A stretch of 64,000 bases of DNA from Isoetes taiwanensis (lineage: Eukaryota > Streptophyta > Lycopodiopsida > Isoetales > Isoetaceae), in assembly GCA_021234155.1 (NCBI GenBank), contig JAJEKV010000046.1, forward strand, positions 5,089,012 to 5,153,011. The letters are read 5' to 3'. Each line of letters opens with the position of its first letter. Within the stretch, counting starts at the first letter, position 1. The notes under the pieces were generated by a model. That model saw only the letters and a list, made by a program, of their open reading frames with translations, made no database searches and had not been told where the DNA came from. The translations under genes were made by a program, and so were the position numbers. Below, piece by piece: positions 1-64,000 of the stretch.

Positions 1-3000
1 ATGTTTAAATTTTGTTAACCAGGTACATATTACTCCTCGAACAGTCTCATTCAATGTGAAGCTCATTGAATGTGAAGCAAAGGAATGGTTTGGGGCAAGA
101 CCCATCAAATAATTATTGGTGTGGTGTGTGCATCATATGTCCAATGGGATGCTATCAATATGCATGAGGTAAAAAAAAAATTAAAACACTTTTTAGGTAA
201 AGCCACAAGCCTACACTAGACGAAACGAAATTTTTTATCATAACTAGATTAACTCAATTGACTCATAACTCAATTAAATTGATGAAGAGGACCTTTTTGT
301 TTAGAAATAACTCTCTCGGCCAACAAGGCTAGCAAACCAAGGGGTTATTTATCGGATCTATAACAAAGAATGAGGATAAAAATCTTTATATTGTTAGTTG
401 GTGGAAACCAGTGACTATGTACTAAAAGATTGCAGGTTCCAATCTTGATGAGCATTGATGAAATACCTTCTATGCATGGCCATATGCTAATTTATCTCAG
501 AACCAGATGAATAGTAAGGCTTCTGAACTCTTTTTCCATTCATATATTCCTTAGATCATTTTCAAATCACTTTTAGGTTTTGTTGTTTACATCTTATTCA
601 GTGTCATACTAGAGACACATCAGTCCCAGAACTAGTCATTCTCTGTCATACTAGAGATACATCAGTCCTAGAACTAGAAGCGTGCGGAAAACTTAGAGAG
701 CATTGATGGATGTTTTCAGGTTGTGTGTTGAAAACTTAAAGAGCATTGATGGATGTTTTCTACAAGATGGCCGCATGGTAACGCATTACTAGATGAATAT
801 CAAGGTTTCGAAGCTCTCTTTTAATTATTAGCAAGATTTTTTTATCTCTCTTTCAATTTAATGCTCGATGTTCAAATTTTGTTAGGTCCTTTTAATGCAA
901 ATCATTTTGAGATTTTGTTAAACAAGATACACATTATTCTAGAACAAATATGTTTAGCATTCGAGGTCACAAGAGTCGCATTCAATGTGAAGCAAAGAAA
1001 TGCGACGGGTTTGGGGCATCCAAAGAAAGCATTGTTGGTGTGGTATGTGCATCTTATATCCAATGGGATGTCACAATGTGGCATGAAGTAAAAAAAAAAA
1101 AAATTTAAACCACTCCCCGTGAATAGTCACAAGCCTACACTAGAGGAAACAAAGAAATTTATACACTATCATGTCTCATTGATCTTACTTATTTTGTATT
1201 GAGATAGACTTCCATATCCCTATCCCACCAAACGAGATGAGAAACCTTCCACTAGTTCATCCATTAGTATATCTGTTAGTCCAATATCATTTTTTGTGAA
1301 AGGATTGAATAGAATTGACTTCACTAGATTCAATTGATAAAGAGGAATTCAACATTTTCCTTGAGTTGATTATGAGAAATAATCCTCCCCGCCAAAAATA
1401 GAGGCCATACAAAATTTCTCGTGGTTGTTTATCAGAATCTAATAAAGATGAAAAGATAAAAATCTTTATATCTGGTATAGTGGTTAGTTGGTGGGAACTA
1501 GTGACTATGGACCAAAAGATTGTAGGTTCAAAACTTGATGAGCATTGATGAAATACCGTCTAAGCATGGCTACATGCTAATTTGTCTGAAAATCAGATGA
1601 ATAATAAGGCTTCTGAGCTCTTTTGCCATTCAACTCTTCTTTATGTCCTTGTGTATTCAAATCACCTTCAGGTTTGGTTGTTTACATCTTATTCTCTGTT
1701 ATACTAGTGATACATCAGCCCTAGAACTAGAAGGTTGCGTGTTGAAAATTTAAAGAGCATTGATGGATATTTTCTGGGCATGGCCACATGCCAAATTATA
1801 AGTAGCACTAGATGAATAGTAAGGCTTCTCAAGCTGCCTTTTGATTCTCAACAAGACTTTCCTCCTGGCCAGCGAGGCCACACAACCATGAGGGTTGTTT
1901 ACTATGATCTAATAAAGATGAAAAGATAAAAATTTTTATATCTTGTATAATGGTTAGTTGTTGGGAACTAGTGACTATGGACCAAAAGATTGTAGGTTCA
2001 AAACTTGATGAGCATTGATGAAATACCTTCTAAGCATGGCCACATGCTAATTTGTCTGAAAATCAAATGAATAATAAGGCTTCTGGGGTCTTTTTCCATT
2101 CAACCCTTCTTTAGGTCCTTGTGTATTCAAATCACCTTCAGGTTTGGTTGTTTACATCTTATTCTCTGTCATACTAGTGATACATCAGTCCTAGAACTAG
2201 AAGGTTGCGTGTTGAAAACTTAGAGAGCATTGTTGGATGTTTTCAGGTTGCATGTTGAAAACTTAAAGAGCATTGATGGATGTTTTCTGCACATGGCCGC
2301 ATGCTAACGTACACTAGATGAATATCAAGGTTCTTAAGCTCTCTTTTAATTATTAGCAAGATTTTTTATCTCTCTTTCAATTTAATGCTCAGATGTTCAA
2401 TTTTTATTAGGTCCTTTTTAATGCAAATCATTTTTAGATTTTGTTAACCAATAGTACACATTATTCTAGAACAAATATGTTTAGCATTCGAGGTCGTCAA
2501 GAGTTGCATTCAATGTGAAGCGGTAAATGCGAAGTGGTTTGGGGCACCCAGCAAAGCATAGTTGGTGTGATATGTGCATCTTATGTCCAATGGGATGCTA
2601 TCAATGTGGCATGAAGTAAAAAAAATTTAAACCACTCCCTAGGAATAGTCACAAGCCTACACTAGAGGAAGCAAAGAAATTTAGTATATTATACACTATC
2701 ATGTCCCATTGATCTTACTTATTTTGTATTGAGATAGACTTCCATATCCATCTGACCAAACGAGATAAGAAACCTTCCACTAGTTCATCCATTAGTATAT
2801 GTGTTAGTCCAATATCATTTTTTTGTGAAAGGATTGAATAGAATTGACTTCACTAGATTCAATTGATAAAGAGGAGTTCAACATTTTCCTTGAGTAGATT
2901 ATGAGAAATAATCCTCCTGGCCAGCGAGGCCATACAACCCTGAGGGTTGTTTACTATAATCTAATAAAGATGAAAAGATAAAAATCTTTATATCTTGTAT

Positions 3001-4836
3001 AGTGGTTAGTTGGTGGGAACTAGTGACTATGGACCAAAAGATTGTAGGTTCAAAACTTGATGAGCATTGATGAAATACCTTCTAAGCATGGCCACGTGCT
3101 AATTTGTCTGAAAATCAGATGAATAATAAAGCTTCTGAGCTCTTTTGCCATTCAACTCTTCTTTAGGTCCTTGTGTATTCAAATCACCTTCAGGTTTGGT
3201 TGTTTACATCTTATTCTCTGTTATACTAGTGATATATCAGTCCTAGAACTAGAAGGTTGCATGTTGAAAACTTAGAGAGCATTGATGGATGTTTTCATGT
3301 TGCGTGTTAAAAACTTAAAGAGCATTGATGGATGTTTTCTGCGCATGGCCGCATGCTAACGTACACTAGATGAATATCAAGGTTTCTAAGCTCTCTTTTA
3401 ATTATTAGCAAGATTTTTGATCTCTCTTTCAATTTAATGCTCAGATGTTCAATTTTTATTAGGTCCTTTTTAATGCAAATCATCTTGAGATTTTGTTAAC
3501 CAATAGTACACATTATTCTAGAACAAATATGTTTAGCATTCGAGGTCGTCAAGAGTTGCATTCAATGTGAAGCGGTAAATGCGAAGTGGTTTGGGGTACC
3601 CAGCAAAGCATTGTTGGTGTGGTATGTGCATCTTATGTCCAATGGGATGCTATCAATGTGGCATGAAGTAAAAAAAATTTAAACCACTCCCTAGGAATAG
3701 TCACAAGCCTACACTAGAGGAAACAAAGAAATTTAGCATATTATACACTATCATGTCTCATTGATCTTACTTATTTTGTATTGAGATAGACTTCCATATG
3801 CCTATCTGACCAAACGAGATGAGAAACCTTCCATTAGTTCATCCATTAGTATATCTGTTAGTCCAATATCATTTTCTTGTGAAAGGATTGAATAGAATTG
3901 ACTTCACTAGATTCAATTGATAAAGAGGAGTTCAACATTTTTCTTGAGTAGATTATGAGAAATAATCCTCCTGGTCAAGGCTATACAAAATTTTGAGGGT
4001 TGTTTACTATAATCTAATAAAGATGAAAAGATAAAAATCTTTATATCTTGTATAGTGGTTAGTTGGTGGGAACTAGTGACTATGGACCAAAAGGTTGTAG
4101 GTTCAAAACTTGATGAGCATTGATGAAATACCTTCTAAGCATGGCCACATGCTAATTTGTCTGAAAATTAGATGAATAATAAGGCTTCTGAGCTCTTTTG
4201 CCATTCAACCCTACTTTAGGTCCTTGTTGATGAGCATTGATGAAATACCTTCTAAGCATGGCCACATGCTAATTTGTCTGAAAATCAGATGAATAATAAG
4301 GCTTCTGAGCTCTTTTGCCATTCAACCCTTCTTTAGGTCCTTGTGTATTCAAATCACCTTCAGGTTTGGTTGTTTACATCTTATTCTCTGTTATACTAGT
4401 GATACATCAGTCCTAGAACTAGAAGGTTGCGTGTTAAAAATTTAAAGAGCATTGATGGATATTTTCTGGGCATGGCCACATGCCAAATTATAAGTAGCAC
4501 TAGATGAATAGCAAGGCTTCTCAAGCTGCCTTTTGATTCTCAACAAGACTTTCCTCCTGGCCAGCGAGGCCACACAACCCTGAGGGTTGTTTATTGTGAT
4601 CTAATAAAGATGAAAAGATAAAAATCTTTATATCTTGTATAGTGGTTAGTTGGTGGGAACTAGTGACTATGGACCAAAAGATTGGAGGTTCAAAACTTGA
4701 TGAGCATTGATGAAATACCTTCTAAGCATGGCCACATGCTAATTTGTCTGAAAACCAGATGAATAATAAGGCTTATGACCTCTTTTTCCATTCAACTCTT
4801 CTTTAAGTCCTTGTGTATTCAAATCACCTTCATGTT
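1..4836. repeat. Satellite-like array, segment 1
   Basis: Tandem and nested copies of a long AT-rich repeat. The landmark TAGTTGGTGGGAACTAGTGA recurs near 1,490, 1,950, 3,010, 4,060 and 4,640, giving a main period of about 1,050 bp and a short period of about 460 bp. A second unit type reads TTAGTTGGTGGAAACCAGTG (near 400). Copies differ by point changes and small indels. Short ORFs inside, such as 861-1091, are not conserved between copies and I do not count them as genes. Confidence 0.9.
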
Positions 4837-5773
4837 CAAGTTTACATGTTATATGAAGCTTAGTACCATTGACGGTATGTACTTAACGTGATAATACCGT
4901 GATGCATACCTCTCATTTAAAAGTACTTTTAAATACGTTTATAGAACTATAAAATACTTAGTAAATACATAAAATAATGCATTTTTTAACGTATAGAAAC
5001 GCTAATTCTCATTGAAATTTTTTAAAACTATAATTTCTTGTATTGTAGTTGAAATGGTTGCAATAACATCTAATATGAAGAACTTCAAGTTTTAAATAAT
5101 TGAGCCAAAATATATTACTCTAAAAAATTAAGTATTTCTCAAAGTTTTGAAATCAAAATATGTCTATTAAGAGTTATATCTCCTCGTAATTTTAATTTTA
5201 ATTCAACCACAAAATAAGAAACATAAAAAGTTTTACAACATCAACAGTATTTTAAAAATGAAATCCACGAATAATCACCCTTCTTCTTTGTCCTCTTCAT
5301 CATCTTCACTTTGGATTCAATCGATATGATTTACCACGATGCTCTTCTTCCATAAGCTCATCCTCACTCCCAACTTCTTCTTCTTCAATCATGTCAAGCT
5401 CATCTTCATTTGATAAACCCGCCGCTGAGGAGGAAAGTTTTGGTTTTTTTTGTCAGAGGAGGAAAGTTTTGTTTTTGTTTTTTTTACAAAGATTTGGGTT
5501 TTTTTTTTTAAACCACAATTCCATAATTTCCCTATTCTATAACATATAACAATATATTTTTCCTAATGTATGATTTTACCAATTTTATTGATCTAATGTC
5601 ATTTGGACTTTTTTTTTTTAAGTACGTATCATACGTACTTTAATACGTTAAGTACAGTATTAATAAAACATGAGCTCAATTTGACCTGTCAACTTATAGA
5701 TATAGTACGTATAGTACCGTGAGGAAGGTACGGACGTACGTAAACGTAAAATACGGGTACGTAAACAACACTG
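4837..5773 (-). mobile_element. Non-autonomous hAT-like DNA transposon
   Basis: A 937-bp block interrupts a satellite unit exactly within its TTCAGGTTTGG stretch. The 8-bp sequence TTCATGTT stands on both sides (4,829-4,836 and 5,774-5,781), the target-duplication length typical of the hAT superfamily. The right end read inward begins CAGTGTTGTTTACGTACC; the left end begins CAAGTTTACATG, so the terminal repeats are imperfect. Short TACGTA/ACGTAC words cluster near both ends, as in hAT subterminal regions. On the minus strand, about 5,460-5,300 reads an acidic peptide (DELDMIEEEEVGSEDEL) that resembles hAT transposase C-terminal tails. I infer an internally deleted derivative. Confidence 0.65.
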
Positions 5774-8700
5774 TTCATGTTTGGTTGTTTACATCTTATT
5801 CTCTGTCATACTAGTGATACATCAGTCCTAGAACTAGAAGGTTGCGTGTTGAAAACTTAGAGAGCATTGATGGATGTTTTCTGGGCATGGCCACATGCCA
5901 AATTATAAGTAGCACTAGATGAATAGCAAGGCTTCTCAAGCTGCCTTTTGATTCTCAACAAGACTTTTGAGCTCTTTCAATTTAAAGTTCGTGTGTTCAA
6001 ATTTTGTTAGCTCCCTTTTAACTCAAACCATTTTGAAATTTTGTTAACAAGTAGTACATATTACTGCGAGAACAAATATGTTTAGCATTTGAGGCAGCCC
6101 AGAGTCTCATTCAATGTGAAACAATGAATGCGAAGTGGTTTGGGGCAAGACCCATCAAATAATTATTGGTGTGGTGTGTGCATCATGTGTCCAATGGGAT
6201 GCTATAAATATGGCATGATGTAAAAAAAATTTAAAACACTTTTTAGGTATAGCCACAAGCCTACACTAGACGAAACAAAGAAATTTATCATAACTAGATT
6301 AACTCAATTCACTCATAACTCAATTAAATTGATGAAGAGGACCTTTTTGTTGAGAAGAATATTAGAAATAACTCTCTCGGCCAGCAAGGCTAGCAAACCA
6401 CGGGGTTATTTACTGTGATCTATAACAAAGAATGAGGATAAAAATCTTTATATCATGTATATTTGTTAGTTGGTGGAAACCAGTAACTATGTACTAAAAG
6501 ATTGCAGGTTCAAACCTTGATGAGCATTAATGAAATACCTTCTATGCATGGCCATATGCTAATTTGTCTGGGAACTAGATGAATAGTAAGGCTTCTGAAC
6601 TCCTTTGCCATTCATATGTTCCTTAGGCCATTTTCAAATCACCTTCAGGTTTTGTTGTTTACATCTTATTCAGTGTCATACTAGTGACACATCAGTCCCA
6701 GAACTAGTTATTCTCTGTCATACTAGCGATACATCAGTCCTAGAACTAGAAGGTTGCGTGTTGAAAACTTAGAGAGCATTGATGGATGTTTTCAGGTTGC
6801 GTGTTGAAAACTTAAAGAGCATTGATGGATGTTTTCTACGCATGGCCGCATGCTAACGTACACTAGATGAATATCAAGGTTTCTGAGCTCTCTTTTAATT
6901 ATTAGCAAGATTTTTGATCTCTCTTTCAATTTAATGCTCAGATGTTCAAATTTTGTTAGGCCCTTTTTAATGCAAATCATTTTGAGATTTTGTTAACCAG
7001 TAGTACACATTATTCTAGAACAAACATGTTTAGCATTCGAGGTCGTCAAGAGTTGCATTCAATATGAAGCGGTAAATGCGAAGTGGTTTGGGGACCCAGC
7101 AAAGCATTGTTGGTGTGGTATGTGCATCTTATGTCCAATGGGATGCTATCAATGTGGCATGACGTAAAAAAAATTTAAACCACTCCCTAGGAATAGTCAC
7201 AAGCCTACACTAGAGGAAACAAAGAAATTTAGCATATTATACACTATCATGTCTCATTGATCTTACTTATTTTGTATTGAGATAGACTTCCATATGCCTA
7301 TCTGACCAAACGAGATGAGAAACCTTCCATTAGTTTATTTGTTAGTCCAATATCATTTTTTTGTGAAAGGATTGAATAGAATTGACTTCACTTGATTCAA
7401 TTGATAAAGAGGAGTTCAACATTTTCCTCGAGTAGATTATGAGAAATAATCATCTTGGCCAGCGAGGCCATACAGCTCTTATGTCCAATGGGATGCTATT
7501 AATGTGGCATGACGTAAAAAAAAACCACTCCCTAGGAATAGTCACAAGCCTACACTAGAGAAAACAAAGAAATTAAGCATATTATACACTATCATGTCTC
7601 ATTGATCTTACTTATTTTCTATTGAGAATGACTTCCATATGCCTATCCGACCAAACGAGATGAGAAACCTTCCATTAGTTCATCCATTAGTATATCTGTT
7701 AGTCCAATATCATTTTCTTGTGAAAGGATTGAATAGAATTGACTTCACTAGATTCAATTGATAAAGAGGAGTTTAACATTTTCCTTGAGTAGATTATGAG
7801 AAATAATCCTCTTGGCCAGCGAGGCCATACAACCCTGAGGGTTGTTTACTGTGATCTAATAAAGATGAAAAGATAAAAATCTTTATATCTTGTATAGTGG
7901 TTAGTTGGTGGGAACTAGTGACTATGGACCAAAAGATTGTAGGTTCAAAACTTGATGAGCATTGATGAAATACCTTCTAAGCATGGCCACATGCTAATTT
8001 GTCTGAAAACCAGATGAATAATAAGGCTTCTGAGCTCTTTTGCCATTCAACTCTTCTTTAGGTCCTTGTGTATTCAAATCACCTTCAGGTTTGGTTGTTT
8101 ACATCTTATTCTCTGTTATACTAATGACACATAAGTCCTAGAACTAGAAGGTTACGTGTTGAAAACTTAAAGAGCATTGATGGATGTTTTCTGGGCATGG
8201 CCACATGCCAAATTATAAGTAGCACTAGATGAATAGCAAGGCTTCTCAACCTGCCTTTTGATTCTCAACAAGACTTTTGAGCTCTTTCAATTTAATGTTC
8301 GTGTGTTCAAATTTTGTTAGCTCCCTTTTAACTCAAACCATTTTGAAATTTTGTTAACAAGTAGTACATATTACTGCGAGAACAAATATGTTTAGCGTTT
8401 GAGGCAGCCCAGAGTCTCATTCAATGTGAAACAGTGAATGCGAAGTGGTTTGGGGCAAGACCCATCAAATAATTATTGGTGTGGTGTATGCATCATGTGT
8501 CCAATGGGATGCTATAAATATGGCATGATGTAAAAAAAATTTAAAACACTTTTTAGGTATAGCCACGAGCCTACACTAGATGAATATCATAACTAGATTA
8601 ACTCAATTCACTCATAACTCAATTAAATTGATGAAGAGGACCTTTTTGTTGAGAAGAATATTAGAAATAACTCTCTCGGCCAGCAAGGCTAGCAAACCAC

Positions 8701-10149
8701 GGGGTTATTTACTGTGATCTATAACAAAGAATGAGGATAAAAATCTTTATATCATGTATATTTGTTAGTTGGTGGAAACCAGTAACTATGTACTAAAAGA
8801 TTGCAGGTTCAAACCTTGATGAGCATTAATGAAATACCTTCTATGCATGGCCATATGCTAATTTGTCTGGGAACTAGATGAATAGTAAGGCTTCTGAACT
8901 CCTTTGCCATTCATATGTTCCTTAGGCCATTTTCAAATCACCTTCAGGTTTTGTTGTTTACATCTTATTCAGTGTCATACTAGTGACACATCAGTCCCAG
9001 AACTAGTTATTCTCTGTCATACTAGCGATACATCAGTCCTAGAACTAGAAGGTTGCGTGTTGAAAACTTAGAGAGCATTGATGGATGTTTTCAGGTTGCG
9101 TGTTGAAAACTTAAAGAGCATTGATGGATGTTTTCTACGCATGGCCGCATGCTAATGCACACTAGATGAAAATCAAGGTTTCTGAGCTCTCTTTTAATTA
9201 TTAGCAAGATTTTTGATCTCTCTTTCAATTTAATGCTCAGATGTTCAAATTTTGTTAGGTCCTTTTTAATGCAAATCATTTTGAGATTTTGTTAACCAGT
9301 AGTACACATTATTCTAGAACAAACATGTTTAGCATTCGAGGTCGTCAAGAGTTGCATTCAATGTGAAGCGGTAAATGCGAAGTGGTTTGGGGCACCCAGC
9401 AAAGCATTGTTGGTGTGGTATGTGCATCTTATGTCCAATGGGATGCTACACTAGAGGAATAGTCACTAGCCTAGGAATAGTCACAAGCCTACACTAGAGG
9501 AAACAAAGAAATTTAGCATATTATACACTATCATGTCTCATTGATCTTACTTATTTTGTATTGAGATAGACTTCCATATGCCTATCTGACCAAACGAGAT
9601 GAGAAACCTTCATTAGTTCATCTATTAGTATATCTGTTAGTCCAATATCATATTTTTGTGAAAGGATTGAATAGAATTGACTTCACTTGATTCAATTGAT
9701 AAAGAGGAGTTCAACATTTTCCTTGAGTAGATTATGAGAAATAATCCTCTTGGCCAGCGAGGCCATACAGCCCTGAGGGTTGTTTACTGAAAAGATAAAA
9801 TTCTTTATATCTTGTATAGTGTTTAGTTGGTGGTTCGAAACTTGATGAGCATTGATGAAATACCTTCTAAGCATGGCCACATGCTAATTTGTTTGAAAAC
9901 CAGATGAATAATAAGGCTTCTGAGCTCTTTTGCCATTCAACTCTTCTTTAGGTCCTTGTGTATTCAAATCACCTTCAGGTTTGATTGTTTACATCTTATT
10001 CTCTTGTTGCGTGCTGGAAACTTAGAGCATTGATGGATGTTTTCAGGTTGCGTGTTGAAAACTTAAAGAGGATTGATTGTTTTCTGCGCATGGCCGCATG
10101 CTAACGTACACTAGATGAATATCAAGGTTTCTAAGCTCTCTTTTAATTA
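5774..10149. repeat. Satellite-like array, segment 2
   Basis: Continuation of the array. Two unit types alternate (type A near 6,463 and 8,762, type B near 7,900), so the higher-order period here is about 2.3 kb. A truncated unit at 7,475-7,520 repeats part of the previous one. The minus-strand 62-codon ORFs at 6,792-6,980 and 9,091-9,279 are the same phase of the repeat and look like chance ORFs. Confidence 0.9.
6463..6520 (+). promoter_or_regulatory. tRNA-like box A/box B module in satellite unit
   Basis: Representative of a module present in nearly every unit. The sequence TTAGTTGGTGG resembles a tRNA D-arm (box A), and 32 bases after it GGTTCAAACC fits the box B consensus GGTTCRANNCC. 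Other type A copies (near 8,761-8,815, 17,710 and 34,390) keep the same boxes; type B copies carry the weaker GGTTCAAAAC. The spacing is right for an internal RNA polymerase III promoter of a tRNA-derived SINE. Whether it is transcribed cannot be told from sequence. Confidence 0.45.
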
Positions 10150-10560
10150 TTGGACGGTGTTCATTGTATCCACAATGGAAGCACGATGCACGGGGACGAG
10201 CATAGTACTAGTACTAGTGAGAGAGATTGTAAACATCTGGATGTTTTGGCCAGTTGGTTAGGCCAGGGTGTTTGAGGAATGTTACGTTTACTAATGACAC
10301 TATGTAACAGGCCCATTGTTGGCCGCTTGAATATTCGGTCCTTGAATGGCCCATCGGGCCTTCCCGAGACTCCGACATAAATGGCCCGTGGGAGACCGTT
10401 CGAGTAGATCTTACTATGGCATTTTCTGACGCTAATATAAGAGGATTTCCCATAAACATCTGGATGTTTTGGCCAGTTGGTTGGCATTTTCTGACACTAC
10501 CATAAGAGGATTTCCCATAAACATCTGGATGTTTTGGCCAATTGGTTAGGCCAAGGTGGT
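8240..10560. repeat. Segmental duplication, copy 1
   Basis: This stretch matches 33,850-36,280 in the same order and orientation, including private features: the GATGCTACACTAGAGG rearrangement (9,444 and 35,067) and the inserted module that starts GGACGGTGTTCATT (10,152 and 35,830). Those shared oddities show copying of a multi-unit block rather than independent drift of single units. Confidence 0.7.
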
Positions 10561-10640
10561 TAAGTAATATTACATTTACTAATGACACTATGTAACGGGC
10601 CCATGGATTGCCGCTCTTGAGCTTTTGAGCTCTTTTGCCA
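10150..10640. repeat. Inserted module with about 65-bp internal repeats
   Basis: Non-satellite segment that replaces part of a unit after TTTTAATTATT. It contains three copies of a TAAACATCTGGATGTTTTGG-type unit (near 10,230, 10,450 and 10,518), each followed by GCCAGTTGGTTAGGCCA or a shortened form. A second copy lies at 35,830-36,300. The minus-strand ORFs of 108 and 152 codons here only reflect the internal repetition. Family not recognised. Confidence 0.6.
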
Positions 10641-13600
10641 TTCAACTCTTCTTTAGGTTCTTGTGTATTCAAATCACCTTCAGGTTTGATTGTTTACATC
10701 TTATTCTCTGTCATACTAGTGACACATTAGTCCTAGAACTAGAAGGTTACGTGTTGAAAACTTAAAGAGCATTGATGGATGTTTTTTGGGCATGGCCACA
10801 TGCCAAATTATAAGTAGCACTAGATGAATAGCAAGGCCTCTCAAGCTGCCTTTTGATTCTCAACAAGACTTTTGAGCTCTTTCAATTTAATGTTCGTGTG
10901 TTCAAATTTTGTGAGCTCCCTTTTAATTCAAACCATTTTGAAATTTTGTTAACCAGTAGTACATATTACTCCGATAACAAATATGTTTAGCGTTCGAGGC
11001 AGACCAGAGTCTCATTCAATGTGAAGCAGTGAATGCGAAGTGGTTTGGGGCAAGACCCATCAAATAATTATTGGTGTGGTGTGTGCATCATATGTCCAAT
11101 GGGATGCTATCAATATGGCATGAGGTAAAAAAAAAATTAAAACACTTTTTAGGTAAAGCCACAAGCCTACACTAGACAAAACGAAAATTTTTATCATAAC
11201 TAGATTAACTCAATTGACTCATAACTCAATTAAATTGATGAAGAGGACCTTTTTGTTTAGAAATAACTCTCTCGGCCAGCAAGGCTAGCAAACCAAGGGG
11301 GTTATTTACTGTGATCTATAACAAAGAATGAGGATAAAAATCTTTATATTGTTAGTTGGTGGAAACCAGTGACTATGTACTAAAAGATTGCAGGTTCCAA
11401 TCTTGATGAGCATTGATGAAATACCTTCTATGCATGGCCATATGCTAATTTATCTCAGAACCAGATGAATAGTAAGGCTTCTGAACTCTTTTTCCATTCA
11501 TATATTCCTTAGGTCATTTTCAAATCACTTTTAGGTTTTGTTGTTTACATCTTATTCAGTGTCATACTAGTGACACATCAGTCCCAGAACTAGTCATTCT
11601 CTGTCATACTAGTGATACATCAGTCCTAGAACTAGAAGATTGCGTGCGGAAAACTTAGAGAGCATTGATGGATGTTTTCAGGTTGTGTGTTGAAAACTTA
11701 AAGAGCATTGATGGATGTTTTCTGCGCATGGCCGCATGGTAACGTACACTAGATGAATATCAAGGTTTCTGAGCTCTCTTTTAATTATTAGCAAGATTTT
11801 TTTATCTCTCTTTCAATTTAATGCTCAGATGTTCAAATTTTGTTAGGTCCTTTTTAATGCAAATCATTTTGAGATTTTGTTAAACAGTATTACACATTAT
11901 TCTAGAACAAATATGTTTAGCATTCGAGGTCGTCAAGAGTTGCATTCAATGTGAAGCAGTAAATGCGACGTGGTTTGGGGCATCCAGCAAAGCATTGTTG
12001 GTGTGGTATGTGCATCTTATATCCAATGGGATGCTGTCAATGTGGCATGAAGTAAAAAAAATTTAAACCACTCCCCAGGAATAGTCACAAGCCTACACTA
12101 GAGGAAACAAAGAAATTTATACACTATCATGTCTCATTGATCTTACTTATTTTGTATTGAGATAGACTTCCATATGCCTATCTGACCAAACGAGATGAGA
12201 AACCTTCCATTAGTTCATCCATTAGTATATCTGTTAGTCCAATATCATTTTCTTGTGAAAGGATTGAATAGAATTGACTTCACTAGATTCAATTGATAAA
12301 GAGGAGTTCAACATTTTCCTTGAGTAGATTATGAGAAATAATCCTCCTGGCCAGCGAGGCCATACAGCCCTGAGGGTTGTTTACTGTAATCTAATAAAGA
12401 TGAAAAGATAAAAATCTTTATATCTTGTATAGTGGTTAGTTGGTGGGAACTAGTGACTATGGACCAAAAGGTTGTAGGTTCAAAACTTGATGAGCATTGA
12501 TGAAATACCTTCTAAGCATGGCCACATGCTAATTTGTCTGAAAATCAGATGAATAATAAGGCTTCTGAGCTCTTTTGCCATTCAACTCTTCTTTAGGTCC
12601 TTGTGTATTCAAATCACCTTCAGGTTTGGTTGTTTACATCTTATTCTCTGTTATACTAGTGATACATCAGTCCTAGAACTAGAAGGTTGCGTGTTGAAAA
12701 TTTAAAGAGCATTGATGGATATTTTCTGGGCATGGCCACATGCCAAATTATAAGTAGCACTAGATGAATAGCAAGGCTTCTCAAGCTGCCTTTTGATTCT
12801 CAACAAGACTTTCCTCCTGGCCAGCGAGGCCACACAACCCTGAGGGTTGTTTACTGTGATCTAATAAAGATGAAAAGATAAAAATCTTTATATCTTGTAT
12901 AGTGGTTAGTTGGTGGGAACTAGTGACTATGGACCAAAAGATTGTAGGTTCAAAACTTGATGAGCATTGATGAAATACCTTCTAAGCATGGCCACATGCT
13001 AATTTGTCTGAAAATCAGATGAATAATAAGGCTTCTGAGCTCTTTTTCCATTCAACCCTTCTTTAGGTCCTTGTGTATTCAAATCACCTTCAGGTTTGGT
13101 TGTTTACATCTTATTCTCTGTCATACTAGTGATACATCAGTCCTAGAACTAGAAGGTTGCGTGTTGAAAACTTAGAGAGCATTGATGGATGTTTTCAGGT
13201 TGCATGTTGAAAACTTAAAGAGCATTGATGGATGTTTTCTGCACATGGCCGCATGCTAACGTACACTAGATGAATATCAAGGTTCTTAAGCTCTCTTTTA
13301 ATTATTAGCAAGATTTTTTATCTCTCTTTCAATTTAATGCTCAGATGTTCAAATTTTGTTAGGTCCTTTTTAATGCAAATCATTTTGAGATTTTGTTAAA
13401 CAGTAGTACACATTATTCTAGAACAAATATGTTTAGCATTCGAGGTCGTCAAGAGTTGCATTCAATGTGAAGCAGTAAATGCGACGTGGTTTGGGGCATC
13501 CAGCAAAGCATTGTTGGTGTGGTATGTGCATCTTATATCCAATGGGATGCTGTCAATGTGGCATGAAGTAAAAAAAATTTAAACCACTCCCCAGGAATAG

Positions 13601-16600
13601 TCACAAGCCTACACTAGAGGAAACAAAGAAATTTATACACTATCATGTCTCATTGATCTTACTTATTTTGTATTGAGATAGACTTCCATATCCCTATCTG
13701 ACCAAACGAGATGAGAAACCTTCCACTAGTTCATCCATTAGTATATCTGTTAGTCCAATATCATTTTTTTGTGAAAGGATTGAATAGAATTGACTTCACT
13801 AGATTCAATTGATAAAGAGGAATTCAACATTTTCCTTGAGTTGATTATGAGAAATAATCCTCCTGGCCAGCGAGGCCATACAGCCCTGAGGGTTGTTTAC
13901 TGTAATCTAATAAAGATGAAAAGATAAAAATCTTTATATCTTGTATAGTGGTTAGTTGGTGGGAACTAGTGACTATGGACCAAAAGATTGTAGGTTCAAA
14001 ACTTGATGAGCATTGATGAAATACCTTCTAAGCATGGCCACATGCTAATTTGTCTGAAAACCAGATGAATAATAAGGCTTCTGAGCTCTTTTGCCATTCA
14101 ACTCTTCTTTAAGTCCTTGTGTATTCAAATCACCTTCAGGTTTGGTTGTTTACATCTTATTCTCTGTCATACTAGTGATACATCAGTCCTAGAACTAGAA
14201 GGTTGCGTGTTGAAAACTTAGAGAGCATTGATGGATGTTTTCAGGTTGCATGTTGAAAACTTAAAGAGCATTGATGGATGTTTTCTGCACATGGCCGCAT
14301 GCTAACGTACACTAGATGAATATCAAGGTTCCTAAGCTCTCTTTTAATTATTAGCAAGATTTTTTATCTCTCTTTCAATTTAATGCTCAGATGTTCAATT
14401 TTTATTAGGTCCTTTTTAATGCAAATCATTTTGAGATTTTGTTAACCAATAGTACACATTATTCTAGAACAAATATGTTTAGCATTCGAGGTCGTCAAGA
14501 GTTGCATTCAATGTGAAGCGGTAAATGCGAAGTGGTTTGGGGACCCAGCAAAGCATTGTTGGTGTGGTATGTGCATCTTATGTCCAATGGGATGCTATCA
14601 ACGTGGCATGACGTAAAAAAAATTTAAACCACTCCCTAGGAATAGTCACACTATCATGTCTCATTGATCTTACTTATTTTGTATTGAGATAGACTTCCAT
14701 ATTCCTATCTGACCAAACGAGATGAGAAACCTTCCATTAGTTTATTTGTTAGTCCAATATCATTTTTTTGTGAAAGGATTGAATAGAATTGACTTCCCTT
14801 GATTCAATTGATAAAGAGGAATTCAAGATTTTCCTTGAGTAGATTATGAGAAATAATCCTCTTGGCCAGCGAGGCCATACAGCCCTGAGGATTGTTTAGT
14901 ATGATCTAATAAAGATTGAAAGATAAAAATCTTTATATCTTGTATAGTGGTTAGTTGGTGGGAACTAGTGACTATGGACCAAAAGATTGTAGGTTCAAAA
15001 CTTGATGAGCATTGATGAAATACCTTCTAAGCATGGCCACATGCTAATTTGTTTGAAAACCAGATGAATAATAAGGCTTCTGAGCTCTTTTGCCATTCAA
15101 CTCTTCTTTAGGTCCTTGTGTATTCAAATCACCTTCAGGTTTGGTTGTTTACATCTTATTCTCTGTCATACTAGTGACACATTAGTCCTAGAACTAGAAG
15201 GTTACGTGTTGAAAACTTAAAGATATAAGTAGCACTAGATGAATAACAAGGCTTCTCAAGCTGCCTTTTGATTCTCAACAAGACTTTTGAGCTCTTTCAA
15301 TTTAATGTTCGTGTGTTCAAATTTTGTGAGCTCCCTTTTAAGTAAAACCATTTTGAAATTTTGTTAACCAGTAGTACATATTACTCCAATAACAAATATG
15401 TTTAGCGTTTGAGGCAGACCAGAGTCTCATTCAATGTGAAGCAGTGAATGCGAAGCGGTTTGGGGCAAGACTCATCAAATAATTATTGGTGTGGTGTGTG
15501 CATCATGTGTCCAATGGGATGCTATCAATATGGCATGAGGTAAAAAAAATTAAAACACTTTTTAGGTAAAGCCACAAGCCTACACTAGACGAAATGAAAA
15601 AAATTATCATAACTAGATTAACTCAATTGACTCATAACTCAATTAAATTGATGAAGATGACCTTTTTGTTGAGAAGATTATGAGAAATAACTCTCTCGGC
15701 CAGCAAGGCTAGCAAACCAAGGGGGTTATTTACTGTGATCTATAACAAAGAATGAGGATAAAAATCTTTATATTGTTAGTTGGTGGAAACCAGTGACTAT
15801 GTACTAAAAGATTGCAGGTTCCAATTATTGATGAAATACCTTCTATGCATGGCCATATGCTAATTTATCTGAGAACCAGATGAATAGTAAGGCTTCTAAA
15901 CTCTTTTGCCATTCATATGTTCCTTAGGTCATTTTCAAATCACCTTCAGGTTTTGTTGTTTACATCTTATTCAGTGTCATACTAGTGACACATCAGTCCC
16001 AGAACTAGTTATTCTCTGTCATACTAATGATACATCAGTCCTAGAACTAGAAGGTTGCGTGCGAAAAACTTAGAGAGCATTGATGGATGTTTTCAGGTTG
16101 CGTGTTGAAAACATAAAGAGCATTGATGGATGTTTTCTGCGCATGGCCGCATGTTAACGTACACTAGATGAATATCAAGGTTTCTGAACTCTTTTTTAAT
16201 TATTAGCAACATTTTTTATCTCTCTTTCAATCAGATGTTCAAATTTTTTTAGGTCCTTTTTAATGCAAATCATTTTGAGATTTTGTTAAACAGTAGTACA
16301 CATTATTCTAGAACAAATATGTTTAGCATTCGAGGTCGTCAAGAGTTGCATTCAATGTGAAGCAGTAAATGCGACGTGGTTTGGGGCACCCAACAAAGCA
16401 TTGTTGGTGTCTTATGTCCAATGGGATGCTATCAATGTGGCATGACGTAAAAAAAATTTAAACCACTCCCTAGGAATAGTCACAAGCCTACACTAGAGTA
16501 AACAAAGAAATTAAGCATATTTTACACTATCATGTCTCATTGATCTTACTTATTTTGTATTGAGATAGACTTCCATATACCTATCCGATCAAACGAGATG

Positions 16601-18206
16601 AGAAACCTTCCATTAGTTCATCCATTAGTATATCTGTTAGTCCAATATCATTCTCTTGTGAAAGGTTTGAATAGAATTGATTTCACTCGATTCAATTGAT
16701 AAAGAGGAGTTTAACATTTTCCTTGAGTAGAGTATGCGAAATAATCCTCTTGGCCAGCGAGGCCATACAGCCCTGAGGGTTGTTTATTGTGATCTAATAA
16801 AGATGAAAAGATAAAAATCTTTATATCTTGTATAGTGGTTAGTTGGTGGGAACTAGTGACTATGGACCAAAAAATTGTAGGTTCAAAACTTGATGAGCAT
16901 TGATGAAATACCTTCTAAGCATGGCCACATGCTAATTTGTCTGAAAACCAGATGAATAATAAGGCTTCTGAGCTCTTTTGCCATTCAACTCTTCTTTAGG
17001 TCCTTGTGTATTCAAATCACCTTCAGGTTTGGTTGTTTACATCTTATTCTCTGTTATACTAGTGACACATTAGTCCTAGAACTAGAAGGTTACGTGTTGA
17101 AAACTTAAAGAGCATTGATGGATGTTTTCTGGACATGGCCACGTGCCAAATTATAAGTAGCACTAGATGAATAGCAAGGCTTCTCAAGCTGCCTTTTGAT
17201 TCTCAACAAGACTTTTGAGCTCTCTCAATTTAATGTTCATGTGTTCAAATTTTGTTAGCTCCCTTCTAATTCAAACCATTTTGAAAATTTGTTAACCAGT
17301 AGTACATATTACTGCGAGAACAAATATGTTTAGCGTTCGAGGAAGCCCAGAGTCTCATTCAATTTGAAAAGTGAATGCGAAGTGGTTTGGGGCAAGACCT
17401 ATCAAATAATTATTGGTGTGGTGTGTGCATCATGTGTCCAATGGGATGCTATAAATATGGCATGCCGTAAAAAAAATTTAAAACACTTTTTAGGTATAGC
17501 CACAAACCTACACTAGACGAAACGAAGAAATTTATCATAACTAGATTAACTCAATTCACTCATAACTCAATTAAATTGATGAAGAGGACCTTTTTGTTGA
17601 GAAGATTATTAGAAATAACTCTCTCCGCCAGCAAGGCTAGCAAACTAAGGGGTTATTTACTGTGATCTATAACAAAGAATGAGGATAAAAATCTTTATAT
17701 CATGTATATTTGTTAGTTGGTGGAAACCAATAACTATGTACTAAAAGATTGCAGGTTCAAACCTTGATGAGCATTGATGAAATACCTTCTATGCATGGCC
17801 ATATGCTAATTTGTCTGGGAACTAGATGAATAGTAAGGCTTCTGAACTCCTTTGCCATTCATATGTTCCTTAGGTCATTTTCAAATCACCTTCAGGTTTT
17901 GTTGTTTACATCTTATTCAGTGTCATACTAGTGACACATCAGTCCCAAAACTAGTTATTCTCTGTCATACTAGTGATACATCAGTCCTAGAACTAGAAGG
18001 TTGCGTGTTGAAAACTTAGAGAGCATTGATGGACGTTTTCAGGTTGCGTGAAAACTTAAAGAGCATTGATGGATGTTTTATGCACATGGCCGCATGCTAA
18101 CGTACACTAGATGAATATCAAGGTTTCTGAGCTCTCTTTTAATTATTAGCAAGATTTGTGATCTCTCTTTCAATTTAATGCTCAGATGTTCAAATTTTGT
18201 TAGGTC
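10641..18206. repeat. Satellite-like array, segment 3
   Basis: Regular part of the array. Type B landmarks lie near 12,430, 12,905, 13,950, 14,955 and 16,845 (spacings about 470, 1,045, 1,005 and 1,890). Units around 11,050-14,300 resemble 1-2,400 closely, suggesting another multi-unit duplication. No gene seen. Confidence 0.88.
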
Positions 18207-18856
18207 CCTACTTGGATGCTTGCTTCATGGCCAAGCTTTGGGATCTGAGAGGCCATAACATGTCAAGGTGGCAAATTATTTTAAGACAAACCAAAATCCC
18301 ATGCTAACAAGGGGCCCACACCACTACCTGTGCACCCATCTACCCATGAAAAAGCGCAGGGTGATTGCTTCCGCATTGAGACATGGAGATGGATTCGAGC
18401 CAAAGCGGAGGACAAACTAGCAAGTAATCTTTCAACAAATTATGCGCCATTGAGGATGAAAGTCATGCCCTCCGGGCCCTGTCCAAAGAAATTTGCGAGC
18501 ATATCAAACCTTCTGTCTCATGCTCGGTTAGTTGTGCCCCCATCGGGCCTTGCATGAGCTCTCGAAGCAACGGGCCTCATGTAGGCTTTGTTGGGATCAT
18601 ACCTCCGAGGAGGTAATGGATCACGCGGACTTCGGTTATGCCCCCGTCCGGCATTAACCTCAAATGTATGCAATGTGATTATGTATATAAGCGTCAAATG
18701 TATGTCGGACATCCTTATTGCTACTAAGGTTTTCCCCAAAAACCCTTCTAATGCGGGGTTTTTAATCATAATAATACTTTCAATGCTCTCTCTTTGTACT
18801 TGGGTCCCATAGGCCAGTTGGTCTCCGTGGACGATAAAATCATATTCTATTCTATT
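18207..18856 (+). mobile_element. 5'-truncated LINE (3' end only)
   Basis: Inserted in a satellite unit between GTTAGGTCC and TTTAATGCAAATC. The plus strand opens with codons for YLDACF-AKLWD, matching the C-terminal part of the long LINE at 26,333-31,912 (YLDACFSSKLWD), followed by a piece matching its RIETGRW motif (18,375-18,405). It is full of stops and frameshifts. It ends with the 3' sequence GTCCCATAGGCCAGTTGG...CCGTGGACGATAAAA and a short TATTC tail, the same 3' end as the long LINE. A dead copy of the same family. Confidence 0.8.
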
Positions 18857-20675
18857 CTTTAATGCAAATCATTTTGAGATTTTGTTAACCAGTAGTACAC
18901 ATTATTCTAGAACAAATATGGTTAGCATCGAGGTCGTCAAGAGTTGCATTCAATGTAAAGCGATAAATGCGAAGTGGTTTGGGGCACCCAGCAAAGCATT
19001 GTTGGTGTGGTATGTGCATCTTATGGCCAATGGGATGCTACACTAGAAATAGTCACTAGCCTAGGAATAGTCACAAGCCTACAGTAGAGGAAACAAAGAA
19101 ATTTAGCATATTATACACTATCATGTCTCATTGATCTTACTTATTTTGTATTGAGATAGACTTCCATATGCCTATCTGACCAAACGAGATGAGAAACCTT
19201 CCATTAGTTCATCCATTAGTATATCTCTTAGTCCAATATCATTTTTTTTTGAAAGGGTTGAATAGAATTGACTTCACTTGAACCAATTGATAAAGAAGAG
19301 TTCAACATTTTCCTTTAGATTATGAGAAATAATCCTCTTGGCCAAGCCCTGAGGGTTGTTTATTGTGATCTAATAAAGTTGAAAAGATAAAAATCTTTAT
19401 ATCTTGTATAGTGGTTAGTTGGTGGGAACTAATGACTATGGACCAAAAGATTGTAGGTTCAAAACTTGATGAGCATTGATGAAATACCTTCTAAGCATGG
19501 CCACATGCTAATTTGTTTGAAAACCAGATGAATAATAAGGCTTCTGAGCTCTTTTGTCATTCAACTCTTCTTTTTGTTTGAAAACCAGATGAATAATAAG
19601 GCTTCTGAGCTCTTTTGTCATTCAACTCTTCTTTAAGTTCTTATGTATTCAAATCACCTTCAGGTTTGGTTGTTTTACATCTTATTCTCTGTCAGACTAG
19701 TGATATATCAGTCCTAGAACTAGAAGGTTGCGTGTTGAAAACTTAGAGAGCATTGATGGATGTTTTCAGGTTGCGTGTTGAAAACTTAAAGAGCATTGAT
19801 GGATGTTTTTTGCGCATGGCCGCATGCTAACGTACACTAGATGAATATCAAGGTTTCTAAGCTCTCTTTTAATTATTAGCAAGATTTTTGATCTCTCTTT
19901 CAATTTAATGCTCATATGTTCAATTTTTATTAGGTCCTTTTTAATGCAAATCATCTTGAGATTTTGTTAACCAATAGTACACATTATTCTAGAACAAATA
20001 TATTTAGCATTCGAGGTCGTCAAGAGTTGCATTCAATGTGAAGCGGTAAATGCGAAGTGGTTTGGGGTACCCAGCAAAGCATTGTTGGTGTGGTATGTGC
20101 ATCTTATGTCCAATGGGATGCTATCAATGTGGCATGACATAAAAAAAAAACCACTCCCTAGGAATAGTCACAAGCCCACACTAGAGGAAACAAAGAAATT
20201 TAGCATATTATACACTATCATGTCTCATTGATCTTACTTATTTTGTATTGAGATAGACTTCCATATGCATTGATGGATGTTTTCAGGTTGCGTGTTGAAA
20301 ACATAAAGAACATTGATGGATGTTTTCTGCGCATGGCCGCATGCTAACGTACACTAGATGAATATCAAGGTTTCTGAGCTCTCTTTTAATTATTAGCAAA
20401 TTTTTTTTATCTCTCTTTCAATTTAATGCTCAGATGTTCAAATTTTGTTAGGTCCTTTTTAATGCAAATCATTTTGAGATTTTGTTAACCAGTAGTACAC
20501 ATTATTCTAGAACAAATATGTTTAGCATTCGAGGTCGTCAAGAGTTGCATTCAATGTGAAACGGTAAATGCGAAGTGGTTTGGGGCACCCAGCAAAGCAT
20601 TGTTGGTGTGGTATGTGCATCTTAGGTCCAATGGGATGCTATCAATGTGGCATGATGTAAAAAAAATATAAACCA
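18857..20675. repeat. Satellite-like array, segment 4
   Basis: Satellite resumes directly after the LINE tail, with a tandem slip of about 55 bp near 19,510-19,630 (GCTTCTGAGCTCTTTTGTCA twice) and a deletion-join near 20,267. It ends at AATATAAACCA, where the retrotransposon LTR begins. Confidence 0.88.
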
Positions 20676-22424
20676 TGTTGACCCTCAACCTGGCCTAGAG
20701 AGTCAAACACAAGAAGCCAACTTGAGTTCTCACTCAAGTTGGGGTTAGAACCTCCAGATCACTTAAGGTGATCAATCTACACAAGAATTTTCCAAAGAAA
20801 AAGCTGAATTATAGAGTTTTCATACCTTTCCCAATTCTGGATTTTGGACTCCTTGCTCAAATCGACACAGATCTCGTATACAGATTGATTTCCAAGGTCA
20901 GATGACTGTGACTTACTCAGAAAAGTTGTAGGCAAGCAAAGGTAAAGATCTTGACCAAGTCTGAGTCTTGATCTGTGAGATATTCGATCTCAAAGTTGGG
21001 TCAATTTTTGGTCAATACCAATCAATGTAGCAAACAGAGCTCAGAGTTTTGTAACTTGAGTTGTAAATCGAATTTTAAGGAAATTCCAAGACTAAAATGC
21101 TCTATAGACTTCAAAGGTAAGGTGCATGCTGCCAAATCATGATTTGAATCTCTAAAACTATTTTTTTTGGCACTGTTTTGTGGATATCAGTCTGGATTTG
21201 TATCAGACAGAATGCGAAAAATGGCAACTCGAGTTTGAGATGGATTTTTTTTTGAAATTTTTGTGCACACAGGTGCAAATAAGATGGGATGTGAAGTGCA
21301 AATGGTCTTATGCAAGAAAAAATAGGGGAATTCTTTTCTGTAAAAATGTTTGTGATGCAAAAATGCTAAAGGATCATGACAGTAGACTTTTTGAATACTT
21401 GGCAATCAATTCTCATTGATATGAAGGTAATACAAGGTGAATAAGGATCTTAGGAACATATATCAATCAATAATGTAGCTCAGGAGGTCAATAATAGTAT
21501 CAAATCAATAGTATCGGTCCAATCTTCTCAGATTAAACCGTGGAACACTCAGAAACTTCAAGAACGTCTTCAGATCATGCTCAGCATGTACCAATGTCGA
21601 GGTTTGATGCGTCTGGGCCTTCAAAAATTCTCTGTGTCGATCACCCCAGTTATATTTTCAAATTTTTATGGATCCAGAATCTTAGGCCTTGATTATGGAT
21701 TCGTTTGGTAGCTAAGAGGCGGGAAGAGAAGATTCGGGAGGAATTTAAGGCAGAAACAGAGGCCCCTGGCCGATTCGAAGGAGTTTTCTAATTTTAGGGT
21801 TCGTGGAGGGAATCTCGCGAGCATCTTTCGAGTATATTTGGAGATTTCGGCCTTTTAAAAATTCAATTTTCAATGGTGTAAGTGGAAAAATGAACCTTTG
21901 GTTTTTTTTGGGATCTCCCAGGAATCTTTGAGGATGCCCTCCAAAAGGTTGGGAGCATATCTGGCCTTGCCACGTGGCATATGGCATCCTTATGGCATCT
22001 AGAATGATACCTAGGTTATTCACCTAGGGTTTTGACATAGAATTTATTTTCCAAAGGAAAGGGCAAAAAGTGGAATGGCATATGAAATAGAAAGGAGTTT
22101 GTGATAGAATGAGAGTGGGGTTGAGGAATCAAGGCAAAAATGAGAGAGGGCATGGAGAAATGTAAAGGGGAATAATTTAGGGGCAAAAGATTCTAGGTTA
22201 CCATGGGGTCTTCCAAACTCTAGCTTCCAATCTTCAAAAAGGTATCTTCCAAACTTCTTACCCAAAACCTTATAAGCATCCTTTGACCTCAAATGGAGCA
22301 TTTCTTATGAGAGTTGACCTTGAAGATAAAGATCCCTTGACCTTCACATCAATGTTGACTACCAAGTCTCCCTAACTTTAGCAAACAAACCAATCAATTA
22401 GTATGTTGCCCTTTGGGGGCAACA
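20676..22424 (-). repeat. 3' LTR of Tat-like retrotransposon
   Basis: About 1,749 bp. The ends are TGTTG...CAACA on either strand (TGTTGACCC at 20,676 and GGGGGCAACA ending at 22,424), the usual short inverted LTR termini. The left end abuts satellite DNA with no spacer. No second LTR is present, so boundaries rest on the terminal motif, the abrupt edge and the position downstream of integrase. ORFs inside (21,180-21,419, 21,745-22,023 and 22,044-22,301) show no protein similarity I recognise. Confidence 0.75.
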
Positions 22425-23272
22425 TCTCGCCAAAACAAGAAAATGGCTGGTCCCCTCAGCCATAAAGGGTCTTCATATCTGCTCAAAAGTGTATGAATGA
22501 GGATTATGGTAGAAAGAGAATGTAAGGTGCAAGTGTTGATGGAATGGAGGTGAATATGGTGGTGTGAAGGAGTGAGTGAGTGAAAGAGAGGTAAGAATAA
22601 GTGTAATCATGGTGGTGGAAGTGGAGTGTATGAAGTGAGATGAATGTGTAAATGTTTGAATTTTGCCAAAACAAGAAAATGTGTGAAGAATGAGTATGGA
22701 TATGGTAGGATAGTGATGGAAGTAGAGTGTACAAAGTGAGGTGAAAGTGAGATCTCGCCAAAACAAAAAAAATGTATGCATTCCTGATCCTTGAAAAATG
22801 CAACTCTGCTATGGTGGTAAAGCTGAACTGCAGAGTGCTTCTTTTTGGGAATGAGAACAAGAATAAAGAATCTGAATGGATGGTAGGACCACTTATGGCA
22901 GATGAATAAAGATGGAGAAAGGGTACACCTATCATGGAAACATACAAACAAATTAAACTTGATTCTTGCAACTCTGCTATGATGCTGAAGCTGAATTTGC
23001 AGAGTGCACGTTTGGGGAGATATAATGAAAGAGCATGGCTGAATGGAGGGTAGGACCACAATGAGACAGGTGAATGAAAATGGACAAAGGGTGCTCCTGC
23101 AAATGACACTTGGCAATTAATAAAAATCCCTGTTTTGAAGCTATTTGATGGCTCATCCTTCATACTGGCTAATCTGCAAACATAAACTTAATGAAGACAT
23201 TAGTTCTAAATTTAAGACAAAGTGGAATCCAACCTATCTAGTGTCTAACTTTAATTCTAACTTATTTAAATT
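22425..23272 (-). repeat. Retrotransposon 3' untranslated region with tandem repeats
   Basis: Region between integrase and LTR. It has two copies of a roughly 170-bp unit starting GCAACTCTGCTATG (22,799 and 22,967), each with AAGCTGAA and GGTAGGACCAC in the same order, and a diverged pair of units containing GGAAGT(G/A)GAGTGTA (22,618 and 22,718). The word TCTCGCCAAAACAA occurs at the LTR junction (22,425) and again at 22,753. Tandem repeats in this position are a known trait of Tat/Ogre elements. The minus-strand ORFs here (up to 219 codons) are low-complexity and probably not coding. Confidence 0.6.
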
Positions 23273-24358
23273 CTAGAACATAAAAAGGAACAAGCAAATG
23301 TGCTGATCCCAGTACCTCTTCAAGTGAATAGTGTTGATAGGATTTGGGAGTGACAAACCTGAAGTTAATTCCCTTAGCCAATATGAATTGGTGCCTGCAG
23401 GTTCCAACACTTCATAGGGTCCTTCCCAAAGATTCTCAAACTTACTGGCCGAGTCCTCCCTTGATTTATTCCATTTCAGAACTAATTCTCCAGTCTTGAA
23501 GATCCCTTGTATTTTATGAGCAGCTTTGAAAGCTGCCAAATCCTTAGCTTTTTTAAGCAAGTTAGCATTCTCAGCTTCCATTCTATATTCCTCCAAATGC
23601 AGTAAGGTATCCAATCTTTGTTTGGCACGCAAAGCATGCTCAAAAGGCAAACCGACTTTATGAGCTAACCTCAGAGATGGAAGCTCAAGCTCTACTGGAA
23701 GCACAACTTCAATTCCATAAACTAAGTTAAAAGGAGTATGAGTGGTTGCTGCTTTAATGGTAACTCTATAAGCCCATAGAGCATCCACCAGTTTGACATG
23801 CCAATCCTTTTGATTATCATCCACCATTTTTACGCAAAATGCCCTTCAAAACTTTATTAGTAGCTTCGCGCTTGACCATTACCTTGGGGATAGTAAGAGG
23901 AACTCTTGGTATGTTTGACTTTAAGAATGGTCAATAGATTAGCAATGACTTCATTCACAAAAGGGGTGCCTCTATCGTAATGTAATTGTAAAGGAATACC
24001 AAACCGTGCACAAATATACTCATGTAAGAACTTAGTCATTGTGATGGCATTAGCTTTGTCTCAAAGGAATTGCCTCTCGCCCATTTGGTAAAATAATCAG
24101 AAGCTACAATAATGTGCTTGATGTTGTTGTCCTACTGAAGAGGGGGTTAATAGGACCAATATAATCTAATCCCCAAATTTGGAAGGGTCCCGAGAAATTA
24201 TGGGGTTTAGTGCAGGGGAGAAGGATCCTTTTGCCAAATATTTGGCACTTGTGGCAAGATTTTATAGCAGTATAGCAATCTTTAAATATTGTAGGCCAAT
24301 AGTATCCTGACCTGAGAATTTTCTTGGTAGTAGTATCTCCAGCAAAATGGCCTCCACA
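23273..24358 (-). pseudogene. Ty3/gypsy integrase, frameshifted
   Basis: Reading down the minus strand: a zinc-binding HHCC-type region (CGGHFAGDTTTKKIL, then C-HKC near 24,340-24,240); the catalytic core with first Asp in ASDYFTKW (about 24,085), second Asp in HYDRGTPFVNEV (about 23,975) and the YYPQGNGQ motif (about 23,885). The catalytic Glu codon that should follow sits one base out of frame. The C-terminal region (23,827-23,273) is open and ends with PNPIN-IHLKRYW, typical of gypsy integrase tails without a chromodomain. Would insert retrotransposon cDNA into host DNA if intact; here it is dead. Confidence 0.85.
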
Positions 24359-25417
24359 TAGATGCAAAAGTTGGGTCCCGCCACCCCCATTGTCCATGAG
24401 CCAGTGTTCCAACTGGTCAATGTACAGACCAAACAATGTTGGGGAAAGAGGACATCCCTGGCGGACCCCAATACTGCTAGTGAATGGTTGTCCCGTCATC
24501 CGCGATCGGCTGTACAACTCTCGTATAACCCAGATATCTTGCATTTTGCATATCCACGGGAACCAATAGTTGCCGCAATCTTTCCCATAACTTTTCCCCG
24601 GGTGTCAAAAGCCTTTTCAAAGTCAACAAAGCAACAATACAGTCCCGCCGACGCGGTTTATCCTATCCTCAACCAAAGTCCTCAATGTGAAGATATGATC
24701 AATGGTTGAATGTCTGGTCTGAACCCCGCTTGTATGAGAGAGCTCGCACACTGTTGCTTCTACGCCCACCGTTAATCGTTGCTCAATAATGCCGCCTAGC
24801 GGTTTGGCAAACACCGAACCCGACCATGATTGTTCGGTAATTGGTTGGACTATGTGGATCTCCCCGCCTTGTAAATGGGGACAACTCTGCTTGTGGTCCA
24901 CTGCTGGGGGAATCCTTCATGTAGCGCTCTGTTGAACATAGTGGTTAGGACTGGTACCATAGGCTCCCCGCCCACTTGAGCAACTCTGCTGCGTACCATC
25001 CAGTCCGTTGCTTTCCCATTGGCCAAACGCCGCACCACGGGTAACATCATCCTCTGTGATTTCTAATGTCGGACCATTCTCGGGGGGTATGAGTGCTCGT
25101 GTCCCTTGAGGATCATAGAGTTCTTGCGGTATTGTTCCCACCGCTCATTAGTGATGTTCCCCGTAGGCTGGGCTGGCTTTCGAAGAACCTTGCGCCAAAA
25201 GATTCTAGGATGGCTTTTCAACATGGAAAACATTTCCCTTTGATGACGTGCAATGTACTGAGATTTCTTTGCCTTCAAGAAAGCACGATACTGTGTGGTG
25301 GCATGTGGGCGCATTGCAGGATCTGTGATCTGGCGGAGCCAGCATTTGTATTCCTTACACTCAGCATCAAACCACCGATTACGGGGGAATGTTGCAGCGG
25401 GCATGCTATCCCAAATC
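24359..25417 (-). pseudogene. LINE reverse transcriptase fragment joined to gypsy integrase
   Basis: Minus-strand piece of the same LINE family as 26,333-31,912. It covers the linker between endonuclease and RT (WFDAECKEYK near 25,380, RKPAQPTGNITNERW near 25,150), RT N-terminal motifs (VVPIYKAGRST near 24,850, LGGIIEQRL near 24,790) and GVRQGCPLSPTLFGLYIDQL (about 24,470-24,410). It stops at LMDNGGGG, where the gypsy zinc-finger region begins with only a few bases of overlap. The upstream edge abuts satellite at 25,417. The junction is a mosaic of two element types and not one gene. Confidence 0.85.
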
Positions 25418-26332
25418 AAGGTTCCTAAGCTCTATTTTAATTAGCAAGATTTTTTATCTCTCTTTCAATTTATTAAATTTTTATTAGGTCCTTTTTAATG
25501 CAAATCATTTTGAGATTTTGTTAACCAATAGTACACATTATTCTAGAACAAATATGTTTAGCATTCGAGGTCGTCAAGAGTTGCATTCAATGTGAAACGG
25601 TAAGTTTGGGGCACCCAGCAAAGCATTGTTGGTGTGGTATGTGCATCTTATGTCCAATGGGATGCTATCAATGTGGCATAACGTAAAAAAAATTTAAACC
25701 ACTCCCTAGGAATAGTCACAAGCCTACACTAGAGGAAACAAACAAATTTAGCATATTATACACTATGATGTCTCATTGATCTTACTTATTTTGTATTGAG
25801 ATAGACTTCCATATGCCTATCTGACCAAACGAGATGAGAAACCTTCCATTAGTTTATTTGTTAGTCCAATATCATTTTTTTGTGAAAGGATTGAATAGAA
25901 TTGACTTCACTTGATTCAATTGATAAAGAGGAGTTCAACATTTTCGTTGAGTAGATCATGAGAAATAATCCTCTTGGCCAGGGAGGCCATATAACCCTGA
26001 GGATTGTTTACTGTGATCTAATAAAGATGAAAAGATAAAAATCTTTATATCTTGTATAATGGTTAGTTGGTGGGAACTAGTGACTATGGACCAAAAGATT
26101 GTAGGTTCAAAACTTGATGAGCATTGATGAATACCTTCTAAGCATGGCCACATGCTAATTTGTTTGAAAACCAGATGAATAATAAGGCTTTTGAGCTCTT
26201 TTGCCATTCAACTCTTCTTTAGGTCCTTGTGTATTCAAATCACCTTCAGGTTTGGTTGTTTACATCTTATTATCTGTCATACTAGTGACACATTAGTCCT
26301 AGAACTAGAAGGTTACGTGTTGAAAACTTAAA
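25418..26332. repeat. Satellite-like array, segment 5
   Basis: One type B unit plus part of the next. It begins in the phase ATCAAGGTTCCTAAGC and ends at GAAAACTTAAAG, where the LINE tail starts. The 83-codon minus-strand ORF at 25,956-26,207 is a repeat phase and not a gene. Confidence 0.9.
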
Positions 26333-26502
26333 GAATAGAATAGAATAGAATAGAATTGTTTTTATCGTCCACGGAGACCAATCGGCCTATGGGACCCAAT
26401 ACAAAAAGCGCAGCAGTCACATTACTGCCCGGATTAAAAAACCCCTGCCCCGAAGGGTTTTCGAGGGAAAAACCGTGGCAGCAATAAGACTGCTGACATC
26501 AA

Positions 26503-29500
26503 TTAAATGGTTGACTGGGGGCATATCTGAGCCCTCAAGTCCAGTACTTCCTGAATGTATGATCCGAGTGAGCGCACCGAAGTCGTGCCCAGTATCGTGT
26601 GTAGCGGCTCATCAGGTCTAATCAACTGAGCATAGCGTGTCCGAATCTGATCATATGCTGGGCAGCTCTGGAAAGTGTGACACATCCTCAACAGCTCCCG
26701 TCTGGCAGCACTGACAAACCCTATCCTGACGTGGCTCCCCAATCCATCGACCTGTCTCAATCCGGAGATGGTGGGCACCTGTGCGAATGGAGGCGATATG
26801 CCTGCGCTTTTTCATGGGCAGATGTGAACGTAGGTAGCGCTGTGGGCCTCGTTCTAATGTGGGATTTATGTGCTGCTTGTAATGTGCTGTTTTGACTTGC
26901 TCCAGAGCCCTGGAATCCCAAAGCTTGCTGGAGAAACAAGCATCAAGGTAACATCTCAGGCTGTCACGATCTGCCTCTGTTTCTACCTGGATGCACATGT
27001 GCTCCTGGACATTCCATCTAGTTAGCCACTGCACTCTTTTATCCTTCCAACAATTCTTGAGTCGTTGTGGTCCCATTGCCACTGCATAAGCCAAGTGCGG
27101 TAGATGATCATCATCCATATTTACCACCTTCTGGAAATAGACGATGTGTCTATCAAGGGCCGCTCGCTGAAGTGGCAGGAAACCTGTCTCCTGCAACAAA
27201 ATTTGATATGGGACCGTGGATTTCACTCCGAGTGCCCGTGCTAAGAAGGCCTTCTGCACCTGTTCTAAGTCGCTCCAAGTAGCAAGGGACACCACTGGGC
27301 CCCAGACTTCAACTCGCATAAAAAGAACGGGCTCTACCAATACCCTGAACAGATGTGCCTGATGCCCCCAATCATATAGTTATGCTCTGTGGTTATTGTT
27401 CTGCATTGCATAGAGTGCTTTCCAGCCTGCTGCTACACGCAATCTTATGGAAGTGTCCCAGCATAGTGTAGAAGGAAACTCCACTCCCAGATACTTGTAG
27501 GTGGGTGTCACCTCCACTTGTTGCCCTCGATAAGTGAATGAAGGGGCCTTGGGTGGCGCGAGGATGAGATTAGGACCACCTTGGTCTTGGCGGATTGACG
27601 TTCATGTCGCGTGGCTGGCGGGAATGTATCCGAGCATCTAAGTGAGACCGCATATCCTCCTCGGAGTGTGAGCTAAGAGGTCAACATCGCCTCGTGATAG
27701 ATGAGTTGTCCGATGACTGATGCAAAAGTTGGGTCCGCCACCCCCATTGTCCATGAGCCAGTGTTCCAACCGGTCAATGTACGACCAAACAATGTTGGGG
27801 AAAGAGGACATCCCCTGGCGGACCCCAATATCGCTAGTGAATGGTTGTCCCGTCATCCGCATGATCGGCTGTACAACTCTCATAAACTTGTGATAACGAT
27901 TTTGCATATCCACGGGAACCAATAGTTGCCGCAATCTTTCCCATAACTTTTCCCCGAGGCACGATGTCAAAAGCCTTCGCGAAAGTCAACAAAGCAACAA
28001 TACAGTCCCGCCGATGGTTTTACGCTATCCTCAACCAAAGTCCTCAATGTGAAGATATGATCAATGGTTGAATGTCGAGTCCGAACCCTCGCTTGTATGA
28101 GAGAGCTCGCGACACTGTTGTTTCGCCCACCGGTCAATGTTGCTCAATAATGCCGCCTAGCGGTTTGGCAAACACCGAACCCGACCATGATTGTTCGGTA
28201 ATTGGTTGGACTATGTGGATCTCCCCGCCTTGTAAATGGGGACAACTCGCTTGTGGTCCACCGGGGGGGAATCCTTCATGTAGCGCCTCGTTGAACATAG
28301 TGGTTAGGACTGGTACCATAGGCTCCCCCCCCACTTGAGCAACTCGCCTGCGTACCATCCAGTCCGTTGCTTTCCCATTGGCCAAACACCGCAGGACCAC
28401 GGGTAACATCATCCTCTGTGATTTCTAATGTCGGACCATTCTCATGGGGGGTATGAGTGCTCGTGTCCCTTGAGGATCATAGAGTTCTTTGCGCAGTATT
28501 GTTCCCACCGCTCATTAGTGATGTTCCCCGTAGGTCGGGCTGGCTTTCAAGAACCTTTGCGCCAAAAAGATTCTAGGATGGCTTTTCAACATGGAAAACA
28601 TTTTCCTTTGATGACGTGCAATGTAATTGAGATTTCTTTGCCTTCAAGAAAGCACGATCTTTGTGTGGTGGCATGTGGGCGCATTGCGGGATCTCGTGAT
28701 CCGGGCGAGCCGGCATTTGTATTCCTTACACTCGACATCAAACCACCGATTCACGGGGAATGTTGCGTCCCCTGTGATACCTCTCGGGCATGCTATCCCA
28801 AAACATCTTTTCTCGCAACAAGTACCAAGGAGCTCAATCACCCGTTCTTTGCTGTCGCTCTAGCGTGGGGGCCCGCAAAATTCTGAAAGGTCATCTATGA
28901 GCATATCGGCATAATCCTTTGCACGCTCATAATCCAATGCATAGCGAGGTATACAAGGAGCTGCCAGAGAAGGGTTCTAGCAGCACCGCTAAGCCAACTG
29001 CAGGTAGAGTGGAAGGTGATCTGAGTCTGTCTCCTCATCTCTACTGTCTGTGCCTACCCGAAAGTGGTTGATCAAATGTACATCCTGCTCAGCGACTAAT
29101 AGATAGTCCACCACACTAGATCCTCCACCCTGATTCTCTTGTCTGCAGGTGCACTTACAGGAGGAAGGCCACTGTGCCAGGCCATTACAAATTACCAAGT
29201 CAAAGACACCACATAGTAGAAGCAAGCAACCGCCAAAGCGCGACCGACTATCATCTGATGTTCGTGGCCAAGCCGCCTCCGCGGGGCGCAGCTGTAACAC
29301 ATCCTGAGCCAAAGGATCAAGTCTCATGGGCTGCTCTACTCCTGTCCGTGCATTGAAGTCCCCAAGGAGTACCACACTACCCAACTGTCTATGTTGCTGT
29401 ATGTCATCATATAGATCGATATATGGAGCTAGCCTGTCCACATCTGAGTGGGCATGGTAAAAGTTGCTTTCTGCATGTGGAAAGTAGCAAGCAGCCAAGA

Positions 29501-29800
29501 AGAGAGGGTTGCCACTACAATTCTGCACCCGCACCCACAAGTACCGGTTGTGTCTGTCAATCTTGTGCAGGAAGACCGACTGTGCCAAAGACTCCCGGTA
29601 ATAACAGGCAACCCCTCCATGTCCCCTTGCCCGCAATGCGGCCTATTGAAGACTCGAGAAATATTGATAGCCTAAAAGATCGTAGCCTCAGTGTCTCCGC
29701 GTGCTCCCATGTCTCCATGAGGAAGATGAGATCCATACCGCAAAGAATGTGAGTTGAGACTATGCCCCTTCGCCATGGGAAACCCCTCGACAATTCCAGA
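26503..29800 (-). pseudogene. LINE ORF2: endonuclease, reverse transcriptase, C-terminal Cys motif
   Basis: Order along the minus strand: endonuclease (about 29,790-28,990) with FLMETWEH, LLGDFNARTG, SVVDYLL and SDHLPL, the motifs of APE-type LINE endonucleases; linker (28,860-28,450); RT (28,412-27,638) with LGGIIEQ and TGQPFTSDIGVRQG; then the thumb and C-terminal region (27,340-26,503) with TYKYLG-like, LLQETGFLPLQ, RIETGRW and a CxCC zinc-knuckle-like motif (CQCCQTGAVEDVSHF). The usual Y/FADD box is not readable in one frame near 27,690. At least five frameshifts separate the open segments, so it is inactive. Confidence 0.88.
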
Positions 29801-29828
29801 GACCACCCGAAGGCACATTCCCTATTTG

Positions 29829-31507
29829 TTAGCGCAGAGGCATGCGCAGATTGAGTTGTGGGGAAGAGGGGAAGCAAGAGCGCATCGAAGTCATGTGGAC
29901 AGAGTGAGAAGCAGTAGGGGTTGGGGCAGAGTGAGAAGCAGTAGGAGTTGGGGTGGCATATGACTGAGGAGTAGTGGCAGTGGCAGCAGGGCATGGGGCT
30001 GGAGCAGACGGTGGAGGAGCATGATCAGAGGAGGTGGGGGCTGCAGTTGAATGGCCCGGAGGGTCTGCAGCAACATTCGGTGAGCGAAAAATGTGCATCT
30101 TGCCTCGAACTAGTCCCGCAGCTCCTCCTTGACAGCGGATGCCTCGAACCTTGGTGAGCTCACGCCTGCGGGACTCTTGTTGCACTGGGGTGAGGTCTCG
30201 GTCCACATACAAGGATGTTCCCTTCAATTGCTTGCCCTGGCGCAGTATGGCATCCCGTACTTGCATATCTGCTACTGTGAATATGACAAGATGGTTGTAG
30301 GCAGAACGTCGAGCACCATGACGGCTGGCTCGAGCAATGTGTACAGGCCCAGGCAATGTCATACGATTGATGATCTCATGACGGAGTCGGGTGAATGAGA
30401 TTCTCTCCCTCTTCTTCCGGCAGGCCACGGATCACCAAATTATGACCTCTCCATCTGCGTTCACTAAGCTCACGTGGATCAACGTTTACTGGGACAGCAT
30501 GTACCGGCTGCTGTCTGTGAGTTGAAGGCGCTGTCCGATGTCCATGAACAGGAGGGTCCTGTTGGCGTGGAGGGAATGGTGAAGTAGGGCGTCGTGGTGC
30601 CTGCCTAGACTGACTTCGCATGGGTGGCAGCTGAGGTGCCTGAGATTGCCTCCGCCTTCTGAAGCTGAGAGCTCAGCTCCTGCTGGAATTGTTTCTGCCG
30701 CTCCAACTCGGATACACAACTTTGCAAGGCCTCGTGTGCATTGGCATGGAGTCCTTTCCCCTGTTGGATTGTAGCTTCTCGTAGCTCGTGTGCCTCTTGC
30801 TCTTGAACAAGGGAACGCTGTTCCAACTTTTGTATCCTAGATGCAATTACATCATCCGTCCGATGTGAAGGTGATCTCCATTGTGCTGATCCTGTTCTAA
30901 AAAGGTTCGCTGTAGCAACCCGACTTTTCGTTAGTTGCTATCCGAAATGCCCCCGAGTGGCAATGACATCTGCAATGTCGATCGAAGACGGGGAGATATC
31001 GGTGACCATCTCCCGCTCAATTCTCTCCTTGTCCTTCATTATAACTTCATCTCTGGTAGACATGGTGTCTATTTGTGCCCTGAGGCCAGCAAGAGTCCGC
31101 TATCCCGCTCCCTTTCAAACCGCAACAAGCGAATCTTGTCAAGCAATTGTTGCACTTTGGGTCTCAATGCCTCGCAAACTGTTGCTTTACTATAGCCAGT
31201 TGCTTCTTAAGCACTTGGGGGACGGAGGCTTGTTGCTCTTCTGCCAGGTGTGAGATCTGAGTGGTGTGATCCTCAACCATCGCCTGTGTTTGTCTCCACC
31301 TCTCATGGCATGACTGGTGTGCCATCCTTGTGGAATCAGCGTCGAGGTCTCGCAAAAGCCGGGCTGTGCCGACCGTCTTCTTTGGTGAGCTGAGCTTGAC
31401 GCCTGAGCCTTTGCAAGAGCCTCCTTCTTCATGGAAGAGGCTTCTCCCTTGGCCTGACTGCTAGATCTAGGTTCTTGCGTGGTGGGCCGCCTGTATGCTC
31501 CTCCCAA
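29829..31507 (-). pseudogene. LINE ORF1: coiled coil and L1-type RNA-binding domain
   Basis: Broken into overlapping open segments. The N-terminal part is Ser/Ala/Lys-rich (31,507-31,360). A Gln/Glu-rich coiled coil follows (31,355-31,164 and 30,826-30,605, for example QEQEAHELREATIQQ). Next comes a region with NLVIRGLPEEEGEN (about 30,450), ILRQGKQLKGTSLYVDRDL and QESRRRELTKVRGIR (30,260-30,150), which matches L1 ORF1p-like RNA-binding proteins. The C-terminus (30,080-29,829) is a Pro/Ala/Thr-rich tail with repeated PTPTASHS. Known role of such proteins: bind element RNA as a trimeric chaperone. Dead copy. Confidence 0.75.
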
Positions 31508-31912
31508 GTGGGCATGTCAGGCAGCTGTGTTTGAGTTTGGGTCTGGGTCTGGTTCTCGAGTTGGGTTGGGGATGTCCTGAGAGTGTCCATGGGTACCTAG
31601 ACAGATCTTGAATCAAACGGACCAACAAATTAGGGCAAGTCAAGGGAATATGTGAAGCCCTAATCCAGAATCCAAAAGAGCAAACCGGCCGGAAAATTGC
31701 TGTTATCACAGAAATAACTTAGCCAACCAGGGTCATATCATACACCATCGGAAAGGTTGCTGAGAGAGCTTTCCAAAGCAACAAATTTCAGCTGAAAGGG
31801 ACTTCTGGATCTCCTGTTATAAGTGAAAACGTGTGACTAGCACCACCGCCTTAGGGTTTGAGCGCCTTTGGAGATGGAGGCCGGAAAACTGCTGTTTTGC
31901 TATACAAACCCT

Positions 31913-34900
31913 AGCATTGATGGATATTTTCTGGGCATGGCCACATGCCAAATTATAAGTAGCACTAGATGAATAGCAAGGCTTCTCAAGCTGCCTTTTG
32001 ATTCTCAACAAGACTTTTGAGCTCTTTCAATTTAATGTTCGTGTGTTCAAATTTTGTTAGCTCTCTTTTAATTCAAACCATTTGAAATTTTGTTAACCAG
32101 TAGTACATATTTCTCCGATAACAAATATGTTTAGCGTTCGAGGCAGATCAGAGTCTCATTCAATGTGAAGCAGTGAATGCGAAGTGGTTTGGGGCAAGAC
32201 CCATCAAATAACTATTGGTGTGGTGTGTGCATCATGTGTCCAATAGGATGCTATCAATATGGCATGAGGTAAAAAAAAATTAAAACACTTTTTAGGTAAA
32301 GCCACAAGCCTACACTAGACGAAACGAAGAAATTTATCATAACTAGATTAACTCAATTGACTCATAACTAAATTAAATTGAGGAAGAGGACCTTTTTGTT
32401 GAGAAGATTATGAGAAATAACTCTCTCGGCCAGCAAGGCTAGCAAACCAAAGGGGTTATTTACTGTGATCTATAACAAAGAATGAGGATAAAAATCTTTA
32501 TATCATGTATATTTGTTAGTTGGTGGAAACTAGTGACTATGTACTAAAAGATTGCAGGTTCCAACCTTAATGAGCATTGATGAAATACCTTCTATGCATG
32601 GCCATATGCTAATTTATCTGAAAACCAGATGAATAGTAAGGCTTCTGAACTCTTTTGCCATTCATATGTTCCTTAGGTCATTTTCAAATCACCTTCAGGT
32701 TTTGTTGTTTACATCTTATTCAGTGTCATACTAGTGACACATCAGTCCCAGAACTAGTTATTCTCTGTCATACTAGTGATACATCAGACCTAGAACTAGA
32801 AGGTTGCGTGCGGAAAACTTAGAGAGCATTGATGGATGTTTTCGGGTTGCGTGTTGAAAACTTTAAGAGCATTGATGGCTGTTTTCTGGTTGGCCGCATG
32901 CTAACGTAGAGTAGATGAATATCAAGGTTTCTGAGCTCTTTTTTAATTATTAGCAAGATTTTTTTATCTCTCTTTCAATTTAATGCTCAGATGTTCAAAT
33001 TTTGTTAGGTCCTTTTTAATGAAAATCATTTTGAGATTTTGTTAACCAGTAGTACACATTATTCTAGAACAAATATGTTTAGCATTCGAGGTCGTCAAGA
33101 GTTGCATTCAATGTGAAGCAGTAAATGCGAAGTGGTTTGGAGCACCCAGCAAAGCATTGTTGGTGTGGTATGTGCATCTTATGTCCAATGGGATGCTATC
33201 AATGTGGCATGACGTGAAAAAAATTTAAACCACTCCCTAGGAATAGTCACAAGTCTACACTAGAGTAAACAGAGAAATTAAGCATATTATACACTATCAT
33301 ATCTCATCTCATTGATCTTACTTATTTTGTATTGAGATAGACTTCCATATGCCTATCCGACCAAACGAGATGAGAAACCTTCCATTAGTTCATCCATTAG
33401 TATATCTGTTAGTCCAATATCATTTTCTTGTGAAAGGATTGAATAGTATTGACTTCACTCGATTCAATTGATAAAGAGGAGTTTAACATTTTGCTTGAGT
33501 AGATTATGAGAAATAATCGTCTTGGCCAGCGAGGCCATACAACCTTGAGGGTTGTTTGCTGTGATCTAATAAAGATGAAAAGATAAAAAGCTTTATATCT
33601 TGTATAATGGTTAGTTGGTGGGAACTAGTGACTATGGACCAAAAGATTGTAGGTTCAAAACTTGATGAGCATTGATGAAATACCTTCTAAGCATGGCCAC
33701 ATGCTAATTTGTCTGAAAACCAGATGAATAATAAGGCTTCTGAGCTCTTTTGCCATTCAACTCTTCTTTAGGTCCTTGTGTATTCAAATCACCTTCAGGT
33801 TTGGTTGTTTACATCTTATGCCAAATTATAAGTAGCACTAGATGAATAGCAAGGCTTCTCAAGCTGCCTTTTGATTCTCAACAAGACTTTTGAGCTCTTT
33901 CAATTTAATGTTTGTGTGTTCAAATTTTGTTAGCTCCCTTTTAACTCAAACCATTTTGAAATTTTGTTAACCAGTAGTACATATTACTGTGAGAACAAAT
34001 ATGTTTAGCGTTTGAGGCAGCCCAGAGTCTCATTCAATGTAAAACAGTGAATGCGAAGTGGTTTGGGGCAAGACCCATCAAATAATTATTGGTGTGGTGT
34101 CTGCATCATGTGTCCAATGGGATGCTATAAATATGGCATGACGTAAAAAAAATTTAAAACACTTTTTAGGTATAGCCACAAGCCTACACTAGACGAAACG
34201 AAGTAATTTATCATAACTAGATTAACTCAATTCATTCATAACTCAATTAAATTGATGAAGAGGACCTTTTTGTTGAGAAGATTATTAGAAATAACTCTCT
34301 CGGCCAGCAAGGCTAGCAAACCACGGGGTTATTTACTGTGATCTATAACAAAGAATGAGGATAAAAATCTTTATATCATGTATATTTGTTAGTTGGTGGA
34401 AACCAGTAACTATGTACTAAAAGATTGCAGGTTCAAACCTTGATGAGCATTAATGAAATACCTTCTATGCATGGCCATATGCTAATTTGTCTGGGAACTA
34501 GATGAATAGTAAGGCTTCTGAACTCCTTTGCCATTCATATGTTCCTTAGGTCATTTTCAAATCACCTTCAGGTTTTGTTGTTTACATCTTATTCAGTGTC
34601 ATACTAGTGACACATCAGTCCCAGAACTAGTTATTCTCTGTCATACTAGTGATACATCAGTCCTAGAACTAGAAGGTTGCGTGTTGAAAACTTAGAGAGC
34701 ATTGATGGATGTTTTCAGGTTGCGTGTTGAAAACTTAAAGAGCATTGATGGATGTTTTCTGCGCATGGCCGCATGCTAATGTACACTAGATGAATATCAA
34801 GGTTTCTGAGCTCTCTTTTAATTATTAGCAAGATTTTTTATCTCTCTTTCAATTTAATGCTCAGATGTTCAAATTTTGTTAGGTCCTTTTTAATGCAAAT

Positions 34901-35829
34901 CATTTTGAGATTTTGTTAACCAGTAGTACACATTATTCTAGAACAAACATGTTTAGCATTCGAGGTCGTCAAGAGTTGCATTCAATGTGAAGCGGTAAAT
35001 GCGAAGTGGTTTGGGGCACCCAGCAAAGCATTGTTGGTGTGGTATGTGCATCTTATGTCCAATGGGATGCTACACTAGAGGAATAGTCACTAGCCTAGGA
35101 ATAGTCACAAGCCTACACTAGAGGAAACAAAGAAATTTAGCATATTATACACTATCATGTCTCATTGATCTTACTTATTTTGTATTGAGATAGACTTCCA
35201 TATGCCTATCTGACCAAACGAGATGAGAAACCTTCATTAGTTCATCCATTAGTATATCTGTTAGTCCAATATCATTTTTTTGTGAAAGGATTGAATAGAA
35301 TTGACTTCACTTGATTCAATTGATAAAGAGGAGTTCAACATTTTCCTTGAGTAGATTATGAGAAATAATCCTCTTGGCCAGCGAGGCCATACAGCCCTGA
35401 GGGTTGTTTGCTGTGATCTAATAAAGATAAAAAGATAAAAATCTTTATATCTTGTATAGTGATTAGTTGGTGGGAACTAATGACTATGTACCAATAGATT
35501 GTAGGTTCAAAACTTGATGAGCATTGATGAAATACCTTCTAAGCATGGCCACATGCTAATTTGTTTGAAAACCAGATGAATAATAAGGCTTCTGAGCTCT
35601 TTTGCCATTCAACTCTTCTTTAGGTCCTTGTGTATTCAAATCACCTTCAGGTTTGATTGTTTACATCTTATTCTCTTGTTGCGTGTTGGAAACTTAGAGA
35701 GCATTGATGGATGTTTTCAGGTTGCGTATTGAAAACTTAAAGAGGATTGATGGATGTTTTCTGCGCATGGCCGCACGCTAACGTACACTAGATGAATATC
35801 AAGGTTTCTGAGCTCTCTTTTAATTATTG
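31913..35829. repeat. Satellite-like array, segment 6
   Basis: Array resumes after the LINE, with alternating A and B units (A near 32,515 and 34,385; B near 33,610 and 35,470). From about 33,850 it parallels 8,240-10,150 closely (see segmental duplication). No gene seen. Confidence 0.9.
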
Positions 35830-36280
35830 GACGGTGTTCATTATATCCACAATGGAAGCATGATGCACGAGGACGAGCATAGTACTAGTACTAGTGAGAG
35901 AGATTGTAAACATCTGGATGTTTTGGCCAGTTGGTTAGGCCAGGGTGTTTGAGGAATGTTATGTTTACTAATGACACTATGTAACAGGCCCATTGTTGGC
36001 CGCTTGAATATTTGGTCCTTGAATGGCCCATCGGGCCCTCCCGAGACTCCGACATAAATGGCCCGTGGGAGACCGTTCGAGTAGATCTTACTATGTCATT
36101 TTCTGACGCTAATATAAGAGGATTTCCCATAAACATCTGGATGTTTTGGCCAGTTGGTTGGCATTTTCTGACGCTACCATAAGAGGATTTCCCATAAACA
36201 TCTGGATGTTTTGGCCAGTTGGTTAGGCCAAGGTGGTTAAGGAATATTGCATTTACTAATGACACTATGTAACGGGCCCA
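33850..36280. repeat. Segmental duplication, copy 2
   Basis: Partner of 8,240-10,560 with the same rearranged unit and the same inserted module. Here the copy runs into unique DNA after 36,300 instead of back into satellite, so the array ends within the duplicated module. Confidence 0.7.
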
Positions 36281-36300
36281 TGGTTTGCCGCTTGAAAATT
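35830..36300. repeat. Inserted module, second copy, at the array edge
   Basis: Same module as 10,150-10,640. A third, more diverged stretch (TAAATGTCTAGACG...CCAGTTGGTTAG) follows at 36,375-36,430, so the module may derive from a longer repeat family that exists outside the satellite. Confidence 0.6.
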
Positions 36301-37940
36301 CGATCCTTGAATGTGCCTGTCGGATGTTCCCGAGACTCTGGCATAAATAGGTAGAAGTGACTACTCATAAATGTCTAGACGTTTTTGCCCAGTTGGTTAG
36401 TTGGTTAAGCGTATGTTGGTTAGAAATGTTACAGAATTAACCTCCACAGCTTCTTAAATAAATTAAAAACATCTGAACTAAGAAAACCACATCTTGTGTT
36501 CATACCATTCACATGGCTCGACATGGAACGAAAAGGACCCAACACAAAATGACCAAACAAAACCCATGAAAACACAACCCTCGTGCGTAACAACTTGTTG
36601 TTTTAGTTTCCTTTTGAAACTATCTTGGCTAGAAAAAGTGGATATTCCCCATTAAACACTTACTTTTTGTACTCTACACTAGATATAAGATCTTAATTAC
36701 CTTCAATTAAAAAGGAAGATTTATCAGCATCCATTGCAAGATTATCAGACCCACAATAAGGTTTATCAGCATCCATTTCAAAAACTTTAGAGCATTCAAA
36801 CCAAGATTATCAACATCTAAACCTGAATCTGGTGCTACAATCATGCACCTAACGTTGGTTCTGGTCTATAATGCATGCTCAGGATTGGCTTGATCCAAAC
36901 GCATTGTCGATTAAGGACATATATAGTATAGCAAATGAAAGGGACTTGGACATATCTACGGTTGATATAATACTCTTCAACTAAGAATTATTGATTGACG
37001 ACAAGTCTAACTTTAGATTATGACATTATCTTTCATCTTTGAATCATATTTCGAAGAATTATTAGTTTGATATGGACAATTGCTTATAGATGGCTTGAAT
37101 AAACATGTATACTCTTTCAAATTCTAAGCTTTAAATCTTTATATTATCCAAGCATGTTAGAACATCTAGAGTGCTACATGTTTAGGTGATGTGCATAATA
37201 GCATGTCCTTGTCATCAAGAGAGCATTCACATCTTTTGCAGAAGATGGTAACAAAGGATTTTGGTACGATCTCTTTCCAACTGATGTTCAAGGGATATTT
37301 CTCAAGACAAAGTCTAAAAGCAGGTTCATCTAGCCATATCCAAAAAGTTGCCAAGCGATAGCTGTTCTCCATATACATATCAAAATTCCATGAGGCCCAC
37401 AGTAGAATCTACTTTGGAATGAAATGCACATGTCAAGCGCATCACTTGGTCCATTGATCCATCAACACCTTCTTGACATGCACATCATCCAAATCTAGTA
37501 AAGAACACATCCCAATAGAATTGTATGACTGCAAAAGCATCTATCATAAGGTGAACTGTAAGAATGCGATTGTAGTTGAGCAGGCGCGACGTCTAGTTGC
37601 ACCATTTACATTGTGAGTGAATGGATTGCGAAGTTGAAGTTGTCAAGGGATGCGAGTTGTATGGCCGGCCAAAGCAAAGACATAGCCCAGAGAGAGAATA
37701 AAGGGCTAAATGAGAATATAATTTCAAAACAATTTGCTAAAATCGAAAATGAAATGTTGGAAAAGAGTTGGCTTTATGGACAAGAATGTCCAGAAGATGA
37801 TCAACACGTGTGTGTAGATCTGGACCGTGAAAGAGACCAGGCAAATACAATAAGACAGTTACGCTTGTAACTGGATTTATTTATGAACAATTATCGTCAA
37901 AATCCTGCATCTGTTTCTATATCATTTCTTCTGTTTTATT
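36301..37940. other. Mostly unique AT-rich DNA, no confident gene
   Basis: Apart from the diverged module scrap at 36,375-36,430 I see no repeat. Two open stretches could be exon fragments: 37,166-37,378 minus, with a Cys-x-x-Cys (FCKRCECSL) after WKEIVPKSFV; and 37,613-37,870 plus, a charged peptide opening at a GTG. Neither matches a family I can name, and neither has clear splice sites on both sides. Confidence 0.4.
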
Positions 37941-38333
37941 TCATTCGCTTTCAGTAATTTCACTATGCTTCTTTTCACAATCCTCAGCTGCGGCCTCCTT
38001 CTGAAAAATGCCGGATTTCTGACCTTTTTCTGCTGGTAATCCTTGTTCTTCATCCGTAGCAGCTCCGCTTGAATCACTTGAATTGTTATGTATGCTATGC
38101 TGTCGAGAACGCCACATAGTAAGAGGGAATTCATCTGATTTTTTTATCACAAGGTATTTAAATAATGCCAGTAAGCAGCTGCACAGCATTAAGGCTGCAA
38201 TTATAGAAACCAGAATGGCAAGCGCAATCAATCCAGGATTAAGCATGGTCACCTGTGTACTGTACCAGATTTTGATGTCGTGAACAGGGGATTTTTTTTC
38301 TCGCTCTTTAACAAGGGGCTTCGGCTGTTCAGA
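37941..38333 (-). CDS. Single-pass membrane protein exon, unrecognised
   Basis: Open minus-strand frame ending at a TAA/TGA at 37,941. From the ATG at 38,246 it reads 101 residues; the frame is also open upstream to about 38,333 (APSEQPKPLV...IKIWYSTQVT), which suggests that the ATG may be internal and that this is the last exon of a longer gene. One strong hydrophobic segment (LIALAILVSIIAALMLCSCLLA, given here as LIALAILVSI plus AALMLCS) is followed by basic residues (KYLVIKK) and then a polar, Lys/Glu-rich tail (EEQGLPAEKGQK). The topology would put the tail on the cytosolic side. No family recognised; a chance ORF is possible. Confidence 0.35.
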   Translation of the reverse strand, partial: SEQPKPLVKEREKKSPVHDIKIWYSTQVTMLNPGLIALAILVSIIAALMLCSCLLALFKYLVIKKSDEFPLTMWRSRQHSIHNNSSDSSGAATDEEQGLPAEKGQKSGIFQKEAAAEDCEKKHSEITESE

Positions 38334-39743
38334 AGGTGCTTTTCTTTACTAGAAAGGTGTATTTTTCTTATATTACAGAGCTCTCGAAATAACGAATCTT
38401 GCAAGAAAGCAAATTTTGCTTCTTAAATATGATGGCTCAAAATCTTGAAAGGCAAAAGGAAAGGTGTAGAAATCCTGGCTTCTATGTGGCTTGATAGGCA
38501 GTAACCTTCAAAGATTGATGCACAGAATATGGTTTAGATCAGGAATGAATATGCAAATCGGAAGCACCTTTATACCAAAACAGAGGATGAATAACCATGA
38601 AAATCAACAACCAAGAAGACTTGAAGATGGATCAGCACGAAAAAGGATGCTTCGAAGATCAGATTTGAAATTTGAAGCAGGATAGATAGAAAAAGATACG
38701 CTGAATTGATTTTATGAAGGAAGCCTTCCTGTTAGAGGCTGGCAAGAGGGATCAGTTTTTCTGTGTGGACAGCCTCTTTTTAAAGAAAACAATTTGACGG
38801 GTTGACGGCCTGCATGACGGCTGCCTGTCACTCATTTTAGAATATATTTACACCGCATTAACCAATCCTCGTTGCATTGAGTGCTTCACTAATACTATTC
38901 TTCTCTACTAATAAACAATGCCATTACAATTTTTCATGGGCCATGCACACCACCTTCTTGCACTCTCGTTTGCCCTCGACTTCCTTTCAATAGATATCCT
39001 TGTATATCTGTGCATGGCTAATGCTCCTGAGATATCCGAATATCCATCCTCGGCGTTGCCCTACTAGATCATCCTGAATTCTATATCCTTTTCATACATC
39101 CACATGTTTTCTAGTCTCAACTACACGGTGATGGCCTACCAAATGGTCCGGAATTTTACATGCTCTTCATACAGCCACATGTTTTCATGTCTCAAGTATA
39201 TAATCAAGCTCTGCCATAAGAATAGTCAAGCAATCTTCATACAGATACACCTATCCAATGGTATTTGATTAGTTCCACAATTTCTATTGACTACTATAAA
39301 CAGCAAGGTGACGTATTCAACAAATCTTTTGGGATCCTAGTTTTATTCATGTTTGATGTTTTCAAGACATTGAAGCAATGATGGCTAATATATTTTATTG
39401 TCACCTTTAAAGTGACGTAAATGGTGTGTTACTCATTATATACTCAGTCATGGGTAACATTTAGGCCATTTTTGACTAATGATGATATACTACTGCATTT
39501 TTTTACTCCTCAACAATAGGACATGAGTCACACGATCATCTCCATATATTTTAGCTAGATATGTATTAATTTTTGTTAGTCAACTTGTGGATCTAGGATA
39601 TAGAGTCACCTTTGACTCTGATGCTTGTAAAATCTTTTATGGAAATGAAATGAATTCTTGCAAGAAGGGTTGGAAATATTTTTCAGTTAGATAACATGGC
39701 TCATGACACAATTAATTCTGTAACAGTAACAGAGTATGCCATA
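38334..39743. other. No gene seen
   Basis: AT-rich unique DNA. The 64-codon plus ORF at 38,491-38,685 lacks similarity to anything I know. No tandem repeat or element edge is obvious. Confidence 0.4.
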
Positions 39744-39990
39744 GAATAACTAGTTCTAGGACTGATGTGTCACTAGTATGACATATAATAAGACAAAACA
39801 ATAAAACCTGAAGGTGATTTGAATAAATCATGACCTATAGAAAATGTGAACAACCCTCAGGGCTGGATGGCCTCGCTGGCCAAAAGGATTATTTCTCATA
39901 ATCTACTAAAAAAAAAGGTTAACCTTCTCTTTTTCAATTTAATTGAGTCAAGTCAATTCTATTCAATCCTTTCACAAGAAAATGATAAGA
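39744..39990 (-). repeat. Isolated inverted fragment of the satellite
   Basis: The reverse complement contains, in satellite order, the ACTAGTGACACATCAGTCC region, then AACCTGAAGGTGATTTG seen from the other strand, and the GGCCAGCGAGGCCATCCAGC and TTTCTTGTGAAAGGATTGAA blocks. Intervening satellite segments are missing. It lies 3.4 kb outside the array and in opposite orientation, so the repeat also exists as a dispersed piece. Confidence 0.75.
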
Positions 39991-42913
39991 AAGCAATTCC
40001 GTGCCCAGTCAAAGTTACAGGTTATAACTGGTAAGGCACATTATTGTGAACCCACAAAATCCGAAAGTATCATGGCAAATATCTGCAAGCAAATGAAATG
40101 CTAAGTTCCAGGCAAAAGATCTACTAAGTAACAGTGAGATTACGAACAAAAATATCTGACAAAAGTGTTGAATGAAGCAAACAACTAAAGATCTAAACAA
40201 AAAACACAAAAAAAATTAAAGCAAAAACATTGAATCAAGCAAGAAATGAAATGATTAGAATTTAGCAAGTACATATCTAGAAAGAAGGCCAAAAGTGAAG
40301 AAGCTGGAAAAACCTAACAAGACCTCCAGAACCGTACATTTCCACAGTTTTGTCTATGTCTGAGCCCGGCCGCTACAAGATATGGCCTCCTAGCCAGTGT
40401 ACCTGTGAGCATCTTGCCAAGCGCCTCATTTCTAATCTTGCTTCTCTGTCAGAATGCTCTATGCCAGATCTGGAGGAAAGAAGGCCCGCTAATAAAAAAA
40501 TCATCACTCGTATAGCATACCAAGGTCGCTGTATAGAGCAAGCCACGTTTAGCAAAGCAAGAAGTGAAGAAGGACAAGGAGACGAGGGTTTCTCTGAAAG
40601 ATTAATCCAAGAACTCAAAAACCAGCATAAGAAATCACCCTAACTTGTTTTTTTCTCAAGAGCAGATGATTCTGATAACCGAGCGCCATAGCCCGAATGC
40701 CATAGGCCCATAGTTCTGCCTCAGAGGATGCATCATAGCTGCCATAGCCTCTGATCGCAGGGCCTCCACCAGAACAAAAAAATTGCAAAAGAAAAAATGG
40801 TCCCAATTTCCATGTTGTGGTGGCATGCCACCTAGTCCCACATTCCAGTGTGGACTGGCTCCAGTCGCGGGGCCCCACTGGTCCACACCAAAATGTGGTC
40901 CCAGGTAACATGCCACCATCAACGTTGGGGAAACCTTTTTCCTCCTATCGAAAAATTCCTCGTACTTTCCACACCCAATCATAAGCTATAATTTTGGGTC
41001 GGAACCCAATTGAAAGCTATAATTTTGGGAAACCTTTTTCCTCCTATCGAAAAATTCCCTGTACTTTCCACACCTAATCGGAAGCTATAATTTTGGATCG
41101 GATCGTTCCTGCATACAAAATTCACAACCGGATCCCAATTTGCAAAATGGAGATTAAATATGTACCATAAGAAAAAGAAGAAAGTAGAAGGAACTACATC
41201 TTTATAAACTTTTTTTTTTCGCATATAAGAATGGTGCTCACGTTTTGGAGCTTTATTATTAGCACACCAGTCCAACCAAGCCTAAAGCCTTTCTTGCGAT
41301 TCTAGCATATCCACGTCACAGCTCCGCCTCACCAAAAACTGATGTAGCATTGACTATCACCATTAGATCTCTATTTTGTACGATCTAGGGCTATGAAAAT
41401 TATACCGTTTCTCTCCCCTGCTTTGTTTCCTCTTACCAATCCTAGCTTGCATGAAATAAGTCTGCGACGTTTGCTCGCTCTTCTCATCCAATGAAAGACT
41501 TTGTTTCTTCGACTACAAATATACAACAAAAATGACCAAATCATGTTGTCGAAAATACAATAGATCTCGGCTTATTAATCTTATTAATGGGACGACATGG
41601 AGCATACGAGGTTTTAGCAGTAGATGGTTTCGTTATTTTGATCAATTATTTTGGCCAGAATCTGCGGATTGGGTCATACGAGGTAGGGCACCCATCTGAA
41701 CTCTATGTCTTTTGAGCGGTATTACAGTATGGAATTCAGGCTGGGTTCCCTTTGGGATTTCAGATTTGTATAAGGCCCATATAAACAAGTGCAGAAATAA
41801 CTGGTTGGAAGGAGTTATAATAGTATTAAAATCTCTGAAAAACCTTTGGTTGCCCATTTTAAAAAAGAGATTGATCTTGAAGGAATCTTCGAAAGCAGAC
41901 CTTTGTCACTTTGTACCTTATCATTCTAGTATTTGCTTCTCGAAAATTAAGTTCTTGAGGTTCTTGAGATTAACTATATTGCATGCTTTAGAAATTGTAA
42001 AACAAGGCAGTGATGCTTTCTTCATTGCTCCTGGTTTTGCGCCCAGATGCTTATATTTGATGTTAATAATTTTGGGATGAGTACAGACAGTTCCAGTTGC
42101 ATTCAGTTAGGCCGATTTATCTGTGGCTATTTCAGGAAAATTAACTATTTGTTGTAGTTATCTCGACAAATCAGGTTGGGACGCAGGGGCATGATGGATT
42201 AATAATAGTTTTGTTGGTGTGCATGCAGCACAATGTTTTGTGCTAAAGAATTGAATAAGATAGTGAAAGACAAATGTAACATCAAGAGAGGGCTTTATGC
42301 AACGAGCAGCAAAGCCCAGGCTGTATTACTCCCTATGCAAACTGCAAGAAAGGACAAGATGCAAGTTTATTTCCCAGTAAAATTGCATGAATATCAGCAA
42401 ATATTGTTATAGATGTCATAGACTCAGAAATCAAAGTTATTTCAACGTATCTGAATTAGCTTTGCTATAAGTCCAAGAGCTTGCCACAAAGGATGCAATG
42501 TAAGATGTTTCAAATGTCTTGCTAACATGGTGTGATGCAGTTTGATGTCTTTTTAAAGTGAACTTCAGATCTTAGGCTCTAATCGGATGGTTATATTTGT
42601 AGGCACTTTGAGTAAGTTCACTTGCTTACAATGCTTTGAGTGCCGAGACCTAAAAGTAAATTATGATTTGTCCATAGGGAAGAAGATAAGGTCTATTTTG
42701 TTATGTATGGTGGGGTATGTTCTGAAGAAAAAGACCTAATGAGATATTTTCTCGTTGCTAGGTCCATTGCTGTCAATGGTTATGTTGCAATCTTTCCCTT
42801 GTTGTAACAAATTATTTATTAAACACAAGGATTGGGAATTAGAATAATCAATCAGATGGTTTTAAAGTGCGTGACAAAGGATGTCGATATTGCACCAGAC
42901 ATGGGTGCAGTAG
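39991..42913. other. Unique DNA with a 99-bp tandem duplication, no confident gene
   Basis: Positions 40,928-41,097 hold two copies (period 99) of a segment starting GGGAAACCTTTTTCCTCC. A short GC-richer patch at 40,800-40,925 has partly inverted words (GTGGCATGCCACC and ACATGCCACCATC). Open plus-strand stretches at 40,350-40,643 and 41,712-42,080 have no similarity I recognise and no splice support. Confidence 0.35.
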
Positions 42914-43221
42914 AGAGCAGTACCAAACCATGTTAATGATGTAGTAGGCGCTTTGCGATCAGGCCATGTCATAGCAGTGGCGACAGGCACGCTTTATGGG
43001 CTCGCTTGTGATGCATGGTATGGTGATTAGTGCAACATGTGTATTATATCTGAAAGGGAAATGCTATATAAGATCAAAGTATTTCTAACTCTTTACTTTC
43101 TTTTACTTCCTCTTTAGCTCTACAGCTTGCCATTCAGAAGATGTACGAGATCAAAGGAAGATCTTTGACAACTCCTTTAGCAGTATGTGTTGCTGATAAA
43201 TTTAATGATGTTCCTGATTAA
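42914..43221 (+). pseudogene. YRDC/Sua5 domain exons, partial
   Basis: First exon-like segment (to about 43,015) reads DVVGALRSGHVIAVATGTLYGLACDA, given here in two parts: DVVGALRSGHVIAV and ATGTLYGLACDA. This is the N-terminal signature of YRDC/Sua5 threonylcarbamoyl-AMP synthases, which make the precursor of the t6A tRNA modification. The family motif is PTDTLYGLA; here Pro and Asp are replaced by Ala and Gly. After a 100-bp intron-like gap the second segment (about 43,116-43,218) reads MYEIKGRSLTTPLAVCVAD, the KGR and PLAVCV motifs, then hits a stop. Downstream domain exons are not seen, and the splice junction needs an awkward phase. Probably a processed-and-decayed or truncated copy. Confidence 0.6.
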
Positions 43222-43243
43222 TTTTGCTAACCAATTTTGCTAG

Positions 43244-43414
43244 GAAGACACCAGTACAGAGCTTGTATTGGCAAATTTAGCAGACTTAGAATTGGACATT
43301 CTTCTAGAGACGGAAGAAGAGAACATTGTTCCTAGAAAAGAAAATATGAAATTTCTCATCTGCATAATAGATTTTTTTGTTGCCAAGCTTCGTAGGAATT
43401 CAAAACTTCTGTAG
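43244..43414 (+). CDS. Possible terminal exon, unrecognised
   Basis: After an AG acceptor (TTTTGCTAG) an open frame of 56 codons runs to a stop: EDTSTELVLANLADLELDIL, then ETEEENIVPRKENM and FFVAKLRRNSKLL. It follows the YRDC-like segments by 23 bases but does not resemble the rest of a YRDC protein. It could be an exon of an unrelated gene or chance. Confidence 0.2.
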   Translation, partial: EDTSTELVLANLADLELDILLETEEENIVPRKENMKFLICIIDFFVAKLRRNSKLL

Positions 43415-43568
43415 TAGGTAACTTATTCCAGTTATGTTTCAAATGATACATCACCATATTCTTCAACTGCAATAAATTAATTTCTACCTAGCTTTAATAG
43501 CAGCTCCATATATCTGCACTGCTCTGCCTCTGTAAAATAATGGCAATAGAAAGAGCTGATGCAGCGAG

Positions 43569-43710
43569 AACACGATTGCAAATTAAACGGGAGTGTTGCA
43601 TCACTCCCGTTTCAAAGATTCCCTTTAAAAAAACACCATGTTTCTAAAATAAGCCTTTTTTGATAGTTGTTGAGAATTTCTAGAGGTTTGCATTTTTTTT
43701 CATGCCATTT
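43569..43710 (+). repeat. Left terminal inverted repeat (imperfect)
   Basis: Pairs with 51,700-51,844. The outer 25 bases match at about 21 positions; the rest aligns only with gaps (CAAAGATTCC, then A/T-rich runs, then TTTTGGCCC against TTTTGACCC). It includes a small hairpin of its own, AACGGGAGTG...CACTCCCGTT, that the right end lacks. Confidence 0.6.
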
Positions 43711-43921
43711 TGGCCCATCATTAGGCGAAAACTTTGTACTTATGAAACAGAAATCATAAAAATAGCGAAATTTAGGCATAGACTTGAAGAGACTGAAAGC
43801 ATTACAAAAAAAAGCACCAGAATAGAAAGGAAAAAAAAGTAATATGTTTTTAATAAATTTTTGTACATTAATATTGAAGATTCATTGTAATAAATAATGA
43901 TAATTTTAATATCACGATGAG

Positions 43922-45163
43922 TCAAAGATCTACATCATAGTCCTCCTCATTCTTTTTCTTTGCTCTCTGCCGTCTCGTCCTACGTTCAATCTACTCCTTT
44001 CTTTGGAGACTTAAGTTTTGTATCCTCCTTGTTCTTCTGGAATGGTAGCTAAAGCTACTTCTTTAAGCTCTACAAAGGTTGCCTCGTCGTCTAGTGAGCT
44101 TTCGAGAATGGAGGTCAGTATCTCCGAGGGCGTTAGTTTAGCATAATCGATGAAGACTTGGCCCCTAACTCTTGATTTTCATCCGGTAAAGTAGGTAAGG
44201 CAGCCGGTCTCATCTTCACAAAATGCACGACCTCCTTATCAATATCCACGGCTACACAGATTCGGCCCTTCTTAAGTGCACATGCGATAGTAGTACGAGA
44301 ACCGGAGAAAGCATCAAGCACCCAATCTCCCGGGCCGAGAACATGTCCGGGAGATGGTTGATGAGCTTTTGTGGTTTCGGTAGTGATTCACAATCCCGCC
44401 TTGTGCACTTGGGTCCCGCAATTTACGAAGACTATTGGAAACTCTAGGACGTTTGAAAAGTTTTGACAAAGCGGCAAGTGTTAAAGTGTTCCATGGACCT
44501 CTTCCCATCAAAACTCCAATAAGCTACATGAAGGTACTCTACCTTTGCGAGCAACCTTGGTCCTCCACCATGGTAGTTGATGTTAGCTTTGTACCTAGTG
44601 AAGCATTTAAAGTGATGTTAGCAAAAACAAGAAAACACTTCGAAAACCGTAAAGGAAACACTATTCCTAATACACTACGTAATTAAAGAGAAAAGTAATT
44701 GTATTCGGAATAAGACTTACTGCACAAGGTTTTCATATCCCGCCGAATCGGAGAACCAAAGTGATTTTTGAAAGTTGATTCCACCAAGCCGGTCGCATGC
44801 TCGAATGGAACGTAACTAAACGCCAATGTTTGGCCGTTGAGATCTGCTTGATTCCTTCAATGAAAGCATTAAACTCTAAAAATTTGAAGGGCTGGTCGTC
44901 GTATCTGCTGTCTTTAAGCTTAAACCCGTAGGGAAGATCAGCAATAACCAAAGTAAAGTCCTGTGGCTTAACCGTTCCGACAAGGTTCGTGCAATCACCA
45001 TGAATGATTGAATATAAATTGTTTTGATCAAACATGCGAATCTCTCTCAGTAGTCGGATGGTTCTGGCTCAACAGTTCTTCTTTCAGCTAACGACCTCTC
45101 TTCCCGTGCTGTTCTAACCAAATTCATAAAGCCCTCGGGCAGGTCTTTATTTTTCTTTTTGCT
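43922..45163 (-). pseudogene. Beta-class DNA methyltransferase half, frameshifted
   Basis: Exon 5 begins SKKKNKDLPEGF and meets TGA at 45,049; one base out of frame the reading continues IRMFDQNNLYSIIHGDC and then LVIADLPYGFKLKDSRYDD, where DLPY takes the place of the catalytic (D/N)PP(Y/F/W) motif IV. After a second shift near 44,800 and an intron, YHGGGPRLLAKVEYLHVAYW follows (about 44,570-44,510). Motif I comes last, WVLDAFSGSRTTIACALKKG (about 44,330-44,270), binding S-adenosylmethionine; the order IV before I defines the beta class. The C-terminus reads TPSEILTSILESSLDDEA and ends with a basic-acidic tail near 43,922. Four or so indels in total. Confidence 0.75.
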
Positions 45164-45234
45164 CTAAAGAAAAACAAAACAACAACTGTCAAGAGATCGT
45201 TTGTGCAGAGAAAAGGAATTTTGAGAGTACTTAC

Positions 45235-45373
45235 CCAGCCCTCAAAATTTGGTGCATATTGCACAATGCGCTCGTCGGATGTGGCAATTGGGTAGAGTTC
45301 CTTGCACCTTTCCCATGTTTCGACGTTTAGCTGCTCCATCAAACATGTTTGACATGTTATGACGTTCTTTTGG
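45235..45373 (-). CDS. Exon 4: Cys- and Trp-containing linker
   Basis: Opens with QKNVITCQTCLMEQLNVETW and continues RCKELYPIATSDERIV, ending FEGW at a GTAAGT donor. The CxxC and a later Cys could bind metal, but no complete zinc-finger pattern is present. Confidence 0.65.
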
Positions 45374-45548
45374 CTGCAAGACGTTAAGGAAACAATGAGA
45401 TTAAACGTAAGAATCAAGGCAAAGTAAAAGGAAAACAAATAAAAGTCAAGCTATTTGTATTCTGGAATACAAACTGGTTAACTGGTGATGCTACCTCGAA
45501 ACAATATGCAGAAAATAGTTCTGCTACAGGACAAACACTGCTTGTCTC

Positions 45549-45790
45549 TAGAAAAGCAATGTGTATTCCGGAATACAGATTGCTTCTCTAAAGGAACGCA
45601 ATGTGTATTCCGGAATACACATGCCTTTCTTTAGAGGAGCAATGTGTATTCCGGAATACACAATGCTTTTCTTTACAGGAGCAATGTGTATTCCGGAATA
45701 CACAATGCTTTTCTAGAGACAAGCAATGTGTATTCCGGAATACACATTGCCCGTGTGAAGGAAGGCATGTGTATTCTGGAATACACTATG
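45549..45790. repeat. Array of six palindromes, period 41-42 bp, inside an intron
   Basis: The 16-base palindrome TGTATTCCGGAATACA has copies at 45,562, 45,604, 45,645, 45,687, 45,729 and 45,770; the first lies in a less symmetric context and the last has one central change (TTCTGG). Spacings are 42, 41, 42, 42 and 41. Flanks such as GCAATG/CATTGC extend the symmetry to 22-28 bases in some units. A seventh, weaker copy lies at 45,455-45,472. The array lies in the intron between exons 3 and 4 of the ParB gene. Confidence 0.9.
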
Positions 45791-45850
45791 TACGCCGATG
45801 TTTTTGGGAATCTAACATGCAAAGAGTAAAGTTTGTGTCAGAGAACTTAC

Positions 45851-46080
45851 TTGTGCAATTCCTTTGACATTTCTTCTAGGCTAAACTCCTTATCAACAAC
45901 TTTTTGGAGAAGCTGCTCCAGAAGCTCCGTGTCGGAGAAGCCCTGCATTTCCCTCCAGACGGTAATGGTCATTTCTTTTTTGGGCACGTCCGAGGTTTTT
46001 TTCTTGGCTGTCTCCTTGCCCTTGCTCTTTAACTCCCCTCGCTCGAACATTGTAAATATCTCGTCCTGGAGTTCCCAAAT
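45851..46080 (-). CDS. Exon 3: charged helical linker
   Basis: Reads IWELQDEIFTMFERGELKSK, a Lys-rich stretch (KETAKKKTSDVPKKEMT), then WREMQGFSDTELLEQLLQKV. It looks helical and amphipathic; no catalytic motif. Preceded by a 63-bp intron, short but within plant range, and followed by the intron that holds the palindrome array. Confidence 0.65.
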
Positions 46081-46143
46081 CTGTTCAAGAAGATTTCACG
46101 TCAAATAGTTGGTTTGCTATTCTGGAATACATTTTGTGCTTAC

Positions 46144-47530
46144 CTTGCCATCTCTAAAAGCTAACTGGAACCAGTTGTCGTGGCCAATGAGAGACTGCCT
46201 TTTATTGGCCTTGTCATATTTCAGGCAGCATTCAATGGCACACGCCTCCTTAAGCTCCAAGGAAAACGCTGGCTTCTTAAGGTCCTCACCGTACTTTTCC
46301 TTGAAAATTACATACTCCCTGTGCATAAACCGGATCTTGTCGACAAAGCTCATCTTTAGTTTGTACTCGTTGTCAGCATTGTGGGTGTTGGCAACGATTT
46401 TTGCTTCTTCATCTGTAAGACCACAGTAGACAGCGCAGAGGACGGAGAGGTACCTCGGGTTCTTCTTTTCTTTGTAAAGTTGCCTTCTTGCCTTGAAGCT
46501 ATGATTCCCTCCCAAGACGTAGTGAGTGTAGGTGTCAGCGTTTTCTCTGTCATACTCCTGGGGGGTTGTGCACTGCTCCCTGTCAACAAGGACAACTATT
46601 GGGGCCACATGAGCATTTGGATTGCTCCTTATTCTGTCTTTCAGGTTCCTCAAGTGATCGGCATAAATTTTGCGAACCTGAAGTGGCCTTTCACCAGCTT
46701 CATTTTTCGGAGGAAGCTTCATTGAAGTGACTGGCAAATAAATGACACCTTGCACAAACTTGTGCAGGTTAATCTCTTCCATTTTTTCAGATGTTTTATC
46801 AACTTTTTTTTCCTTAATAGCAACACCAGGTGCTTTACCCTTCCCCTTCTTCTTCTTAGGTTCCTCGGGGACTTCTGTGATTTCAAGCTGCTGTACTTTC
46901 CGCTTCTTTGGTTCTTTAGCAGCTATGGTTGCCCTTGGCCTGCTAAGTTTCTTTGGCCGCACAGGGGGTTCTTCCTCGTCTTGTTCCTGGGAACCTCCAT
47001 CTGATGACCTCCCTGAAGAACTAGCATCTGAGGGTGATGATTGTGACCTTTCTCCATCTGAATGCTCGGACTCACTGACAGGAAAGTCCTCGCTTGTACT
47101 GGTACAAACCTGTCTAATTACTGAACACAGGCTTCTTTTTGACCGGTAGTGTGAAAAGAATTTGTACAGTGCCGGTGGTTGCACACTGACAATTCTAAAA
47201 AATGCGATGTCCACAACTATGAAGCCTTGGGAGGTCTTGAAGGATAGCCTCCCCACCTGACCACCTTGTCCGGCAACTTCCTCAACATCTTTTATTGTCC
47301 CAAGGTTCACAAACTCGGAGTCGGCGTACCTTTTGTTACCAGCACTTTTACAGACGTACAAAAACGTCAGTGTGCTGTATTTTCCATCTGCACCCCTGGT
47401 TACGAACCACTGCGTTTGAAAGTTTTCGTAAATAGCAGGTTCGTCCGTGTCAGCGGTGTGCTTTTGTGGGTGTGGACGCTTAGGCTTATGAGATTTCTTT
47501 GATGCCCTCTTGCTTCCTACTTCCCTGCCA
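46144..47530 (-). CDS. Exon 2: N-terminal region and ParB-like domain
   Basis: Uninterrupted for 1,387 bases, giving residues 3-465. The ParB signature is clear: APIVVLVD, then YVLGGNHSFKARRQL (residues 340-354), where GGNHS-x-x-A corresponds to the GNHR-x-x-A box of ParB/Srx-fold proteins, followed by VYCGLTDEEAKIVANTHN, the LT-x-x-EA helix. In the ParB family this fold binds CTP or acts as a nuclease; the arginine of GNHR is serine here. The acceptor is ACGTTTCAG and the donor GGCAAG/GTAAGC. The lack of stops over 460 codons, next to a badly decayed partner gene, suggests recent function or a younger age. Confidence 0.8.
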
Positions 47531-47780
47531 CTGAAACGTTTAAAACAACAATGTTAAGACAGAAATTCGAACGAAAACTGTATTCCAGAATAACATTTAC
47601 TAATCTTGTGCCCTAAAGGCCAGAAAAAGACAGGAAAACAAGCAGAAATATAGTAACTCTAAGACAATTTTTTGTGCCTTAATTGGACTCGAAATTGTTA
47701 TTTTAACCTTTAAAGTGGTCTGTTTTAGCTAAAAGGTGTCTTCATTAAGTGCTAAAAAACAAGAGTTTCCAAAAAGACAA

Positions 47781-47850
47781 GCAAAGTGTATTCCGGAATA
47801 CACTTTGCCCTTCGGGTGAAGTGCAAAGTGTATTCCGGAATACACTTTGC
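47781..47850. repeat. Pair of perfect 28-bp palindromes 42 bp apart
   Basis: Two identical 28-base palindromes centred on TGTATTCCGGAATACA, with arms GCAAAG/CTTTGC, at 47,781-47,808 and 47,823-47,850. Same core and same spacing as the intron 3 array, but different outer arm bases. They lie in the first intron of the ParB gene, 60-130 bases inside the start codon. Confidence 0.9.
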
Positions 47851-47908
47851 CCTACAAAACCAAATCAGGAAACAAAAGAAAGACGTACTATGTACTTTAT
47901 ATGCTTAC

Positions 47909-47916
47909 CTGTCCAT
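47909..47916 (-). CDS. Exon 1: start codon mini-exon
   Basis: Only ATGGACAG is coding, followed by donor GTAAGC. Joined to exon 2 it gives MDSGREVGSKRAS in the same frame as the long exon, and no other in-frame ATG lies in the first 60 codons of exon 2. The preceding leader contains half-copies of the GGAATAC motif. Confidence 0.6.
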
Positions 47917-48242
47917 TGTCTTCGCTATGTAAATCGGAATACAGCAAATGTATATTGATCGGAAGGCGCTCGGGCTGGCGACTAAATCTCTGAAAGCGGA
48001 ATACGCAACTGAGGCGCTCGATTTTCCTTTTTAAAGGTAGGCCACTGTCAGTTGTGTTTTTCTATGTAATGCGGAATACGTCTTGTCCAAACACTCTGGA
48101 CAAGTGTATTCTGGAATAGCATCTTTGCACACACACAGCAAATGCTGCACACAAAATACTATTCCGGAATAGCATTTGTATTCTTGAATATCATTAGTCC
48201 AATCGACTTGTGAGTTAGTAACAAGCCCACAATTTTTTGCAG
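47917..48242. promoter_or_regulatory. Shared divergent promoter region with degenerate palindromes
   Basis: The 326 bases between the ParB start codon and the first visible exon of the plus-strand gene hold half-sites CGGAATAC at about 47,934, 47,998 and 48,072, near-palindromes GTATTCTGGAATAG (48,106) and CTATTCCGGAATAG (48,159), and TGTATTCTTGAATA (48,178). CCTTTAAAAAGG at about 48,028-48,038 is a TATA-like candidate about 110 bases upstream of the ParB ATG. The density suggests binding by an element-encoded protein. Confidence 0.45.
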
Positions 48243-51200
48243 TTGTTTGACATGGTTAACCGCTTCGTGAACAAACTTCCACCACCATTTGTTTGCCCAA
48301 GTACCTCTACTTCAGATGGAACACAAGACGGAGATGCTTCTTCAACACCTACCTCGACAAGGTCTTTGTTGCTTCTCGAAGACACTCCGAGTCCAGTAAC
48401 TAGCAGACTGCCACCACCTTTCCAACCCTCTCCAAGTCCAGTAGGAAACCGGCTGCCACCACCTTTCCAACCCTCACATTTGCCGCGTAGCAATCTTCCA
48501 CCACCATTTGTACCATCCCCCGACACTACAATGGCTCGACCTCAGCAAATTTTTCGGAACCGACTACCTCCGCCGTTTATTGTTTCTCCATCTTCACTCA
48601 CATGCCAGGAATACAGCACGTTCTGAAGACTGCGAGATCCTCCATCGCTTCTCCCACCACGATTTCACTACAAATGAAGACGACCCCGCAAAGATTCATC
48701 TACACCTCTTCACACAAACGTGGTGACACATGGGTTTGCAGAATTTCAGTCTGCTTTAAGAGACATGTTTGAACGAACTCCCTGTGAAGACGCTACAACA
48801 ACTTTCGCTGGCACATCATATGGTGGCCCATCTCCTTCATTCAACACTGCACCTCCGCCTTATCCGGGTACAGCTTCACGTGGTTTGTTCTCCTCTACAA
48901 GCACACCACTAAGGGTAGAGGAGGTCACCCCCAGAGTAGAACTCTCTTCAGAAGATGAAGACACCAACGAAGTGCAACGAGATTACACATTCTCTAGCCA
49001 ATCCACCAAGAAATTCAAGGTGGATTTTAGTTTGAGAGCATGCTCCTCTGTAAGAAGAAGAAACCTTATGGACGAGCACAAAATGAGAAGACTTTTAAGA
49101 AGTAAATGCTGCTCATTGGGTTGCATCAACAAATTTAACATGGCTAAATTACGAGCAATTAGAGACAACTACAGTTCAATGACATTGGCTGACCGTAATG
49201 CCTATTTGGCCTATCATGTAAGACCAGACATAACACCTTCTTGCACTACATTAACCGTCAAGAAGTTTGCGGAAATGTGCTTTATGGTTGTCCACCGTTT
49301 AGGGTCCACGAGAATGTCTAGAATACACAAAAGATCGGACAAAAATCCAAAGAATTGATGATCATTGTGGACCAAGAAGAGTTATAACCATGCATGCCCT
49401 TCTTCTGTGTGTCATGGATGGAGAAATATTTTAGAGAAACATGTGAGAAGTCTGCCTAACAAGAACATGTATCATTTAACCGATAACATCACCAAAAAGA
49501 TGTTTTTAATGAGTACAAAGAGACTTGCACTCAAACTTGAAAGACATCTCTTACTCACACTTCACCGTGATGTGGAAAAGTGAATTCGGTTTAGTGAAAA
49601 TTCCCGGAGACATAGAATGTCCGTTTGTTCAAGGTGTCGTAAATTAAAGAGTCAAAGAGAAACCAAAAAACAGAGGTCGAAAAGAAGTAAGCTCATGTTC
49701 TCCAATCTCTCACTTGTTTTAAAGATAATGCTTTGACCTCATTTCTTCTCTGATATTTATGCAAATGAACCTTGCTAGACATCGTGAACAACAAGCGTGC
49801 CAGAGAGAAGAAAGCTTGCCAAACACGTAAAAAAAAAAAAGCTCTTGAACGTCCAATTTGCAATATATATGTCATGTGATTGATGGAATGGACCAAAAAA
49901 ACTACTCTACCGCATTTCTTGAACATTCCTAAAGATGTGCCGAGGAATGTTTTGTTAAGGTCCACCTTGTAGGAGCTATGGTCTTCAAAGGAAGTCTAAA
50001 GTGCAAAGTATTCTTGACGTATCCAAACTTGCATGGTGACCCGAACCTCACAATTACAATTCTTAACAAGGTCCTGTGCGAGCAAGAGCAATTACCACCA
50101 GTGCTTTACCTGCAACTTGACAATACTACAAGGGAGAACAAGAACCAAACACTCTTTATGCGTCTTGTGCCATGTTAGTGGAGCTAGGGATCTTTAGAAA
50201 AGTGAAGCTGGGTTTCTTACTTATAGGCCACACTCATGATCAAATTGACCAAATGTTCAAAGATTTTTACTCAATGCGCCTCGGAAAAAGGAAGAAGGCT
50301 TTCTCTTCCTACTTTAGTTCAATTATTGAAGATTCTTACACTCCCACTCCAAAGGATCGATCTTCTTAAAGAGACTGCTGATTTCGAGAGATTTTATTTT
50401 CTCTCAACGTTCGCAGAGAGAACAAGTCAGGAACAAATTGAATGATCTCACCTTTCAACATCACATCAAGTTCTACTTGAAGGATGACCAGAGTTTCTTA
50501 CAGGGCAAGAAGTATACCACAACTAAGGACTGGAGTCCACCAGAGGGATTACGCTTCCTTAAATATATTCCAGACACTTCCTTCAGAGAACGTCTTTGAG
50601 CAACTTCCTCTCAAAAATCCTAAGGAGTCCAAGCGTAAGAAAAAGTACCCCGAGTCATCCTTAAAAGCCATAGAAAATGGAATTTCCTCAGGCTTTAAGT
50701 ACTTCTTAGAAAGAAGATCGAATGTGGTGGAGTAACTTCTTTCTCGAACGTAAAAAATTGTTGTGAAAAATATAGCTCTAAGACAGTTTGCAAGAACCAT
50801 TTCAATGGCCTAACACCTTCCATCAACCCCAAAGACCAAGCGTGTCCAAGCAATGCTACGTTAGCACCTCGCAGAGAAGAAGACGAGGATCGAGTCATGT
50901 ACCTCGGACCAAGACGCAGAATGAGCCTCAAGGTAATATCCGCGAAAATTACCAAGGGTATGCTAATTGCTCTTCCCTCTTGAGGAGGATGACAAAGGTC
51001 GACTTTTCTCGATAGCAAAAGTGCTTGACACGATCAAGGAGGAAGGCTTAGTCACTAAACTCAAGATTCATTGGCTTGCAACACGCTTTCGAAAAATGCT
51101 TTTGAAGGTAGATATGAGTTAGAAATGAGAAGCCAAGGAAAAGGGAGAAAGTCCAAGAAGGTGGGTTGTATGGATGAGCTGATCCTTAATGACGCGTGAC

Positions 51201-51466
51201 TATATTATGCTATGATTTTAAATTGAAATCGACAATCGCGTCTCTTGGGAGGACTATCAATTTGCTTAAAAAAGCTTGTAATTACGAAGAAGAGGATGAA
51301 GAAGGTGGTGGAAATGCTTCACCATCTGTTGATAGTGATGAGGAAGATAACTCAAGCACTTCCTCTAGTGATAGTGTAAGAAGTGAAGGTGATGAGGATG
51401 GCATAAATGAACATGATGACGTCCTGGATCCCTCTCTCATCACTCCTCACACTTTTGTACATAACT
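48243..51466 (+). pseudogene. DUF7869-like, possibly transposase-related protein with LPPPF repeats
   Basis: Starts after an acceptor (ATTTTTTGCAG) with ATG at 48,252. The N-terminus has five LPPPF motifs (48,270-48,590) in a Ser/Pro/Thr-rich sequence. A basic region with KCCSLGCINKF and ADRNAYLAY follows (49,080-49,210). Later, in shifted frames: NITKKDVF-like (49,490), a CPFVQG region (49,620), KDVPRNVLLRSTLVGAMVF (49,935-49,985), LPPVLYLQLDNTTRENKN (50,092-50,145) and LGFLLIGHTHDQIDQMF (50,210-50,260). The LQLDN...GHTHDQID pair is characteristic, from memory, of the eukaryotic DUF7869 family, often repetitive and transposon-like. The C-terminus contains YLGPRRRMSLKVISAKITKG (50,900-50,960). 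At least six frameshifts; not functional. Confidence 0.7.
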
Positions 51467-51699
51467 GAGTCTTAGAAAAAGACTGTAAATTTTGCATGTG
51501 AATATGAAGATTCTATCTGTAAATTTTGAGAATACTACAGTTTCAGTTACGGACTTACTTCAACTGTTTGTTAAATATTTTATCCTCTGAAATTAGAGAT
51601 TCTCTCGTAAAATATACTTCAAGAACATTCTATTTGCTAAGAAAAGTGACACTTTAAAAATGTCAATTCTTTGGTTGCACAAAAAAATTAGTCATTTTG

Positions 51700-51844
51700 G
51701 GGGGGTCAAAATAGAATTTCATGCATCTTTTTTTTTTTAACCTAGTTTTACCCCATTTTTGTAAAAAAAAAAAAGGAATCTTTGAGGAATATTCCTTTCG
51801 CTCTCGTTTCGATGATTTGCTTCCGTTTAATACGCAATCTTGTT
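51700..51844 (-). repeat. Right terminal inverted repeat (imperfect)
   Basis: Mate of 43,569-43,710. The outer edge is set by the loss of similarity beyond AACAAGATTGC and by the CGAG that follows in both flanks. Confidence 0.6.
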
Positions 51845-52251
51845 CGAGAAAAATCTTCAGTTACTTTTATGGGAAATCTTACTGAGTTACTGAAGATTTA
51901 CTAAATCTTTTGTGGGCCATTGCACGTCACATATTCTTAAAACCTCCAGCAGTCATTTTATAATATCTTTCCATCACTGCAGCAAGAATAAATGTTGTCA
52001 AAACTTGTATGGAGATTTGAATTTTCTTGTATGTTCTAAGATTGTAACAATGCCCAACTTACTTGAATATGAGGATGGAACACTGTCACTGAATGGGAAC
52101 CCATCACAAAGCTGGTGAAGACTAATGCTTCTATCTATAAATTTGAATACGAAGATTAGCCTACAGGAGAAATTGGAGGCCATGTAGAACTGTCCATGGA
52201 CTTCACGACATATTTTAAAAACATACATTTAAGGCCTCAATGTGAGGTTTT
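51845..52251. other. No gene seen
   Basis: AT-rich spacer between the transposon and the next retroposon. A short open plus frame at 51,912-52,118 has no similarity I recognise. Confidence 0.4.
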
Positions 52252-53059
52252 AATGATGCCATATTGTTTTTTTGTTGAAGGACGGCAGTCTATTATTCAT
52301 GAAAAAATCAAGAAACATACAAGAGGTCTGTGAAATGGGACTCAAAACCTAGAGGACTACGAAGTCCCCTAAGCAAAACCACCCATACACAGTACATAAT
52401 CAAATATCTTGTACCATCTTGAGGCGTTTAATAGCCTCATCACAATCAGCATGTTCTACCACATCAATACAATCATTACTAGACATCGTATTATCTGAAC
52501 TCTGGAGATTATGACGCGCAGGGGCCTCACGGCATACCTTCTTTGACCTCTTCCTTGCACGAGACCCCATCCTGGCAACCTTTTTCCAAGTGGCATGTTG
52601 CCATAACGCTCTATTACTCGAACTATTAGGACAATCAGGAGAAGAAGAAGTGTCACCTTGAGGAATAAAGGGAACAATAGGTGCATGTGAAGGTACAAAT
52701 GCAGGAACAATAGGCGTATACTTAGATGCTAGAGACAACGTCGTTGGAGCTAGACGTATATCAACTTCACTCCTAGAAACATCACCTTGCGAAGTAAAAG
52801 GAACAATAGATGCAGAGGATGGTGCTAAAGACAGTGCCATTGGAACTGGATGTAAATCAACTTCCATAGCCGAGGAGTGTAAAACAACTGGCATAGGTTG
52901 ACCATGAGTAGGTGCAGAATTAACACCATGAACTTGAACCTGAGATAAAGCAGAAGGTTTAACAGAAGCTTGAGATACACGAGGGCCTCTATGAAAGCCA
53001 GCAAAAGCCTCTTTATCAGGAAATAAGTGAGCCTCTTTATCAAATGATGCCATATTGTT
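52252..53059 (-). mobile_element. LINE-related retroposon flanked by 17-bp target duplication
   Basis: AATGATGCCATATTGTT occurs at 52,252-52,268 and 53,043-53,059, a perfect 17-base direct repeat. The insert between (774 bp) is on the minus strand: its 3' end at the left shows an A-rich tail (CAACAAAAAAA read on the minus strand). A 3' region includes CATGAATAATAGACTGCCG. Most of the insert is an open frame (53,042-52,400), Ser/Pro-rich with LWQHATWKKVARMGSRARKRSKK near its end; a WK-x-x-AR box of this kind occurs in plant L1 proteins between gag-like and endonuclease regions. I infer an internally deleted, L1-mobilised copy. Confidence 0.65.
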
Positions 53060-54384
53060 CGACAAACAGTTTTGAAGAACAAGAAGCTCCTTTAACTGAG
53101 AAAGCCCCAACCTGTCACAAATTGATCAAACACTTAGGGCAACACAATAAGTACATTACATCAACAATTTAATCCCTTTTGTTTTTCCCGATTTTTCTTG
53201 AAGTTGCTATTAAGAGCTTTTACAATTTCAAAAACTTTATGATGTAGCATGCTTTGTAATTGGTAAGACTTTCTCAATACTTCATATGTTATAACCACCA
53301 ATATAAAAGGTGACGAAACTACAAATTACCTAGATGTATCAAAACTAGCAGAACTCTGCAGACTCTGCAAACTCCCCATTTCCATGCAGAGTTACATTAA
53401 CATGTCATATTAACTTCCATTACCAATTTGCATTTCATAGTAATTGCTAATGGAAGTTTGGTAATGGTAATGCATTTTATAGTTTGGTGGAGCTTCTTGT
53501 TCTCAGGTTTTTCTCAGCTATGAAATGCAAAACTATTGTATGTCAGTTCAGTGCCCAATCTAGCCCACTTCTCGCAGACAATTATTATATAACCGCAAAG
53601 ACGTATCTTGTAACACAAAGAGGAAATAAAACGCAGACACATGCAAATTATTCTCAAAACATAGCAATTGGAAGTTCAAGAGAGCAACGTTCCTATCAGG
53701 CATTGATTAATCTATGTGCGTTATTTGACCATGTTGCATATAGCTATCACAGATACATTAGGTTGAGGCATGTTTTCACATGCTATGGAGAAGGATAAAA
53801 CAACCAGATACATTAGGTTGAGGCAAGGATAAAACAACCAGTTTTCAAGTCTAGGCATGCAACATTCATGCAAATAAATTCTACAAGATAATGAAGAGTA
53901 TGAAAAAAAAAATGCGTCATTAGCAAAAGTTAGTTGTTAGCTTATCTGCACCTAGCAGGCTTAATAAATTTGATAGTCACAAGATGAATTGTTTTTCATA
54001 ATTACCTAGTCAATATAACAACAACCATAAAGTATTTATTGTGCGCTAGCTTGCAATGAAAAGGTGCATATATACAATCTACTACAATTATACCCATTTC
54101 AAAGCTCGACAAGACCTTTCTAAAACTTAGACAACTTGAAGAAACAAATGTAACCAATTCTAGCTCTTTCAAACCATATATAATGCATACACTTTGATTC
54201 TATTCTTCGAGATTCTTTGATGCTCCATTGCATGCACGCCAAGTGTCGAAAAATATTTTTGAGGAACATTTTTTGTATTTTCCTAGTTAATATTTATTGA
54301 GGAGAAGCCACAGCCACGTGACTCCCCTTGCTCAATCAATCCATCTAAGCCACATTCCTTAAAAATTATCAAAGCACGACATGT
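53060..54384. other. No gene seen
   Basis: Unique AT-rich DNA with a small duplication at 53,755-53,840 (AGATACATTAGGTTGAGGCA twice, with GGATAAAACAACCAG twice). The 104-codon plus ORF at 53,484-53,798 lacks recognisable features. Confidence 0.4.
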
Positions 54385-54530
54385 GTGCACTTCGCATTTA
54401 TTGCGGCCATTAATACACTCTAATAACTTGATGAGACATGTGTGCACTTTGCATTTATTGCGGCCATTAATACACTTTGCATTTATTGCGGCCATTAATA
54501 CACTTTGCATTTATTGCGGCCATTATTCTG
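54385..54530. repeat. 28-bp minisatellite
   Basis: Four copies of CATTTATTGCGGCCATTA with a period of about 28 bases in the last three (54,450-54,530) and a first copy 60 bases upstream joined by TGTGTGCACTT, also duplicated. Recent slippage product. Confidence 0.85.
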
Positions 54531-54849
54531 ACGTCCGCCATAGCCAGACCTGTGCTTGCCCCTGCATACAAAACTTCGGTGCCATTGCAGTCCACAAGGC
54601 ATTTCTGTGGACCAATGCGGCCATGCGAGCGATGATGAGACAACCCGGCAGATCCACTTCCATTCCATGCATACTTCAAACAAGTTGCGTGCTCTATATG
54701 TCTCATCCCATTCCCTTTCTGGCCCATACGATAGATGGCATGCTGTTTGATTACCATGAGGTTCCCCACATCTACTCTTCAACAAATCAAACTAGAAACA
54801 TTAAACAAATAAATTACATTAAACAAATGAGGCAGAGATAAAAAGATGC

Positions 54850-55068
54850 TCACCGCGTTGACGGCCAAGTGCTTAAGCTAATGGTTATGGGAAACCCCCG
54901 TCCAGGCTCAAAGCCCACTGCCCATGATGGTTGTGTTCTGCCTCACGTTGTGCTTTGGTTTAAGGGCTTCGGCCCATGGTTACTTGAAACCGGTCCCATA
55001 ACCCGATTGGGTTCCGTGGACGTTAAAAATTTTTCCTTCCTTCCTTCCTTCCTTCCTTCCATCATCGG
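54850..55068 (+). mobile_element. SINE-like element with LINE-type 3' end and TTCC tail
   Basis: The head has a tRNA-like start (CCAAGTGCTTAAGCTAATGG) and a box B-like GGCTCAAAGCCC at 54,906. The 3' end GTCCCATAACCCGATTGG...CCGTGGACGTTAAAAA (54,993-55,029) matches the end of the long LINE at 32 of 37 positions. The tail is TTCC repeats (55,032-55,060). It is therefore likely mobilised by that LINE family. Confidence 0.6.
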
Positions 55069-55097
55069 GTGCAGCTAAATAAACAAAAAGGTCCATC

Positions 55098-55175
55098 GCA
55101 TTGTTAGCCTAATGGTCAGGCTATTGGTTCTGGGCATCACCCATCCAGGCTCAAAACCCACTGACTAGCAATGGA
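55098..55175 (+). mobile_element. tRNA-derived SINE head, copy 2
   Basis: TTAGCCTAATGGTCAGG fits box A (TRGYNNARNGG) and CAGGCTCAAAACCC, about 30 bases on, is one mismatch from box B. It lacks the LINE-like tail. Confidence 0.5.
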
Positions 55176-55197
55176 TGGCGAGAAAGAGATAATGGCA

Positions 55198-55290
55198 ACC
55201 GTGCTGTTAGCCTAGTGGTCAGGCCATTGGTTCTGGGCAGCACCCATTCAGGCTCAAAACCCACTGACTAGCATCGGGTGATAAAAAGGA
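55198..55290 (+). mobile_element. tRNA-derived SINE head, copy 3
   Basis: Nearly the same as copy 2 (TTAGCCTAGTGGTCAGGCCA, then GGCTCAAAACCC), ending CATCGGGTGATAAAAAGG. The CATCGGGTG word also follows the TTCC tail of copy 1, so the three copies may be a tandem family. Confidence 0.5.
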
Positions 55291-55321
55291 GAGGATAAAA
55301 GAGAGAAAGGGATACCAGCAT

Positions 55322-55550
55322 TGGGAATCTCATGGTCGTCTCGCAGCAACTATCTATCGTATGGGCAAGAGGACACAAGGCAACAATGTGGGTTCAAATC
55401 CCGCCTGTTCGGCAATTCATAAATGCTACCACATGTGGTCTCGCACCCTTGTGAATAGAAACCCATTATTAATAGTGGGCCAAACCTCAGCGGGTTGGAA
55501 CTAGAGAAACGTTCGCGGCGCCGCCGCGATAAGTTTCTTGTAATACAAAA
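55322..55550 (+). mobile_element. SINE-like element with perfect box B
   Basis: GGGTTCAAATCCCGCC at 55,389 is a perfect tRNA T-arm/box B; the box A side is weak. The 3' part contains GGAACTAGAGAAACGTTCGC, then GGC(G)CCGCCGCGATAAGTTTC. Related 3' pieces lie at 58,300-58,350 and 62,101-62,150, supporting a dispersed family. Confidence 0.5.
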
Positions 55551-58299
55551 CAATACCCTGTCAAAACCTTCTAGTGTGCTTTTTGCTAGTTGTCTTAGGT
55601 CTTGCAATCATGATGATAAAAATAAATAATTAGTTAACTTGCATCTGCTTTATAAGATTGTTATTGCGAGCTTAGCTATTTATTCCCATGCAGCCAAACA
55701 GGTGATAACAAAAACCATAGAAAACCCGTCACAAAAAATCCATCTAAGGGATATCTTGTCTCTCTCGTACATGTCAATGCTAAGATTTGGTAGAACGAAA
55801 GAGCCTCCGTTGATTTGCTTGTAAACATTGATTCTTGGCAAATCAAGCAGCTCTTGGATAGCTATCTCAATTTTACAACATCAAATCGCTTCTACTTTGG
55901 TGTCCAAAAGCTACAAGAAAGAACGGGAAAAAAAAAACTTGCCACATAATTTGCATTTCATTTCAGACCAGAACATTATCACAGAGAATTGGAGGACTTT
56001 GCTGGATATTATTGATTGCACGAGCTTAGTGCAAGACATAGATTTATAGCAAAATGGATATGGACATGTCCAAAAATAGATAAACAGATGGAAAAAAGAA
56101 CTAAAATGAGGATCCAAAACCCAAAAAAAGAAATGGCAAACAATGTGGATTCATGAAATGAGAAATCGCAGAACACAAAGAACCCAGAAGAAAATATCCC
56201 AAAAAGAAAGTTTCTCAAACAGCGGGGATTTAATAGGAGCACCCAAATGAAAAAGCCAAACTAGTAACCTTTTCTTAAAAGAACAAAACCGCAACAGATA
56301 CATGAGCCATCTAAACGAGATGGGTATTCTCTATTATGGAACAAAAATTTGATCAAAGTTGAGCGTTTTTCTGTCCATCTCACTACATATTCACAACAGT
56401 AATTCTACCATCTCCTGTATCCTATCAAGAAAAGGAATTCTACCATCTCCTGTATCCTATCAGGAAAAAGAAGAGCTTACCTCGCTTTTATCCTTACACC
56501 CATCGATTCTTTTGTAGCGGCAATCCGATTGGCATGCATAGAATTTGAAATTTTGAAATCTGTTTATCTGAATTGAAATAAAGTTCTGAACTTCTGAGCA
56601 AAGCAGAAGAGGAAGATATGCTAGAGAATAGGAAATCCTTTCCCTCCATCGAATACACTTTAAGTTTATTGCATTTAATTCTAACCATCTACATGACGAT
56701 TTTGAATAGGGCAAACCGCATACCTGCCTGTTGCATCTGACATGCCCTGTGTCTACAGCTATAAGTTCCGGTTCTTAAGAACAATCTATATCCGGAACAT
56801 CCATTTTTCTGTGCGGAAGGCATTCCAGCTATTTATCACGATGGTCCATCAACATTCTTTTTTCTGAGCTGTGTCTGCCGATTTTCATCAGAGGAGCTGT
56901 AGCTGAGTTGTATCTGCATACAACTTTAGGTAACCAAGAATTGGATTGTGCAGATTTGAGGAGTTGGACGCCATAGCCATACACCAAAATACTAATTTAT
57001 CTAATGTCTGTGATTGCAGGTATTCATTGTTGCCTTAACCCTTGAAAGCGGTGCCTCAGAGAAGTGAACATGATAACAGAACACAAACCCCAATCTGATG
57101 TATCTATTGTGCTGTGTTTTAGCCTCAAGCCCTGTTCTTGCATCTGTTCTTGCCCTAACTTATGCATCTGTTCTTGCCCTAACTTATAGCCATATTTGAC
57201 GTCCTATTCTGGCCTCAACACAAATCGCAAATACCCTGCCTTGCCCTATTGGAGCTTGACGCCATCGCCATCTCGCCGAATGGCTATTCTCTGGAGCGTC
57301 CTTCCACCATAGCCAGTTTTATTCAAAGCTACGAATCTACGATTTCTTTAAACGATTCTGCAAACCTGTAAAAATCGAAATGCAAACCTACAGAATATTT
57401 CAGGCAAACCTCTCTGCCATGCAATCCTCTCTCTGCCATGCTCCTGTTTGTCGGAAAAAAGCACATCTTGCAGAGTATAGCCAGAGGAGTTTGATGCGGA
57501 ATCACAATCAGAGCTTTTTTCTCCTGACATTCTAGCCGTCGGTTTGACCCCCCAACTAACGGCTTTGATACTTTCTCGATGGCGCCATATTAACACCAAG
57601 GTCTAATTTTTTACCAGTTTCAAAGTAGAGACCCTTTTGCCTAACACAATAGAATGCGAGAAAAGAAAAATTACCTGTCCACATAGTGCAATCACACTCT
57701 ACAAAGAAGGAACATTGCTATCCACATTTCGGTTAAGAGAAAGCACTTCGGGCCAAACCATATACGAGCCAACATAAAAATAGCTTTGAAAATAAAAATT
57801 GTGTAGGTATCTATTATTTGATCTTCCTTAGCAAGCACAATAGAGTTGCCAAAAGCTCATGCCCTAAAAGATGGCTACACGCTATTACTAAGCAATTGTT
57901 CATAAGAATAGCCCTTGCAATTCATTAAATTCCAAGCTAACTTTTGTGTAATTCTATTCTCACTGGTTGCTTGAGAAAAGTCTAGACCTGCACAATGTAC
58001 CAACCCAAATTGTCGTCGTTCTGGAGTTAAGTATTTGTCGTAATTAATGTTGCAATTCATGATTGTTGCCCAAGAGCAGAACTCAATGATTTTTAAGCCA
58101 TTAAAAATAAGATGTTTTGATAAAATACATAGAATGTTTCTATTCTCACTAATACCTTTGCCTCTAGACCTACAACAATGATAAGAGGAGCTTAGGCAAC
58201 ACTCACATGCAACTACAATATCTATCCCTACCAACATGAATCACCAGTGCGCTCAACAACCACTGCCACATTGATACAAATCTATTTCTACAGGTTTCA
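55551..58299. other. Unique DNA, no confident gene; two small tandem duplications
   Basis: Tandem pairs: 56,397-56,466 (AATTCTACCATCTCCTGTAT, period 35) and 57,139-57,188 (GCATCTGTTCTTGCCCTAAC, period 25). A possible minus-strand exon at 56,567-56,481 has both splice signals (TTCAATTCAG and GAG/GTAAGC) and could encode CQSDCRYKRIDGCKDKSE, unrecognised. A minus-strand open stretch near 57,530 starts MSGEKSSDCDSASNSSGYTL, also unrecognised. They may belong to one gene, but I cannot join them. Confidence 0.35.
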
Positions 58300-58350
58300 G
58301 AACCAAAGAAATGTTTGCAGTGACCTTGGCCGCCGCGATATATTTCTTGT
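58300..58350 (+). repeat. Dispersed SINE 3' end
   Basis: GAACCAAAGAAATGTTTGC, then GGCCGCCGCGATATATTTC and TTGTTCTT; matches the 3' part of 55,322-55,550 and 62,101-62,150. Confidence 0.5.
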
Positions 58351-58509
58351 TCTTATAATGTAACATCGAATTCAAATGAATCTACAATGATAAAAATAAC
58401 ATAGTATTTTTTACTTCCGCTAGAGATTAATTAGCCTACGAGATGGACAACATTGTTTTATGGGTCTTCCTGTGTGTGCATGGGTGGGTGGGTGTGCGTG
58501 CATGCGTGC

Positions 58510-58648
<139 letters not shown>

Positions 58649-58651
58649 CAG

Positions 58652-58690
58652 TTTTTAACGTCCACTGGAGACCACATTGATCTATGGGAC
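58652..58690 (-). repeat. LINE/SINE 3' end
   Basis: Reverse complement reads GTCCCATAGATCAATGTGG and TCTCCAGTGGACGTTAAAAA, the same end as in the LINE at 26,361-26,396 and the SINE at 54,993-55,029. The body upstream on the minus strand (to about 58,800) is short and unrecognised. Confidence 0.6.
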
Positions 58691-58868
58691 ACTCACCCAA
58701 TTGGGCCCTTCCCCCAACCACTTTACATCAATTGTAGTCAGTTTACATCTACCAATGGTACATAGAGAGAGAGAGAGATGGTATTCCATTTTCTATAGCA
58801 CATGATAAGTCCTCCTCCCACTTTATGAGAGCAGGGTAATTTCATTGTGTCAAAATCATATATTAAGT

Positions 58869-59947
58869 TCATTTTGGTTTTACTTTGGAATCAGCTGATT
58901 TGGACGACATTATATTCTCATACGCAATGAAAAAATCTTCATTTTCCTTTGCCATTTCTTTCCATACTGCAACAGAAATTAAGACAAGTTTAGTTAGGCA
59001 GCCTTAAAAGAACATCAAATGACATAACAAAGGTCAAACTCTAATGTAAGACAAATGAAGCATGGAGAAAGGGCATTTAAGTAGCATGAGACGGGGACAA
59101 TGCAAGGGAGCATTAAATGGCAAGGTATACCAAGGAATTGATGGTACCAATTGCAAGCCATGTGGAGATGGTTTCAAGGGTGGAGGAACAAATATCTTAT
59201 GCAAGTGGTACTAGAACATGGAAAATGTGAGTAAAAAAGTAGAGGTGACGAATGGAAAATGCGAGTAAAAAAAAGGACAAAGAGATGGTAATTTAATGCG
59301 GGTAAAAATAGATAGATAAATGGTAATTTAATGTCTAGGGGAAGGCATAGGTAGGGGTGCTACAATTAGTAGGCATGACAAGGAGAGAATCCAGAACGGT
59401 ATGTGAATTGAATTTGGATTCTCTTAAAAATGAAAAATTCAATGCTAATGGAACTCTTGCAATAGATCAATTGGGATGCATTAACCTAGGACAAGAACTG
59501 AATGATCAATTTGCACCCAATGGGTAAAAGCAAGTTCTAAAACGGGGGATGAAGTAGCCCCCACGCTCTTGCTCAAGAAAGAGAGATTTCTCGCCGGAAT
59601 ATGGCCCCCACGAAATCACCAAATTGTCAGATCATACCTGTTCTAGTAATCACGGGGTCGACTTGGGCTTTGCTTAAAAGCCGCTCCACGCACTCCTCTA
59701 GATCCATATATTGAACAAGGCACTCCTCAATCATCTGTTGGATCTGTATAAACACCAAAATCAGGTAAGCTTTAAAGAGAAAAACCAGGTAAGATCTGAA
59801 CCCAAATCATTTAGTTTCTGTCCTTACCTTCAGTATGTAGTCATATGAAACCTTCTTCTGCCCTGTACATGAGATATTCTTTCGTGTATCAGGACTGTTA
59901 ACCTCTGTTTCCATGATTTCTAGCCCAGTGTGGTGATCCCGCTTCAT
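58869..59947 (-). CDS. Plant-specific TIGR01589-family small protein
   Basis: Three exons, 59,947-59,828, 59,743-59,638 and 58,966-58,869, with GT-AG introns of 84 and 671 bases. Lengths 120, 106 and 98 give a continuous 107-residue frame ending in TGA. ATG at 59,947 follows an in-frame TGA two codons upstream. The second and third exons carry the family signature: IQQMIEECLVQYMDLEECV, ERLLSKAQVDP, then VWKEMAKENEDFFIAY, matching the known pattern of a helical plant-specific domain (IE-CL-YM, A-I-P, VW-L-EN-EFF-AY). N-terminal residues include TRKNISCTGQKKVSYDYIL. Function of the family unknown to me. The protein ends early, about 16 residues after the FF-AY motif, so it may be a short paralogue. 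Intact as read. Confidence 0.8.
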
Positions 59948-61349
59948 AAATCAGATCCTATATCAAGAGGACTAGCTCCAGAATTGCTGCTATGTGTCAT
60001 CCTTAAGATAATAACTCAATAATCTGGAAAATTGGAACACGCCTTCCTTTCCAGTTTTCCAATGGACTTTAAAAATGCTCTTCTCTTATTCCCTCTATTT
60101 CTATGGACGTTGATCAGTTTAGGGTTTTGGCTATGGTTTGAATCTAGACTTCTAAACGCCAAGCCTTCACATGCTTGTTGTCCTACTAGATTTTTTTTAA
60201 TTGAGGACGTTATTGATCCTACTAGAATCAGTTTTATCTTTATTTTATTAGTTTGGCATCCTTTTTTACATTGATTGCATTTTTGGCCTTTCTTGGACCT
60301 CATTATCCCTTCATGGTCCCTCTCCTCCAATGAGAGCCATTTATTTGTTTGACCTCTTCCACTTACATTGCTTCTTAGAGTCCCTCTCCATCCTCACATG
60401 ATAATGATGATAATGATGCCTTATTTCTCCATGTTCTCGTTTTTTCTTGTATTTGCAAGCCATCAACATCCGATCTATTTCAATGGCCATGACAATTCTG
60501 GGTCACCACATTTCCTATGTAATTGCAACTTGTCACATGGGAATCTTTTAAGGGGCACCTCTCGTCAGACACTTTTGTGCATTGTCATTCTTAACCTTAG
60601 GACAAAGTGCATGTACCTATCCCTCAGCTTCTTCTTCTGTATGGTTTCTGTTCACGTCTGACGCAATTTATGTCCATTCTCCTTCCCACTTCAAGGGTAA
60701 TTTCAGTGCATGCACCTTAGGCATTTCAAGCTAAAACAATACTCTTGGGATATGTTACTAGATATTATCTAAAAGTCCATTTGTGGTCGTCATTCGATAT
60801 CATTACAATGCGAGAGAATACAAATCAATTAAATGTTTTTTCCTCCTCCCTCTTTGGATGATCATATCCATCCAGACATCTTATTGTAGTTTAATAGTAG
60901 GGAGGATTATATATAGGAACCTCTTCCATTCAAAATCTTGAAACGAAAATATTAGTTGCATTATTATTCAACTCATCTTGCATAGATGTCTCATCTTCAC
61001 ACTTTCTTCTAGTGTTTTCGCAAAGCTATTAATATATGTTTTGTGTGGGAAACAATCAGTCGTCCATGGGGCATTGAAATATCAGCTGAGTATAATATCT
61101 AGCATAATAACATGGGGTAAATCCTTTATTATATGATGTGCTAATGCACAGAATTAAGCATTTATTGGGGTTTCATAATAAGGTTAGTTATGGCAATATG
61201 GACACCCAGAACATGGTCATTAATGTGGCATTGATATAGCTAGCTAATCAATCTGATGGAAGTTTTTTGAAGTATGATTGTGAGGTGATGCTGGCAACAA
61301 ATCTCAAGTAAAAGACATCATTCAAATGCATGTGGTTCTTTTCACAACA
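59948..61349. other. No gene seen
   Basis: Presumed upstream region of the TIGR01589 gene, then AT-rich DNA. Open frames at 60,016-60,330 and 60,368-60,661 overlap on opposite strands and have no similarity I recognise. Confidence 0.4.
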
Positions 61350-61498
61350 CTAGTATAAAAATGGGTATAAATGGCACAAAAAGGACGGAGCATAAATGAC
61401 ACATATGTACACGAATGGCACATAATCTGCCAATTGTGTACATATGTGCCATTTATGCTTCACCCTTTCTCTGCCATTTATACCTATTTTTGTATAGC
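61350..61498. mobile_element. Foldback element / long imperfect hairpin
   Basis: Left arm words ATAAAAATGGGTATAAATGG, GCATAAATGACACATATGTA and CACGAATGGCA return in reverse complement in the right arm (ACAAAAATAGGTATAAATGG, GCATAAATGGCACATATGTA, CACAATTGGCA). Arms of about 70 bases at roughly 80% identity close on a very short loop (ATAATC). Fits a small MITE or a hairpin-RNA precursor. Confidence 0.65.
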
Positions 61499-62969
61499 TC
61501 TATCTCTGGCATTATCCTTTTCGGACCAGGAATTGTTTTCACCAAATGCTCAAAGGTGCAAAATAACATGAATAATATTGGTCATTGTCATACAGGCTGT
61601 GTTTAAAGAAGTTTGGGAAACGTATTGAAATTTGACAGTTATTCAGTGGATGCTTTTGCGAAGATAGTGTTTGAGCCAAACTTGGGATGCATTCTATAGC
61701 GTTGCCTATATGAATCTGCAGTATGATATCATTTTGATGTGTAGAAACATATTTTTATGGACACAATTTACTTTTTTGAAGTTTTCAATGTCTTCTGCAG
61801 CATAATTTTTTCTTCAAAAGAGGAAAGGCCCCGTTTATTATGTAATCTACCTTTTTCAGATTTGCTTCGTATAAGTTAGTAACACTCAACTCCTTGCACT
61901 ACATGCTAAAATAGTTTACATTGTAAATCATTTTTTTCCTTTGTGATCAACTCTACCAACACAAAGATTGTTTTGATAAATCACTCTTCTTAAATGCTAG
62001 TCTTTAGGAATTTTGGACATTTTTATATCATTCTGGCTTCGTATATGAACTGCATGATTAGACATTGGATGTTAATGGTATATCCAACCCCACGTGTTTG
62101 GAACCAAAGAAATGTTCGCGGCGGCCTTGCGATAAATTTCTCTGATATATAATATACTATTTATGGGAATAAAGAGGAATCTTTGATGTAGTATATATAA
62201 TTTAAGTGTGCATCAGTACTTTTAGATAAAACCAATAAAATAAATTGATATGGTAATGCTCTATTACTCTAAAAAAAAAAACAAGGTGCTGCGCACGGAG
62301 GGTTGCCTTCCGGTGGCCCGAGAGTGTGTTTTCATGTTTCTTGTTGACGTTTCCTTTTCATGGTTCTTGTTGGGTCATTTCATGTGTCAGGGCTTATTAA
62401 TGTTTTGAAGGGGGGTTTTTATTTTGTGTTGTTTTGTTTTGTTTTCTTTTGTTTATGAATTGTACATGGACCAAAATGAGGCTTGCGAAGCTCAGTGCCT
62501 AGACCAATTGGGATTGATGTGATCATGTTTTTTGTTTAAAACACATTAGCCATTCATGAAGAATGCCTTGTGTAGTTAAATTAGTAATGGAAATTGTCTG
62601 GGGCACTGTATGAATACATGATTTCATTTTGCATGCATACAAATATTAAGAATAGAATACCCAATGGTAAAAAAGAACCAATTCGTGTTTTGCTAATATA
62701 ACAATCCCATTTCGAATATGCGCATCTAAGTGATTTGGTAATGTAGTAATTCTATTTCTAATATGCACGTTTAAGTTGGTTGGTGCCAGTTAAATTTTGG
62801 GTGCAAACCATCAGGAAATTTAACAACATGCGAAAAGCATTTAACATATTAATGGAAAACCAAATGTCATCGTTATAATATGTTGTAGCCTATACAGCAA
62901 GAAGTAGGGATTTGTGTCAATCGTCTGCATCAACAAGATAAAGCACATGATATTCTGGTTTTTTACACA
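61499..62969. other. No gene seen; one SINE 3' end
   Basis: AT-rich DNA. 62,101-62,150 holds another GAACCAAAGAAATGTTCGCG SINE-type 3' end. A GC-richer patch after an A-run at 62,272-62,330 and a G/T-rich stretch to 62,470 may be an old retroposon end, but I cannot place it. Confidence 0.4.
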
Positions 62970-63085
62970 ATGGGAGATAATGTATTAGATAATTTCCAGA
63001 TGGGAGGAATTCCGTCGAAAAATTTTAATGGGAGATAATGTATTAAATAATTTCCGGACGGGAGGAATTCCGTCGGAAAAATTTC
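62970..63085. repeat. 58-bp tandem duplication
   Basis: Two copies of ATGGGAGATAATGTATTA...GGAGGAATTCCGTCG (62,970 and 63,028), with a few substitutions such as CCAGATGG against CCGGACGG. Confidence 0.85.
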
Positions 63086-63624
63086 CGAGGCGGTGCTACC
63101 AGCCGAGGAGGCGCACGATGCTACTAAATTTGTGCTGGTGTGACGGACTAGCAAGAATCGTGTCTGGTATAGAATTAGAGGCATTTCAAGTGCATTTTAT
63201 AATTTATTCCATAAAATACAAAGGCATTTTTATAAATTGCACTAAAAACAATATAGTAAGTATATCAACTTCTAAACTTAGTATCATTTTTAGGCATCCA
63301 CAAAATTGTTACATTTTGGGCATCCACTAAATTCGTCTCCCTAAGAGCATAAATTTTCTACCACCCATTCATATTTACTATCTTTTCCTTCTTAGAAAAA
63401 TAACGTTGCAACAAATCAAAGTGGATGAGCAATGTGCTCATATTCCGTCAATTAACTTCATATTCCCTCCCAACAAGATGCCATGTTCATATATTGTAAC
63501 AAAGAAAGTGGGATCATCCGTCAAGTTAAATTTTCATCAGATATATTATTTGAGGATCATTGATAGTTGCAAGGAATGTGTTATTTAGTGGGAATATGAT
63601 GCTCAAAACAAGTACCAAAAATAC

Positions 63625-63985
63625 CTGGGCACCCTCGACACCAACAATTCCAACTCCAACATTTGCAACATGTATCATGCCAACATCATTTGCCCCATCC
63701 CCAATTGCTAAACATAGTTTGTTCCAACCTAATCCCTTCCTCACTAACTTTGTAACTTGTACTTTTTGCTTTGGCGATACTCTGCAACATAGGACTGCAA
63801 CATAGGACTGATGCAAACTTCATAAACAACTGCAAAAACTGCCTTTGCAGTTCTCCATCCATGAGAATAAATGCAAGTGAGTCACCATCAATCACAAGAG
63901 CAAAAGAATCATTTATAAAGCTTCTTCGGCTTCCACTTAAGGATGAAATCCCATTGCTTCTTTGGCTTCCTTGTTCATTATACTT
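63625..63985 (-). pseudogene. P4-ATPase (phospholipid flippase) exon, disrupted
   Basis: Minus-strand exon from acceptor GGCTAG (63,986) to donor CCCAG/GTATTT (63,625). It reads a Ser-rich start, then [63 protein letters not shown] and VEGAQ. GDGANDV is the P-type ATPase hinge motif and CCRVSP-QK is specific to the P4 (ALA) flippases, which move phospholipids to the cytosolic leaflet. A 13-base tandem duplication at 63,783-63,808 shifts the frame between CC and RVSP. Downstream exons with the last membrane helices are not seen to the left; upstream exons lie beyond the window. Confidence 0.85.
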
Positions 63986-64000
63986 CTAGCCTTTTGTTCT

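Follow-up and report, generated by a model that had tools for sequence, protein, structure and literature searches.

An accessory protein that joins a ParB-like domain to an N4C/N6A-type DNA methyltransferase has been described for Sola1-1_Ec32, a 21.5-kb transposon of the brown alga Ectocarpus, in which the 1104-residue protein is encoded on the strand opposite to the transposase and is proposed by the authors to bind and modify its own transposon (available part of Dinatale et al. 2025, PMC12477816). Similar proteins are reported from transposons of green and red algae (Iyer et al. 2011; Petroll et al. 2025, as cited in PMC12477816). The gene considered here lies in a 64,000-nucleotide stretch of the genome of Isoetes taiwanensis (the window). 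Likened by description to the available account of Sola1-1_Ec32, it has in common with that system the type of fusion, the location in a large DNA transposon, and the orientation opposite to a transposase, here a candidate one; it differs in encoding a shorter protein (about 910 residues) from six exons and in belonging to a land plant, where the element spans 8.3 kb. The Isoetes element also has family-specific palindrome arrays, whereas the available part of PMC12477816 makes no mention of such arrays for Sola1-1_Ec32. The first-pass annotation of the window proposed a spliced eukaryotic ParB-methyltransferase fusion within a transposon, and this description holds in outline, with a ParB-like domain that is likely, but the fusion is not new in kind because it is already described for Sola1-1_Ec32 (PMC12477816, in part). 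The palindrome arrays are apparently new and a more novel feature than the fusion. The coordinates of all features are collected in Table 1.

Table 1. Features of the Isoetes element in the window, in order of position
Feature	Position	Strand	Remarks
Left 4-bp target-site duplication, CGAG	43565..43568	.	Same bases at 51845-51848
Whole DNA transposon, 8,276 bp	43569..51844	.	From homology limits of copies and TIR/TSD
Left terminal inverted repeat, AACACGATTGCAAATTAAACGGGAG	43569..43593	+	
Exon 6, remaining methyltransferase	44012..44594	-	Motif I DAFSGSRTT (44289-44315); PF01555 E=2.3e-7; frame-broken here; ends taken from the sequence and relatives
Exon 5, with linker and motif IV of the methyltransferase	44721..45163	-	DLPYGF (44922-44939)
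Exon 4	45235..45373	-	Carries CQTC motif; from exon joining
Intron-3 array, seven palindromes TGTATTCYGGAATACA	45456..45785	.	Last six at 41-42 bp spacing
Exon 3	45851..46080	-	From exon joining
Exon 2	46144..47530	-	N-terminal domain, linker, ParB-like domain
Exon 2, ParB-like domain (likely)	about residues 253-405	-	GGNHS at 46498-46512
Exon 2, PKKRKV motif in the linker	46894-46911	-	
Exon 2, N-terminal domain	about residues 28-140		Modelled beta-rich, low confidence
Intron-1 palindromes	47579..47844	.	47579, 47787, 47829
Exon 1, ATGGACAG	47909..47916	-	From exon joining
Diverged palindromes separating the two genes	47928..48192	.	
Divergent gene with DUF7869 (PF25273), candidate transposase	48252..51465	+	Ends from open pieces; frame-broken here
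Right terminal inverted repeat	51820..51844	-	Imperfect copy of left
Right 4-bp target-site duplication, CGAG	51845..51848	.	

The placement of the gene inside a transposon was borne out by an 8,276-bp element with terminal inverted repeats (TIRs) of ~25 bp, 4-bp target-site duplications (TSDs) and dispersed copies. The homology of other copies ends at or near 43569 and 51844 where copies have those ends, and the TIR pattern, with at most one mismatch, has 712+713 matches in the genome compared with 0 for the reversed control. All 10 TIR pairs examined are flanked by 4-bp TSDs; the TSD is CGAG in the window and CCAT at locus L033. Members of the Sola superfamily have a 4-bp TSD and a Sola-type DDD transposase, and the length of the TSD matches that of the Isoetes element. 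The divergent gene is a candidate transposase gene by its DUF7869 matches at 49933-50366 (E=1.8e-18 and 9.7e-16). Bacterial contamination, held unlikely in the first-pass annotation given the introns, is very unlikely because of the introns, the TIR/TSD structure and the spread of copies over many contigs.

Five minus-strand exons with GT-AG introns join into the 626 open residues originally claimed, which run up to a stop at 45049-45047, with PKKRKV at residue 210 and GGNHS at residue 343 of this product, and the two methyltransferase motifs reported downstream are found there in other frames, at positions worked out from the sequence pieces. The five exons stand, but they are not the complete gene, as a sixth exon is present in related copies. 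In the window, both the ParB-like/methyltransferase gene and the DUF7869 gene are broken: exon 5 contains this in-frame stop together with frame changes, and reading against copy L031 gives the same stop and about seven frame changes for the methyltransferase part. We rejected additional introns as the cause of the frame breaks, since related copies read open through these stretches. Exon 2 has at least 95 matches at a minimum of 92 places in the same genome. In copy L046, exons 2-6 read through without any base changed, giving a natural open fusion of about 910 residues in which DLPYGF is followed by DAFSGSGTT. Exon 6 is open in L031, L039 and L044 and, as far as the sequence was examined, in L046; exon 5 is open in 7 of the 23 copies that have it, most being broken. 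Greater damage to the methyltransferase half than to the ParB half was dropped as evidence because exon 2 had served to rank the loci and because Nanopore reads were, we presume, used for the assembly. Breakage of the gene in many copies, including that in the window, would suit a mere passenger, captured from a prokaryote and playing no part in the transposon, but we regard this as very improbable, given that the median exon 2 dN/dS is 0.113 among copies selected for being open (148 usable of 171 pairs), with none of the 148 at or above 1, and that three diverged families of this genome, as well as algal transposons, have the fusion (PMC12477816, in part).

In the open L046 reading, motif IV precedes motif I in one domain, in agreement with the earlier assignment to the beta-order amino-methyltransferases. 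The motif-I piece of the window alone matches PF01555 (E=2.3e-7), and the motif-IV piece alone matched no methylase model in Pfam. Matches to PF01555 were obtained for L046 (E=2.7e-19, profile positions 132-219) and L048 (E=4.1e-19, positions 47-217), all 150 scored genome matches exceeded the cut-off of this profile, and the methyltransferase matches phrog_67 at E=1.5e-25. The nearest PDB match is the adenine methylase CcrM (6pbd, E=1.4e-10, query residues 108-257). DPPY is the consensus of beta-class N6-adenine methyltransferases; the Isoetes protein has the motif order IV then I in common with CcrM and related enzymes of this class but has DLPY in place of DPPY and, unlike CcrM-type enzymes, includes a ParB-like part as well as an N-terminal domain and is encoded by a spliced nuclear gene. 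It is probably an N6-adenine methyltransferase, adenine being favored because of DLPY and the CcrM-like match. A protein search with the L046 methyltransferase gave 18 matches at E<=0.001 among 891 scored candidates: P0001-P0003, which are 87-93% identical over about half, and P0004, with 45% identity, all from short contigs, and 14 more distant matches (E 7e-9 to 1e-5), 6 of which are named adenine-specific by a source.

Exon 2 likely encodes a ParB-like domain; this assignment is weaker than that of the methyltransferase and is not confirmed by the window copy taken by itself. The GGNHS box is present. PF02195, the ParB profile named in the first-pass annotation, has no match in the window protein, 0 matches in the genome, and none at E<=1 in the ParB parts of L046 or L048; the only clear ParB-profile match, to PHROG_1033 (4.1e-6), comes from L048, a diverged relative belonging to family 3. 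Weak matches to the ParB-like profile phrog_723 (L046, 0.026; L048, 0.32) and to the ParB model TIGR03764 (window, 0.0056; L046, 0.0092; none for L048) were also found, L046 having no other PHROG ParB match, and the DUF6551 match of L048 (0.010) is no better than that to an unrelated phage-connector model (0.011). The ParB part recovered no ParB from the PDB, two protein searches, for which the queries were this part or the conceptual protein, gave none at E<=0.001 among 1,042 and 7,993 scored candidates, and relatives of exon 2 were not confirmed in viral contigs or prokaryote genome contigs. An AlphaFold model of the ParB region from the single sequence was unusable (pLDDT 34); that of the N-terminal domain is beta-rich (pLDDT 55.6) and had no match in the PDB at E<=0.001.

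In bacterial partition systems, parS sites are palindromes of about 16 bp that cluster close to the partition gene. The Isoetes system resembles ParB/parS in having a ParB-like domain, here a likely one, and clustered palindromes of ~16 bp near the gene; it differs from bacterial ParB in the missing PF02195 match, the attached methyltransferase and the location in a eukaryotic transposon. The 16-bp palindrome TGTATTCCGGAATACA is found in the introns of the gene and in its upstream region, often at intervals of 41-43 bp; these arrays did not figure in the first-pass annotation. Its 3,392 exact sites in the genome, compared with 0 for the reversed control, led us to reject a general genome motif. 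At 30 loci, 382 sites with at most 3 mismatches lie outside exon 2 and 0 inside, and 174 of the 237 spacings under 130 bp fall at 41-43 bp. The arrays resemble tandem repeats, their flanks being partly conserved, and sites are exact in 128 of 272 cases near another site but in only 4 of 110 isolated ones, so array homogenization explains part of the conservation. Intronic tandem repeats, maintained by array expansion and gene conversion, or RNA hairpins acting in splicing or the production of small RNA would account for these features with no dedicated DNA-binding protein. We consider this unlikely, since the core has 1.78 bits compared with 0.46 for the flank (277 sites, a contrast biased because the sites were chosen by core), the spacing is near whole helical turns, and palindromes also lie upstream of the start codon.

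The palindrome tracks the protein family in the three families compared. L046 and L050, with ParB parts 86% and 84% identical, have the same TGTATTCCGGAATACA, whereas L048 (52%) has the family-3 palindrome GTATGAATTCATAC, along with one exact family-2 palindrome, and L045 (34%) has the family-2 palindrome GTATAAATTTATAC. These have 64 (GTATGAATTCATAC, control 11) and 12,556 (GTATAAATTTATAC, control 17) sites in the genome. All three families keep GTAT-N6-ATAC, and the exact sites of family 2 are set in varied flanks, both of which again argue against simple repeats. The palindromes might instead be bound by the DUF7869 candidate transposase or by a host protein that co-diverged, with the ParB-like/methyltransferase protein acting elsewhere or methylating without them. 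The DUF7869 gene, whose homologous stretches are on the opposite strand in all six 10-kb copies, would co-diverge too, and several palindromes lie between the two divergent genes. This reading is nevertheless rather doubtful because only 1 of 84 sites in these copies is well into the transposase half, the window sites are central in the element and do not adjoin the TIRs, and the palindromes of families 2 and 3 are again among the ParB-methyltransferase exons.

On balance, we lean slightly toward the spliced fusion being a transposon accessory gene whose ParB-like part would bind the palindromes of its family and whose methylase would mark the element, a reading drawn from sequence comparison. 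The palindromes would act, like parS, as the binding sites of the ParB-like domain of the same family; as 41-43 bp is about four helical turns, neighboring sites would lie on the same face, which would favor loading in a cooperative manner. The beta-class methyltransferase tethered to this domain, probably specific for N6-adenine, would then mark the element DNA. The benefit would most likely be epigenetic: marked copies may resist host silencing, or the divergent promoter, which would serve both genes, may be switched. More tentatively, the palindromes may form a parS-like address system in which the protein of each family would recognize its own GTAT-N6-ATAC palindrome and write N6-methyladenine, distinguishing self from host and escaping silencing. 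The palindromes of this putative system, with their family-specific core, repeat at helical spacing within the introns of the gene that encodes their proposed reader.

The available part of PMC12477816 names no candidate sites for the proposed self-binding and modification; the palindromes are a concrete, family-specific candidate target and thus make that proposal testable. If it is true, a transposon in a land plant would write a DNA mark distinct from 5mC, which might be a counterpart to host silencing by methylation, and each element family may recognize and chemically mark its own DNA.

The first-pass annotation had read this region as five exons joined at GT-AG introns, and splicing of the window sequence bears this out: on the minus strand, exons 1-5 (table) give 626 residues followed by an in-frame stop. 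The motifs DLPYGF and DAFSGSRTT lie downstream of this frame, in different frames, and the methyltransferase of the window copy is therefore broken. Matches to both ParB and methyltransferase profiles had been anticipated; the latter was obtained, with PF01555 matching the motif-I piece (E = 2.3e-7), whereas the 626-residue part matched none of the Pfam ParB models. An N-terminal domain of no recognised type occupies 47119-47457 (residues 28-140) and has diverged forms in the related copies L046 and L048. Its single-sequence model is beta-rich (pLDDT 55.6) and matched no PDB entry at E ≤ 0.001.

Exons of the fusion gene in the window
Feature	Position	Strand	Sequence
Exon 1	47916-47909	minus	ATGGACAG
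Exon 2	47530-46144	minus	
Exon 3	46080-45851	minus	
Exon 4	45373-45235	minus	
Exon 5	from 45163 downward	minus	

In copy L046 (C976:451478-456478), exons 2-6 join at GT-AG introns with no base altered to form a single open frame of 910 residues, or 908 with an alternative acceptor, in a reading that has no located exon 1 and a fetched stretch that stops short of the stop codon. The element ends were set by comparing the window with six 10-kb copies. Homology starts at 43567 (L031), 43569 (L034) and 43540 (L033), although the terminal inverted repeat (TIR) of L033 starts at the same place as that of the window, and it stops at 51844-51848 in L032, L033, L035 and L036; the remaining ends are absent or beyond the fetched stretch. 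The window element ends in inverted repeats, the left one being AACACGATTGCAAATTAAACGGGAG, bordered by CGAG on each side, and the L033 element is bordered by CCAT on each side. With at most one mismatch, the TIR pattern has 712 + 713 matches in the genome and its reversed control has 0. Among the 100 matches listed there are at least 19 pairs in opposite orientation 4-15 kb apart, and all ten pairs fetched (8.2-8.7 kb apart) have identical 4-bp flanks. The earlier placement of the fusion gene inside a transposon is upheld by the TIRs with their flanking duplications. The retroelement remains at 22500-24604 and 26600-31000 of the window comprise an integrase H2C2 piece, a weaker reverse-transcriptase match and, in a GC-richer stretch, an endonuclease/exonuclease/phosphatase piece; a perfect (GA)56 run lies at 58512-58623.

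A broken DUF7869 gene is on the plus strand of the window, and a DUF7869 gene is at the equivalent place in all six 10-kb copies, broken in several. A 4-bp target-site duplication fits the Sola superfamily, and the DUF7869 gene is a candidate transposase gene. In Ectocarpus, a 1104-aa ParB-like/methyltransferase protein is encoded opposite to a Sola1 transposase, and such proteins were suggested to bind and modify their own transposon (PMC12477816). Among the papers in the literature listings (12 of 320 in one of them), judged by titles and abstract beginnings, this is the one report of such fusions in eukaryotic transposons. Both the fusion gene and the transposon that carries it are real, and their kind is already known.

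The methyltransferase half matches PF01555 in L046 (2.7e-19, profile positions 132-219) and L048 (4.1e-19, positions 47-217), phrog_67 DNA methyltransferase (1.5e-25, query residues 9-244) and NCBIfam CcrM (1.7e-12, under that model's cut-off); PDB matches are CcrM 6pbd (1.4e-10), MboIIA (7.9e-9) and RsrI (5.4e-7). Because of these CcrM/MboIIA/RsrI-type matches and the DLPY motif, adenine is favoured as the predicted target base; SPPY is the mark of N4-cytosine enzymes. All 150 PF01555 matches scored among 1,443 genome candidates, in which the methyltransferase domain alone is counted, exceed the curated cut-off. Four public proteins on short contigs (P0001-P0004; 901-2179 bp) are 45-93% identical to the exon-6 part; P0004 is clearly more diverged than the others, so the gene family may extend to other organisms.

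The domain in exon 2 is likely ParB-like. PHROG_1033 matches L048 (4.1e-6) and not L046, which has a weak match to the ParB-like phrog_723 (0.026). TIGR03764 matches the window at 0.0056 and L046 at 0.0092, with no match in L048. DUF6551, which we take to be akin to ParB, scores 0.008-0.057, for L048 no better than a phage-connector model (0.011). A PF02195 profile search of the whole genome gave zero matches, and PDB searches with one copy and with a 19-copy profile of this part found no ParB.

Within the 1,658,258,908 bases searched (1,110 contigs), exon 2 has at least 95 matches at 92 or more places (three of them split in two), lower bounds because 92 of 5,246 first-look candidates were scored. 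The matches are 66-100% identical to the window, and many are open. Among 30 exon-2 loci, window included, exon 3 is present in 29, exon 4 in 25 and exon 5 in 23; they are open over at least 93% of their length in 21, 17 and 7 loci, respectively. Exon 6 is fully open in two of eight fetched stretches (L039 and L044); in L031 it is open to the end, but exon 5 has a stop. Nineteen open exon-2 copies gave 171 pairs, of which 148 were usable (23 were dropped for dS ≤ 0, dS > 1.5 or failure); median dN/dS, biased by the choice of open copies, is 0.113 (5-95% range 0.065-0.337), and no usable pair reaches 1. The window and L024 (dS 0.034, dN/dS 0.74) show the pattern expected of recently dead copies. 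For Isoetes taiwanensis, an assembly of 1658.30 Mb in 204 scaffolds and 909 contigs has been reported, built on data of three kinds, Illumina, Nanopore and Bionano (PMC8566536). Assembly errors may be behind some frame changes. In copy L030 (1501-2148), identity to the window is 79% for exon 2 as a whole and 97% in the ParB-like part, a contrast that points to recombination or gene conversion among subfamilies.

The palindrome GTATTCYGGAATA, with one mismatch allowed, has 26 strand matches in the window, most sites being counted once per strand, versus 0.16 expected. All 17 sites listed for 44136-48229 lie outside the coding exons, which make up 64% of that interval with approximate ends for exons 5 and 6 (p ~0.002 if there are six independent clusters). 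Over the 30 loci, all 382 palindromes with up to three mismatches lie outside exon 2 and none lies within it; of 237 intervals below 130 bp, 174 are 41-43 bp. The exact palindrome occurs 3,392 times genome-wide and the reversed pattern never; one of 84 sites in the six 10-kb copies is well inside the DUF7869 half. The least conserved core position is the central CpG (1.30 bits), where the main variants, TTCTGG and TTCCAG (45456-45785; L001-L030), are C-to-T or G-to-A changes, as expected from host 5mC deamination. Of the 272 sites that have another site nearby, 128 are exact, as against 4 of 110 isolated ones, which counts against selection on every palindrome.

Six further loci were compared: L045 and L046-L050, the latter five chosen from the 150 PF01555 matches because their match ranges were unusual or their open frames long. 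L046, L047, L049 and L050 (family 1, with the window) are 68-97% identical in the ParB part, by stretch, and keep the window's palindrome. L048 (family 3), 52% identical in the ParB part and 59% in exon 6, has five copies of GTATGAATTCATAC, three of them spaced 114-116 bp, and one exact family-2 palindrome. The broken L045 (family 2; 34% identical) has 15 copies of GTATAAATTTATAC, with 6 of 14 spacings at 30-32 bp. By coordinates, no exact family-2 or family-3 site is inside an exon-matching stretch; one L045 site (4010) is at a place that the beginning of exon 2, if it has no match there, could occupy. L045 (C1030:18303500-18309500) adjoins the family-1 copy L034. GTATGAATTCATAC occurs 64 times in the genome (control, 11) and GTATAAATTTATAC 12,556 times (control, 17); by the latter count, family 2 may exceed family 1 in size. 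The palindromes of families 2 and 3, whose methyltransferase pieces are 68% identical, are also the closest to each other, differing by one base per half-site, and GTAT-N6-ATAC is common to all three families. The simplest explanation of this co-variation would be an element-encoded protein, either the ParB-like/methyltransferase or DUF7869. What appears to be new is the presence of family-specific palindrome arrays that co-vary with the protein, and we infer that the element may be recognised by its own ParB-like/methyltransferase protein, a proposal that is testable.
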